Below are positions 1 through 64,000 of a stretch of DNA of 64,000 bases, in pieces (position 1 is the first letter of the stretch; each line of letters opens with the position of its first letter). Location of the stretch: contig BQUP01000004.1 of NCBI GenBank assembly GCA_022835595.1, positions 992,001-1,056,000 on the forward strand, written 5' to 3'. Under the pieces are notes generated by a model. The model ran no database searches. It saw only the letters and a list, made by a program, of their open reading frames with translations, and was not told where the DNA came from. The stretch comes from Cystobasidium ongulense. Taxonomy: Eukaryota; Basidiomycota; Cystobasidiomycetes; Cystobasidiales; Cystobasidiaceae. A program made the position numbers and the translations under genes.

Positions 1-54
1 ACCCATCATCATTAAGACATTGTAAGGGATTCGTTCGTCCTCTTGTAGACCATC

Positions 55-1919
55 ATGTCGGTCCAAGGGCCTTCTATCTCGCAGCTCGAACCTCCACATT
101 CTGGAACAAATGGAACCAGCTCGCCAGTTGCTGGCTCCAGCAAGAATGGCTCGTCAAATCCAATGTACAAGCGTGTACCAGCGCATCTAATGCTTCCTGA
201 TGGCACACCCAATTACCTTCGAATGATCTTGACTGCCAGAGTCTACGATATTATCCAGCCGACACCTTTGACATTTGCTACACAACTTTCTGCAAGACTA
301 GGATGCAACATTTCATTGAAGCGTGAAGACCTGCAACCTGTATTCAGCTTCAAGTGCAGAGGTGCATACAACTGCATAGCTCAGCTTTCGAAAGAGGAGA
401 AGGACCGTGGAGTCGTAGCTTGCAGTGCTGGTGAGCGCTCTATATCGTGGACTGACTCGGACACAGCATGCTGATCGGAAGTCACTGCAACGATTGTAGG
501 CAATCATGCACAAGGCGTTGCTTTGGCATGCGCAAAGCTTGGTATCAAATCCACTATCGTCATGCCACTGAATACGCCATCTATCAAGTACCGCAATGTA
601 AAGCGTCTTGGTGCCGAAGTTCTGCTGTACGGAAACGATTTCGATATGGCCAAAACCGAATGTGCACGGCTTGAAAAGGAAAAAGGGTGGACGAACATTC
701 CTCCGTACGATGACCCTTTCGTCATTGCTGGTCAAGCGACAGTGGCTACAGAAGTCCTACGACAACTCGACAACATGGAAGACTTGGACGCCGTGTTTGT
801 ATGCGTTGGTGGCGGTGGTTTACTCGCGGGCGTGGCTACATATATAAAGAGCGTGGCACCGCCTCACGTTAAGGTGGTAGGCGTTGAGACTGTCGATGCC
901 GATGCTTTGACTCAGAGCTTCGCCAAGGGTGAGAGGGTCATGTTGGAGGAAGTTGGGTTGTTCTCAGACGGTACAGCAGTACGACTGATTGGCGAAGAAT
1001 GCTGGAGACTCTTAAAGGCGGGCATAGTAGATGAGATGGTGCTCGTGGACAATGATGAAATCTGCGCAGCCATCAAGGATATTTTTGAAGGTATGTACCT
1101 GAAAGATACTCCTCTTTTTTAAAGGAGATAATTGATAGACGCTCGCAAAACCTAGATACACGCTCGGTACCGGAGCCAGCAGGCGCCCTTGCTGTGGCCG
1201 GGATGAAACGATACATCACAAAGTATAAGCTACAAGACAGCAAAAAGGCCTTTGTTGCGACAGTTTCCGGAGCCAACATGAATTTCGACCGGTTACGATT
1301 CGTAGCGGAACGTGCAGAAATTGGCGAAGGTCGCGAAGCTTTGTTGAGCGTCATCATTCCAGAAAAGGCTGGCTCCTTCTTGGAATTGCACAATCAAATC
1401 CTCCCAAGAGCTGTCACCGAATTCAGCTATCGTTATTCTAGCAAGGAAAAGGCGTACATTTTCCTATCCTTCAGTCTTAGCAGCCAAAGTCAGCGAGAGC
1501 AAGAATTGCAAGGCATTATCTCAGCCATTAATCTCACACTCGCCAAGCACAACACAAGTAAACAACGGACATTCCACGCAGTTGATATTTCACACAACGA
1601 GTTAGCAAAGACTCATGCCCGCTACCTTGTAGGTGGCCGCCAGTCGGTGCCGAACGAGCGGTTATTCCGCTTCGAGTTCCCAGAGCGCCCCGGTGCATTG
1701 AAAAAGTTCCTCGAAGGTCTAGACAGTGGATGGAGCATTTCCCTTTTCCACTATCGCTTCATTGGAGGAGATATTGGCAAGATTCTCGCGGGCTTCCAGA
1801 TCCCGCAGCAAGATTTTGAGCGTTTCGACCTCTATCTGAAAGACCTCGATTATAGATTTGTGGAAGAAACAGATAATGTTGTGGTCAAAAGCTACCTTAG
1901 TGGAATAGATGAGCAATAG
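55..1919 (+). CDS. ILV1: Threonine dehydratase (threonine deaminase)
   Basis: PLP-dependent enzyme converting L-threonine to 2-oxobutanoate, the first step of isoleucine synthesis, normally mitochondrial. Three exons (55-430, 500-1090, 1156-1919) joined by GT-AG introns of 69 and 65 nt keep frame. The PLP lysine lies in SFKCRGAYN (exon 1) and the phosphate-binding loop is GGGGLLAG (exon 2). The third exon holds the C-terminal regulatory part with two ACT-like repeats (around [15 protein letters not shown] and [16 protein letters not shown]), as in isoleucine-inhibited biosynthetic enzymes. The N-terminus is Ser/Gly-rich and not an obvious mitochondrial presequence. An AG sits just upstream of the chosen ATG, so a further 5' exon outside the window cannot be excluded. 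Its 3' end converges on the mevalonate decarboxylase gene. Confidence 0.95.
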
Positions 1920-2059
1920 GGCGCAGGCTGTCGCAAATTTGCATTACTGGGTACAAGACTATCAACGGGTATACCCTTTTAACTATCAGGTTTTCCACGG
2001 CATGGCACCTCGTACGTAGGCTGCCAGACTTAGAAGGGGCCTCCTCTTCTCCAACTTGC

Positions 2060-3382
2060 TCATACTTTTGGGAGACCATTGGCGCCAATGAGGCTCTCAC
2101 TATCGGAAAGCTTTCGCGGGCCATCGCCAACCCGAGTATGAATGAGACGGCTGACTTGATCGGCGAAGCCCGAAGGAACTTTGCCTTCGTCGAAGCCGGC
2201 GGGAAGCTTTGCGCCTGCTACAGCCGAGCTGCTATGAAAGAACTTGGAGATGACAGCCTTGACAGCAGGCATGTTGCTCTCCTCGGCATAGATGACGGCG
2301 TTCGGACCGGCGTCATATGTATATGCAGCAATAATCCTTCCAGAGGCACGGTTGATCTCGTTAACGGCCGCAATGATAGCACGACTGCAGTCATTCATGT
2401 AGAATATTGGAGGTGTGGTATCTAAGCAGACTGCATGGAATTGATTGGAGTCTGCCATGGTGATTTGTGCGAAAGTCTCAAAGTCGCGCTTCTGTATCGC
2501 TTCGGAGATTGCCTTCATTCGTTCCGGAACGACATATTTGATACGATGTTGAAGAAGCGGAGAGGTTTGAACTGTGGCTTGCATACCTGATGTTGAGCTT
2601 GTGCCCTTCTTTGCATCAGACACTACGCAGATGAGCGCAGACATCTCAGACCAATGCGACTGGGGTGCCACTTCGACAGCTAGAGAGTCTGATCCGTCAT
2701 CCTTAATTCCCATCTCCCAAGCGACCATGCCGCCCATCAAACTACGGCAAGCCGAGCCTGATCCCTGACGTGCTATGCGAGAAAGTTCCGAGAGAGTGAT
2801 ATGCTGGGACAGTTCGTAGAGATTGTATAATGTGAAGGCTAAAGCAGCGAAGCCAGATGCCGATGAAGCGAGGCCAGCAGCCGTAGGGAAGTTGTTGGCT
2901 GAGACAATGTGAATTGGCAGGTCGGCGAGCTTCTGCGAACATTCAAGCAGGACATGTTAGCTGCACGTGCACAAATTATCACGGATGTTTGAGGAGGCCC
3001 AAGGCACGCACCTCGAGCGAAGGTTCCTTGGCTTCGAGATCTTTTCGTAGTTTTCGCATCTCCCTGATGCAGGCACCTGTTCGACCTTCATTCACTGCGC
3101 TCTCTTCCTTTCCATTCAGCCAGAGTCGGTCCTGCGTGAAGTGCTTGTTGGCTCGGATGGATGTTGTTGAGCGAAGATCATCCTGCGAGAGCGTGACAGA
3201 CAGACTGGAGTTGGTGGGAAGGATGAGAGAAGTGTTTCTCTTGCCCCAGTACTTGATAACAGCAATGTCTAGCGTGCAATAGCTAGACAATCAGCAAATG
3301 CAGGAACAGCAGTTTCGCATCCCAGATTCTTTCGATGCGACTCACTGACTGGGGCAGAGCAGGTCGCCTCGAAAGTAGACAT
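2060..3382 (-). CDS. MVD1: Diphosphomevalonate decarboxylase
   Basis: GHMP-kinase-fold enzyme that decarboxylates mevalonate 5-diphosphate to isopentenyl diphosphate in the sterol/isoprenoid pathway, in the cytosol. Three exons: 3346-3382, 3012-3268 and 2060-2932, giving 388 residues, the usual family size. The first exon is only 37 nt; joined to exon 2 it gives the family N-terminus ending [14 protein letters not shown]. Exon 2 carries [15 protein letters not shown] and exon 3 carries the ATP/phosphate loop [15 protein letters not shown] and [12 protein letters not shown]. It diverges from the pterin dehydratase gene across about 320 bp and converges on ILV1. Confidence 0.96.
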
Positions 3383-3702
3383 GCTGATACTGATGCGTTG
3401 TGAAACTTGCAGAGGGTGAGAGGTTGCGGATGCTGGTCTGATACGGTGGACTAGAAAGCTGCACGCGTTTTGTCTGTTTCAATTGCGGCTCGAGCTCCTC
3501 AGGAATTGCTCAACTGAAGGCAAGCAGCAAGTGAATGTTGCGACTTCGAGTAAACGAGGCCTTGCTTGATCGTACGAGTAGACGACTAAGGTGTATGTAT
3601 ATGCGGGATTGGTTGTTGTATAGTGAAGATGTCTCTACCGAATTTGTGAGAATGAGAAGGTGGCCCGATCATTCCAGTTAAATAGGTACTTGCTGCAGCA
3701 AA
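3383..3702. other. Divergent intergenic region, 320 bp
   Basis: Shared upstream region between the minus-strand mevalonate diphosphate decarboxylase gene and the plus-strand pterin dehydratase gene. I see no clear conserved operator or TATA box. Confidence 0.4.
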
Positions 3703-4334
3703 TTGCAGCTCAGCTTGTGTGCACTGCTTTCAAGCCTCCAGCACGCCCTCTTCATGCACCGCACTCTGTTGACGCGCTTTGCTCGAACGATGGTCTATCA
3801 AGCCCCATCGTTCACGCGTCCAGACCCGGCTGTCTTGGAGGCTCTAATCTCGAAACACAACTGGCAACGAAAGCAGCTAGAAAGAGATCCAGATGAGTTC
3901 AAAGACTGCTGTGGTGGCTCTGCTTCCGACTCCAAGGAGTCAAAGGTGGCCTCCGAGCTTCTATCAAAAGATTACAAGTTCCGCAACTTCCGAGAAGCCT
4001 TCGCATGGATGACGAAAGTAGCTGAAAAGGCAGAGATACTGAAACATCACCCAGAATGGTCGAATGTGAGCTGATTGGAGCGATAAAGGGGTCCACAGCT
4101 CGCTGACATCCATGCCCAGGTCTATAACAAGTGAATTCTGAGTGCTCAGCTACAAAACTGACCGGCTAACGCAACCACGATATCTACAGAGTCTCCGTCA
4201 CTCTCACAACTCATTCCGAGAATTCGACACTCACCTCTCTGGACTTAGATCTCGCTAAAGCGTGCGATCAAGCCGAACAGGAAATCATAGCCGTCAGACC
4301 TCCGCCCAAAAAGAAAGCCGTCTCCACTGCATAG
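3703..4334 (+). CDS. Pterin-4a-carbinolamine dehydratase
   Basis: Small dehydratase of the PCD/DCoH family that recycles 4a-hydroxytetrahydropterin. The signature is in exon 1: FREAFAWMTKVAEKAEILKH followed by HPEWSN, continuing VYNKVSVTLTTH after splicing. Three exons: 3703-4065, a micro-exon of 11 nt at 4120-4130, and 4190-4334, for 172 residues. Skipping the micro-exon throws exon 3 out of frame, and its four codons restore the conserved NVYNKV, so it is well supported. The first 30 residues (MQLSLCALLSSLQHALFMHR, then TLLTRFAR) are hydrophobic and basic and could be a mitochondrial presequence. A later ATG at 3790 (MVYQAP) would give the bare domain. The tail is PPPKKKAVSTA. Confidence 0.9.
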
Positions 4335-4737
4335 ACAGTGTTACAATACAACACGCACCTTCACTTTAGAAAGCTACATATATAATTCGACCATAACAGC
4401 AGAACAATGAGCTGCGCGGTTTATGTGCCCCATTAGTCGTATGAAACAGCCAATCTCAAGCTGAAACGAAACATGCACGCGCAACGTGGATAGACGAGCG
4501 TTTCTCTCAATGGTTAAGAATGGCAACTTGTTGGCTCTACCCACACGGCAGGAGCAGCTGGCAAGGGTGGAGCTTCTCGGTGGCAAGATCTTACGCGACA
4601 AAGCAGTTTGAGCATGTTGAAACTATGTATTGCTGTTTATGGACTGTTTTCTTTTTCTTTTATGCTACTCGAGCTTGCTACATTAATCCTGTTGAAAGTC
4701 ATATCGGTGCCTCGTCAAAGGCTTTTAATGCAAGCAT
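4335..4737. other. Convergent intergenic region, 403 bp
   Basis: Lies between the 3' ends of the pterin dehydratase and MetE-like genes. It contains a T-rich stretch near 4645-4662. I see no convincing gene on either strand. Confidence 0.5.
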
Positions 4738-6533
4738 TTATGCGTCCCACTTAATGCTCTTAGCGATGTCCTGGAGAAGGGCGACCTTCTTCCACTGCTC
4801 CTCGATGGTCAACTATGAATGTGGCAATATCAGCTATCAACTAAAGCATCCGCATAGTATGCAGTTGTATTGCTCACGTTATTGCCATGGTGAGTGCTGG
4901 CGAAACCGCATTGGGCAGAGACGGCGAGCTGGTTGAGGGGAGCGAACTGAGAGAAGAACGTAGCTTAAGCAGTAATCATAATATACCAAAGCCGGCTTTG
5001 AAGCATACCTTGGCAGCCTCGTGAATACGAGCGACAACCTCGTCCTTGTTTTCAAGCTCGGGAACCTTGCTGCTGACGACACCAACAACGACAGTCTTGC
5101 CCTTGGGCAAGAAGCGTAGAGGCTCAAAGTTTCCTGATCGGTCATTGTCGAACTCGAGGTAGTAGACATCGGCGTTCACTGATTGTCGTGCTACAGTGTT
5201 AGCTAAGAGCCTTTGAAAATTTTCATAGGCAGAACTGCAGTAGGACTGAAAGACTTACGTTCGTTGAAAAGAACTTCGGCGACTGGCTCGTAACCACCTT
5301 GAGCGAAGTGTGTAGATCGGAAGTTACCTCGGCACAAGTGGATGGCGATGGTCATGTTTTCGGGTGCGTCCTTGACAGCGGAGTTGATCAAGGCAGCGTA
5401 TTGTCTAGGGAGAGCATTGAGGTCCTCGCCACGTCCAGCAGCAGCCTTTCGCATGTCCAAATCGCAGAGGTAGGCCAAATTGGTGTCGTCGAGTTGGACA
5501 TAAGTGCAACCGGCTTCGCCGAGTGCCTTGATCTCAGCTCGGTAAGCAGCAGCCAAATCCTCGAAGAAGTCGTCCATGTTTGGGTACGCAGCGATATCGA
5601 TGGAAGCTCGGCCTCCTCGGAAGTGAGCCTGTTACACGAACATGGGGCCATCAGTCAATGTTGATATCTACAAAGTAAGAAGATATGCGCACCATGGTAG
5701 GAGATGGGATGGCAATCTTGACAACTTCGCCCTTGGAGGGGTCGATAAGGGATTGCAGATACTTGAAGTTTTCGACCTCGATAGGCTTGTTGTGTCTATC
5801 AATTGGACAGCAGGTCAGTTAATGCTTTCTCTTGATGAAGAAAATCACATCTTGCGCACGTGATCTTGCCGGTAACGGCTAGAGAAGGCGGCTTGTAGTC
5901 GTCCTTGTTGGAAGAAGTGAGATCGTTCTTGACGACGGTGATACCTCCGAGCCTAAACACAATCGTTGTTAGGGGCGATTGCAAGTAATCACAGTTCTTC
6001 GGTTGAAACTTACTGGCTCAAAAAGTCCAAGTCTGCATAATCAACGCAGACGAGCGCCAATTGTTAGAAACGCTATGAATGCACTCTGGAAGCACGATAC
6101 ATACGGAAGTAGTCTCGGCGGAACTCTCCCTGTCGGTGTGAACGAATGATCAGTCTGAGAGTTCTGATGGCACCGGAAGAGAAGCCGGACATACATCGGA
6201 GATCTCCTTGAGGCCAGCTTTTCGCTGCTGTTGGACGACCTCAGCAATAGCTGGGTCGGTGAGCTCGCGGAGCTTCTGCTCGTTGATCTCTCCTTTTGCG
6301 AAGGAAGCACGAGCATCCTTGACGCTCTGAGGACGCAGCCATGAGCCCACGTGGGAGGTTCGGTCGACAGCGGGTCCTGGCATTCTGGCGGTTGAAGCGA
6401 AGGTTCTGAAAGTGATGGAAGGGCTGGAAGCGGTCTTTGTGACGTGTCGTAGGTTCGTAGCGACGGCTCTGAACATGAAAACTGGTCGGGAAGCAAGCTG
6501 CAAGCCCCGCGAGACAAGATAATTCGTTGGCAC
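4738..6533 (-). CDS. MetE-like cobalamin-independent methionine synthase family protein, probably mitochondrial
   Basis: Single C-terminal-type MetE/UROD-fold methyltransferase, like bacterial YxjG proteins, about half the length of true MetE. Zinc ligand positions are visible: IHLCRGN (His-x-Cys), YYLEFDND (Glu) and AQCGFAS (Cys). The substrate acceptor is not known from sequence. Nine exons keep frame for 420 residues: 6195-6533, 6105-6129 (25 nt), 6014-6032 (19 nt), 5860-5952, 5693-5795, 5259-5628, 5009-5178, 4878-4946 and 4738-4812. The N-terminus before MPGPAVDRTSHVGSW is Arg/Ser/Thr-rich (TFRTFASTAR), typical of a mitochondrial presequence. Starts at 6533, 6476 and 6383 are all possible. 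Confidence 0.85.
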
Positions 6534-6725
6534 AACGGATCTGCCGAAAGAATTGAAGCCTTTTTCTCGATCAGGGTACTACTGATGAACTGATTTGCGC
6601 TGGTCCAGGTGAAGCGTCCAAGCAACCTGTAAACTAGCGCTTTGAATAATTACAGGGAGAAGTCGGCTCTATATGTGCTAATAATACAAAAGTCTAGTTC
6701 TATAATTTCTGTATCGGGCGGCTGG

Positions 6726-9720
6726 CTACCAGAACAAGAAGCGGTGGCGACGAAACGCACTTGAAGCTTGATCTGCTTTGTTCGCGCCTATACTGTGCTG
6801 CCCCCCTGCTGTAGATGCAGTGGATATCGAAACGGACGAGTTGCTCTCCAATGACCATAATGCAAGCGGCGCAAAGATTCCGCCTGCAACAGGTCGGGCA
6901 ACGAACCCACCGACTTGCGAGGCGTTTTGGCCATTGTAGAGGTCTGGCACAGCTTGCCCTGCAGATGGAAGCGGTCTCAGTCGAGATCATTCAGTATATA
7001 CATATTTCACGTACCAGATTCTCCGTAAGTGAGGAAATCGTACACGCCATTGATAAAGAGATCTCGGAGAGTAGAGTTATCATGATATATCGCAGACATC
7101 CACATGGCAAAATCTGTCTTCACGTCAATCGAGCGAGAGTCCAGAGGTATACCATATGCCACTGAGTGCAACGTTGTCAGTACTGGAGTATGCTTGACAT
7201 GTGAGAACGGGGACCAACAATTTTCAGTCGAGTACCAGCTTGCCTGCATGGAATAGAAGCTGTCGTTGAAAATGTTCAGACCGTACATTCTGTCGGGCAG
7301 AAGGTTGTATAGAGAGCTCCAGGAGTCGTCCGTTGAGTTATATGTAAGCTTCACATGGTCTCTTGTAGACGCTATGGCGGACTCGACGACTTGCGTCGAA
7401 TACTGTTGTGCAAGCGTCTATAGAAGCCAGAGATTTAGCATAAGCGAGTCAAAAGCGATTAGATACGCACTGTATAATGGGTAGCATCGCTCGTGCGGCC
7501 AAGGGCACTTGCGATCTCGCCCATACAACCCAGACCGACTGTCCCTTTGACAGCGAGAGATGTCATTTGCGCCTCTTCGCCAGCAAAGTCGTCGGTAGAT
7601 GCTTGACGGGCTGGGGACAGGGAAGCATTGACTAGAAAGTCGGCCCATTGCTTGAAGCTCTCGTAATGCGGCGCGATGAGGCTCGTTGAATTCGTAGCAC
7701 GTTGGTGAGCTAGACCCATGAACAGCATATTGGCGGATTCTTCGATATAATAAGGAGCGTCGGGCTATCCGATGGAAAGTGTAAGCACAGATCCACGTCA
7801 CATAAGCTCAGAGGTCTTTTAACCTACTTGGTGAGCTCCGTCAGCAATAGGATAGGCCGAGCCTATATCGTGAGGAGCGCTTTTTGTAGTCTTAGGGAAG
7901 TTGCCTTGCTCAACATAGCCGATGACGGGCAATAGAGCGTAGGCTATCATATCAGGATTCATGTAGGACATGAAAGGAAAGAAGGGTGCGATAACGTCTA
8001 CAGTGTTGACGTAGTTACTTGTAGCGATTTCTTTGACGAATACCATTATATCGCTTGTATTATAGGCGCCAGAAGCCGTCTTGCCGACTGTGATCTCAAG
8101 TCCGCCATAAACTTGCCTTGTTGCGATAGCACAAAGAGCAGGATAGTTATCGTTCCCTGGTGCTGCGGAAGTAGCGTCCTCTTGCAACTTGGCATCGACT
8201 TCGGCGGACATGGCGCTAGCGGAGGCATAATCATTGTAGAAGAAAGCGAGGGAAGATTCCATAGAGGGATATGCGGTCATAAAGTATAGACTGCGATCAA
8301 TTTGAGGAGCTTCAAGACCAGATGCAGAATATTGTACTCCCGGATCGCGGTAATGGCCGATTGCAAAGAGTGCTGTGCTATTTGTAGACGATGTGACTTG
8401 ACCGAAATCTTTAGCATATGCAAACCCGGGTTGATCGTCTGATATTGCGCGATAGGTTGTATCCATATAGTTTTCTAGCTTTCGTTGCGTTACGAAAGTC
8501 TGGCGCAGGCTGGAACTTGGTCCACTCATGTACGTGGTATTCGAGCTCTTAAGCATTGCAAGCCATGATCATTAGCATTTTCAATCTGAAGGGGAACAGG
8601 AATGCCGCTCACCATGTCAGTCGCGTACACCACTGATCCGTATGTAGTCGAGTCTTGCTCTTCGCCGTACAATGTCTGATTGAGTAGTGAGAATTCATGT
8701 ACGTGTAAGGTATTGTTCAGGACGGCCTTGCCCCAGGTGATGTTGTTAGTCCAATCGTTCGAGGCCCACTCTCCAGTGATATCCGTGTATAGTTGAACGC
8801 TGTGGGCATTTGCGTCGTTAGGAGCCACTGTGACTTCCATGTACGAGTAAGGCAGGGATTGTCGCACGAGGTCTTTCGGTGTTACTGGCGACAGGAAGTG
8901 GACCGTGACCTTTGTAACAAATGGACTGTCAGTATCTGCACGCGTTGAAACGACTCGTCAGGAAGGGAGGTGCTCACATCCACACTTCCGGCTCGCAATA
9001 CAAATGTAGTCTTGGAAGCGGTAAATTCCATAGATCGTTGCGTAGCTTGTATACCTCCAGGTGCGCAGTTTGAGGGTATTCCCATCCAGGTATATGCCTG
9101 CCCATCAACTAGAACTGTTCCGCACCACGGAAGTGTATTGCCTGGTACAGATACAAACATTTAGACGAGGCACGTTCTTCTGGAATGCCGAATCAGCGTA
9201 CCATTCCAGAAACTGGGTTGCTGTGTAGTGAGGTCTCCGAACCTGTAACCAGACTCGTCAGTCGGTCTGTTGTAGACTCGCCAACGGTCATCCTGCAACT
9301 GTGGCAAAAGAAGCCTTACCGGTCGTTTGTACCACTCCAGAGCCATGTCGATAAATAGGGACTGATGTAAGGATGGAACAAGGCATTCCCCAAATCTCAG
9401 CCTGTGCAACTCTGTGTTTCCTCTTCAGAAGCAAAAGCTGCTCACCTTCTGACGGCTAAAGGAATGCTTGTTGGATTGAAAGGCGTGACTTCCCATGTGA
9501 TGTCTGACTGGGCTCTTTTCCCTCTCTTTCCAGCATGCTGTATCGAGTCTAGCAGCTCGTGCGTCCTGGCTGCTGCTCCTTGTCGAATAGCACCAATGCC
9601 GAAGTTTCCATGATCTCTTGCTTGCCCAACAATGGCTGAGTTCGCTACTTTATGCGCCCACGCGTGCTGCGTCAGGAAGAGGAGCTCGACGAGCCAGAAG
9701 CCTGCCTGCGAGGCTTTCAT
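6726..9720 (-). CDS. Secreted glutaminase A family protein (DUF5127/DUF4965/DUF1793)
   Basis: Related to Aspergillus glutaminase GtaA; the predicted activity is deamidation of extracellular glutamine. The N-terminus MKASQAGFWLVELLFLTQHA plus WA reads as a secretion signal. Family landmarks after splicing: VRSPYLSTWL, QQPSFWNG, VDGQAYTWMG, RAISDDQPGFAYAKDFG, YIEESANMLFMGLAHQ, DSWSSLYNLL, GIPLDSR and GGFVARPVAGGIFAPLALW near the C-terminus. I reconstruct ten exons and 803 residues. The 57-nt intron at 7162-7218 has no stop and is a multiple of three, so a longer form could also be translated; the family alignment favours removal. The last exon adds a Ser-rich tail (SNSSVSISTASTAGGQ). It diverges from the carboxypeptidase gene. 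Confidence 0.9.
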
Positions 9721-10319
9721 ACTGCCTTCTTCAGGTCAACCTCTTGAGCAGATGTAGTGACTATGAATCGACCTCAGCAATAAGATGCAGAACTTCTTGC
9801 ACCTTTTGCGACGATTCGAGCGAGGAATGGCAAACGCGCCTAATTTGGCATTTGGGATGCAAAAAGCGTGACTGCTGTGCTGCGCGGCAATCGACGGGGA
9901 AGCAATGCATGACGCTGCTGAAATGGGCTGCAGAGGGGCGACCTCAAGCACGCATCTATGTTGTCTGGTGTGTGCGACTCTGTGTCATGCTCGGTATCAC
10001 CATCCAGGCGATACCGTACTGCTGAACACTGGACTCGGATGTCGCCAACCCGATCAGGCTGCCATTGTTCGATGGAAGCAGCTTTTGTGTCGACATAAGC
10101 CATGTCCAGAGTGCGTGGAAGGTGCCGTAGACTAGCGTAGAGGTGTAGAGACATCTGGACGGGACTGCTTGAGCCTGCCAGGCAATATTAATCGCCACCT
10201 GCTGTCACCATACGTACCATACTGTCGGCATTCAGCCTTGTGACATCCACTCAACCAGCGTCAAATACCGTACCGAACAACTTGCAAAGCTTGTCTTCCA
10301 AGCGTCGCATACCGTCACT
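9721..10319. other. Divergent intergenic region, about 600 bp
   Basis: Separates the glutaminase-A-like gene (minus) from the carboxypeptidase-like gene (plus), both encoding secreted proteins. Short open frames on both strands lack recognisable motifs and are treated as chance. No clear regulatory site seen. Confidence 0.4.
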
Positions 10320-12076
10320 ATGGGAAGGCGACGTACGCAGTGTCGGGTGTGCAGCGCGGGGCAAGCTGCAGTCGCCTTGCTCGCTCTGGCAATTCCTACC
10401 GCCGTCGTTTATGCAGCAAACCTACCAGCCGGCGAAGCACAGCTGCCTTTTCTACTATCACAAGGTCAACAGAGTCAGCCACAGCAGCATCTATCGCAGC
10501 AGACACACGCTACAAATCATGCTTGGACATTCACAGAAGTTGGAGGAACGCATCATCAGCGTTACACGGACGAAGCAGTCGTCAGGGTCAGCCTTGCAGG
10601 CTTACAGGACGAGCAAGTAGATCAGGTGTTTAGAGACCTTGAAGTGAGTACCGCTACAGCTCTATGGCTCGCCCTCCTCGATATCAAGCTAATGGGTCGT
10701 TGCAGGCTGCTGAGCTCGACATGTGGCAGCGGAGAAGGGGACAATACGTCGATATCCGTGTCTCGCCTGACTTCTTCGAGAGTAAACTCTACGGCTCTCT
10801 CAAACACCGCTCATCCATAACCATACCTTCTCTTGAGAAGATTGTCGAAACACAAGCGGAATCACAACGTGCGGCATGGTCAGCTGTGTCTGCACAAAAT
10901 CATGCATCCTTGATGGACAATCCAAGCGGTGGACTGCACTCCCTCTACCATTCGCATGCATCTATTGAGTCGCTACTCGAACTCTTTGCTAGCGATTACC
11001 CTGATTTTGCGAAGCTTGAAAATATCGGCGAAACCGCAGAAGGACGGACCATTTCAGTTCTTAGAGTTAGCGACTATCGAAAGAAGAAGGAAGCCTCTGG
11101 CAGAGTTTGGAAGACATGGAGGACATACTCGCGCAAAGCTCTCGGTGTTATCAGACCAGATCTCTCTACAGTCAAGTTGAAGCCAAAGCACAAGCTAGGC
11201 TTTGCCCTTCTCGGCGGTCAACACGCTAGAGAGTGGATATCGCCTGCTGCACTCATCTATATCGCTCATTCCCTCATCACTTCCGCCTCGTCAGCAAGCA
11301 CGTCGTCAATGAACAGTTGGAGCGACGAAAAGCATGATGTAATGACGCTGCTCTCCGACTACGAATTGCATTTCATCCCTATGGCAAACCCGGATGGCTA
11401 TGTATATGCATGGGAACATGATCGCTTGTGGGTCAGAAGTCGTCAGAACATTGGTTCAAATGAAACACGGTGTCATGGTATCGACTTGAATCGCAACTGG
11501 GGTTACAAGTGGGAGAAGTCATTCAGACCCAACCCATGCTCGGATTCCTATCCTGGTTCGGAACCTTTCGAGGCTGTTGAGAACCGAGTCATCAAGCAGT
11601 ATCTCGAGAAGGTAAAGAAGTCGTCCAGAATGGACGTGTTCTTAGACGTTCATAGCTTTGGACAATTGAGTGAGTCTCTGCGTTCAAGTTCTTTTTCTCG
11701 GCAGTTTGGATTACTAATGTTTGTTACATTCGCAGTCATGTACCCTTACAGCTATTCCTGCTCCGCTATTCCACCAGATGCTGAGAATTTGTTCGAGGCT
11801 CTGCTACGCGCAAGTAAAGCGATACATGGCGTTCATAAAAAGACTTATGACGTTGGTGGAGTATGCGACGTCTCGTACACTGCGACGGGACAATCGCTGG
11901 ACTGGACATACCATGATCTAGGCGCCAAGTGGAGTTTTGCGGCAAACTTGAGAGATCAAGGAGTACATGCTTTCTTGCTGCCTCCAGATCAGATCATACC
12001 GACAGGGCAAGAAATGTTAGCTGGTCTTCTAGACCTTGCACAATTCATAGCTCAGAAAGAAAGAATCGAGGATTGA
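10320..12076 (+). CDS. Ecm14-like M14 zinc carboxypeptidase homologue, probable pseudopeptidase
   Basis: Metallocarboxypeptidase A fold with a signal peptide (ALLALAIPTAVVYAANLPAG) and an N-terminal pro-region. Three exons (10320-10643, 10706-11669, 11736-12076) give 542 residues. Zinc ligands are present: H281 and E284 in GGQHAREW, and the later His in DVHSFGQLIMYPYSY. Substrate-binding residues also persist: LWVRSR, DLNRNWG and the Tyr of SYTATGQSLDW. The general-base Glu (E270 of bovine CPA, in the FELRD motif) is replaced by N500 in AANLRD. From memory, yeast Ecm14 also lost this Glu and is considered inactive, so I infer a secreted pseudo-enzyme. The 66-nt second intron is free of stops in frame; removing it restores QLIMYPYSY. 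Confidence 0.88.
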
Positions 12077-12212
12077 TTTGTACATCCTTGTGGGGACGAT
12101 TAATTATCACCAGATGTAGCATTAGAGTAGTAGCTCACCTGTACGATCAACTGTCGGAAAGATACACACGCAAACACATTTACTCTTGCCGCTTGCCTTT
12201 TACTTCACCGAA

Positions 12213-15200
12213 ATGATCGGGCAGCAGCCACCACTGCCTGAACCTATTCCGCTCGAATACTCAATCTACGCCTGCTCATCGTATTCTGGGCAGTGTGAGT
12301 CGCTCGAAAGCACGATATCAGCAGTGGCTAGGCTCCGTATACTGAGTAGAAACTGTTGTAGATGGACCGGAGAACATATTGGTCGAGTAGGTCACGTCTG
12401 CAAACCACCACATTCCGAAGGAGCGCTATCTGGTCCAAGTCTGATCTGAGCCTGCACACAGTGATCCATCAGACCAGAGATCTCGCTGGTCGGGAGGATC
12501 AGGCTTCACTTCCATCAACACTCTCTTAACCGGCAATCATGGCCTTCCAGGCTCATCATCCGCCAGGTCGACGCCCGCAACAACAGCCGGACCCACTTTA
12601 CCCAGCGCAGGTCCCGGCAGAGAGCGGCAATGGCTCATTCTCAGACTGGCACGTCCGGCGGTCCTGCGTGAGCCTCCTAGTGAAGGATGGCTTCATCATT
12701 GCTGATGATCGACCTCTTGACCCCATTTAGGAAGCATAACATTCGGCAAGTACATACGTTCACACCCTTGCAACGTGAAAGAGTTCAAGATATACGCTGG
12801 TATGACGCCCGATATCAAATCAATGTCGCTCGTGCATTGGGGAGGCCTTAAGAATGATCCCGCATCAGAGACTTTCCAAGTGGCGGTTGCGAATGCAGAA
12901 GGTGTACTTCGGCCAACAGAATATGTCTGCATTGAGCCGCTTTCAGCCCATTCAAGCAATTATAATATCAGCATTTGGTAAGCATCTGTCTCAAATGCTA
13001 TACTGGCTGAATGCTCAGTTGAGGTTGCAATTTGGAACAGGCACGTGGCCCTGGCAGGCAACGATGATGGCGACCTGGTCAATACAGTTATATCGGACTT
13101 CGAGCAGGTATGGCCCTTGCTCGTACATGATTCCACATCAGATGCTGGCTGAAAGTATCATTACTATTCAGCATTGCGAGGATCATACAACAAAGCTCAT
13201 GCTGAAACACCTCCGTCAACGAGGGCTGCTCAAAGCCTTTGAAGCTCTTCGAGAATCTTTGCCCTCGACATCAGCCCTGCAATTGGAGGATCCTACTATA
13301 ACTGAGGTCCATCGTCATCTGGTGGCACGGGGAGACTTCGACGGAACAGAAGAGCTTCTCGCAAATATCGCCCATCCACATCGCTCGGACGGCAGCTTGG
13401 AGGGCCCTGCAGCTTCGCTATTTGATGCTTATTGCAAGACAGCTACACCCATCGTACAGTGGACGCGACTTGACAAATTGCCGGGAACGGCCACTTGGGA
13501 TGGCGAAGTACCTTCAGCTCGAGGAGGCCACCAGATGGTTCTAGTACGAGGTTCTTATGCTGAAACGACAAATAGCCCTGACTTCGAAGATACACCGTCT
13601 CCGTCGTATTTATACCTCTTCGGGGGATGGAACGGAGTAACGGAGCTAGCCGATTTATGGAGATTTAATTTGCAGGAACAGCGATGGGAGCTACTGAGCA
13701 CAAATACTAGTGGTGACATAGCTTTAGCACCGGACGGTGCTCGCATATTTGGCCCTGACCCGCGAAGCTGTCACCAAATGGCAGTTGATCAGGAAACCGG
13801 CGACATCTACATGCTAGGTCGATTCATGGATGCTCATACACCCACAAGACAAGGACCGAGCTCGCAAAACGAAGATTCGTCTATGGACAGTGGGATCGGC
13901 AGGCAGCCAGCCCAAGATGATCCGCATAGGCGAAACTATCCTTCCGTGTCTAGTGATCAGGGATCGTCTGCAACAACTCTTCCTCTGAGCAGAGAGATGT
14001 CCGACTTCTGGGTTCTGCATACAAGAGGAGACCTGCGCGGTACATGGGAGATGCTAAGTGAGAATGTGGAAGTGAGTCTGACCCTCCATACTCTTGGACA
14101 GGAAGCTGACACGACTGTTGAACTAGACCGATAACGGACCCACTTTGATGTGCGACCGCTGCCTCCTTTCTCCCCTGCATTAGATTCACTTTCAGCTGAC
14201 TATGCAGCGTTATAGCTTCGACCATCAAATGCAAATAGATCCTACTTCGAGACAGCTTTTCGTTTTCGGGGGAAAATACTACGAACGTAGCGATAGCTCG
14301 CCATCTTTCTCTGGGCTGTACAGCTACGATCTAAATAGCAGAGTTTGGTCACGTCACATTTGTGATGTTGACCCTGCCTCAATCAATTGGCTACAAGAGC
14401 ACAAAGCGATACCATCGCGAACGGGGCACAGCATGCTGTGCGATTCTGCCAATCGACGAATCTTGATTCTGGCAGGGCAAAGAAGTGATCACTACCTCTC
14501 TGACCTATGGTCTTATTCTCTGCAAGACGGACGTATTGAATGTCTAGACAGGGATTATGGCCAACATGGCGGTCCTGATGGCGGCTTTACGCAAAGAGCT
14601 GTTATCGATGTCTACAGGCGAGAATTTATCCTGCTTAGTGGCTTGATGAAGGAGAAAGTCCCGCCGCATTTTACGCAGGTCAAGGTTGGTGTACTATATC
14701 CGTCCTTGGAGGCAGTAGCTGACGTGAATAACTTACAATCAGAATACCATTTGGGTGTATTCCCTGGACTCTGGTCTATGGCAGAGAGTCGACTCCAGCC
14801 TTCGCACTACCTCTGGACAATCTATCAGCGATCCTAAGCCCCGCTTTGCCCATCAATTTGTCTACGATATGGACCAGGACGAGTACTACGTTGAGTGCAA
14901 CGCCCACTGAGCCATAAATCGGAGCACTGACACAGGTCTATCCAGCTTTTCGGCGGCAACCCTGCGGTTCAGAGTGCTTCGTCGCGCTTGAATGATTTCT
15001 GGAAATTGAAATTGCTACGGACTACCAGGGACGACATTCTCACCAGGTGCAAGTTCTTGATTCGCAAATGCAAGTTCTACGAGATGTGCGACAAGGCCGC
15101 CGAATATGCGGGAAGCGATGATGGTGAAGAGTCTCCATACATGAAAGCGTTGCTTTATTTGCAAAACGATCTTGCAGATGTGACGGTCGATACTAGTCAA

Positions 15201-15506
15201 CAAGAGTTCTTGTCTTGTATGGGATATCTCCTGGCTGGACAAAGTCATAAGACTTCCGAACAACGATACAACAGAGATGCTGTTGCGGAGAATGAAGATG
15301 AAATGATTGCAAGCCAGCTACTAGCCATACCGAACACTGAAGATGGCAAGTCAACAGCAACAGGCCTGGGAAGTCAGATAAACAAGCGGCTGTGGGCACG
15401 TAGGACTCGAGTGTTTGAAGCCATCTTAGACTTTCTCCCGGAGACTGCAGTTCAGCCGAAAGATGATCTAGTTTCTTGTACGAATGCGTGGGAGAGCTTG
15501 GTGTAA
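12213..15506 (+). CDS. Muskelin homologue (discoidin-like, LisH/CTLH, kelch repeats)
   Basis: Muskelin is a kelch protein; in animals it is a subunit of the CTLH/GID E3 ligase. Ten exons, 908 residues. After splicing, the N-terminal discoidin-like domain reads YGPENILVDDPSDQRSRWSG, then EFKIYAGM, GLKNDPASETF and SNYNISIWHVALAG. A LisH/CTLH-like helix follows (KLMLKHLRQRGLLKAFEALR, then EVHRHLVARGDFDGTEELL). Kelch repeats start near PSARGGHQMVLV and include LFGGWNGVTELADLWRFN, FDHQMQIDPTSRQLFVFGG, SRTGHSMLCD and QLFGGNPAV (spliced as YYLFGGNP). Exons of 25 nt (12362-12386) and 23 nt (14127-14149) are required by frame. It starts 136 bp after the carboxypeptidase-like gene on the same strand. 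Confidence 0.9.
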
Positions 15507-15802
15507 TTTGAACACCATATATCACCTACTTTGTAGCACCGTAATGGCTGAGTTTCTATATTGATATTATAAGGAGCCACTGTGAAAGACAGAATTGTTA
15601 CTTCGTTCTGCAGTCAGACTCTTTCTCCTTGACAGTGATAATGCAGTTAGGGCATGGGCTTAAGTACCATGACTCTGATGTTACAAGATGATAAGCCAGA
15701 TCACGTTAACTATTTGCGCGTTACCCTGAAGCATTGATCACGGCCGTGGTCTGCTTTGCTCGTACCAGCCGCACTGAACGACTTAGCCACGACCTCCTCG
15801 AA

Positions 15803-16344
15803 ATGCAGAACGTAAAGATGGTGTGTCTATTCTTTTCACTGGTAGCTCGTGTGCGGTACGCTGACGTGATGCCGCGCTCCAGCTGCCGACGGAGGCAGAG
15901 CAAGAAGCAGATATTGAGGTGCAGCCGCAAGATCAAGAACGAATAAACGCCTTCAGTACACTCAATCACCGCATGAGCGATCTCGAGGACCGGATACAGC
16001 TTCAAAAGGTGTGCATTATGCTGCATCATATCTCGAAGCAGGCTGCTTCCTAACTCACAATGACCATTATCTTCGATCATCAGGACGAAAAGGAACAGCT
16101 GGAAGAGCTATCAATGGAGCTGGAACTCGCCGACGAAGACGAGCCGGTGCTTTACAAGATTGCATCTTCTTTCTATCACCTCTCACCCGAGCAAGCCAAC
16201 GAGCGTGTATCCCAAGCTGTCGAGGTCATTGACAATGTCATTGAAGGCTTAGAAACGGAAGCCAGTGAATGCAAGGACAAGATGTCAGAACTCAAAACAC
16301 TACTATATGCCAAATTTGGTTCTTCCATCAACTTAGAGAGGTAG
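15803..16344 (+). CDS. Prefoldin subunit 4
   Basis: Beta-type subunit of the prefoldin hexamer, which hands nascent actin and tubulin to the CCT chaperonin in the cytosol. Three exons: 15803-15820 (18 nt, MQNVKM), 15883-16008 and 16084-16344, giving 134 residues, the normal family length. After splicing the protein starts MQNVKMLPTEAEQEADIEV and continues with the conserved DQERINAFSTLNHRM, the paired coiled coil, and DEDEPVLYKIASSFYHLS of the central beta hairpin. The C-terminal helix ends FGSSINLER. The yeast counterpart is GIM3. Confidence 0.93.
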
Positions 16345-16991
16345 CCTTGATCTCTCTGCCTGGCAGTGGCTTCTCCTCATTCGAAAGTAAGACGCAAATG
16401 TTGTTGTACGTAGCTCACAAGATGAAGATAGCCGACGTGTTCGCCGAGCGAAAGGAGTCGGCAAGCGGCAGTATACACTGGGAACTCAAGAAAGACGATG
16501 TATAATATTTCCTTGGCAAGATGCATGCTTGAAACGCAACAGCAAGCTTTCCAAGGGGCCTGACCGAGCGTAAACCAACAGAAGAGAGAGAGATAGGATG
16601 CCTATTCTGCGTGTACCTAAATCTCCATGCTAGGCTACAGTAGATTGTAGATGTGGCATCAATGCCCGTCCTGCAACTATGTGCGCTGTCTAAGCGCTAG
16701 AGCAGGCGGCGGAGGAGGTCATCCTATGCGGCAGTATGGCTTGACGCCTATCCAAAGCAATACAAGCCTGACGTAAGGAAATGCTGGCTCTTTGTCGGCA
16801 TCTCAGTGTCCATGCGATGGGATCGAGAACGAGTCGAAATACGGAACGATAAGCGCAACCCTACATATATATATATGTCTTCAAGCTGATCTAATACATG
16901 AGCATGACACAACGAGCAGTCTTCCATACCATCCATAAAATCAACTATCAAGTAATCCGCGTGATATACATAGCTGAGCCTTCGGCTTTAC
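16345..16991. other. Convergent intergenic region, about 650 bp
   Basis: 3' flanks of the prefoldin gene and the minus-strand unknown gene. It contains a short TA repeat near 16862-16876. A frame continuing from the prefoldin 3' end to about 16505 lacks a start of its own and recognisable motifs. No gene called. Confidence 0.45.
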
Positions 16992-18598
16992 TCAGCTCGC
17001 TTTCTTAGCTTTGGCTTTGGCTTTAGCTCTTCGACCGCCAGTTGACTCTGCAGCCGGTTTGACCTTGCCTTCGAGGCGAGCAAGAGCATCTGTGAAATCG
17101 TCTTCCTTCTTTTGCTGCAGTTGAGCATCTCCTTCTTTTCCTATCTTGATACTAGCTCGGAAGACATGCTCACGAAGAGTGCAACATGCGTCGTCTTGCG
17201 TCGGATCGTCTGTAAAGCTTAATTGAGAAGACAATCTTCAGCTTAGATAGTTATCTGTGTTCGATCGTGAGGAACTCACTAGAACACCATTCTGAAGTGC
17301 GCAAAGAATTCCTCAGGAGACTGACCGTTATCCATGTTCAGCAAATGCGTTACAAGCTTGAAGGTCTGAGTAGGCAAGGTCGACGCCTTGACATCCGGCA
17401 ACGAAGCTTTGGAGCTGGCGTGTAACAGTTTCAATGGACGAGCATGACAGACGTCACACTGTTGGACTGGTCGTAAGCAATAAATGATCTCGCTCGTACC
17501 AGATCCACAAGCCTCGCATTCCCAGTGCGAAGCGGCACATCCATCCGAGTGGGAGCGGCTTTCCACTGGTGCTGAAATGTTCGAGATACTGGAGAAAGCA
17601 GATGCAGAGCGTTTATGAAAGCTGTGCGCCTGACTCAAGATTCGCTTAGGCTGTAGAGAATGGTCTGCTTCAGTATGGTCACTCCAACGATGCCCGAGTT
17701 GGCCGACAATCGGAGGGCAGTCCGCTTTCACAATGAAGCCTCCAGTCGGCCTCGCTTTCGGAAATTCTTCCCGGTTCCGATTAGCCTTGCGTAGGTCTGT
17801 AGTGAGGGCATTTCCTGCTTTGACGATTCTTTCATAGTGCTTGTCGCCTCCAAGTGCATCCGCCAAATGCAATGGCTCATTGAAGTATTCCGATTCGCTC
17901 GGCTGCATGGAATCCCTGATCTCAATCCTGGCATCTAAGTATTCAAGCTTACCGCTAGAAGGTGGAGCGACTGTCGCTCGTAATTTAGTATCGCTTGCGT
18001 CCAATTCGACCGGCATGAACTTCATGAAGATAGTGAGACGCGAGACTGCAAACACAGGCTGACCAGGTGTGAGGCTTTTCGATCCTAGAATAGATATGGG
18101 AGTCCTCAAGATATCACACCGGAGATTATCATGCAACTGTATGGAGCCGACTGAAATAAGATTCGCCGATGTGGAGGTCGAACCTGCCGAAAGACTAGAA
18201 GAGTGCGATACGCTACTAACCATGCTTTCGCGCAGTCTTTCCGTCATTTGACTGTTCCTGGATAACCCGGGCATCTCAGACAGTGCTGTCTCTGTAAATC
18301 GAAGAAGTAAGTGGCTCTCCAAGCAATTGTTATAGTCTGTTTTGGTAGGTGTAGACGAGAGGCGAAAAACGAAATCACCCTGCTCGCTTTTCGGACAGCA
18401 CAATGTTAATGTATTTGTTACGCTTGAACAACAAAGAAACTGTAATGGACCTTTGATGGTGTCCACGGCTTTGCGGAAGGTTGCCTCTTTTCGGACTGCC
18501 CTCCGTTGAAGGACAGCGCTCGCACGCCGAGAACGGCTCGATTCGACAGTTGACGTCGGTCATGGGGGGGATACAGGCGTCCTCGCTTGAGAAGCCAT
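16992..18598 (-). CDS. Unrecognised protein with Cys cluster and Lys/Ala-rich tail
   Basis: I do not recognise the family. The main exon (17280 to about 18484) encodes a Ser-rich, mostly ordered-looking protein with strand-like segments (FVFRLSSTPTKTDY, VFAVSRLTIFMKFMPVEL). It ends in a possible zinc-binding cluster, WECEACGSG...YCLRP...CDVCH (C-x2-C ... C ... C-x2-C). A 62-nt intron leads to the last exon (16992-17217, ending RRAKAKAKAKKAS). The start is uncertain. The upstream ATG at 18598 reads MASQARTPVSPP and then meets a stop in the frame of the main exon. An intron from 18574 to 18485 would give MASQARTP joined to ATFRKAV, in frame, 484 residues in all. No alternative ATG lies in frame until well inside the exon. 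Confidence 0.6.
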
Positions 18599-18967
18599 TA
18601 TAACTTGGTTAGAGGTTCAGTCGACAGCTGGGAGACCTTGGTCGCGTGCTCTTTGCTTGTTTTCGTACTCGCGCTGTTCACACTCTCGCCAACGCAAACA
18701 GTTTGTAGGCAGTTGCCCTTCCTCAAGACTCCCGCATCGCCATTGCTATTCCAACGCAACGACTGCGACACTGCTTGTGCCGCGCACTGCCAGGTCGCAT
18801 TCCTTCGTAATTCCACCCCGGCAAGCCGTTGTCGACCGTATCGGTCGCTACCTTTCGCGGATAACACAGCAAGATTCCCAAGACACATCCCCTCTACAAG
18901 ATTTGATTATTACTACAGCACCAATACTCGTCGCCCGAGGCTACACGATAGCCTGTCGTCCGTCGTA

Positions 18968-20674
18968 ATGGTCATTGGCGGCAGGTTCCTCGACGAAAAC
19001 ACGCGGCCACTGTCGAGGGACAATCGTAACTCGGAGACTCTCATGGAGCTGCAAAGCCTGGCTGAAGACATCGCAAAGCTACGCGAGCTACGAGATCAGA
19101 TCATCTCGGGCCGTCACGCTTTCTATAAGGTTTCTAGCGGTGTACCTAGCTCTGTCAGTCCAGCCGAAACACCTGCATCAACCACCCTTCTACACCGCAT
19201 CGCACAAGACAGACCTCGTCACAAGGAAGATGATTTCCAAAGTACTACACAAGCCACGTCTGTGGATCAACCAGTCTCAAGAAACCTTTCTTCGCGTCTC
19301 GCTCACGACGACAGGCTCAAACCTTTCCATCAGACGCCCATCAATGGCAATGGCACCGACAAGCTTAGAAGCCGCGCCCGTTGCAGGTCCCGCTCGCCAT
19401 ACCGCTCCGCATCTGATGACGACGGTAGGAGAGTCGGCAAGGTACCATCAACGGCACCACCTTATCCTGAGCGATCTTTCCATGATGGCCGCACTGAGAG
19501 ATCCGCAGAACCCTACGAGCGAAGGCCGCCACGTACCATATCAATATTGAAAGGCCGACTACAGCCCCCTCCCGTACCAAATGCGCGTAAGGCACGCAGA
19601 TCGCACTCACCGGAACGGCAGAACGGCCAGGACAAGTTCGCAAAGCAAAGACGTTCGCCATCACCAACCCGTAGCTCCGCGCCCCTTACCAATGGTGGAG
19701 GTTCATACCCTGCCGACCATCGTAATGAGGCCTTGCCATATCAGGACTCGCACGAGACGCGCTCGTTAAGCTACGCCTCTCCGGCAGTCACGATAAGAGG
19801 CCCTCCAGGAATCTCTGTCCGAGTCTCGGAAGATAACACCGGCTCGCAATCACCAGGCGTGAACACGGCGTGCTCTGGATTAAATGCATCTCATTCGTCA
19901 GCATACGCCGCCCAGTTCAGCGCTGATAGTGCACTGGCGGCTGTAGGTATACACTGGCCTGGCGCAAGCGTCGAAAGTAAGATAGCATTTGGGATGGCTC
20001 CAGCTATTAGGTAGGTATCTGATTCAAAGGCTTCCTCCATACTTTCCCTAGATATACCATCAAGGCACTACGAGAAGCAGGAACCATCGTGAGACACTGC
20101 TCGCAGCTAATACTACTTTGGTCTGCGTCTGGAACGTGCTGATGACGGATCCATTTCCAGATCAAGTACGCCAAGCTCAACGACAGGAACTCGGTCTTCC
20201 TTGGGAGTCCTCGAGTCCACTGCACAGGGCATGTCTCCTTGGTCGCTGCGAGGCAATTCGGCCCGAAACGCTTTTGATATAAACGAGACTAACATTTCCA
20301 TGATACCGACATCTGCCCCTTCTGCACCCTGCCCTTCTTCCGACAGACTGACTGGAAGAGATGGCTCTTCCTCTGCACCTGCTACGCAATATGAAGCGAA
20401 TGGCACCTGGCTACCTCAAGCCTACGATCCTCAAGTCTGGCCTAGCAGCCGTGAGACCCCATCTAGCTGGCAACAGAACTCGTTTGGTCAAACGTTCTCG
20501 GGTACTTCATTCCAGCAGACTTCTAGACCTTATGCCCCTGCGCGCCAGTCGGTCAGCTTCAATAACGGCGGTCTGACGCAGCAGCAACCGTGGCCTGCAA
20601 CTCTGTATGCCCAGTATTATAATCAAGACCCTCAGGCAGGGTTTAATGGGTCTTATCAAGATTTTCAGCAATGA
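18968..20674 (+). CDS. Disordered RS/SP-rich protein of unknown function
   Basis: Two exons (18968-20010 and 20161-20674) with a 150-nt intron give 518 residues. A short N-terminal helix (ETLMELQSLAEDIAKLRELR) is followed by long low-complexity sequence rich in Arg, Ser, Pro: RSRARCRSRSPYRSASDDDG, RRSHSPERQ, RRSPSPTRSSAP. The C-terminal part is Gln/Ser/Tyr-rich (TLYAQYYNQDPQAGFNG). RS and SP dipeptides are typical of splicing- or RNA-associated nuclear proteins, but I see no RRM or other folded domain, so the role is unknown. The frame is open upstream to 18587, but that part overlaps the start of the divergent gene and I take the ATG at 18968. Confidence 0.65.
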
Positions 20675-20986
20675 TGTCGCTTTACTGCATCACTTCGTTA
20701 TTTGTTCTCTTGGTTCTGGCTCTTGTTAGATTCCCATTGTTGTCAATCTAGCCTACATCCGCTCAGTTGAGCTTGAGCTTGCAATATAAGCTACTCCAAG
20801 TCTCGAACACCCACACAGACCGACCGGTTCACCTATGCAGATGCTTCAGTGTGCGAGTGCGGTTGACTCTGAATGTCATACAAATGCTCGACGATCGCGT
20901 GCCTTCACCACAAAAGGATCGGGCGCGCTTGTTTGTTCGTGTTGATGGGCCTTCATCGCTTGACTGCAGATTGACTGGCAGCGACC
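20675..20986. other. Intergenic, 312 bp
   Basis: Between the RS-rich protein gene and the SET-domain gene, both on the plus strand. I see nothing specific in it. Confidence 0.4.
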
Positions 20987-22700
20987 ATGGCAGCATCGAT
21001 AGCAGGCGAAGTGGTGATGCTCACTGCTTCTGTCATGAACGCCCATGATGCGCTCACTGCGAGTGCCGCGTCTTCCATGTCTGGCTTATCCTCGACGGCG
21101 GTGCGTGCAGTGTTGGACAAAGTCGGGGTCAATTCACAGAATCAACTTCAAGAGGACGATACATCAAGTGTCCTATCATCTCTCCCAAGTTCCGACCTCT
21201 CAGATCTAGACTCGGAAGAGGACATCATGAGCAGGCCGGTCAAGCGTCGCCGCAAGAACATGTTGACTCCTCCAACTTCCGTCGACGAACCCACGACCAA
21301 GCGCGCACACGCTCGAAAGGCTATCAGAGGAGGTCCTAGTGAATACGATGTAGAGGACAGGAAGGAGTTCTTCGAGGCAGGCTTATATTCTGGCGCCACA
21401 AACACCATGAACAACAATGGACGCGTAAAGATGCAAAGACGAACAGCGGCGAAAGGACCCGGACGACTGTCGCGACCTATTGAAGAGGTAGTCAAAGACT
21501 TCAAGCTCGGTCTCCCTCTTTTCCACGGTCTCAAGCTCTTGGAGGAGAAGCGCGAATTCCGTTTACCTTGGGATATTAGAAACGATTTCGACCTGTCCTG
21601 CCTTCCAGAATCAGCCGAAGGACTCAAATTCCGAAGCGACGCCTGGGACAGGCTCGGACGACAAAAGAAACCCGCTGCTTACAAGCAGATATCACAGAGT
21701 GTGTAGTCCGCTGCTGAATCTAGAATGTGTGAACTGACCGTTCTCGTCGCTGCAGATCGACTGACCTGGAGACAGAAAGATGAAGCAGATCCAGTGGCGG
21801 TTTGTGACTGCCCTGCTGGCGATTGTGGTGACTTCTGTCTGAATAGGTGTGTTGCATTCAGCATACAGTGTGACTTTACCATTGCTGACTTGCTCATCTC
21901 CAGAATAATGCAATTCTTCTGTTCGTCGAGGTTCTGTAAATCCGGCAAACAGTGTGCCAATTTGCCATTCTCTACTAGACGCGTCGAACACGATTTGGAG
22001 GTCTTCTGGACGGGAAACCGAGGCTTTGGCCTGCGGACGAACACCCCCATCAAGACCGGAGCGTTTGTAATGCAATACGTTGGTGAAATCATCTCTATCA
22101 ACGAATCTTACCGCCGAACAATAGAGGAATACAAAGGTAGGCTTGGCTTATTCGGGTCGCTCTCACGTGGCTTGTTTTGACTCTCGCCTTCAGATCGAAA
22201 TGACTATTACTTCCTCGACTACTACGATGCCGAAGTTGTGGATGCCGGTCTGATGGGCAACGAGAGTCGATTTGTCAATCACTCATGCGACCCCAATGTC
22301 GAGGTGGTCCGGTGGAAGCTTGCAGACTATGACGAATACCAGATTGGACTGTTCGCCCTGCGAGACATTGATGCTAAAGAAGAGCTATGTTACGACTACG
22401 GCTGGCAGGCATTTTCATCGATCGACACGAAAGCAGATGTCGACGAAGGAGAGAAAGTCAAAGACGAGCCTCCGAAGCAGCGCTGTCTCTGTGCTGGTCC
22501 ATCGTGTACCGGCTTCTTTGAAAAGAGTGAAAAGGTCAAGGAGAAGAAGGCAGCACTTTTGGGCAAGAGCCAGAAGAAAACGAAACCGAGAGTATGTTGC
22601 CGCTTCTCTCGTCGTACCGCTGATTTCAGCCGCTCATGTTGACTCTTGCTCGCAGCCCAGTACGAAACGTAACGATTCTGGGAAGACCAAGACGCGCTAA
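20987..22700 (+). CDS. AWS-SET-postSET histone methyltransferase (ASH1/SETD2-type, probable H3K36)
   Basis: Five exons (20987-21698, 21756-21846, 21904-22136, 22194-22591, 22656-22700), 492 residues. After a Ser/Lys-rich N-terminus with nuclear basic runs (PVKRRRKN) comes an AWS zinc domain from about residue 254 (CDCPAGDCGDFCLNR, FCSSRFCKSGKQCAN). The SET core follows: GNRGFGLR, GAFVMQYVGEIIS, the cofactor-binding motif NESRFVNHSCDPN near 368-380, and EELCYDYGW. The post-SET Cys cluster is RCLCAGPSC. AWS plus post-SET flanking is the arrangement of H3K36 methyltransferases; its short length fits the fungal ASH1-like group better than Set2, since no SRI or WW domain is seen. Substrate is inferred. 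The tail is Lys-rich. Confidence 0.9.
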
Positions 22701-22887
22701 AGGTTAATTGCAAGAGTGATATTCTGCAGTCTATGTGGCTGCGAGCCTTCAATACCTATACGTGATACACTGGTATTCCGTGAAGTCAAAGTTGTAGTAA
22801 GCAGTCTGATGTTGTATGAAACCTCGCACATCAATCACACGAACAAAGCCAGGTAGCCATTTAGGCAAACCTTTGTCAAGAAATCCG

Positions 22888-23711
22888 CTAGGCCTGGTCA
22901 CTCTTGGCAACGAGAACAGCGCAAGGCGCGTGTGAAACGATCCAGTTCGATACTGAGGTGGTCAAGAGCTTCTCGAATCGTCCGAGCTTTCGTCTTGCGA
23001 GGATGATCAGGTCGGCATGCTGTACATGAGGCAAGAGGTCAGATTAGCACTGAGCTTCTGAAGGTCAGCCTTAACCGCGTGACTCACGTGCTGTTCAGCT
23101 GCGGCAAGGATCTTTCGCTCTATTCCTCCGTGAACGACGTGTATTAGGACCTTGACATCTTTCGGGAAGGTCTTTGCTATCTTCGTAAGCTCGGCAATGC
23201 GTTCCTTTCGCAATTCGCGCAGCGCGTTGAGCTGCCACTCTACGTCGTAACCTGAGATAAGAACGAGAGTCAGGTAGCTTCGAAAGGTGTGACGCCTGAA
23301 CTACTGACTGATGGAGAATGCAGAGTATGCACCTGGATCCATTATCCTAAACACAGAGAGCCAAGTGTGAGCACGTGATTCTGCTAGCTGGACGTGCATA
23401 TATGAGCGAGAAGCTGCGACTACGAGCGTGACTCACGCTACTGGACTCATGACACTGAAAAGTATGACGGTATCGCCAGCCTTGGCTGTCCTCTTGGCTG
23501 CTATGACGGCGACGTCGGACTGGCCTTGCTTTGCTTCAGGGTCAAGGGCAACAAGAATATGCTGGCCGGATTCGACATTCTTGGTACGCTCCTCGGAAAG
23601 GGTCTCGCCAGAATGGGGATCAAGGATCTGAGAGCGTTCTGGCTCTGGTAGAGGTGTCTGCTGCTCTTGAGGCAGAGATATTTCGACGGTAGGTGTTTGT
23701 TGGCCTGACAT
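22888..23711 (-). CDS. Universal stress protein (UspA) family, copy 1
   Basis: Alpha/beta nucleotide-binding fold protein, 194 residues in four exons: 23437-23711, 23333-23346 (14 nt), 23088-23251 and 22888-23019. The core begins QHILVALDPEAKQGQSDVAV, then GDTVILFSVMSP, VLIHVVHGGIERKILAAAEQ and the C-terminal HADLIILARRKLGRFEKLLT followed by SVSNWIVSHAPCAVLVAK. The usual ATP-site GxG motif is degenerate (ARRKLGRF). The 14-nt exon encodes IMDP and is required by frame. A paralogue follows upstream on the same strand with the same 164-nt exon, pointing to tandem duplication. An ATG at 23876 would add an Arg/Ser-rich leader. Confidence 0.88.
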
Positions 23712-24450
23712 AATTACTTCTGGCGGGGCGCTTGGACAGGTGGAGCTTTGAAAGCAGCTACTGGTTGAAACTTCGACTACTATACTTCTGACTGGAGTAG
23801 ACGGTGAACTGTGGGTTGAATGATATGTATGGGAGCAAAGGGAACGAGAGATAACCCTGCGAGCTTGCGGTGGCATCTTTCACGGACTTCCGCACCGGCG
23901 CTTGGAGAAAGGCGATCGGCCTTTCCGAAGTCTCTAGCACCATCTCCGCTGGTCCACGTTCCTTGAGAGTTACAGGCTTTCCCCCGTATCTCAGATATAG
24001 AACATCCGTCTGGTTGCGCTTTCGGGGATAGCAGCTCACGCCCAGAGGGGAGAAAGTGGCTAGTGTATGTGGCAACGTTGTGGTTATTACTGGTACCGGT
24101 ACTGGTAAGGAGCGTGTAGCGTTATGCGGCTGATATGACACGAGCGTGAAAAGACTACAAGGCATGATGAATATGTCATAGGATGAAGGAAGATTGCTCG
24201 ACTAGGGTAGCAGTGGATAGAACGAGCGCAAGATGATCATGAAGTTTTCATTGTAGGTTGCTGTGAGATGCAGAAGCCGAGCACATGTTCTTCAGCTGGT
24301 GGAGAGCCGGAAGCCCTCTTATGGCATAAAGGTCTAATTTGACGCAAGGCATTGTCAGGTATAGACTATTCACCTCATGTAGTGGGTCGACAGGGTTAAA
24401 GATCGTGAAGTGGTTTACAGCATAGCAACATTAATTCGCCAGCCTGATTA
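23712..24450. other. Intergenic between USP paralogues, 739 bp
   Basis: Upstream region of USP copy 1 and 3' flank of copy 2. The first 165 bp could be coding if the upstream ATG at 23876 is used. A small imperfect repeat of ACTGGTACCGGT type lies near 24088-24107. No gene called. Confidence 0.4.
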
Positions 24451-25442
24451 TCATTTAGCAACGATGACATCGCAGGGTGCTTTTGAAACAACCCAGTTGG
24501 AGACCGATCTTGAGAAGTCAAGCGCATCAGTATTCCTTGTGCAGACCGCTGTCAATTGACGGAACAGTCGGAACATACGGAGCCGTGAGCTTTTGCCACA
24601 TTCCCATCTTTTTTCGCTTTCCAAGAATTATCAGACTGCATTTCTGTAGCAAAGACAAACGGCTGAAAGTCAGCCAGCCACAACGATATCCTAGGCTCCC
24701 AACTACTAGGCCGAAGGACTTACCGACTCTACGGCTGCTCGAAGAATTTGTCTCTCTGCACCGCCGTGTACAACCCGAGCATATGCATGAACGTCGGCTG
24801 GAAATTCCTTGGCCAGGTTACTCAGGCCAGCCACTGCGTTCTTCCTCATCTTGTGGAGGGTGTCTACTTGATATTGGACGTCGTACGCTAGGCATGGGGC
24901 AAAGTCATAAGCTGAACTAACGGACGCGTGACCCCTACTTACGAGTGCCAAAGGCTGCCAGACCTGCATCGGCGACGCTGTACATAAGGGAAATCCGAAT
25001 TCGTTAGCGCTGGTATAGCTCGCAAATATCTGGTTGGCCCCACGAACACCTGCAACGGTAGGACGGTCATGAAAATGACGCGATCTCCAGATTTGACAAC
25101 GCGTTTCGCTACTCTGACTGCTGCCTGTCGTTTCAGGATTGACACAAGGTCACTTCACATGACTACTAAAGCCTGGGTACGAGGCCTTTCGACTCCTACC
25201 TCATATTGATCATGCTTCTTGCTAGGATCTAGACAGACCAAAACCAAATTCTCTGATTCTTTCGAGTTTGCAACTGGTTCAGGTACCTCTTGCCCAGTTT
25301 GGAGGTCCACAACGGAGGTACGATCATCCTTGTTCAAAGCCGTTTGGGTTGTCTCTTCTGGCAAGTCGAAGGTGGCTGTCTGTCGCCCATGTTCCTCGCC
25401 ATTTTGGCCATCACCTGGAGATTTCGAATTGTTGTCGGGCAT
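24451..25442 (-). CDS. Universal stress protein (UspA) family, copy 2
   Basis: Paralogue of the neighbouring USP. The acidic N-terminal exon (25200-25442, ending LVLVCLDPSKKHDQYE) joins AAVRVAKRVVKSGDRVIFMT (exon from 25124). The YDVQYQVDTLHKMRK exon at 24724-24887 is 164 nt, exactly as in copy 1. It is followed by 24579-24643 (LIILGKRKKMGMWQKLTAP) and 24451-24508 (SVSNWVVSKAPCDVIVAK). One junction is unresolved: between about 25050 and 24888 a short exon starting at 24977 must restore frame. It is either 14 nt, as in copy 1, or 35 nt. Its best in-frame partner uses a weak donor inside VLP (gttgca) and not the stronger gtgttc seven bases on. Length is about 200 residues. Confidence 0.82.
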
Positions 25443-26621
25443 CGAGTCTTGTCGGATTGCAAACGTCGAGTTGTAGGACGTCAGTGCTAGTAGGTATGGA
25501 AGTGAGCATGTCAGTTTGCACGAGTTTCTTCAAGCTGTGCGGGGATCAACGAATGGGGCACATGCGGAAAATGTCAGCCACTTGCTGCACACGGCTGATG
25601 TGAGCGCGACTTGAGGCACAGGTCGAGGAACCAAGGCAAATATGACGGTCTGCAAGCTGTCGAACACAAGTATGGAGAGGGTGTTGGCAAATTTGCATGC
25701 TTCTTTCTTCCGCACTCTTTCTTTCAATAAGCATCGACTCCGGCCCTCGTGTCTTCTTCTTCGTACGGGAAAATGCCGGTTCGTTCGCAACGAACGGGTT
25801 TTGCACATCTCAAGAGCAAGGTGACTGGAAGCTGCGCCGATATGTCCTACAGAGGATGTCGCAGACTGGAGTGTGTTCGAGCAAGAGGACCAGCGGGCCG
25901 ATCAAGCAGCGCGCTTTACGGGCCAGTATTTGGCCACCGCTTGCCTTCTGACCAAACAAGTAGTATGATCACCTCTTTCTACGACCAAGCAACTCTCTGC
26001 AAGACAGGATTGGACTTTCTGAACAGTACCGTATCTCTTACAGAACTCCTCCCAGTGAATTCTCCTCACAAAACCCAGCAGCGTCATTTGTTGAGATGTA
26101 AACAGTCATGACATACACCCTAGCTACTTTCTAAGCTGGCAAGCCACAAGAGCGCAGTCTGATGCGCGTCTGACATCCAGAAAACTCAGCCGAGGACACC
26201 CTCTTACACTTTGGCTCCTTCTGCACATGTGGCGGCGATGAGCACGAAGACGGCAGGAAGCCGTCCGCTCCACCTCTGCGCTGCTCTAGGCTCCGTGCTC
26301 CAGCCTTCTGCCAGGTACTCCGGAGAGGCACCTGCGCGATGAGATGCGTGCAAATTCTGAACGGCCATCGCTGCGATATTAGAGCTATGAGGGTGTGTCG
26401 CAGCAGTCTTCCAGCTGGACTAACTCTAACCTCCTGCCTTGTCCACTCGCTCAATCTACAAGTGGCTCAGAAGGCTCGGACACAGCAGAGAAGCCTGCTT
26501 GGTAATTCTTTCCCCGCCGCTCACTTCCCAATACAACCAATCGTCCAAACCTGTCAAAGTTGCTTTACCGTTTTCGACTCCCTACACCTCGCTCTTGCTT
26601 CTTCACCAACACGCACACAGT
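25443..26621. other. Divergent intergenic region, about 1.2 kb
   Basis: Upstream of both USP copy 2 (minus) and the DUF6533 gene (plus). Several open frames of 60-120 codons occur on both strands and overlap each other. None has a recognisable motif, a coding-like pattern or a splice partner. I call no gene. Confidence 0.4.
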
Positions 26622-28527
26622 ATGGAGTCGCTACCGCCCGTTACCGTCACCTATCCAAACGCCTACTACCAACACCTCGAAGATGTGGTGACTGCCATCA
26701 GTAAGCGATATGAGCAGTCCACGAAGAGCGCAATGCACCGATAGAAAGAGATTCGCTGAAGTGTGACAGTTGCCCTCCTGAACAGGCTGGACAACCGTGA
26801 TCTGTCTCTCCATTGCTCTGTGGGATTGGCTCACTTCGCTGGGCGACGAGGTTACAAGGATCTGGAAGCGAGAAAAGACCCTCGTGAGTTTGTGGCACAC
26901 ATCACCATCCCACGTCGCATAGCACCTTACACTTTGACCGGCCTTATTCTTTAGATCAGCATGCTCTATATCGGTGCTCGCTACTGGATTCTGGTTGCGC
27001 TCTCTATCAATGTAGGCGGTCTGATCCTCATGCCCCACACATCGATCTCCCCACTCTGACTGACCCACTGCTTTCAGGTGTGGATGTACATGGGACAGAG
27101 TCACAAGCTAGACTGGTGTGGTGAGTGTCAATACTATCGCCTCCATTCTTTGCCTCGCTGAGACATACTGTCTTTTCCCAGAAAACTGGGTAAGCATGCA
27201 GCAGTTTAGCTTCGATGTCCGACAAAGCTGACAGGCGGTCTGCATATGTAATCAGCATCGATTAAACGTAAGTGATGGGTAAGCTGATACAAAAAGCAGG
27301 TTTTGGCTGATTTAAATGGTAACAGATGGGCGTCAACGTTCCAGTGGAAGTGTTTTCAGGTCTGATTCTGCTGGTCCGGTACGCATTTACGCTGCGTCGC
27401 TGCGTAATCGTATCGCGACTTTAAGAGCAGTAGACTGATTGCAGACTTGTTCTCCTCTCTTTAGTACATACGCCTTCACTCGACAGTACGTGCCTCTCTC
27501 ATATCACTTTAAAGAGCATCCGCTGATCGAGCCTGTGCCCACTTTCCGCGTGCTTCTTGCGCTCCAGGAACCGCGTAGTACTAGCGATCATGGTTACATG
27601 CTTCCTCGGGCAGACTGCGTTCATGTGCGTCTGCGTAAAGTATGGTGTCACTCTGATCCCTTGGTTTCGAGTTGGGCAGACCCAAGGTCGCTGCTTCACT
27701 GGTCCCTCCGGCAAGAATCTCTTGGTCATTGGTTATTTCCTTACACCTCTGCTATGTAAGTGAAAGCTCAATCAAACTCGACACAGATCTAGGAAAGTAT
27801 CGTATCATCAACGTTCATGCTCACTTTCCTTCCGTCCTTGTAGACGCATCAATTTGTGCTGGACTTACTATACACGAATCGCTCCGAAGCAGGAATAGGA
27901 CCACTTCAATCAGAAAGACGCCGGTATACAAGGTCTTCATGAGAGAAGGTGCCATCTACTACTTTACCATGGCTACTGTCATCAGTAAGTCTATACACGT
28001 TGTCTACAGTCATCATCATCATTATCATCATCCTTAGCTGCCTCAGTGCTAACTGCATTGACCCTGTCTCGCAATCACACAGTTGTGAACATCGCCTTCA
28101 TGGGCCAATCAGACGTTTCGATCCAAGGATGTGCATACTTCTTCATGCCCCTCGTGGACGCCACGATGTCCTGCCGCTTGGTTCTTTCTCTTCGAGACGC
28201 TGACAGCACACAATTCAACTCCAACGTGAACGTCAAGTCACTCTGGGCTAGTATGCAATATGACAGCGAGGAGCAACCTGAAAGACAAAGCCACATCAAA
28301 TCACTTCCGCAGGGCGACACCTTCGCGTTGACCACCGTGGACCGAAACGGGAGCGGAGCACCGCCAGTCAACGTCAAGTGAGTCTACATTCCCATCGATA
28401 CATTGTATCTCGTTCGACTCAATAGACTTGCTGATTCCAACGATTCCTCGTCAGTATCGAACGTCTTGTCCACTTCTCCGTGGAAGATGACTATACAGCA
28501 GACATTGAAAAGAAGGCTTCTCAATAA
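26622..28527 (+). CDS. DUF6533-type multi-pass membrane protein
   Basis: Seven-helix-like membrane protein of a family common in basidiomycetes and of unknown function. The conserved N-terminal domain is spread over several exons: WTTVICLSIALWDWLTSLGD, EVTRIWKREKTL, then ISMLYIGARYWILVALSIN. Further helices are NVPVEVFSGLILLVRTYAFT, QNRVVLAIMVTCFLGQTAFM and NLLVIGYFLTPLLYASICAG, followed by EGAIYYFTMATVIVNIAFMG and the C-terminal VDATMSCRLVLSLRDAD. A hydrophilic tail ends IEKKASQ. I count eleven introns. One exon is only 8 nt (27182-27189, AAAACTGG) and is needed to avoid a stop. The window gives no hint of ligand or partner. Confidence 0.85.
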
Positions 28528-28811
28528 AGGAAACATCTCTTCAGTTATTATCTGACTTTTCTTGGGAATTCGTAGCCTTAAATTTGGCAAACGTTGCCTT
28601 AATCTCGCCGGGGCGTTATACATCTCATCTTCAGTTCCTCATATCAATCAGCAGTCTGACACAGTCAATTCCGTCAATCGTTTTAACTCCGCACTCTTAG
28701 GTCCGATATCGCCTCGGGCTCGGCACGGCCTAACGTTTAATTGTATCATAGGTATTCCTTAGACGATGCTGTGTCCTACCTCCTTTTCACTCCAAAGCAA
28801 AGGCAATAACG

Positions 28812-29239
28812 TTACTTGGCCTTGAAGGCGTCTGAAGTCAAGGTGGCAAAGGTCAGATCGTTACTGAAACGCAGCGACTGACGACCATGTATACCAATAC
28901 AACTCACCTTTGATCTTCTCCCCAACTCCCTTTCCAGATTCGTCATGGGCCTCTGCGGCCGAGTACGTTTGCTCTGATCTATCATTTGGGTCCGATGCGC
29001 TCGGCTGGACATTCCTGTCACCTAGTCCTCCAGCAAGGATAGCATCGTGGTTGCTTCCTTGAGCACCTCCGCTGTTAAGGCTAATTGGAGTATCAGCAAA
29101 TCATTCAGTGTGCATTGTCCAGTAACCAGAATCAGTATTGGTCAGAGACACTACAGCCGACTTACGATCGCTGACCCGGGTTGACTGATGAACCCTCTGT
29201 GTTTCCAACAGCTCCGACTTCTGCAGCATCGTTTGACAT
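28812..29239 (-). CDS. Small hydrophilic protein, 88 residues
   Basis: Three exons (29166-29239, 28908-29080, 28812-28831), the last encoding only DAFKAK and the stop. Sequence is Gly/Ser/Asp-rich without hydrophobic segments: MSNDAAEVGAVGNTEGSSVN, SGGAQGSNHDAILAGGLGD, SAAEAHDESGKGVGEKIKDA. This composition resembles stress-induced hydrophilins, but I cannot assign a named family. It converges on the DUF6533 gene and diverges from the RPEL gene. Confidence rests on three consecutive well-formed splice sites keeping frame. Confidence 0.65.
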
Positions 29240-29841
29240 GATTGTATGTAAGTTATGTGGAACAGGTGGGGTTAGGATATGGGTGGGAGGCTGTGGAAGG
29301 TGTGGAGGAAAGAGGTGCTCCGACATCTGCAACGAGTATTTATCGATGAAGGTGTGGTGGCCCGCGGTAGAGCGCGCAGGAAAGAATGCAAACGTCATGG
29401 TTCTTGCGCGTTCAGAAATAGGCACTAGCTGGTATCGCACGTGACTGGAGGCAATGGATGGACACGGAGGAATAGACAGTTCGACGTACGGAAAATCGGA
29501 GACCCTTTTCGTAATCTGACCTGTTTTGTTGCTAAACACATCGGATCCGCCTACAACGCCACCATCAGCTACCCGGCCTCAGACATTTCTGAATCTCTCG
29601 CCAGAGAGCATCTGCTTTGCTTTTTTAGATGGGGTGATAGCGTCCACATGATTTGGAAATGGAATTCAGTCTGGAGGACAGCTGGAGTGCAACTTTCTGT
29701 CTGCCATTCAAGGTGGGGCGTGGCGGTCGTCAGATCGCCTTTGTGATCTCCATCCAACCTTGGACTCGTCGCAACAGATCCCAGCAACACAGCCATACTT
29801 TACCTCAGACCTGTAGTGATTGGACGTAGATATTCACCATC
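29240..29841. other. Divergent intergenic region, about 600 bp
   Basis: Between the small hydrophilic protein gene and the RPEL gene. Open frames present are short and featureless. Nothing specific recognised. Confidence 0.4.
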
Positions 29842-30588
29842 ATGGGTAAGCTGCTGTATCAACCTCTTGTTCACCATGCATGCATTTAGTCCTGATCATC
29901 ACGTGAAGCCGACAACACCGCAACATCGCGCGTCGACATGCCTGAAGAGTACACTCGAGGTCAAGTAGACGATGCACCATTATCACCTGTAGAGAAGACC
30001 AAGGAGAGCTTGGACAAGCTGTTGAGCAGCAGACCTGGCGAGAAGGACTTGGTCGAGGTGGGTGGCCCGTGGGCAATATAGGCAGCACCGACATTGACGC
30101 CTGCATAACGCAATGTCTCATATGCACAGAAGAACATCATGAAGGGTATATCTCTGCTGATTGCCAGCCCATCTTCCTCAACATGATCCTGACGTCTGTC
30201 TCGTTTGGTCACGTTCTCCCATTGACGCCACTTCGCCGTCTATCACACCAGATACAAAGGTCGCTCCTGCTCTACAAGCACACCAGGAAGAGCTAAAGCG
30301 GGCTCAGCTTGAGGTGGGCAAGCTTTATTACACTTCTACTTTCCTGTTGCGACACCCGACTAACTCCTACTCCTCCCTTATCAGGACAAGCTAGACAATG
30401 CTATAAAGCACCGTCCTCAGCCTGAGGAGCTTGTACAAGGTGGAATCCTAAGCAGTATGTAGAGATTTTGGCACTTCGAAAGCGCAGAACAAGCCTTATA
30501 CTAACATGTGCCGCTTCCTTAAACAGAGGACGAAGCCCCTGATACCAGCATCCCAGCACAAACGATTGACCCTCCCTCAATCTCATAA
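29842..30588 (+). CDS. RPEL-repeat protein, 120 residues
   Basis: Two clear RPEL motifs, which in animal MRT-A and Phactr proteins bind monomeric actin: KESLDKLLSSRPGEKDLVEK followed by NIMK, and DKLDNAIKHRPQPEELVQGG followed by IL. Between them runs a charged helix (APALQAHQEELKRAQLE). Six exons: 29842-29845 (ATGG, four coding bases), 29909-30057, 30130-30145, 30252-30313, 30385-30454 and 30527-30588. The first exon gives MADNTATSRVDMPEEYTRG; an internal ATG at 29938 would skip it. The joint NIMK-DTKVAPALQ uses a 106-nt intron. In animals such proteins regulate SRF co-activation or phosphatase; the fungal role is unknown to me. Confidence 0.85.
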
Positions 30589-30989
30589 ATGTAGCGTTGC
30601 AAGTGAGGGAAATCACTAGATTTGAGTATGCTTGACACATCTTTGATCTTTGGGAAAAGAGATGAAAGCCTCGTTCACGCATCTACTGTATGCAAAGCAA
30701 TTAAAGTTTCAAATTACTACAAAAGTTCACTGACAGCTCTTGGAAAAAGGTTCGGCTATTTTATACATTGTATGCAGTAACTATACTTCAAATGAGTAGA
30801 CTTCCCCTAATAATGCCACTTGACATTGGTCTACAAGGTATCGATATGTGTTGTGGCGCCTGCAATGTGAATAAGCAGGCTCGGTGGGTGACGGGTACAG
30901 GCAGAAGTAGGATGGTGTGCTACAGGGTGTAAGGCTACACGTGTATCGACTGAAGAAGAGACAGCGTAAGACCTTATTGATCAATACAG
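30589..30989. other. Convergent intergenic region, about 400 bp
   Basis: 3' flanks of the RPEL and HSF-like genes. AT-rich in places (near 30690-30785); no gene seen. Confidence 0.5.
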
Positions 30990-33038
30990 CTACCAATTTG
31001 TAGCTTGCAAATCTGCAAGACCACTGAAGGCTGAAGAAAAGTAGGGAGGTAAGACATTATTCGGTGGTAGGTTGGGATCGTACGTCGGGTCCGAGAATGC
31101 GTCAATGGACGATGGTGGATAGTAGAAAGGCTGCGCCAAGCTTGTGAGGCTGTTTTGATTATTAGTATTAGAGGGAAGAGTAGGTGCACTAGGTAACGAG
31201 CTGCCAGCACCATAGTTTACACTCAGACTAATGGAGTCGGAGAATGCATTTGAAGGCTGCTGTTGGCTGACAGGCGGTGTATTTGAGATGCTTGGGCTAT
31301 TGGAGTAGCTTTGCAAAGCCTGCGGTGGAGCGGAATTTGGAGGCAGAGGAGGTAAAGACGTATCGAAATTTGAGCTAGTGAGGGACGGATCGATCATGCT
31401 ATTAGCTTGGTTGGCAGCTGGACCGCCATTGACATTGGAAGGGGAAGTCGAATGGCTGCTTGGGTTGCTGTTGCCGGCCGCGTTGTTCTTGTCCAGGGTG
31501 AGGAATGCTTCCTGTAGTGACTTAGGTAGGGCTTCGTATTGTTGTCCAGATAGCGTGAGACCAAGCTGACTTGCATTCGGGAGCGTGGCAGGCAAAGCAG
31601 GAGGAGCAGTAGTGAATTGGGAAGGATCGAAAGCATTGGCGAAAAAATTCTCAAAATTGGCAGTTGCGCTCTCTGTACTTGTGTGGTGATGATCTAATGT
31701 CAAGGTCGCGAAAGGATCGTTATTCATTCCGAGGGAAGAAAGGACAGTGTCGTTGTCGAAAGTGACTGTTGTTGAAGTATTTGGAGTAATGTCATGCTTT
31801 TTCTTTGCTCTCTTTGCCATTTCTTCGTTGACACGTATATCACCATTGTGCGACGAATCATAAATATTTTCCTGATTCTCCTCTACATCATTTGCCGCTG
31901 TTGCTGCTTTGCGTTTCTTGGAAGTGTTTTTAGCTTTCTTGGCGGTGTTGCTATTTGCTTGCTTGGAAATGGTAGGAGTGGCGCCGAGGGTATTCGATGG
32001 CACAGGCGTCGATTCAGTAAGACCAGTCAGGCTTGGATCAAGGTCGATATTGGAAGTCATTGGAGGTGCGGGTGGTAGTGCAGGATCATATGTAAGATCC
32101 ATGTTGACCTGGTCCTCCTCTTGTTGCATTTTGATTTGTTCCCGACGCTTTTGCTCTTCCTGCCGGTTCTTCTCCTCCATCTTGTGCATTGCGACCAACT
32201 CAGCTTGTCTCTGCTGACGGGCTTCTCTTTCCGCTTGTTCAGCCGCCATACGCTCATTTGCGATAGCTCTAGCTTCAGCATCTTTTGCTCTTGATGGTTT
32301 TGGCTTTGCTTTTCTTGTAACAGAGCGTACTTCTTCTCTTGGTGAGTCGCGGAGGAGGTTCTCATGCTGCATGACTCTGATATTGTCCCCCAGGCGGGAT
32401 ATGGTTGCTCCTGGCTCTTCATCGTCATCGAGCACAAGCTTGGGTACTTCGACTTGCGGTATCCTTCTCCAACCGTAGATACAGCATTGACGCTGAAAAG
32501 AGCCATAGTTCTTGTGCTTGCATATGTTAGCTGCATCGAGGGCTTCGGGCACAGCATCGGGATCTAGGATGAGGAGATATCGGCCGTTCAAACTGAACTC
32601 CATTATTCCATGGGAAATGTCCGAGTCGAGCCAACTAGGGGAGTGGAAAGCAATACGAGTCAGGACTTGCATGCTGCATCGAGCTCAACTAGCGCTATAA
32701 AGCATGACTCACTTCCATAGCTTTTCAAGAAAGTTGTTCTCCCTGCGTTTGGCTGCCTCTGCAGCAATCACGCTTGCACTCCTCTCGGGCTTGCCTTCAG
32801 TTGCAGACTCGTGAGCGGCATCGTGGGTTTGAGGGGACTGATGGCTAGTGGGTATATCGTGCGAGATTGAAAGGTGCTGTGTGTTGTCGAGTATGTCTAG
32901 ATTGTGGATATCCCCAATGTTTGTAATGCTGCTGGTCGACTCGCCCGCTGCTCCGTCTTGCATGAGACTGGGATCCAGCGAGGGTAACGGAGAGGCATCA
33001 GACTTGGAAGGCGAGCTCCCATTCTGCTTGCGAGCCAT
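30990..33038 (-). CDS. HSF-type DNA-binding domain protein, divergent
   Basis: Two exons (32713-33038 and 30990-32673), 669 residues. A winged-helix domain like that of heat shock factors spans roughly residues 100-190: NNFLEKLWN, then MEFSLNGRYLLILDPDAVPE, ANICKHKNYGSFQRQCCIYG and WRRI. This matches the F-x-x-KL..., ILDP and K(H)-x-N-(x)-SF-x-RQ pattern of the HSF recognition helix region. A long Glu/Arg/Gln coiled-coil follows (EARAIANERMAAEQAERE, QKRREQIKMQQEED), then basic stretches (KKAKNTSKKRKAATAA) and a Ser/Pro/Asn/Gln-rich C-terminus typical of activation regions. The only intron, 32674-32712, is 39 nt, unusually short here. Probably a nuclear transcription factor; the target is unknown. 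Confidence 0.8.
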
Positions 33039-33886
33039 GGTGATGTAATGACAGAGTCTGTGTTGCTTCCTATATCACACACCTGCACCTGCAGCTTCGG
33101 CGGCGCCAGCCTCAGGCTGGCAGCTTGCCCGCTCTCGAGAAGAGCGAGGTCTGGCTGCACCTCGACCGTCCTGTTGAGCGGACTGCTACCCTGATCTGAT
33201 AAGATAAGATCTAGATAGCAATCGCAGGATGCTACGACGAGCCTTCCTTGGGGCGCTCGGATGCTCGCTGCTCGGGCTGAGTTTCGTCCGGGTCCTTCGT
33301 CCTGCCTGGCTGGCTCGAGGAAGGCTGCCTTTTGAGGGAAGGCGAAGATTCGACCCAGAAAGTTTGCGAGACGAGAACAAGGTGAGAATACTCGAAACCT
33401 CCAAGATGCAATGCACCTCGAATGCCCACGAGCACTCCGCTGTCCTGCTTGCGATGACAACGTTTATTGGTCGAAAGCTGAAGCGCGAGCGAGCTGCGAA
33501 ATGTGAAATCTCTGCTCGCCGTCCAGCGCATGGAAAGCGCAGGCATGCATCAGAGTATTTTGAAAATACATCCGCGGCAACGGCAAGCAAGATGGTCTAA
33601 ACGTGAGAATGACAAATAACCAACAAACACATGGACAATTCAGACCGTTGATGTTGATGCTGCTGCAATGCTGACTTTCGCTAGCGGACGCCCAGCTGTC
33701 TTAATCGACAATTATGTTTGATAGCAAGTTATCTGAATTCATCACATTTATCTGTGTAATTGCACAAAAGCGATGACATCGTAGAGCTATACAAAGTATA
33801 TGCTACATTGAAATGGAAACCGTGATTTTACACAACAGCTGAAACGACTTCAAAAGTTGCCAATACCGCAAGATGATCAGATGCAA
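33039..33886. other. Intergenic, about 850 bp
   Basis: Upstream of the HSF-like gene and downstream of the TDP2-like gene. Open frames of 100-190 codons occur on both strands around 32900-33600. They overlap each other and the HSF-like exon and show no motif. No gene called. Confidence 0.4.
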
Positions 33887-35039
33887 CTATGGGGAACAAT
33901 TAGCTGGGAAACTCAGGTGAGTTATGTCAAGCTCACAAGTATTACCCCCTTTCCCGTGTTGACATCGTAGTTTTACCTTTTGTGTTCTTGCTTCGTCTCT
34001 CTTGTCTTCTTTACCTGGCCTCTCTCGCCTGTCCACTTGAATCGGTACATGACCGTCAGTCCATTGTCGAATAAGTTTTAACCCGTCCCCTTTGACAAGT
34101 ATTAAATCTAAACGCCTAGGTTTACGCTTTTCCTTCCGTCTTGAGCCTTCGTAGAATGGGTAAAGCAAGCCAAACGTGGCGTTATCTCGCAAAGGATCTG
34201 TTCTGGGACTTGAAGGCGCTTGTGATAATGTCGCTTGAAAGGCAGGTGAAAATCCACAGTCGGTGAACGGTGCTGTGTCGTTCCATGAGAGATTCTTCTG
34301 AGTTTGAACAATGGATTTCAACTCTTCATACGAGGAATGGTTGAAGTCGGCCAGTATGACGCATGATTGCAATCCTCCAGTCGCCTCTAAAAGTTGATTG
34401 TATTGATGTAACCGTGTTTTTGCGCTTGTAGCAAGAGATTCAAAGTGGCTAGTCAGGAAGCAGATCTAAAAGGGCATTAACTCATGGTCTCCAGACTTCT
34501 AATGTTGCAATGCCTACGTTATTTCGCGCTCGAACCGTTATCAATACCTTGCCTTGTTGTCCGGCTAATGGCAACATGCGAGCACCAGAGTCGTTGTCAA
34601 TCATACTCCGCCTGATTGCTATCACGCAGCCATCTCTCTCGGACTGATTCGCAGACGAAGAGGGATTGGCAGCGTTGAAGTAATCTTGTAGGGACGTCAG
34701 ACACCAGTCTTGTCGCAACCATCTTTCTCTTCGCAATGCTTGCTCAAAAGCAGGCGAAACCTCTTGTAGCGCTATAACATCCGCTTTTGAGCGTGAAATC
34801 ACTTCAATGGCATGCCTGGTGCGATGCGATGCATGTGGTATCGACTGTGATAATGGACCCGAAAAGACGTTGTAGGTTAAGCACGTGAGGCGCTTGTTGG
34901 GATCGGCGGCACTAGATGGCTCCGAGGATGTGCTCGCTTCATTGGCAGTCGCTGTTAATGCTTGCCATTGGCGAGTGGAAGCAGAGAACCTGTATAGCGG
35001 CACCCTCCTTGATGCCTGCATGAGTGCGAAGGAAAGCAT
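33887..35039 (-). CDS. Endonuclease/exonuclease/phosphatase family protein, TDP2-like
   Basis: Mg-dependent EEP-fold enzyme. The closest animal type is tyrosyl-DNA phosphodiesterase 2, which releases topoisomerase II adducts from 5' DNA ends. Two exons (34518-35039, 33887-34465) with a 52-nt intron, 366 residues. Motifs in order: LTCLTYNVFSG (TWN-like), ADVIALQEVSP (catalytic Glu), DGCVIAIRRS, ICFLTSHFESL (HLES-like, restored by splicing), VILADFNHSSYEE (Asp-x-Asn), TDCGF, RRLDLILVKG (RxD-x-I-like), and near the end TDGHVPI in place of the usual SDH. The changed last motif leaves activity open. The gene starts about 118 bp from the divergent tRNA gene. Confidence 0.82.
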
Positions 35040-35156
35040 GCATGATTCCACGCTCTTCGGTCTAGTAAACCAAGTCCAACAAAGATCACAAAGTAGACTC
35101 GCCTGGAACAGGGCGATATACAAGACAAAAAGGGTCTGAGTGACAACCATTAAAAC

Positions 35157-35358
35157 GGCCGCGTAGCTCAGTTGGTTAGAGCGATGTAAGCACATTACCA
35201 TCAACACTTCGTCCCGTATCAGATACTTACTCCCTTCTCCCTCCTCAGGTACTAATAATGCATAGGGTTAGTAAAGAATCCCTCCTCCAACAACGCAACC
35301 TGGTCTAATAATCTCTCTTCAATTCAATCAGTCGGCAGTTCGAGCCTGTCCGTGGTCA
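35157..35358 (+). tRNA. tRNA-Ile (anticodon AAU) with two non-canonically placed introns
   Basis: Three segments, 35157-35185, 35249-35266 and 35332-35358, join to a 74-nt cloverleaf with every stem paired. The acceptor GGCCGCG pairs with CGTGGTC (two G-U) and has discriminator A. The D arm is GCTC/GAGC with loop AGTTGGTTA. The anticodon stem ATGTA/TGCAT has loop CTAATAA (anticodon AAT). The variable loop is AGGTC and the T arm GGCAG/CTGTC has loop TTCGAGC. Box A (TAGCTCAGTTGG) and box B (AGTTCGAGCC) are intact but pushed apart. Intron 1 (35186-35248, 63 nt) sits after position 28 in the anticodon stem; a GTA repeat lets it shift by up to 3. Intron 2 (35267-35331, 65 nt) lies in the variable loop, about 46/47. 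Both have GT-AG ends. Usual eukaryotic tRNA introns lie at 37/38. Confidence 0.88.
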
Positions 35359-35359
35359 A

Positions 35360-35367
35360 TTTTTTTT
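35360..35367 (+). terminator. RNA polymerase III terminator, T8
   Basis: A run of eight T begins two bases after the tRNA discriminator base, as expected for Pol III termination, and supports the 3' end of the interrupted tRNA gene. Confidence 0.9.
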
Positions 35368-35658
35368 GCCGCTTTTGACCTTACAGCTTACCTGTAATGC
35401 TTTCGCCGGGTTAGCTAGGGAGCGAGTACGACGAGTAATCACTCTTTTTGCAAGCGCGGAGCTTTCACACATCCACGCTATGTACCATACTGTCACCTTC
35501 TCCGCGTTCAGACTATCCGAAACATTGGCTAGCATATAGAGTTCGCATTCAATTGTCGATCATCCTGCCAATGTCGAATTAATCTTTGAACGACCCGAAA
35601 CTGTTGGCAGCCGTGCAACTTGTGATTAAGGACCAATAATTCAAGCATACCCATAACC
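35368..35658. other. Intergenic, about 290 bp
   Basis: Between the tRNA and the helicase gene. No additional feature recognised. Confidence 0.4.
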
Positions 35659-37580
35659 ATGTTACTCTGCTCTAGAAGGTGTGGGAGAGCTCTGGCCATT
35701 GCTGCAAGACAGAACTCTGCGCTACCAGGCACGGCATGTGGCGCTTGGGCATACTTTTCCGCTTGGACTGCCACAAAGTCGCATCAGCTCAGCGAAGAGC
35801 CAACAACAGTTCCCTCGTTCGCTGTAAGCCTGATTAAGCCAAGCAATCGTCTAGAGCTAATGGTTTGCGCAGGAACTTGGTATACCTTTGGAGCTACTGG
35901 ACTCGCTCGAAAGGGCCTTTCCACATGTTGTGGTACCTACGGCCTCGCAGACCGCTCTACTCAGGGCTCTGGCGTCGAAAGATACGTCACATAGTGTCAT
36001 ATTGCGTGATGTGACGGGTAGCGGAAAGTCAGTCTCTCATTATTCAGCACTTCTGCAAGCCCGTGGTAATTATAACTGACATTTGGGTATATCTGAACAG
36101 GTCCTTAGCCTTACTCTTAGCACTTCTATCAGACAAGCACCTTTCTAGACCATTCCACAAAGCGAAAGCCCGCCGTGTAGTGAAGGCAACGAGGAAGAAG
36201 GCTTCGATAGAACAAATCCTTCTGGTGCCGCATACGGAGCTAGCTAAACAGTTCGAAGGTTGGTTGGACCGTTTACGGACACCTGTCGTGCTTGAAGATG
36301 CAGCTTCATCTAGCGAGACAACGGATGCCAGTCCAGACCTGCCAATCGACGATGTAGCTACCTCTGCAGAGCAAAGCAGTAATTTGGGCAGCTACAAGCC
36401 CGCGTTCAAGCCTTACAATGCTTTGCAGCATACTCAAGTTTTACATCGACAATCTACAAGAGCCATTGACATATCCACTCGCTTTCTCGTTACTACTCCT
36501 TCATACCTGATAGACATACTGGACTCTATCTCTACCGCGGAATTACATACTATCGCCCTTGATGAGGCCGACGAGATGTTGAAGCTTCCCAATCGCTTCC
36601 ATACCTACAAAGATGAGGTAAAATGGCAAAGGCATCCTCCCCTGCTTCTAGCTATCATGGATGAGATTCTCTCTCCAGCACAGAAAGAGCGCAAACACTC
36701 TAGTGCTATTCCGGAGAAGCGCATAGTGGCCGTATCAGCATCAGCCAATTCGGTTTTTCGCGATTATATGGTCCGAAGATCTGGCTGGTTGAAAGGACCA
36801 TCGTCTAGTGTAGACGAATTGCGGGAAGGAGATCGTCAATTTGATTGGTATGACTTCTCATCGGAACCGCTCACTGCCACTACTAGCGGAGATGAAGAGA
36901 CACAAGATATCAGTGAACTACAAAGAGTCGGACGCGCATTGATGCCACAGGCTCAGATCAACCACTATATCGCTAAGATAGACGGCCAAGGCCAAATTGT
37001 CGACGAGGACCCTACCCCTACAGAGGAGTTCGACAACGCAGCAAATACACCAGCCGATGCGGACCGTTTTCTGGTTGCTACAGCCACTCTGTTTGCTTTG
37101 AACCAAGTCGACAGAGGGCTATTGCTTATTTCATCAACTCAGTCTTTGAAAGCGACACTTGAATTCCTGCAAAGCGTGGCAGTGCCTGCTATCGGAATCT
37201 CCCAGGCCTTCGATACATCGAAAGAATCGATGGATCCAATCTTGTACGTCGCTTCAGTCGACTCAGTGCGAGGCCTCGACATACCACGGCTCGAGTGGAT
37301 ATTCTTGACCCCACAGACCAAAGCTCACGAGGACGCGAAAGACTACATGCACATCGCAGGCCGAGTTGGCCGACTGCTCGATTCACAAGGGACAAGAGGT
37401 AGCGGGAATGTAGTCAGCCTTATCGATAATGACAACCACAGGCAGCTGGGCAGATTACAGAATGTATGGCAGTTGCTGGGTATTGAAGGGCAAGCTATGC
37501 AGGCAGAGGAGCTCGCCTTTGATGAGCAGCGTGTAGAAGATAAACAACGGGCCGAAATCAGGTCTTCTGTATTAGTATAG
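35659..37580 (+). CDS. Mitochondrial DEAD-box RNA helicase, Mrh4-like
   Basis: ATP-dependent RNA helicase, probably assisting mitochondrial ribosome assembly, as Mrh4 does in yeast. Three exons (35659-35823, 35873-36027, 36101-37580), 599 residues. The N-terminus (MLLCSRRCGRALAIAARQNS) is Arg-rich without acids, like a mitochondrial presequence. A Q-motif-like region ends PTASQTALL. Walker A is DVTGSGKS, completed across the second intron. Motif Ia is LVPHTELAKQF, motif Ib FLVTTPSYLIDIL, motif II LDEADEML, motif III SAS in VAVSASANS, motif V SVDSVRGLDIPR and motif VI YMHIAGRVGR. Motif III SAS (usual SAT) and motif VI HIAGRVGR (usual HRxGRxGR) are off consensus, as in divergent mitochondrial helicases. 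Confidence 0.85.
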
Positions 37581-38002
37581 GCCTTCATGCAGTCGCGAGT
37601 GTTCTCACAGGATCAATGTATCGAAAAAGCGCCTGCATACCTCTCCTGGAAATACAGAAGTCAGATATGAAGTTCTAGTGACGTGCTGAAGGAGCATGTA
37701 AAAGAATAAAACCATCTTTTCATAATATGTCTTTCCAAAAAGACGTGAAATAATAACTGTTCACAAAACTCCATCTATTCTAGGATACCTAAGTCTAATA
37801 CTCAAACTGATTCTAAGCATTTTGCAACGTATGACCCTGTAAGGCAGTATTTAATGTCGAGCGCCAGCGTAGATACGCTGGCATGACCAAGGCTATGAGG
37901 AGGATGCTGTGCACCTCAAACCGTAGAAATGAAAGAAGATCCAACGAAAAGGAGGAGGCTAGTTGGTCGAATGACCTCGGTAGACTCCGTTCCAGTTTGT
38001 CT
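37581..38002. other. Convergent intergenic region, about 420 bp
   Basis: 3' flanks of the helicase and cytochrome c peroxidase genes; moderately AT-rich. No gene seen. Confidence 0.5.
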
Positions 38003-39785
38003 CTACTTCTTCTGTTGCTGGGCTTCCCAGTCAGAGACGGTAGGAAGTAGCATAGGGTTCTTTCCAGCGAAGTTCTTAGCAGGGACACCTAGTTCCAATA
38101 GTTTAGCGAAAGCCTTGCTAAAGTCATTGAAGAAAGCGTCTTCGGATTTTGCGTATTTTTCGGTATGTGGTCTGAATCCCTTATCTTGTACTAGAGCCAT
38201 GTCGGTCATCAACATCATGAGAGATTTGGTCTTGGAATCTTCGAATTGAGGAGGTCCTGACCATTTCTTCATGTTCCATTTTTCGTTCAATAAAAGGTCG
38301 TAGTATGAATTGGAGAAGGTGATTGGACTGAAGGTCCATGGGCCTGAGGAATTGAAAACAACATTTAGTACACTTTCTTTCTACTGTTTCTCAAGTCCGC
38401 CGAGAAACTCACCTTCGAAACCGGATCGATCGCCGTGGCATCTTCCGAGAGCATGAGCGCCGGAGAGAGCGACGATTTCCTGATCGTTGAAGCCCATCTT
38501 GTAGAACTAGAAAGCGAGAAGGACAAGGACGCGTGAGCATAGCTGTACTGGAAGACACTAACCTGTCTATTCAGGAAATATGTTACTTACAATCTTGCGG
38601 ATGTGATCAGCTCCCTTGTCACCGTCTGGTAGTCGGCCGTCAGGAGTCTTAGTAGAGAAATTATTAGTAACAGCTACATGAAAGGATGGTCCTGATGGCA
38701 GTAGAGAGCTTACGCAGTTCTCCTCGATACCATCCTTTCGTCCTGATCTCCATGGAATCTGAGGACCGCCCATTTCCTGAACGGCGACGACACCGGCGAG
38801 AGTCCATAGATCAGAGTATGATAGACCGGGGTATTTTTGCTTGATGGGATCTAGGAGATCACGGACGACTTTGAGACCTGCGTTGGCCTATATACAGTAC
38901 GTTGGCAGAGTCAGAGACTGATTCTTGCAAACCGAGCCATTACAAATGACAGAGCGCATCAGAATAAAGAAGCAGGCTTACACCGTGGTTTGATTCAGGG
39001 GCGAATCTCATGGTGGCACCGTTTGATCCACCAGTGCCGGTGTTCTTGTCGTAGGTGCCAGAGCAGTGCCATGCGAGACGAACGAGGGTAGGTCCGTAAG
39101 AGCCATCGTCATAGTCTGCACGCGCAAGGATGAACAGGGAAAGAAAAGCAAGGCAGTAGTCAGTATGTGACTGGGCCTCGCCTTGTATCGTTTACTGACC
39201 TTCGTTTTCGAGGATGGCGGCTGTAAACAGAGGAAGCGTGGTGCACGAAAATAGTCAGTATGCTGATCCTGAACAATCTGATCTGCTTGCATGCTGTTCC
39301 ACTGCCTGGGTGCTCTCGTCGCGTGTGTCTCTGTGTTTCGGATGCACGGGATTCGCCCCTAAGCTGGGAATCTCGTGCCGGCCGATAAGGGCTTCGGACA
39401 AAGCAGCGGCCAGAGACACGAAATTGCTTGCGTTAAAAGATGATGGAAGAAAATAAAACGCACCAACATCACGGTAGACGGCGCCGTAGTCGACATCAGG
39501 GTGGCTGCCTAGCATGCCCTCTTGGGTCGTCTTGGGGTCTTTGGCGTCTCCAAAGCCGAGCCACGAGGTGAGACCGCCCAATCCGACGAGTCCGAAAGCG
39601 ACGGGTGTCTTGCTTCGGCTGTAGGTGTTTCCTGATTGCGAGCCATTGCTGGAGTATGACCTGTATTGAGCACGAGCGGCACCGACGACGTGTCTGCTGG
39701 AGGTACTGCTGCCGGCGAGCAGGCTGCTTGAGCCGGCGCTGGCGAGCTTGCTGCTGCGCTGGGCGAAGCTTCTGGAGAGAGACAT
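38003..39785 (-). CDS. CCP1: Cytochrome c peroxidase, mitochondrial
   Basis: Heme peroxidase of the intermembrane space that reduces hydrogen peroxide with electrons from cytochrome c. The N-terminus ([20 protein letters not shown]) is a presequence, and [16 protein letters not shown] a hydrophobic sorting segment. Spliced core motifs: distal Arg-Trp-His in [21 protein letters not shown], the proximal His in [12 protein letters not shown] and the radical-site Trp in GFEGPWTFSP, as in class I peroxidases that oxidise cytochrome c. It ends [14 protein letters not shown]. Seven exons by my count; exon 2 (39200-39220, AAILENE) is 21 nt and lies between introns of about 240 and 85 nt. It shares a 0.9-kb upstream region with the divergent ABC transporter gene. 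Confidence 0.95.
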
Positions 39786-40720
39786 CGTATTGATTTTGAC
39801 AGGGCGAGGTGACAGGTGGAGGTGGAAATGTGTGTTGGTGCTAGTAGATAGCTGTGTACGACTTCAACAATCAATACTACGCGTAGATGCAAAGACAAGA
39901 GCAATCCTCGCAACCTTTGGTCTCTTTTCCACTCTTTTTTACAAAGCAAATCTTCTACTCCGCATCACGGCTACGCGGCCGCACACCTCTGCATTTCGTG
40001 GCGAATTGAATTATTCGAGAAAATGGGCGAAAAACCTGGGGGAAGTGGTGCAAGCCAGCCAACCAGAGACTGTGCTCTGGAGTACCGTACTGGACTGGCT
40101 CTGTGATAGGCCATGCTGATGTGGCTCGAACGATGACTCGGCGCAGTTGCACCATGTGGAGTGCATATCAGTGACTCCCAAGGATCTCCCAGCCTCGAAT
40201 GTTCCTTTGAGGCGAGACTGCTGCGACGACGATACTACGGCACCGTCCATGGGCGATGGGTCATGTGTATGATGCCGGTGTGCGACTGTGCCCTTCTTGT
40301 CACCTGCAACTTCACGCACTGACACACTCGTCTTCGTGCTATGGTAGGCATACTTGCCAGTATACGAATCTCGCTGCTCGTTGCAGAGCCAGCCGGTTTG
40401 ATATTACACTGAACCAGGCAATCATCGCTTCACGCGCCGTGTCTCAGGACCATCACAAGTAAGTGCCCTGCATACAAGACTCGTGTAATCAAATCCCGTA
40501 AACATGGTAGCAGTGATCTGTGTCGTGCGCCCGCCCTTCTTCATGCTGAACTGGCTCGATCACGCTCTTTACTCCGCGTATACGGTAACGATAGCTGACA
40601 GCCCATCATCACCGCCCACTATCAGGACCATTACATTGAATTGCTCGCATCTGATCGCATCTGCTCTCATCTGAATCTGGCCTGCCGCCTGTCTGGCCCT
40701 CTCCTGTCAGGGTGTCCACG
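39786..40720. other. Divergent intergenic region, about 935 bp
   Basis: Between CCP1 (minus) and the peroxisomal ABC transporter (plus). Open frames here are short and unlike known proteins. I see no specific oxidative-stress or oleate-type element I can support. Confidence 0.4.
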
Positions 40721-43702
40721 ATGGACCGGCTAGCCTCGTCGCCGGCGGGCATGGCAGCTTCAGCAGCAGTCACGCGCAAGCAGGTCCGGGCAACAGCGTC
40801 GAAAGCACGCAGTCAGCTCAGCATCATCCTCAAGTACTACACCTCCATCAACCCTAACGTGCGCAGATGGGGATGCATGGCCTTGTATATCTGGTGGGCT
40901 GGCTATTCGACCTATAGAGGTGTCATCAAACCCAAGAACAAGGCAGCTGCTGCAAAGGCTAAGTCAGCTCAGGATAAAGACAAGGCTGTTGATGCAGCCA
41001 GCCAGCAACTCGAGCCCGTCTCATCCGCAACATCCAAACGCTCAAAAAGAGGTGCAAGACGTGGTCCCCGTGTCGAGGTCGATGCCGCCTTTCTTGAACG
41101 GCTCACCCGGATATTGGCAATTGTGTTGCCCACAAACAAACGAAAGTTGGTACTCGAATCATTCTTCCTGGTCTTTAGGGTAGGTAGCCTGTCCTCGACA
41201 AGTCTGGTCTACGCTCCACACTAGCTGAGCATCTTGAGACTGCCTTCTATACCCAAACAGACCGCACTTTCTCTCTATGTAGCACACCTAGACGGCCAGA
41301 TCGTAGCTGCTCTCGTCCGAGGAGAGGGTCGACTCTTCCTCAAGCGTATTGCGATGTGGATGTTTGTTGCCATTCCTGTGAGTGCCCCCGACCGCCATCC
41401 TTCTTGTGTATCCTGGAGATCCCAAGCCTATGCTGACGATCACTCTTTCCTATACACCAGGCCACATATACCAATTCATTCTTATCTTTCATCCAGTCTA
41501 AAATAGCCTTATCATTCCGATCCCGTCTCACATCCTATGTGCAAGAGCAATACCTAACAGATAATACATTTTATGCACTAGGAAATCTAGATGATCGTTT
41601 GAAGAATCCAGATCAAATTATAACAGTTGATATTGCAAAATTCTCTAATAGTTTGGCTGAATTATTCGGTTCTCTAAGCAAACCTGTTTTAGACTGTATT
41701 ATGTACAATATTCAGTTAAGTAGGAACGTTGGGGGAGAAGCTTTAATTGGTCTTACTATACTCGTTCAGGCTAGTGCTATCGTCCGTGAGTCATAGATTC
41801 CCATCTGGTTCTTTGATACGATATACCATTTCCGCGTACTTTGCTGATCACATTGCTATATAGTCCGACTTCTTACACCTCCTTTTGGCAAATTCGCAGC
41901 TGAAGAGCAACGGCTAGAAGGAGAATTCAGATTCGCACATTCGAGACTGATAGAAAATGCCGAAGAAAGTAAGTTCCTGAACTATTTTCTGCTTGGTAGT
42001 CTATGCACTGAGCCGAGGAATTTACGCTTTTCCAGTTGCTCTGTACGATGGCCAAGAGACAGAGAAGAATGTCATCGAGAAGCACTAGTATGTAGCTCGT
42101 GTCTCGAGACCCCTATCTCACGCCAGGGGTTAATCGCATTCGTCTTTCGCAGCTTTGCCTTGATCCGACACGTGAATCGCATCTTCAGAATGCGCTTGTG
42201 GCACGGTATGCTGGAAGATGGGATAGTCAAATGGTGGTGGGGCAGTTTGGGTCTTGGCATATGCGCGCTACCTGTCTTTGTCAAACTGCCTGGAATGTCT
42301 GGGGGTGTAGATCTTGGAGGTCGAACCGAGGGTACTGTCAGATAACAGCCTGTGCATGCATTCGCCTAAGCTGACGATTCCTATTCATTTCCATAGGCTT
42401 CATCACAAACAGAAGACTACTCCTATCGGCAAGCGACGCTTTCGGCCGGGTCATGTATTCGTACAAGGAGCTTGCTGAACTTGCAGGCTATACCGCTCGA
42501 GTCGACGAGTTCCTCACTACAATGGATGCCGTGAAGCATCGTAAATTCGAGAAGAAGCTAGTCAGCCCGGCTGGAACCGAAGAGAACGCAAAAGGTAGGG
42601 AAGAAGCTTTTACGTGCAAGATCTTCATACCATGCGTTTGTGTTTGCTGACCACTCTGTACCATTCCATACGATCAGTCTTACAAGGCAAAGGAACGATA
42701 CTGCCAAGTGAAGATGGCTCTATTGTCTTTGAAAGAGTACCAATTGTCAGCCCAAACGGTGACGTACTCCTGAAGAGCCTAAGCTTTACCGTGAAACCAG
42801 GCGTAGGTCAAAGTCTGAAAAGGTGAAGTACTCTGGCTAATTGCTCTCTGAGTACAGGAGCACTTGCTTGTTGTTGGGCCGAATGGCTGCGGAAAGAGCT
42901 CGTGAGCTCCCATCATCATTCCTTAAGCCTGACATATACTCAGGCATCAATCGTCTCGCAGTCTATTCCGCCTGCTCGGTGGCCTGTGGCCCGTCTATGG
43001 GGGCACACTTCGCAAACCACCTGCATCCGATTTCACTTATATCCCTCAAAGACCTTATTTATCACTCGGCACACTTCGTGATCAAATCATTTATCCGCAT
43101 TCGCAAGAAGACATGAAGGCATTAGGCAGAACAGACGCCGATTTATTCAAGATTCTTGAATTCGTACAAATCTCAAGTATTGTCGAGCGTGAAGGCGGTT
43201 GGGATGCGCAAAGGGAATGGAGAGATGCGCTTTCTGGAGGTGATAAGCAACTCATTGCCATGGCTCGATTGTTCTACCATAAACCTAAATATGCTATTCT
43301 GGACGAATGTACCAGTGCGGTAACATTAGAGCTAGAGCAACGCTTGTGAGTAATGACGACGCGAAGGGAAAACACTCGAATCGCTCATTTTACTCTCTGC
43401 AGATACGAGCATGCTACAAGCCTAGGTATCACTATGCTCTCCATATCGCATCGCTATGAGAACTGGAAGTGAGTCCAGTAGTCAGCAGTATAGTCCTTGT
43501 CTAGAGCGAACCTGACCTCCACCAAATCGACAGATTCCACAAGCTCATCCTTCAATTCGATGGACAAGGCTCATATGCTTTTGGACCTCTGGAATGGGAG
43601 AAGAGGTTGGCATTGCAGGAGGAGAAGCAAGCTCTGGAGCATAAGCTGCTTGAAATACCAAAGCTCGAAGCTCGACTGGCTGAACTCGAGGGGCGTAACT
43701 AG
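40721..43702 (+). CDS. Peroxisomal fatty-acyl ABC half-transporter (ABCD/PXA family)
   Basis: Half-size ABC transporter that imports long-chain acyl-CoA into peroxisomes as a dimer with its partner. One membrane domain precedes one nucleotide-binding domain. Many exons; in the spliced order I read: basic N-terminus, [56 protein letters not shown], the EAA-like loop [17 protein letters not shown] typical of ABCD proteins, and [17 protein letters not shown]. The ATPase has Walker [11 protein letters not shown] (split by an intron), Q-loop YIPQRP, signature LSGGDKQ, Walker [12 protein letters not shown] and the switch His in SISHR. It ends in a coiled coil ([10 protein letters not shown]). I cannot decide between PXA1 and PXA2 type. 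Confidence 0.9.
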
Positions 43703-43982
43703 TTATCTGCTCTAGCGTTGTTTGAGTCTATTGCAGACTAATGAAACACCCACTTGGGGTTGACGTGTTCAGAGTCTCGATTACTGGAATAAATACTATA
43801 GGTATACAAAACTGCTTTTATTTCTGGCAACAACTCTTATTTCATTTCGTGTCAAGCTTATATTTATGGGTTACCGACTGTCCAAGCTTATTTTACTTAG
43901 GTATCAACAATATACTAACAATTTTGCCTTGCATCCAGCCGGACTTAGAAAAGGAAACATAGATTTGTTTACATTCGCTGCG

Positions 43983-46900
43983 CTACAGGAACTTCTCTTG
44001 GAAGCTGTTCAATTGTCGCGAGAGATCATCTATGAGGGTAGCGGCTTGAGGTGTCAAAGGACTGTCCTTCTTGAAGAGCATCGAGGGAGGTGGTATGACG
44101 ACCTCCTCTTCCAAAGAGTGCCCATTAGTCAGAATAGTTTCTTGAACAGCAGCAAGTGCTCGATTACGATTATTACGGTCTATCGTATCCACTTGCACCC
44201 GAGCCAAGTAGTCAAGCATGCTTTTTGCGCGTTTACGCATTTCAGCGATTGACATGCGGCGTGATGGGAAGCGGATTTTCGCAGATGGCTCCATCGTACT
44301 GCTGACGGCGACCGAAGGGACAAAGGGGGCAGATACTCCGTTCTGTGCCAACTCTGCTACTCCTTCGGCCTGCGGAGTAATTGGGCTGGCCACAGCAGAA
44401 TTGCTGGGTGAGGTTATAAATTTTGTAACTTGTAGAGGTAGAGGAGATTGGCCGGGAAGTAGATGAGAAAGGTGACTCAGGTGATCTGGCAGCCCCCACC
44501 CAGGAGGCTGGTTGATCCAGTCTTCATAGTTTGAGGGTGTATCATCGCGGTGTTTGCCATGTCTAGCTTCAGCAGCGGCTGCTAAAGCAGCTCTTTTGCT
44601 AGGCGATCCTTTGAGCCCGCCACGTGATCCAGGGCCGCCTCGCTTGTAGGTATACTGGTTTGGTTGCTTGATACCCTTGCCATTCGTGTTGGCAGCAGCA
44701 GTGTCCTCCACCTGCGTGGCAGGGGCGGGAGTCGCTGGTGAGACAAGCAGGGTTAGTATAAAGCCAGGCATTAACTCTATTCGAAGGGCTTACATTCTTC
44801 TTGATCTGTGTCAACGCCTTTTTTGGCTTCTGCAACCGCAAGTAGACCATTTGTCACAGCGTCCGCGTGGATCTCTTGCTCTTTGGAAGAATGTTCGGTG
44901 TCTGTCTGACCGGGTGCCATCGATGCAGCTGGTGATGGCGCAGCGCTATCGTCGGCTGGTGCAGTAGGTATAGCAATTTGCAAAGTGGAGCCTAGTATAT
45001 TGCTAACAATCTGCGTTGATGGAGCCTCGGTACTATTAGCGGCAGCCTCAACCGGAGGAGAGCCTTTCCGCCGTTTGTTTCCTTGCGCTAAAGGTTTCTC
45101 AGACGAGACTTGCGAGCTAGCACTCGTGTCATGTGATGCTGTTGGTGAAGGAGCCCTGCCTAGTCTGGAATGGCAGCATACAGTTAGCACTGCTACATTC
45201 ACGTCGTCGACACAAAATCTCACCTTTCTTCATCTGCGTTCGCTTCGTCCCGCTTTCGTTTCCGGCCATTCGCCTCATCTTCATTTGCAGATGGCGAAAC
45301 GTCATATTGCACAACATTGACGGATAGTTCCTCATTCAGACCTACTTCTGCCTCGCCGTTGGTGGGTTTCTTCGTCCGCGCAGAAGCTGCTCTTTTCTTG
45401 TTGGGTGCAGTAAACAAGGCACCTGCACCTCTCCGTCTTCGACGTTTTCTCGGTGCGGTAATCCCATTGGCATCGACTGACGTTTCGTCATGCTCATCCC
45501 CATCCTCATCCCCTTCGCCCTCGCCTTCACCCTCATCCTCGTGCGATGCTAACGTATGTTCGATGTGGGACTCGTCTGTCGGGCTATTGGTGTGGGACTC
45601 TGCGCGGTCTTGACGTTGCTCAGAATGCTGCCGGGAACCATCATCGTCGGAGTGATCTTCCTCTTCCTCCTTGACAGGTTCCATGTCATCATCGTCATCT
45701 CTCTTTTTTCGCTTTCGGCCCTTCGAGCCATCCATTGCCATGGCCCTTGATTCTCTAAACGCCTGCTGAGTTGCAAGTAGGATGCTCTCATCAAAAGCAG
45801 CAGAATCACGACTGTTCATAGTCGAGCGCCGCTTTGGATTCTGAGGAGCCGCAAAGTGGGATGTAGGCGGATACATAGGTCTTCTAGTTCCACCTTCGGA
45901 CGAACCACCCGGTGAGCCTGGCGAATCTGGCTGAGGAGAGTGATGAGATGTGTCGAGGAAAGTTGAGATGATGGCTGCGTCTGCAGATGATCTTGCGCGA
46001 TGATACGAAGGATGACCGCTTGAAGTTGCGGCAGTCCCCGACGCTGGTAAAGACGTAGTTGACAGTTCACGATAATCGCGCGAAGTAGGCTTGTTTGACG
46101 AAGTCGACCTCCCTAGCTCGTCCGTTTCGTCTTTCGGTTGGACGGACGACGAGACACCGTTACTGTGAGCTCTTCCTGACGCAGAGAAGCTTCTTGCATG
46201 CTTCTTACTTCGTCTGTTGTCGGTAAAGATGCAAGAGAGCGTGGCGTTGAAGAAAATCGATCATCAGTTTCTGACCGCTCAAATTCTACTCGGGACAGCG
46301 GTGAACAAGGGGGAGCGCGCGCCCAACCAAGTCACGTGATGATTTCGATTAGGTCAACTCACGAAAGTAGATTGGGATGTAGTTCCGGTCGACACTGCTC
46401 GCAATAATACGTGTCTGGACAGTCGTTCTCGTACTTGAAGCCGACGCATGGCCCATGCTGCCATGCCTTACAGGTGTCACACTGTATCATGAAGGCAAGG
46501 GTTTCATCGTCTGCGAGGATCAACCAAATTCATCAATAACGAGCGCTAAAGCACCCTTTATGCGAGGAGACGAGGAACTTACCATTATTACCGCAGATAC
46601 ATCTAGTCACGCCTTCGTCTCCGTCATCGCTTTCGTCTTCATCTGCATTGGCCCGCCCATTTTGAGCTGCCGATTGACGAGTTCTCCTACTTCTGCGCGT
46701 ACCCGAGGTAGTGTCATTGGCGTCCTTGGTATCAGGAGTGCCTCGCTGGCGCATTCGAGGACGGGTATTGCTTGAAGTGGAAGCACTGGTGGTCGTTTTG
46801 CTACGAGAGGATTGACGTTGCGGTTGGCCTTGAGCTGATGTTCCGCGTGTGCGGCTTCCATTCGCACCTGAAGCTGATGAAGTGGAAGGAGGTTTCTCGG

Positions 46901-47723
46901 ATCTTCGGGTTGATGTTGATGCCGATGTTACAGCGGTATCGCGTAAACTCGCGTTGCTCGCTGCTCGGCGTGCGGTGCTCCGGCTTCCTGACGAACGTGG
47001 CTTGATATCGGTGGCCTGCTGACCACTCTCTGAGCTTTCGTCTTCTTCTTTTGCATCCTTGACGGACTGATTGGATGGAGTAGGCTGGGCCACTGATGGT
47101 GCTACGGAAGCAGTGACAGAAGAGAGTGCACTCGTAGACGAAGGCGAGAGAGGGGAGGGCGGCCTATCGGTAGAATCAACATTTGTGGCGGCATCGGTTT
47201 GGGGAAGCGAGAGGTCTATGGGAGGAGTGCGTTGGCGGTCTACGTAATCATCATGCTCCTGCTTTACTGCATCGGCCTTAAGTATAGCGCTTTCAACGTT
47301 TGCTTGTTCTACTACGCGTGCAGTGTGTTCTGCCTCTCCAGCTGCATTGACTGCATTGGCATTGAGAGTGATGGGAGCGGCGAGGGAAAGATGTGCGGGT
47401 TGGTTGTCTTGTGGGATTGGTGCACCGTTCGTAATAAGGTCAGTCTCTCGGTGGGCCTCAGCTATAGGAGCTTCTTTGACATGCTCGGACTCTGCCGCAT
47501 TCTCCGGGCCGTTTGGGCTATTCGGCCGATCATTGCTGCTTGCAAGATCCGTCAGAAGCGGCGCTGGAGTTGAGGAGATGGCGGCGGGGTGGCCAGTGGA
47601 AGAAGCAGGCTGGGTGGTGGGTGTCGTTGATGTATCTATCGTGCTGGTCTTCAAGGTGCTCTGGTCAAGAGGCGGCAGCGGCGCGGGAGCTTGTCCCTGG
47701 CCGTCTGTGGGTGGAACGCGCAT
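43983..47723 (-). CDS. CTI6: PHD-finger protein, Cti6-like Rpd3L deacetylase subunit
   Basis: Five exons (46583-47723, 46363-46510, 45224-46213, 44794-45164, 43983-44734), 1133 residues. A long disordered Ser/Thr/Pro/Ala-rich N-terminus precedes a PHD finger that spans two exons: RCICGNNDDETLAFMIQCDT, CKAWQHGPCVGF, CPDTYYCEQCRPELHPNLLS. The C4HC3 pattern is complete. Downstream is TMNSRDSAAFDESILLATQQ, a segment I associate with Cti6, then acidic and basic runs (DDDDDMEPVKEEEED, RKRRRRRGAG). The C-terminal block has SNYEDWINQPPGWGLPDHLS and RMSIAEMRKRAKSMLDYLAR. Cti6 binds methylated H3K4 tails in the Rpd3 large complex; that role is inferred. It is much longer than yeast Cti6. The start is the best ATG, but a further 5' exon is possible. 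Confidence 0.8.
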
Positions 47724-48727
47724 ACGAGAACGGCATTGTCAGCGTGGGTTGATGGAAGAAGAGTGTGATTGCAGAGCGAGCACAGGTGCGAAGCGGACTG
47801 CATAGGTAGCATGCTTTGTGCGCTCTTAGCCCTCTGTGAGGCGCCCTTCATGCTGACATGGCGGAAAGACAGGCAGCACGACGGATTGGGGGGAGAGAGC
47901 GTGGGAGCAGCAAAGCAGCGAGACTCACCCATGGCAGGCAAGCAGGTATTCGGCCACGATGGTTGCGGTAAAGAAGTCACTGGTAGCTAGCTCGTGCGGG
48001 TGTTGATGCTCTCCGGCGAGCTGTGTAATCTGCAGAAAGAGGGCGACCACCAGCACACAGCGGACGAGAAGTGACAAGCGAGGTCAGTGATTCATGCATT
48101 GCAGAGCAGAGAGACACAGCTCACCGAGTCGGCAGCACGGTGACGAGGTGGGTGACCGTCACTGATGCGTCTGCTTGAAGGTGTCTCTTGCCATATAAGT
48201 GGATTGGCACAAAGACAATACGCGGTGGGCAGTTGCAGGCCAGCCAGCAGCTCTCTTTGCCGCTGATCAACACGGGAGGACACGACGGCGGGACAGCGCC
48301 ATCTTCATCTGGCATTCGCTCGCACATACGGTACCGCATCATCGCAATTACAACTCTGCTGTCCTGGCCAATATACGGCAACCTCCAAGATCAGCCAGGC
48401 TTTGCGGCAAAAGCATCGACTACCATGCTGACGGTTTCGATGGTATCGGCGTCTGTAGCTCCGAGGGAACAGGGTTGTCGTCTTCCATACCACCTATGTT
48501 AACACAATCAAAGCGCCTTCACATGCCACACCCGCTCTTTGCATACGAGCGGTCTTCTATGCAGAATAGTAGGCAGAGCCTGCAGCCCAATGTCAGGCGA
48601 GCAAGCTTCCAGATGGCCCGTATGCGATGCAGTCAAAGGCTATTACATAGGCTGGATATGACTATACTCGAATTAGAGATTGCACTGTGAAGCTATTTTG
48701 GAAGAGTATACGTGTATTTGTCTAGCC
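47724..48727. other. Intergenic, about 1.0 kb
   Basis: Upstream of the Cti6-like gene and downstream of the FIT/Scs3 gene, both on the minus strand. A plus-strand frame at 48199-48690 and others have no recognisable motif. No gene called. Confidence 0.4.
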
Positions 48728-50205
48728 TTACATTGCAAGGCTGAAGCTTACCCACCACCCAACGACACCAGCCAGCAGGCCAGTGAACTTCTCTTGGGGT
48801 GTATGGAAATACAAGCTTGTCATGAGGAGCATCCAATACCACAGCGAAATAAGCGCCACAATAGCCAAAGCGGCATATCTCCTATTCTTTGAACCTTGCT
48901 CGATGCGTCTTGACATGCTCGGTTGACTGGATGAGCTCAAATAGGTCTGGGCCAGCGTTGGCGCGATCTCGGAGAGGAGGAAGAGCGAGGACATGCTAAG
49001 GAGGAAAGCATGGCCTGATAGGTCATGTCCCCCAACCCAATATGCCGATTTTCGGTAATGGCCATGAGGATGCGCCGGTGTCGTCGTGGCATCGTGATTG
49101 ACTGCGGCAGTGGGCAGAGGAAGACCTGTAGTAGCAGGAACTGAACCCATACCGACTTCGTCACCCGCACTGGCTTCCGAGCGCTCGACAGCTTTCCACG
49201 ATGGCGAGATACAGTAATGGTAGTCAAGGACTGCCAGATTCGGGTTGCTGGACTGGGCGTTGTCCTTGAGAGAGTCCGAGGAGGAGATGGACGAGTCGAT
49301 GCATCTGGCACCGCTGTACATGAGAATTCTGTCGCTCAAGCCAGGTCCGAAAGCCCATGTTGTGACTGCAGTAATCAAGATGTCGGGACACACAATTTGC
49401 TCAGCGTTTGTATGGTATAGTACTCGTGAGAAATGAACTCAGAAACTCACATAGAAGCCACCAGATGGTAGCTAAAAGCCATCGCTTGACAGGTCTGTAT
49501 ACGTATCTTCTCATTTCCCTTTTGCTTAGCGTACCTTTTGTGATCTGTCTAGCGCTAATGATACCCGCTATCCAGTGCAAGCCCCACAGCAGCGTCGTCC
49601 ATGCCCATGCTTTCTTGACGAATATAACATTAAAAGCGTTTCTCTTGTTTGCAAAGTATGAGGGGAGAAGGTAGTCGAGGGATATACCGGACAATGGACC
49701 GGGCAAATGTGATGAGGTCAATGTGATCCTGTTCGAGGGAGCTGGCAGACGGCCTCGGAAAGCCGTGATAGCTGATCCCGAGGTGACGAGCGATATAAGA
49801 GTACCTAGAAGGCTATTGAATCTGAAAGCATCAGCTGGTTGCGCAAAAACTGCATTGACGGCCCCATTTCTCGACAGCTGCTTCCGCTTACACCGTGAGG
49901 ACCAGCCATGCAACTGCAAGGCGGTGGTAGGCTTCCATGGCGGGAGCGGGTTCATGTACTCTATCAACAACAGCAGCTCTAGCCTGTATTCTGGCTCTGG
50001 CTTCTTCCGCGTCGAGCTTTACGGCTGTAGGAGGGATCGCTTGTGACGTTGAAGCAGCTTCATCTTCTGCGCTCGTCACACGTGACGACGACGTGGAAGC
50101 AGCAGCTGGTAGATTCGAGGTGCCGTTGACATTCCCGTTCGAAGATAGGTTTGATCTGCTGGCACGAGGGCGCAATACTCGCCCGCTCTCGCTGGTGCCG
50201 CTCAT
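48728..50205 (-). CDS. FIT family (FITM2/Scs3-like) ER membrane protein
   Basis: FIT proteins are ER acyl-CoA diphosphatases needed for normal lipid droplet budding and ER lipid balance. Three exons. The N-terminus is disordered (MSGTSESGRVLRPRASRSNL), and the hydrophobic core has several helices: YHRLAVAWLVLTVFNSLLGT, AWAWTTLLWGLHWIAGIISA and FLLSMSSLFLLSEIAPTLA. The hallmark GGHDLSGHAFLLSMSS carries the first catalytic His, and LLMTSLYFHTPQEKFTG near the C-terminus carries the second His with its conserved Lys-x-x-Gly context. A variable Ser/Pro/His-rich loop (TTTPAHPHGHYRKS) precedes the first motif. Introns follow LVLT(V) and WWLL(F). Confidence 0.88.
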
Positions 50206-50487
50206 CTCGCTGCTTTCTGACGTGGAATTGGGAGAAAGTCAAAGAACATAATGTATTGCGTCTGTAAAGAATGCTCAGACCGGACGGGCCACACGGGCAA
50301 GCATGGAAACACTCCACTCCTAGCGGCACATGGAGCTGTAGCATAGCGTGTCCCTCACCCACAAACATGGTCCAGAGACGGTGGTCATAAGCGCTGTGCA
50401 ATAACAAGCCGAGGGAACGCCTAAATTGCAGGGCTAGCAGCGGATACAACGATACAAGCGCAAAGTTCCGCATACCCTAAATATTTC

Positions 50488-51702
50488 TTATCTCTTGACC
50501 CAGGTGAAACTCTTTCTTGCCTTTGGTTTACCTGTCTTCTTTCGCTCCACCACTCTTGGATCTCTGCGCAACATGTCGGCTGGAAGAGGGAACAAGCTTA
50601 GCACAATCTCGAAGCAGGGAATAATACACCAACGACGCTCACCCTTGCTCAATATCTGTCTTGTTACATTTTCCTCCGTTAGGTCTCTGGCAGCCAACGC
50701 TCGTGCACAGGCTACAGCTACAGCTTGAGCCTGAGAAGATATTCCACTGCCTGCGACTAGGACGAACACATTGTATTTGCCCAAGTTATCGGTAAGAGTA
50801 AAGGGGCGTAGGATGAGAGATCTTTCAGCGGCAGTTGGGAAATACGTGGAGATAGGCTTGTTATTGACGAGGATTTGGCCTAGGGCAGGTTCAGGTTCGC
50901 TGTCGGTTTTGTGTTTTACTTCTGTGCTCTCTGTCGAGGTCCCGTTGTTTGCGGCCTCTTCTGACGGGGCCTCCGTAGTCTCCGGTAGTGGTAGAATCCA
51001 GGCTCGTGCAGAAGCTGTCTTCTTGCGCCCTATGGCAAAGCTGATGCCAGAATCGCGTGCGAGGTATCCGTACCCACGATTATTCTCTCTCCCACCGACA
51101 TTGCTAGCTTGGGCAACAGCGAGTGCAGCAGCATCTTCAGCAGACAGCAAAGAAGTTGCAGCTGCGTTCACACTTGGTCTTGAGTACTTCTTCAACAACT
51201 GCTCGATGGTTTCACTTCCTCCTTCTTCTTGGAGGTAGGGCAAAAGTGCCTGCAACTCGCTCAACAACCCTGTGATTTGTCGATAGTAAGCCAGACGGAC
51301 TTTTGAAGTACCAATCTTGGAGGCCATGTCCTCCGCAGAGAGCCATCGCGCTCCTGTGGTCGGCCGATGGGGTTGCACTTTGTCAATTGGGGTGAGGGTG
51401 CGTACGTCTTGCGAGACCGAGGTCAGGTAGCCCTCGTGGTACAGCTTTGAGCGGGAAGTCTTTAGCGTGGCCTGCAGGGTGTCGAGGAAGCTGTTCAATG
51501 CTGGCCGGCCTGTGTACCACGTCGCTGCAGGTGGCTTGGGTGGTGCTGGCAAAGGCTCGACGTCCTGCTGCCGTGTCTGCTGCTGGTAGGCCGAGGTGGA
51601 AGCCTGGCGACAGACGTGGTGCTGGCAGACCGGCATGCGATGCCATGGCTTGAGAGCCTGCCGCAGCATCGTCGACGGCGCTGTAGTTGTCGCTGCAGCC
51701 AT
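50488..51702 (-). CDS. MRPS9: Mitochondrial small-subunit ribosomal protein uS9m
   Basis: Component of the mitochondrial 37S ribosomal subunit. The N-terminus (MAAATTTAPSTMLRQALKPW, Arg/Ser-rich after it) is presequence-like, followed by a mitochondria-specific extension. The uS9 domain starts at GRKKTASARAWILPL, continues VNNKPISTYFPTAAERSLIL and AGSGISSQAQAVAVACARAL, and ends LRRDPRVVERKKTGKPKARK then SFTWVKR. A 63-nt stretch at 50580-50642 is open in frame but has intron ends and interrupts the conserved ILSK-ADMLRRDPR region, so I remove it; the product is 383 residues. The frame stays open upstream to 51954, but that part does not look like protein and the ATG at 51702 fits a presequence. 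Confidence 0.92.
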   Translation of the reverse strand: MAAATTTAPSTMLRQALKPWHRMPVCQHHVCRQASTSAYQQQTRQQDVEPLPAPPKPPAATWYTGRPALNSFLDTLQATLKTSRSKLYHEGYLTSVSQDVRTLTPIDKVQPHRPTTGARWLSAEDMASKIGTSKVRLAYYRQITGLLSELQALLPYLQEEGGSETIEQLLKKYSRPSVNAAATSLLSAEDAAALAVAQASNVGGRENNRGYGYLARDSGISFAIGRKKTASARAWILPLPETTEAPSEEAANNGTSTESTEVKHKTDSEPEPALGQILVNNKPISTYFPTAAERSLILRPFTLTDNLGKYNVFVLVAGSGISSQAQAVAVACARALAARDLTEENVTRQILSKGERRWCIIPCFEIVLSLFPLPADMLRRDPRVVERKKTGKPKARKSFTWVKR

Positions 51703-53018
51703 TGTTCGGTGTTGGGGTGCTTTTAAGCTTCTCTTTCTTCTCGATCTGCTGCAGACACGCAAAAATGCAGCCTCGAATTCCAATGTGCCTCTTGCCTTCC
51801 TACCATTCTCCCAGGAAGAGACGAGACAGGTGAAAGGCCTGTCCTTGACAGATTGTAAGCGACATCTCATTCCTACACCATCACCACTTCCACCCTCAAC
51901 CTCTTCACACCATCCTCCACTCGCCGCTCGCATACGATGACCAAAGATATTCACACTGTCTGCACGGAAGCCTGTACACCAGGATTACTTTCAATGAAGA
52001 CAGCAATTTTCCACAACTACAACGGTAGCTGATGCGTCAAACTACCACACTTCTCTCGCTCTCTCACTTCCTCGTCTCCCTCATCCCCTCGTCTTCCGCC
52101 TTCCTAAAGCTGACTATGAAATTTTCGAAACCGTCAGAGCCTTCACCTGTTTTCGATCCTGAAGAATGACTTGTGTATATTTGTATTGACTATGGTAAGC
52201 GACCGTTCATATACTTCGCCCTCATTCCGCCCCCTTCCCTACCCTTATTGGCCCTGCCAATTCCTCCAATAAAGATGATACTTTCATACTCAGCTCACTC
52301 CGATATGAGCTTCGGCTTAATGAGAGATACCGTTGATACCGTTCCTTTGGCTGTCTGAGTACCTACCCTCCCTCCTCCTCCTCCTCCGCCCTTCTTCCAC
52401 AATACATCTGGACACTCGGCTGACTATCTCCCTACTTGTCCAGTTGCGTACTTCCTACACGAGTTCGTTATGGCCAGCATGATTGGAGCAAGCGTTGACA
52501 GGAGCACGTGCGCTGGTTACGTGTCGATGTGTAGCTTTTGATCTGTATGGAATGGATAGAAATGTAGCTTGCTCGCAACACACTCTTCACTTCCCTTCAT
52601 CTATGTGATCTTGCGCGAGAGTTTTGCAGCCAGCCTATCTTATCGACACTAACTGAACATAGACTTGCATCAGGTCTTTGATACAATGCAAAGATCTGAC
52701 CATGAGGTGTGCTGTTTCGTTTTCATGCTTTCACACGATAGAAGAGCCTATCTAGCTTGCTGTAGTGATCAAGCAAGGCACCCACACTGCCGGTCGTTTT
52801 GGACAGCATCAGTGCATCGCGTGTGTACTTAGCAACTGTCATCAATGCTGCGTTTGGTACGCTTCCTGCCATGCCTATGCTCTAACTCTTTGCTTCTTCG
52901 ACCCGCTTGATCTTCCCGCTGCGAAAGAAGCCAACCAGCTGCGTCCGCTTTGCACTCGTTGAAGCCCAATCTCACGCCAATTCACGCAAATCCCGAACGA
53001 GTGTCACCACCCTCAGCC
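51703..53018. other. Divergent intergenic region, about 1.3 kb
   Basis: Between the uS9m gene (minus) and the complex I subunit gene (plus), both mitochondrial. A CTC/CCT simple repeat lies near 52367-52388. I see no gene in the remainder. Confidence 0.45.
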
Positions 53019-53833
53019 ATGGCAGCTTCCACAACGCCATTGCTGCGTGCAGCGGCAGTGCGTAACGTAGTCGCCCAGAATGCCCGAATGGCGCCGAGAT
53101 ATACAAGACAAGCGAGTGGTCACGGTGCCGCTACTGCCAGCGCTGAGCAGTACCCTACAGAGAGTGAGTGGATGCGGAGCATGAAACGCAAGAAGTCAAC
53201 AGCATGCATGGCCTATGGCTGACAACATGCTTTCCCCTGCTCCTTGTTCCCTCCGTTGACTTACTCGACTGCTTCTCGCTCATCAACTGTCAACCGCACC
53301 CAAACCACGGCACAATGGACGTAATCACAACAGGCTTTGGAGGCTCCTTTTGGCGCAATACCATCTTGGCACTAGCCGTCTCCATCGCTGCATACAGAGT
53401 GTCCACCGAATTCACACCCGCAGCGCAAGGAGCTGATCTATCTCAAGCGCACGATCCAAACGCAACACCAATAGAGGGCGATGACAAGTCTATGCCTTTC
53501 CTAACAAGATACATCGCACACCACATGCCTAGAGAAGGAATTTGGAAAGAAAGAAACTCTAGACATCTAGAATTGTCCGTCAAACAAGCGGAAGATCAGC
53601 TACTTGTTCAGGAAGCTCAAAAGCCCGCAGTTAGGAGGTTGAGATATCCAGGCATGTTCGAACAAGCCAGCCCGCACTGTATGTTCGAAGCAAAGTGAAG
53701 TGAAGCGTGCCTATCAGGCGACTAATTTTCGTCTTTTTGCGTGTTCGCAGGCCTCCCACCAGGTGGTATTGCAGATCTGTCCAACCTTTCCGTGCGCCCT
53801 GAACCTAATAGCTTTGCTACGCCAAGCGAATAG
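53019..53833 (+). CDS. NADH:ubiquinone oxidoreductase accessory subunit, fungal 17.8-kDa type
   Basis: Three exons. Exon 1 (from 53019) gives a presequence-like MAASTTPLLRAAAVRNVVAQ. A 170-nt intron leads to the core exon: SFGGSFWRNTILALAVSIAA, one membrane span, then KSMPFLTRYIAHHMPREGIW followed by KERNSRHLELSV and RRLRYPGMFEQASP. A second intron leads to CLPPGGIADLSNLSVRPE and the stop at 53833. The single-span layout and the MPREGIWKERN motif resemble the Neurospora 17.8-kDa complex I subunit. Assignment is from memory of that family and therefore moderately certain. Confidence 0.75.
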
Positions 53834-54690
53834 AGATAGTCCATGCCTAGACATGTGTACGCATAGTATGCTGGCTCGCTTATGCAACGGAACATATACG
53901 AAATCCATTCATGGGACCTTGTCACCGGGACTATCATAGGTTAAGCGAGTTTCTTACCGACAGCTGACCACGAGAGGTGTTGATACTCGAACAACACGGT
54001 GAGAGACGAAGATGTGGGCGTGCTATAGTGTTTACTCTGTACAAACGGACACTCCACCTGTGCCGTTCAATTCAAACAATCTGCTAACTTGTCCTGATCT
54101 GTCGGCCCAGTCTTGCCATACTCCTGAACGTAAGATTTGTTTTTTGAGACGAATTTGGCTGGTTTTACAGAGGCCCGTTCCAACAGAAATGAAAGGACTT
54201 GAAATGATTACTACCACTTGAAGATACCGCGTGATGTGCTTAGCAGAAGGCAGGACAAGCTGATCATGCATATGTGAAGCTCTTTTTGCTTTTCGAGTCG
54301 GGTCTTCAAGCACGACGAGAATTACCGCAAGCCCTCAGGCAGTAAATCAAACGATAGTTGCTTCTCTGCGCAAAGCCTTTAGGCCTGCGGAGATGCACTG
54401 CTCTTGCCTCATCATGCAATTGCATATGGAGGTGATCGGGCTTTCGCCTCGCCGGCTGCCCTGCAGAGGATGAACCCGAGTGAAAGTCATTGACTTCGTT
54501 TCGACCGCAATGTGATTGAGTTCGTCTGGCAGCCGTTATCGTCAAGAAGAGAAGCCTGACATCCTCAAGACGCCTCTGGTCTGAGCACAAGATCTAGCCC
54601 GGCGTCCTGTCGAAGTGAACCACAAATCCTGGTCCGCTGGTACCCGACACCGGCTCCCTGTCAGCGTTTCGAGGTGGAAGATTAGGACAT
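53834..54690. other. Intergenic, about 860 bp
   Basis: Upstream of the Zn2Cys6 regulator gene. Short open frames on both strands have no recognisable content. Nothing else supported. Confidence 0.4.
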
Positions 54691-57600
54691 ATGGCAGACG
54701 TCCGAGTCTACTCCGATGAAGAAAGCGACAGCAAGAGCAGCGCTCACTTCGGCGCGCTCGGCAGTACCGAGGAGGAAAGAGAACGAAAGAGTCGAGCTTT
54801 CGTTGCATGTAGGTCAATCTGCGATGGCGGGGAGAAGATTCCGAGCAAAGTTGGCTAATGCAATGTTTGTCTTGGTAAACGATATACTTGACAGGTGCTA
54901 ATTGCGTATGTATCGATATACCCGCCAAGGACCACATCATCAAGTCCGCTGACCTTCCATTATCTCGCAGCGGAAAGCTAAAGCCAAATGCGATCTCGGT
55001 AGGTCTTGTCCAGGTCTGTATACTGTTCAGCCGAAGGGTGCTGATGTGCGAGTGTGCAGGTGACGTGAATCATCCTAAAGGTATCTAGCGACATGTGTTT
55101 GCTTTGCGAAGCTAGATGGAAACAGCTAAGCTAACATCTCTCGCATTCACAGATCCTCCATGCGCAAGGTGCCGCCGACGAACAATAACATGCGAGTTCC
55201 TTCCTTCAAAGCGTAGCGGGCGTATGTCTGTAGGTCTCCTTGAGTCCTTGATCAATCCATGTCCAACCTAACGAGATCACTCCGCAGTATGAAGCAAGAC
55301 AGGCTCTGAAGGCGGGAGACGGGACTGCTAAGCAAGCTAATGAAGGGTCGACGTCTCTACCTCCGCTACCCTCGCGGCCAAAGAACGCTTCTAAAGCGCC
55401 GGATATAGCGTACCAAGCTCCAATGGATTACACATCGATGGCTGGCCCGAGCAATCCACCGGCAATGTTCGCTAATGTTCAGCAACCACAAGCACCAACC
55501 CAGCAAACCACTTCCATCTCGAACGATCAACCCGACTTTACAAACACCAGCTGGCCCGAAGAATGGCAACGTTTCGCAGAGGCTCGTGGCTTGTTCGAAC
55601 ATCAAGCCTCCGACCCATCACCTGGTGGAATGTCTCAGACGAGTCAGGAACTGCCTTATAAAGCAACCCCTCCTTCCATTCTTACGTCGGGGCCCGCACA
55701 AAGAACGAAGGAATCAGGTGCCGCCAGACCTCACAAAGACGCTAAAGACCACCTAAGGCCTCAGAAACGCAAATCCAAAGAAAAGGAAGAAGATAGAGCT
55801 GAGGAATTGGCAGCTGCAAATTTGCGCAATCCAGTTGATGCTATGTCACTCCTTGTCATGGCTGCTGGCGAACGCAAGGGTCCCAATGCGAACAAAGGCA
55901 AGCAACATCGGAGCAATGACAGAGAGTCGACCCTTGCCCAGTTGATTGGGATCGGGAAGGCTGGCGATGGTGACGAGACTGGTTCATCTGGGAGTCGGGC
56001 CGACGAGGACGGTAATGATGCACCTGGATCTACACCATACGAGCTCAGTGACTTTCCGCTAGTCAAGAGGGGCGTCCTGAATACCATCGAAGTCTTCTAC
56101 TACGTGAATCTGTTCTTCACCAAACTTCATCCGATCTTTCCGCTGGTTCCGCATCATCGGATACCACGAACAGAAGCACAATTGACTGCTTTCGCCAAGG
56201 GTAAGCTACAGCACGATTATTCGATTATTCTGCGATGAAAGTATGATGTGACTCTGGGTACTTTCAGCCGAACTCCATCTTACGACAGTGTTCATACTAA
56301 TTGCAAGTCGACTGGATCAAGGAACTGGCAACCAAGGGCGTATACACGAGCAGACATGGATATACATGCAAGAGCTAATCACTCGCTTGGTATTCGGCGA
56401 GGAAGTATCTGTCGGTGCTGTAGAGGCTTTGCTCCTACTTTCAGGTCAGTCGTAATATTTGGCCTTTACGACTGGACCTTCTGCTGACTGGGCGATTTCC
56501 CGCCGATGTTCAGAAAATCCCCCTCGAGCCCTTGCTAGTGCTGGAAATCACCGAGAAGACTTTGCAGAGGAAAATAGAATGTCCTGGAATATAGTCGGAT
56601 TGGCAGTCCGCTTAGGCTGTGGGCGCTTAACCTTTCACTACGTATGCAGAGCGGGAACTGATTCGGCGGCACTCAGACATGCTCTCGCTGGATCAGATCT
56701 CATTCTATCCCATCAAGAATAAAGGAAGGGAGAATGCCGAACCTCTGGAAAAGACTGAACGCGAGAGAGTAGCTTGGACGTATTGCTATCTGTTTGATCG
56801 TCAGATTGCCATCCGTACAGGTAAGCACGCAACTACTTTGGGATACTACATTTCCTCTAATGAAGCATTGCCGCTATTTCAGGCAAGGCATTCTGGTCTC
56901 GAGGACCCGGTCTCATGTTCAGCGGATCTTCAGCAGATTACTTTCCTTCGATGCGCCCAGTGCCTGGCGCACAAGACGATTTTGCAAGCCTCTTGCAGGC
57001 GTATGCTGATATAACGCAAATCTTGCAGAATGCACACGATGTGTTGGTGAGCTCTTGTGTTTCCGGAAAATTGAGTACGAACATGCATTGATTCTACGGA
57101 AATGTCACAGTACCCGAGTAAAGACAGAAGTATCGCATTGGTTAGCATGGGCGAGTATCACAAATATCTGGACGAATTCACCAGAGCTCTTGTAAGCTTG
57201 ATGCACTTGGCTCAACTTCAGTCTATGCTGTAGCAAAAACATCGCTGAAACATTGCATTTTAGAACAATTACCGAGCAATCTGGGAGACCAAGAAGTGGA
57301 GCACATTCCCGCTGACTGAGTGCGTCTGGGTAACGTTCGTGAGTTTTGATAGCCCAAGTATGTAATGTACACAATCTGACATTCTGCCAATAATACAGCA
57401 TTATGTTCGCCTATATGTATACGCTTTCGCCTTCCAAGCTAGCATCCAGCGAGGTGTCCAACAAAACAATGGATCTTCAGTAGAGGCTGTCCGGACAGGC
57501 ATCTTCAAACGAGGTACCATGTCGAGTCCTGATGCTCGGTTTTTGATGGAGTCAGTCGAGGCAGCCTGTGATATGCTTCGTATATGCACAGAGAGGCTAC

Positions 57601-58566
57601 ACCCAAGTAACGTGCTACAATATTTACCTTGGCGTTTCTTTCTCTATTTTTCGTGAGTAAAGTATCATCCAAGTCGAGTGAAGCACCCCTGATTCTGGCA
57701 TAACGCTACTCAGCTACGCTGGAGTCTTCCTTCTCAAGGCAATTTTCCTAAATGCGGTCGCCTCCTCAGAGCGTAGAAGCACAGTCAGACTTCTAAGGCG
57801 GTTGATCGTCTGCCTGGCTGGCACTAGCAGCGATGTAAGTATTTCGCTGCCTTGCCGAAGAAGTCAGTGCTGACTAGCGAGATGCTTGCAGCCACATCAC
57901 CACGCCGTCAGATACGCTCGTTTGCTAGACAGTCTACTTAGGACCTTCTCCAGAGGTCAGGACGGAGTCGATACGAGCTCACCACAAGATCATCTATTAC
58001 AAACTACAGTTTCGAAACCGGAACCCGCTGCCGGTAAAGCGACCGCCAATATGGGAGGGAGCGATAGTCCATGGCCGGTCAGCAGACCTGTATCGCCTAA
58101 TTTCGGTCACGCAAATCCACCTTTTGCAGCAGCATCGGCGAGTACCGCGCCCTCAGCGAGTATCCCCATGTCGTTTTGGGGCGGAAACTCTTTACAAAGT
58201 AATACTGGCCAGACACCTGCAACAGCGTACCAGGCTATCCCTGCAGACTATCGCAACTACAATGACACTCCAATTTCTAGCTTTGGCCAATCATTCCCTG
58301 CAGAAGGAACGCAACAGGGTCAAACGTCAAGCAATACTGCCTTTGGAAATGGGGGCTCGATGAATTACATGCAGCTTGCTAATCAGAACCTTGGTGGACA
58401 GCCTGCGTTCTCACCGCATAGCGACTCTATGGTGCTGCCCATGGAGGCATACACTAATCTGCTTGACGATACGACTTTGGATTTCTGGACGGCCCTAACC
58501 AATTCGCAAGATTGGGGTCCTCCTGCGGAGACAAATATGGGCGGATCGGTCTTTCCGGGATTCTAG
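54691..58566 (+). CDS. Zn2Cys6 transcription factor, Dal81/TamA-like
   Basis: Fungal binuclear zinc cluster regulator with a fungal_trans middle domain. The cluster is assembled from five exons: exon 1 ends in VA(C), an 11-nt exon (54895-54905) gives ANC, then RKAKAKCDL, then a 21-nt exon, then DPPCARCRRRTITCEF. All six Cys are present. The middle domain has FYYVNLFFTKLHPIFPLVPH, ENRMSWNIVGLAVRLG and, further on, TGKAFWSRGPGLMFSGSSAD, QAYADITQILQNAHDVL and FPLTECVWVTFHYVRLYVYA. The C-terminus is Gln/Ser/Asn-rich. These late motifs recall nitrogen regulators of the Dal81/TamA group; the regulated pathway is inferred. One junction near 56616-56649 is unresolved: only a 34-nt GC-AG intron keeps frame there. 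Confidence 0.82.
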
Positions 58567-58789
58567 GGCATGTAGCATAGATGGCGCATTAGCAGTAGTA
58601 TAGTCAGAGTAACCTGTGAGATGTAGAAAGATGTGGAAAGAGCATATCCAGCATTACGAGTGCCTGCTTCTAAACGGTAATTGGTCGCGTCATCGATAGC
58701 TTTCAAGTGGCGAAACATCGCAAGGCTCAACTAATACGCCCGAGAAGCCGTTGAAGCTCATCAGTTCCCATCCAACAGCTACGCATCAC

Positions 58790-59676
58790 ATGCTTCGACT
58801 TGCACTTGCAGCTCCCGCTCTCAGAACATCTGTCAGATCCACAGTCACCTCCACTCGCTTCGTCAGAATGTCCTCTTCAAAGCCAGGTGAGCAAGCTGGA
58901 CCTTCGTGATCGCGAGGACAGTCAACCATCAGTGAAGGCCGTATCGCGAAGCAGGCTAACATGATGAGGTTTACCAGCCCACCTCAACAAGATGTTTGTT
59001 CTTGAGAAGTCCGCAGAGACCATCTCGAGATATTCAGAATTCAGACGAGTCCTCTGGACAGGTTAGTGGCGCAGTCGCTTATGATGGGCAGTGTCCCACG
59101 TGCGCAGGCATTCGACTGACATATTGCGGCTATCTCTTCTCAGGCGAGCATTCCCAGCTTGTATGCATGACCGTCCCCGTCGGCGGCGAAATCGGTGAAG
59201 AGATTCATACCGTGGATCAAGTCCTCACTTTTACGTCAGGAACCGCAAAGGTGGGTTTAGGCAATAGACTTGCAACACGCAGACGGTCAGAGTCTAATTC
59301 TACACATACCAGGCCATCGTCAATGGCGAAGAACGCGAAGTCGGAGCTGGAGATATCGTGATCGTCCCAGCAGGCGAGTCTTGTCATCTAATTGCCCGGT
59401 CCCCTTGATTGAGCTAACGCCAGCGTTTGGGATAATAGGCTGCAAGCACAACTTCATCACTACCAGCGGCACTCCTCTCGTCTTGTTCACTGTCTACGCG
59501 CCAGCTGAACACAACGAGAAGACTATCCACAAGACAAAGGAAGAGGGTGACGAGCTCGAAGAAGCTGGAAAGGTGAGTACAGACATTCCAAACAGCACAT
59601 GGGTGTATAGTTCGCTGACAAGTTAGTATAGGACGAGCCTCCTGCGTGGTCGCAGAAGTACGAGAAGAAGGAGTAG
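58790..59676 (+). CDS. Cupin-domain protein
   Basis: Small single-domain beta-barrel protein. The N-terminus MLRLALAAPALRTSVRSTVT then STRFVRMSSSKPA could be a mitochondrial presequence, with an alternative start at the later MSSSKP. The cupin core after splicing is LNKMFVLEKSAETI, FRRVLWTGEHSQLVCMTVPV, GGEIGEEIHTVDQVLTFTSG (motif 1), NGEEREVGAGDIVIVPAG (motif 2 side) and CKHNFITTSGTPLVLFTVYA. The metal-ligand pattern E-x4-H with a later H (CKHNF) is partly kept. It ends KDEPPAWSQKYEKKE. Six exons; the intron at 59374-59438 has a GC donor (gcgagt) and an AG acceptor, fixed by the conserved PAGCKHNF. Function and substrate unknown. Confidence 0.82.
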
Positions 59677-59778
59677 ACGAGTACTTTGTCAACTCTCCCT
59701 CGCGCTGCTGTCTACGACAGATTTACTTTTAGATCGACTAGTCGTGTCGCCTAGCTTTTGATTCACTACTCTATGTTT

Positions 59779-60790
59779 TCACAAGAACTGAGAGTGCAAT
59801 GCAATGTCAATACAAACCCAAATGCTATAATTTTCCAGAAAGATTTGCCTACCTCTATGCTGAAAGACTGTCAGAAGGGCGAAACTCGCGTAGAACAGCA
59901 TGACTGGGTATGCAACCAAGTACCGTTGGTTTTGCATCTGCAGCACGCTTACGAAAATACCGCTCGCAGAGTATGCGCACCAAAAGATACTTGTTATCGA
60001 AAGAACGTATCCAGCTATGCTATCGAGGTTGAGGCCGATACTCGCCAATGATGTTATGACGAGCGGTAGGAGACAGTATCCCAACACCGAAGATACGCGA
60101 TACGCATCGATGCCTGTTGGCGACATAAGGTTGAGGAGGAAATAAATTGACAGATCACCTAACAGGGCGACGCCATAGATGTAGCCAAATTGCGGTTTAC
60201 CAGACTGACATCGTAATGTAAGTATATCGGCATTACACATAAAGAGTGCCTATGTGAAAAGAGACGCACCAGCAGAAGGAACATGCCAAAGCAGAATCCG
60301 AATAGCAAAGGTCCTGCAAGGTCGGCGTCGTCCATTATATGCTGATCCGGCCGTCTAAGAGGATTTAGAACGGTCCAAGTCTTGTTCTTTATGTGTTCGA
60401 AATTGATGCCAAGCTCTACAATGTATACAGCGTTAGAGTCATGACTGAGAGAGCTCTATTTATGCTTTACTCACCCTCAAGCAGCGGTGCCTCATTCTCG
60501 AACAACGGCGCCGCCGTGAAGGCTGACCAAAAGCCGCCTTGCGCCAACATGACACCGCCCACGCCTCCACTTTGCATGTTTCCAGTAGGTCCTGCGCCAT
60601 AAAAGTCTCCTGCTACGCCGGCTCCAGCGCCGTTGCCTCCCAAGTGCGACATTGAGCCCATGCCAGTCGACGTGGATGCGTGGATGCCTGTTGCACTCGT
60701 GGACGCCGAGCCGCCGCTGTAGAATTGCAGATCTGGCGCCATGCCATACGGGGATGCACCTGTCGAGTATGGATCGTAGCCTGCCGCCAT
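59779..60790 (-). CDS. YIP1: Yip1-family (YIPF5-like) Golgi/ER membrane protein
   Basis: Multi-pass protein of COPII vesicles that binds Rab/Ypt GTPases. The N-terminus is disordered and Gly/Ser/Tyr-rich (MAAGYDPYSTGASPYGMAPD). The conserved block is PPLLEE-like APLLEEELGINFEHI followed by KNKTWTVLNPLRRPDQHIMD and DADLAGPLLFGFCFGMFLLL. Helices follow: GKPQFGYIYGVALLGDLSIY, FLLNLMSPTGIDAYRVSSVL, GYCLLPLVITSLASIGLNLD and LVAYPVMLFYASFALLTVF. Introns split EGE/LGIN and LLL/SGKP. The 3' end is uncertain: reading straight on ends at 59779, while a possible 60-nt intron after FQHR would end VLVKT at 59771. The start at 60790 is preferred to an in-frame upstream ATG at 60859. Confidence 0.9.
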
Positions 60791-61761
60791 TGTATATGTG
60801 ATGATGGTCCAAAGGGCAAACGACTGCAGAAGAAAGCGTGCCAAAAAGCGTGCTTGCAAGTGACGCGCATGTCAGCTGCAAACCAACTGCCAAATCACGA
60901 ACGAAGAAGGCAAACAGAAGGGCATACGAGCGAGCAAGTCGACACATCCACGATAAAGGCTTATTGCTGTGTGCTGCTGTATATCTCGATACCAGGTAGG
61001 CCGGACAAGCGTTCTCATAAGTGGTCTCCCGTGGAAACCTCGCAATACGAGCACCTTTCTCTACACAAGGCAAGCTTCGGAATGAGTAATGAACAGTATC
61101 TTTCGTGGCACCACTCAATGAATCTGGAGAGCTCTCCCGCATGTCAACGTGGTTTGCATGTTTCGACCAACACGATCTTTACTTTCCGCTGTGACACCAC
61201 AAGGCCTGTCACAAACACATGAGAAATGTAACGTCCCTGTCACTTTGACCGACAGTGAACATGGTAGCTGTCAGCAATGTCCGCCAATACACTGCATCTG
61301 ACTGCAAGCTCCAGCGGGCCTGAAGCAGCTGTTCAGAAAGTGCTTTTGACAAAAGGCTGTGTCGGCCAACAGAAGTGCTTCCGATCTTCTCCTGTCTAAT
61401 GGGTTGCTAAGTCTCGCCAACACTGTATCTCGCCTTGCATGGCAAGCATCTACAGCTGATGACTGCTGCAGGGGATTAGACAATCTCCCGAAATACAGCC
61501 AAACAAGCTGTTGACAGCGTCACTCCTAGCAAAGACGCGATGGAAAGTACATTGCAACCACAGCATCTGACACGCGCATTGAATGCTTGCGAAGTCGAGG
61601 ACAGTATCACGCAAACAGAAGGATTGGCACCAGTCTTCCTAGTTCCCAGTGTGAATCCACAGAGCAGTATGTCGTCCTTCAACTCGAAGGTCAACATATA
61701 ACGCCATCTTCACCACCCTTGCTGGCAAATTCCTTCTACACTTGAAGCAAAGTGAAGTACC
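60791..61761. other. Divergent intergenic region, about 970 bp
   Basis: Upstream of YIP1 (minus) and of the small unknown gene (plus). A 53-codon plus-strand frame at 61540-61700 (MESTLQPQHLTRALNACEVE...) has reasonable composition and could be an upstream frame, but nothing ties it to a gene. Otherwise empty. Confidence 0.35.
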
Positions 61762-62207
61762 ATGGCCAGCTATCTCATATATACGCCACCGTATTCGGAA
61801 TTCTCTCCTCGGACTACATCCTTGAGGGCGGGACGTCCACCAGCCTTTCAGTTACCTTCCTTCCACGCTTCTCCTGTGATGCTCCGAGAACGTGCCAATG
61901 AGGTAGCAGAAGATTTGGAACTCCTACTGCGGCGCTATGAGAACGTTGTAAACGAAAGAATGCGACTCAAGCTGTTGCCTGCAGTGAGTTCCGAGAAGTA
62001 TTCAGGTCTTCCCTGTGGCTAAGGAATCATGAACATTGATGATAGTATGCCCCCGTTCGATATAAGCCTTATCAGCATGAACGGGCTGGTCGATATGCCA
62101 TGTCTCGCATGGCCTCGCTGTTCAAAGAAACGGAGTGTCTTCGCATTTGCATCTGGAATGCATTTAGTGATCTTCAGCTGCTAGAACACGATGCTAGGCG
62201 AGTTTGA
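61762..62207 (+). CDS. Small protein of unknown function, 127 residues
   Basis: Two exons (61762-61983, 62046-62207) with a 62-nt GT-AG intron. The sequence has a polar N-terminus (MASYLIYTPPYSEFSPRTTS), a predicted amphipathic helix rich in Glu/Arg/Leu (RERANEVAEDLELLLRRYEN, VVNERMRLKLLP) and a second helical part (MSRMASLFKETECLRICIWN, AFSDLQLLEHDARRV). Splicing extends an evidently coding-like helix, which argues the gene is real. I do not recognise the family. It lies between YIP1 and the decarboxylase gene with no shared context. Confidence 0.55.
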
Positions 62208-62864
62208 TCATCCTGAAATCAATGGCAGCGCTGACTGTAACCATCGTTCCCAGATACTACCAGTCGAAACAGACCTTTTGTCGGGAGCTATACCAGAAAG
62301 TATCGACACATATAAATTGCTTGATGTGGGTTTTAGAGACTTCACATCATTGCTTTCCATTCCCACCTTCGTTGCAGTTGCTCACTGCCGTCCAGACGAC
62401 AGTAGTACACAGCTCGAGTCTGGGATAAGATGAGAGACTTTCCCCACGTAGTTCCAGCATTTGGCGTAAGTTAGAGCTTCCATTGTTGATTAAAGCGTCG
62501 TTCTTTTCACCATAACTGTCATTGTAGCAGATGTAGAATCCCCCATAGATAGGTAGAACCCGAGACATCTACGAAGCACAGCGAGAGTCAAGCAGAACAC
62601 CGCACTTAGCACGCGGTCGAATGTTTCGGCAGGATAGTCGCGCCTATCATCCAGGCCAATTCGCGGCAACTCACGGCCGATGGGCCCCGTCTTTGCGCGA
62701 TTGCCCGGCCGCTAGAGAGCGGGGGACTCATGCCGGAGCAGGAAGCCTTGACCCAGGTGGCAGCATCACATTGCTAGGTTCTGTTTCTACCACCACTTGT
62801 CTTAACACCCTTCACCTTTCAGCTTGCATCTTAATCACATCAACCCTTCACACCACATTTTATC
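62208..62864. other. Intergenic, about 660 bp
   Basis: Upstream of the decarboxylase gene. It contains CG-rich CGGCCG-type triplets near 62660-62715 that could bind zinc-cluster regulators, but I cannot support a specific site. No gene called. Confidence 0.35.

Positions 62865-64000
<1,136 letters not shown>

Follow-up and report, generated by a model that had tools for sequence, protein, structure and literature searches.

A nuclear tRNA-Ile(AAU) gene of the basidiomycete Cystobasidium ongulense appears to carry two U2-type GT-AG spliceosomal introns, which would be removed from its Pol III transcript; judging from the sequence, the probability of this reading is about two in three. The gene is located in a 64,000-nucleotide stretch of contig BQUP01000004.1, which was analysed as a whole and is referred to below as the window. 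According to the textbook division, mRNA introns are removed by the spliceosome and nuclear tRNA introns by an endonuclease and a ligase, and a spliceosome-dependent tRNA would cross this division. If the reading is true, translation would be tied to mRNA splicing, and the gene would document the entry of spliceosomal introns into a Pol III RNA and so bear on the origin of new introns.

Architecture of the split tRNA gene

The gene is read from the plus strand and consists of three exons. Exon 1 (35157–35185, 29 nt) comprises the 5' acceptor strand and the D arm (positions 1–28) and contains an A box, recognised by its pattern, at 35164–35175; exon 2 (35249–35266, 18 nt) comprises most of the anticodon arm with the anticodon AAT and extends to position 46; exon 3 (35332–35358, 27 nt) comprises the T arm, the 3' acceptor strand and A73, and contains the B box (35338–35346). 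ARAGORN identifies the joined exons, 74 nt in total, as tRNA-Ile(aat), with stems of 7, 4, 5 and 5 pairs in which all 21 positions are paired (four of them as G-U), and the spliced sequence matches all 24 informative positions in a list of conserved tRNA positions, the 25th, position 73, being unconstrained. The first-pass annotation had claimed that excision of 35186–35248 and 35267–35331 leaves a perfect 74-nt cloverleaf, with the A box, the B box and a terminator of eight T in place, and this was confirmed to the base. The breaks that it had placed at 28/29, movable to 31/32 through a GTA repeat, and at 46/47 are borne out by the joining of the exons and by ARAGORN, as is the lack of an intron at 37/38, since the anticodon loop, CTAATAA, is unbroken.

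A T8 run at 35360–35367 on the same strand starts 1 nt past the tRNA and is a likely Pol III terminator; it is the first stretch of at least four T from 35157 onward. The distance between the starts of the A and B boxes is 174 bp in the gene and 46 after splicing; long distances of this kind are tolerated by the Pol III factors, e.g., in yeast U6. Transcription by Pol III would be driven by the two intact boxes and stop at the T8 run. Neither intron contains TTT, a feature that read-through by Pol III might favour, but this hint was set aside as too weak, the probability of such an absence in both being about 0.1 by shuffling, which is not significant.

The gene as it stands was reported neither by Rfam at gathering score nor by ARAGORN, so similar genes elsewhere may be unannotated. 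Run without intron options, ARAGORN found a tRNA only when both inserts had been removed, and nothing in the unspliced locus or in the versions with a single insert removed. With the option for an anticodon-loop intron, the unspliced locus was still not found; when only insert 1 was kept, the tRNA was found with the same 63-nt insert shifted by 3 nt so that it borders on the anticodon loop, which is an equivalent placement because of the GTA repeat, and when only insert 2 was kept, the sole hit had a 64-nt intron in the wrong place and a damaged anticodon stem. When 228 GT...AG excisions of the locus, single and double, were tried, a cloverleaf was restored by two of them, the one described above and one that uses a GT donor at 35271, 4 nt downstream of the first donor of intron 2; the latter yields a 78-nt tRNA whose stems are unchanged and whose variable loop is longer. 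A scan for split tRNAs on both strands of the window, which sought the acceptor, D arm and T arm and allowed the 5' acceptor to lie up to 600 nt upstream, returned this locus and no other. The search for noncanonical introns in tRNAscan-SE 2.0 is described for archaeal tRNAs (PMC8450103).

Splicing signals of the two inserts

Cut so that the tRNA is restored, each insert has GT at its start and AG at its end: GTAAGC...CTCAG in insert 1 (35186–35248, 63 nt) and GTTAGT...ATCAG in insert 2 (35267–35331, 65 nt). The chance estimate for this coincidence allows for the slack of the junctions, with four equivalent placements for insert 1 and two for insert 2. Random inserts of matching lengths have GT-AG ends with a frequency of 0.015–0.017 (insert 1) and 0.008–0.009 (insert 2), the ranges being over the two strands, and the chance of GT-AG ends at both inserts in the window, with the slack counted, is about 1.3e-4. 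If the inserts must, in addition, contain CTNAY close to the 3' end, the frequencies fall to 0.0020–0.0024 (insert 1) and 0.0012–0.0015 (insert 2), but this motif was picked after inspection of the inserts, so the argument is carried by the GT-AG ends alone, and the other signals serve as support.

The inserts were compared with ten introns from six protein genes of the window, for which nine regions were inspected and the junctions were placed by homology of the joined protein, partly with the use of yeast and human proteins. A codon model had been applied to find introns ab initio; it gave nothing at the first threshold and, when relaxed, a list judged to be mostly noise, and the homology-placed junctions replaced it. 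Three junctions were left out as unclear, namely the first kelch junction and those of the endonuclease-like and HSF-type genes; the HSF-type junction nonetheless looked like a good GTGAGT...CTAG intron. All six genes have Pfam support. For the peroxidase, which is nearest to ascorbate and cytochrome c peroxidases in structure-sequence matches, this support comes through two exons, with the profile stretches 12–47 and 49–110 abutting at a used intron, and the first frame of the gene has no Pfam match. The first peroxidase intron (39221–39463) is 243 nt long, against 56–94 nt in the other nine, and may conceal a small exon or be misplaced.

Compared with this set of only ten introns, the inserts resemble the local mRNA introns. 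Their lengths of 63 and 65 nt are inside the range of the set (56–243 nt), and their donors, scoring 7.65 (intron 1) and 6.54 (intron 2), sit in the upper range of the ten protein-gene introns, which extend from -7.2 to 8.1 in leave-one-out scoring; such scores are attained by 1.2% and 3.7%, respectively, of the GTs across the window, and the GTAAGC donor of intron 1 is identical in two of the ten. The acceptor of intron 1 scores 5.31; that of intron 2 scores 1.23 and is unremarkable, being equalled by 56% of all AGs. Pyrimidines make up 0.91 of the tail in intron 1 and 0.64 in intron 2, against 0.45–0.86 in the protein-gene introns. Branch-like motifs are found in both: ACTTAC (35225–35230) at 19 nt from the 3' end of intron 1, and TCTAAT (35304–35309) at 23 nt from that of intron 2. 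The latter conforms to CTRAY, which is present in seven of the ten protein-gene introns, and intron 1 has CTTAC instead. The G content of the tRNA introns is low (0.10 and 0.11 vs. 0.14–0.28 in the ten).

The description of these inserts as two very unusual introns away from 37/38 in a tRNA-Ile(AAU) fits all the tests that were run, but it had overlooked the GT-AG ends and the signals of mRNA type at the donor, the branch-like site and the pyrimidine tract. These move the likely mechanism from the tRNA endonuclease to the spliceosome. The spliceosome would recognise the donor, branch site and acceptor of each intron and release the two as lariats; the joined 74-nt RNA would then fold and be end-trimmed and modified like other tRNAs. 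From these signals and from the intact exons, we infer that the gene is transcribed, spliced by the spliceosome and functional.

The 8-mer CTAATAAT occurs in the anticodon loop (35252–35259) and again at the branch-like site of intron 2 (35305–35312), so the anticodon loop of the tRNA itself looks like a branch site. Conceivably, this site could serve a longer intron that starts at 35186.

The main rival is that the locus is a non-functional copy, i.e., a tRNA-Ile gene that took up two insertions (whether or not they resemble introns) and whose RNA has ceased to be matured, the needs of the cell being covered by intact tRNA-Ile(AAU) genes elsewhere. Insertions in the D or T arm of eukaryotic tRNA genes mostly affect one gene out of many synonymous ones, and such genes are presumed to be pseudogenes (PMC4090602); the four G-U pairs among the 21 of the stems also count in favour of this rival. 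Against it stand the intact exons, with every stem position paired and every informative position conserved, together with both boxes and the terminator, and the low chance of GT-AG ends at both tRNA-restoring junctions; we regard a non-functional copy as unlikely, though it deserves more weight than any other rival. A variant of it, a recent pseudogene that contains real spliceosomal introns, is compatible with these observations.

Other intron types and known precedents

Canonical nuclear tRNA introns, which depend on the endonuclease and the ligase, share with the present case their location within a nuclear tRNA gene, but they are single and interrupt the tRNA at 37/38, whereas the gene described here is interrupted twice, at 28/29 and at 46/47, by introns with GT-AG ends, and 37/38 is free of introns. 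Another possibility is that the inserts are ectopic tRNA introns cut by the tRNA-splicing endonuclease at bulge-helix-bulge-like junctions, as in the red alga Cyanidioschyzon merolae or nucleomorphs, the GT-AG ends being coincidental. Unusual intron positions are known in some eukaryotic tRNA genes (PMC9602550, PMC3978253, PMC4090602), and several oddly placed introns per tRNA gene, as seen here, are described for C. merolae, nucleomorphs and archaea, including three in tRNA-Ile(UAU) of C. merolae (PMC9602550, PMC3978253, PMC4090602, PMC8450103). The archaeal and C. merolae introns are described as having bulge-helix-bulge motifs, but in the present locus the 4-bp central helix of such a motif was not found in any of 24 configurations over the equivalent placements, the best having three of four pairs (intron 2) and two of four (intron 1), and the ends are spliceosomal. 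In addition, the precursor folds no better than shuffled sequences (z 0.43; 130 of 200 shuffles fold as well). Many tRNA introns of the Guillardia theta nucleomorph are reported to have no defined bulge-helix-bulge (PMC3978253), but the Guillardia introns are 3–24 nt long (PMC4090602), against 63 and 65 nt here. Considering also that the GT-AG ends would have to be a coincidence of about one in several thousand, excision by the endonuclease seems very improbable, and the spliceosomal reading is preferred.

Self-splicing introns of group I or group II are likewise a poor match: the inserts, with 63 and 65 nt, are too short, and Rfam gave no match at gathering score anywhere in the window. The catalytic core of these introns normally takes up a few hundred nt. 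A repeated intron family (introners) was considered and set aside: a blastn search of the inserts against the window gave, besides the inserts themselves, only matches of 10–14 nt with E-values of at least 0.6. Between the two inserts, 9 nt are in common, in pyrimidine-rich stretches (blastn E-value 0.011 in that tiny comparison). The introns are likely to have originated by reverse splicing into the precursor or by an intron-generating insertion, which are the same origins as those proposed for U6 introns. The GTA repeat flanking intron 1 could be a target-site duplication, though at 3 nt it is too short to say.

The closest precedents for spliceosomal introns in small RNAs are provided by other fungal genes. 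In yeast, U3 is made by Pol II, and U6 represents the firm Pol III case, so U6 is a firmer Pol III precedent than U3. The abstract of the survey of these genes terms U3 a Pol III gene (PMC5832005). In that survey, one or more introns, nearly all of them GT-AG, occur in 138 of 310 fungal U3 genes, four genes have two, and the introns are widespread in Basidiomycota; U3 and U6 are presented there as so far the sole small structured RNAs in which introns are known to be frequent (PMC5832005). The introns of fungal U3 snoRNA and U6 snRNA resemble those of the present gene in being short, in having GT-AG ends and fungal branch sites, and in residing in a small structured non-coding RNA (PMC5832005), but the host in the present case is a tRNA. 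Both the intron type and the kind of host, a small structured RNA, would be known, and what appears to be new is a tRNA as the host RNA.

A further parallel concerns ribosomal RNA. Rogers et al. reportedly found, in 1993, mRNA-type introns in fungal nuclear 18S rDNA (cited in PMC11782384). Such introns would have in common with those of the tRNA-Ile gene a spliceosomal type and a location in a structured RNA gene that is not made by Pol II, but their host is a Pol I rRNA and not a tRNA. Nuclear tRNA genes with a spliceosomal intron were not reported among the matches listed in a search of open-licence literature by titles and the starts of abstracts, and the available portions of a review of tRNA introns (PMC4090602) and of the tRNAscan-SE 2.0 paper (PMC8450103) contain no word starting with 'spliceosom'.

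Perhaps the spliceosome is even a regular tRNA-maturation enzyme in this fungal lineage, with GT-AG introns gained at different places in a number of nuclear tRNA genes and decoding dependent on the spliceosome; such genes would be unannotated because eukaryotic tRNA finders expect introns in the anticodon loop only. This broader suggestion is a speculative one and is rather doubtful.

Genomic surroundings and relatives

The tRNA-Ile gene sits between two divergent frames. On the minus strand, an endonuclease/exonuclease-family frame extends from stop to stop over 34482–35267, and its coding start, placed by eye, is probably near 35025–35090; on the plus strand, a DEAD-box-like (helicase-like) frame occupies 36015–37580, with a weak match below the curated cut-off and a start, again by eye, perhaps at 35661.

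The second frame, with its start placed by eye about 300 nt downstream, raises the possibility that the introns are spliceosomal but that the spliced RNA is a Pol II read-through product, e.g., the upstream leader of the helicase-like gene (about 35661 onward), from which the tRNA would be released or of which it would be a by-product. Splicing is normally coupled to Pol II, which would favour such an arrangement, but U6 is a case of a Pol III RNA that is spliced. The presence of introns in U6 genes (PMC5832005) and the intactness of the A box, the B box and the T8 run 1 nt past the tRNA count against the read-through explanation, which appears improbable, and more so than a non-functional copy. 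Splicing of a Pol III transcript is still the favoured reading.

The mevalonate diphosphate decarboxylase encoded in the window is more similar to chain 6xr5 (375.5 bits), presumably a Cryptococcus protein, than to 1fi4 (280 bits), presumably the yeast protein. The window reads as that of a eukaryote with short introns and, judging by the decarboxylase, as fungal and probably basidiomycetous. Exact-pattern scans of viral contigs and of bacterial and archaeal genome contigs gave one match, an uninterrupted tRNA-Met; since these collections are viral, bacterial and archaeal, the misses carry no information on fungi. The match lies in a stretch of an IMG/VR contig (L001:200-10099) that contains 12 tRNA genes in 10 kb, and its tRNA-Met shares a T-arm motif with the tRNA-Ile described here.
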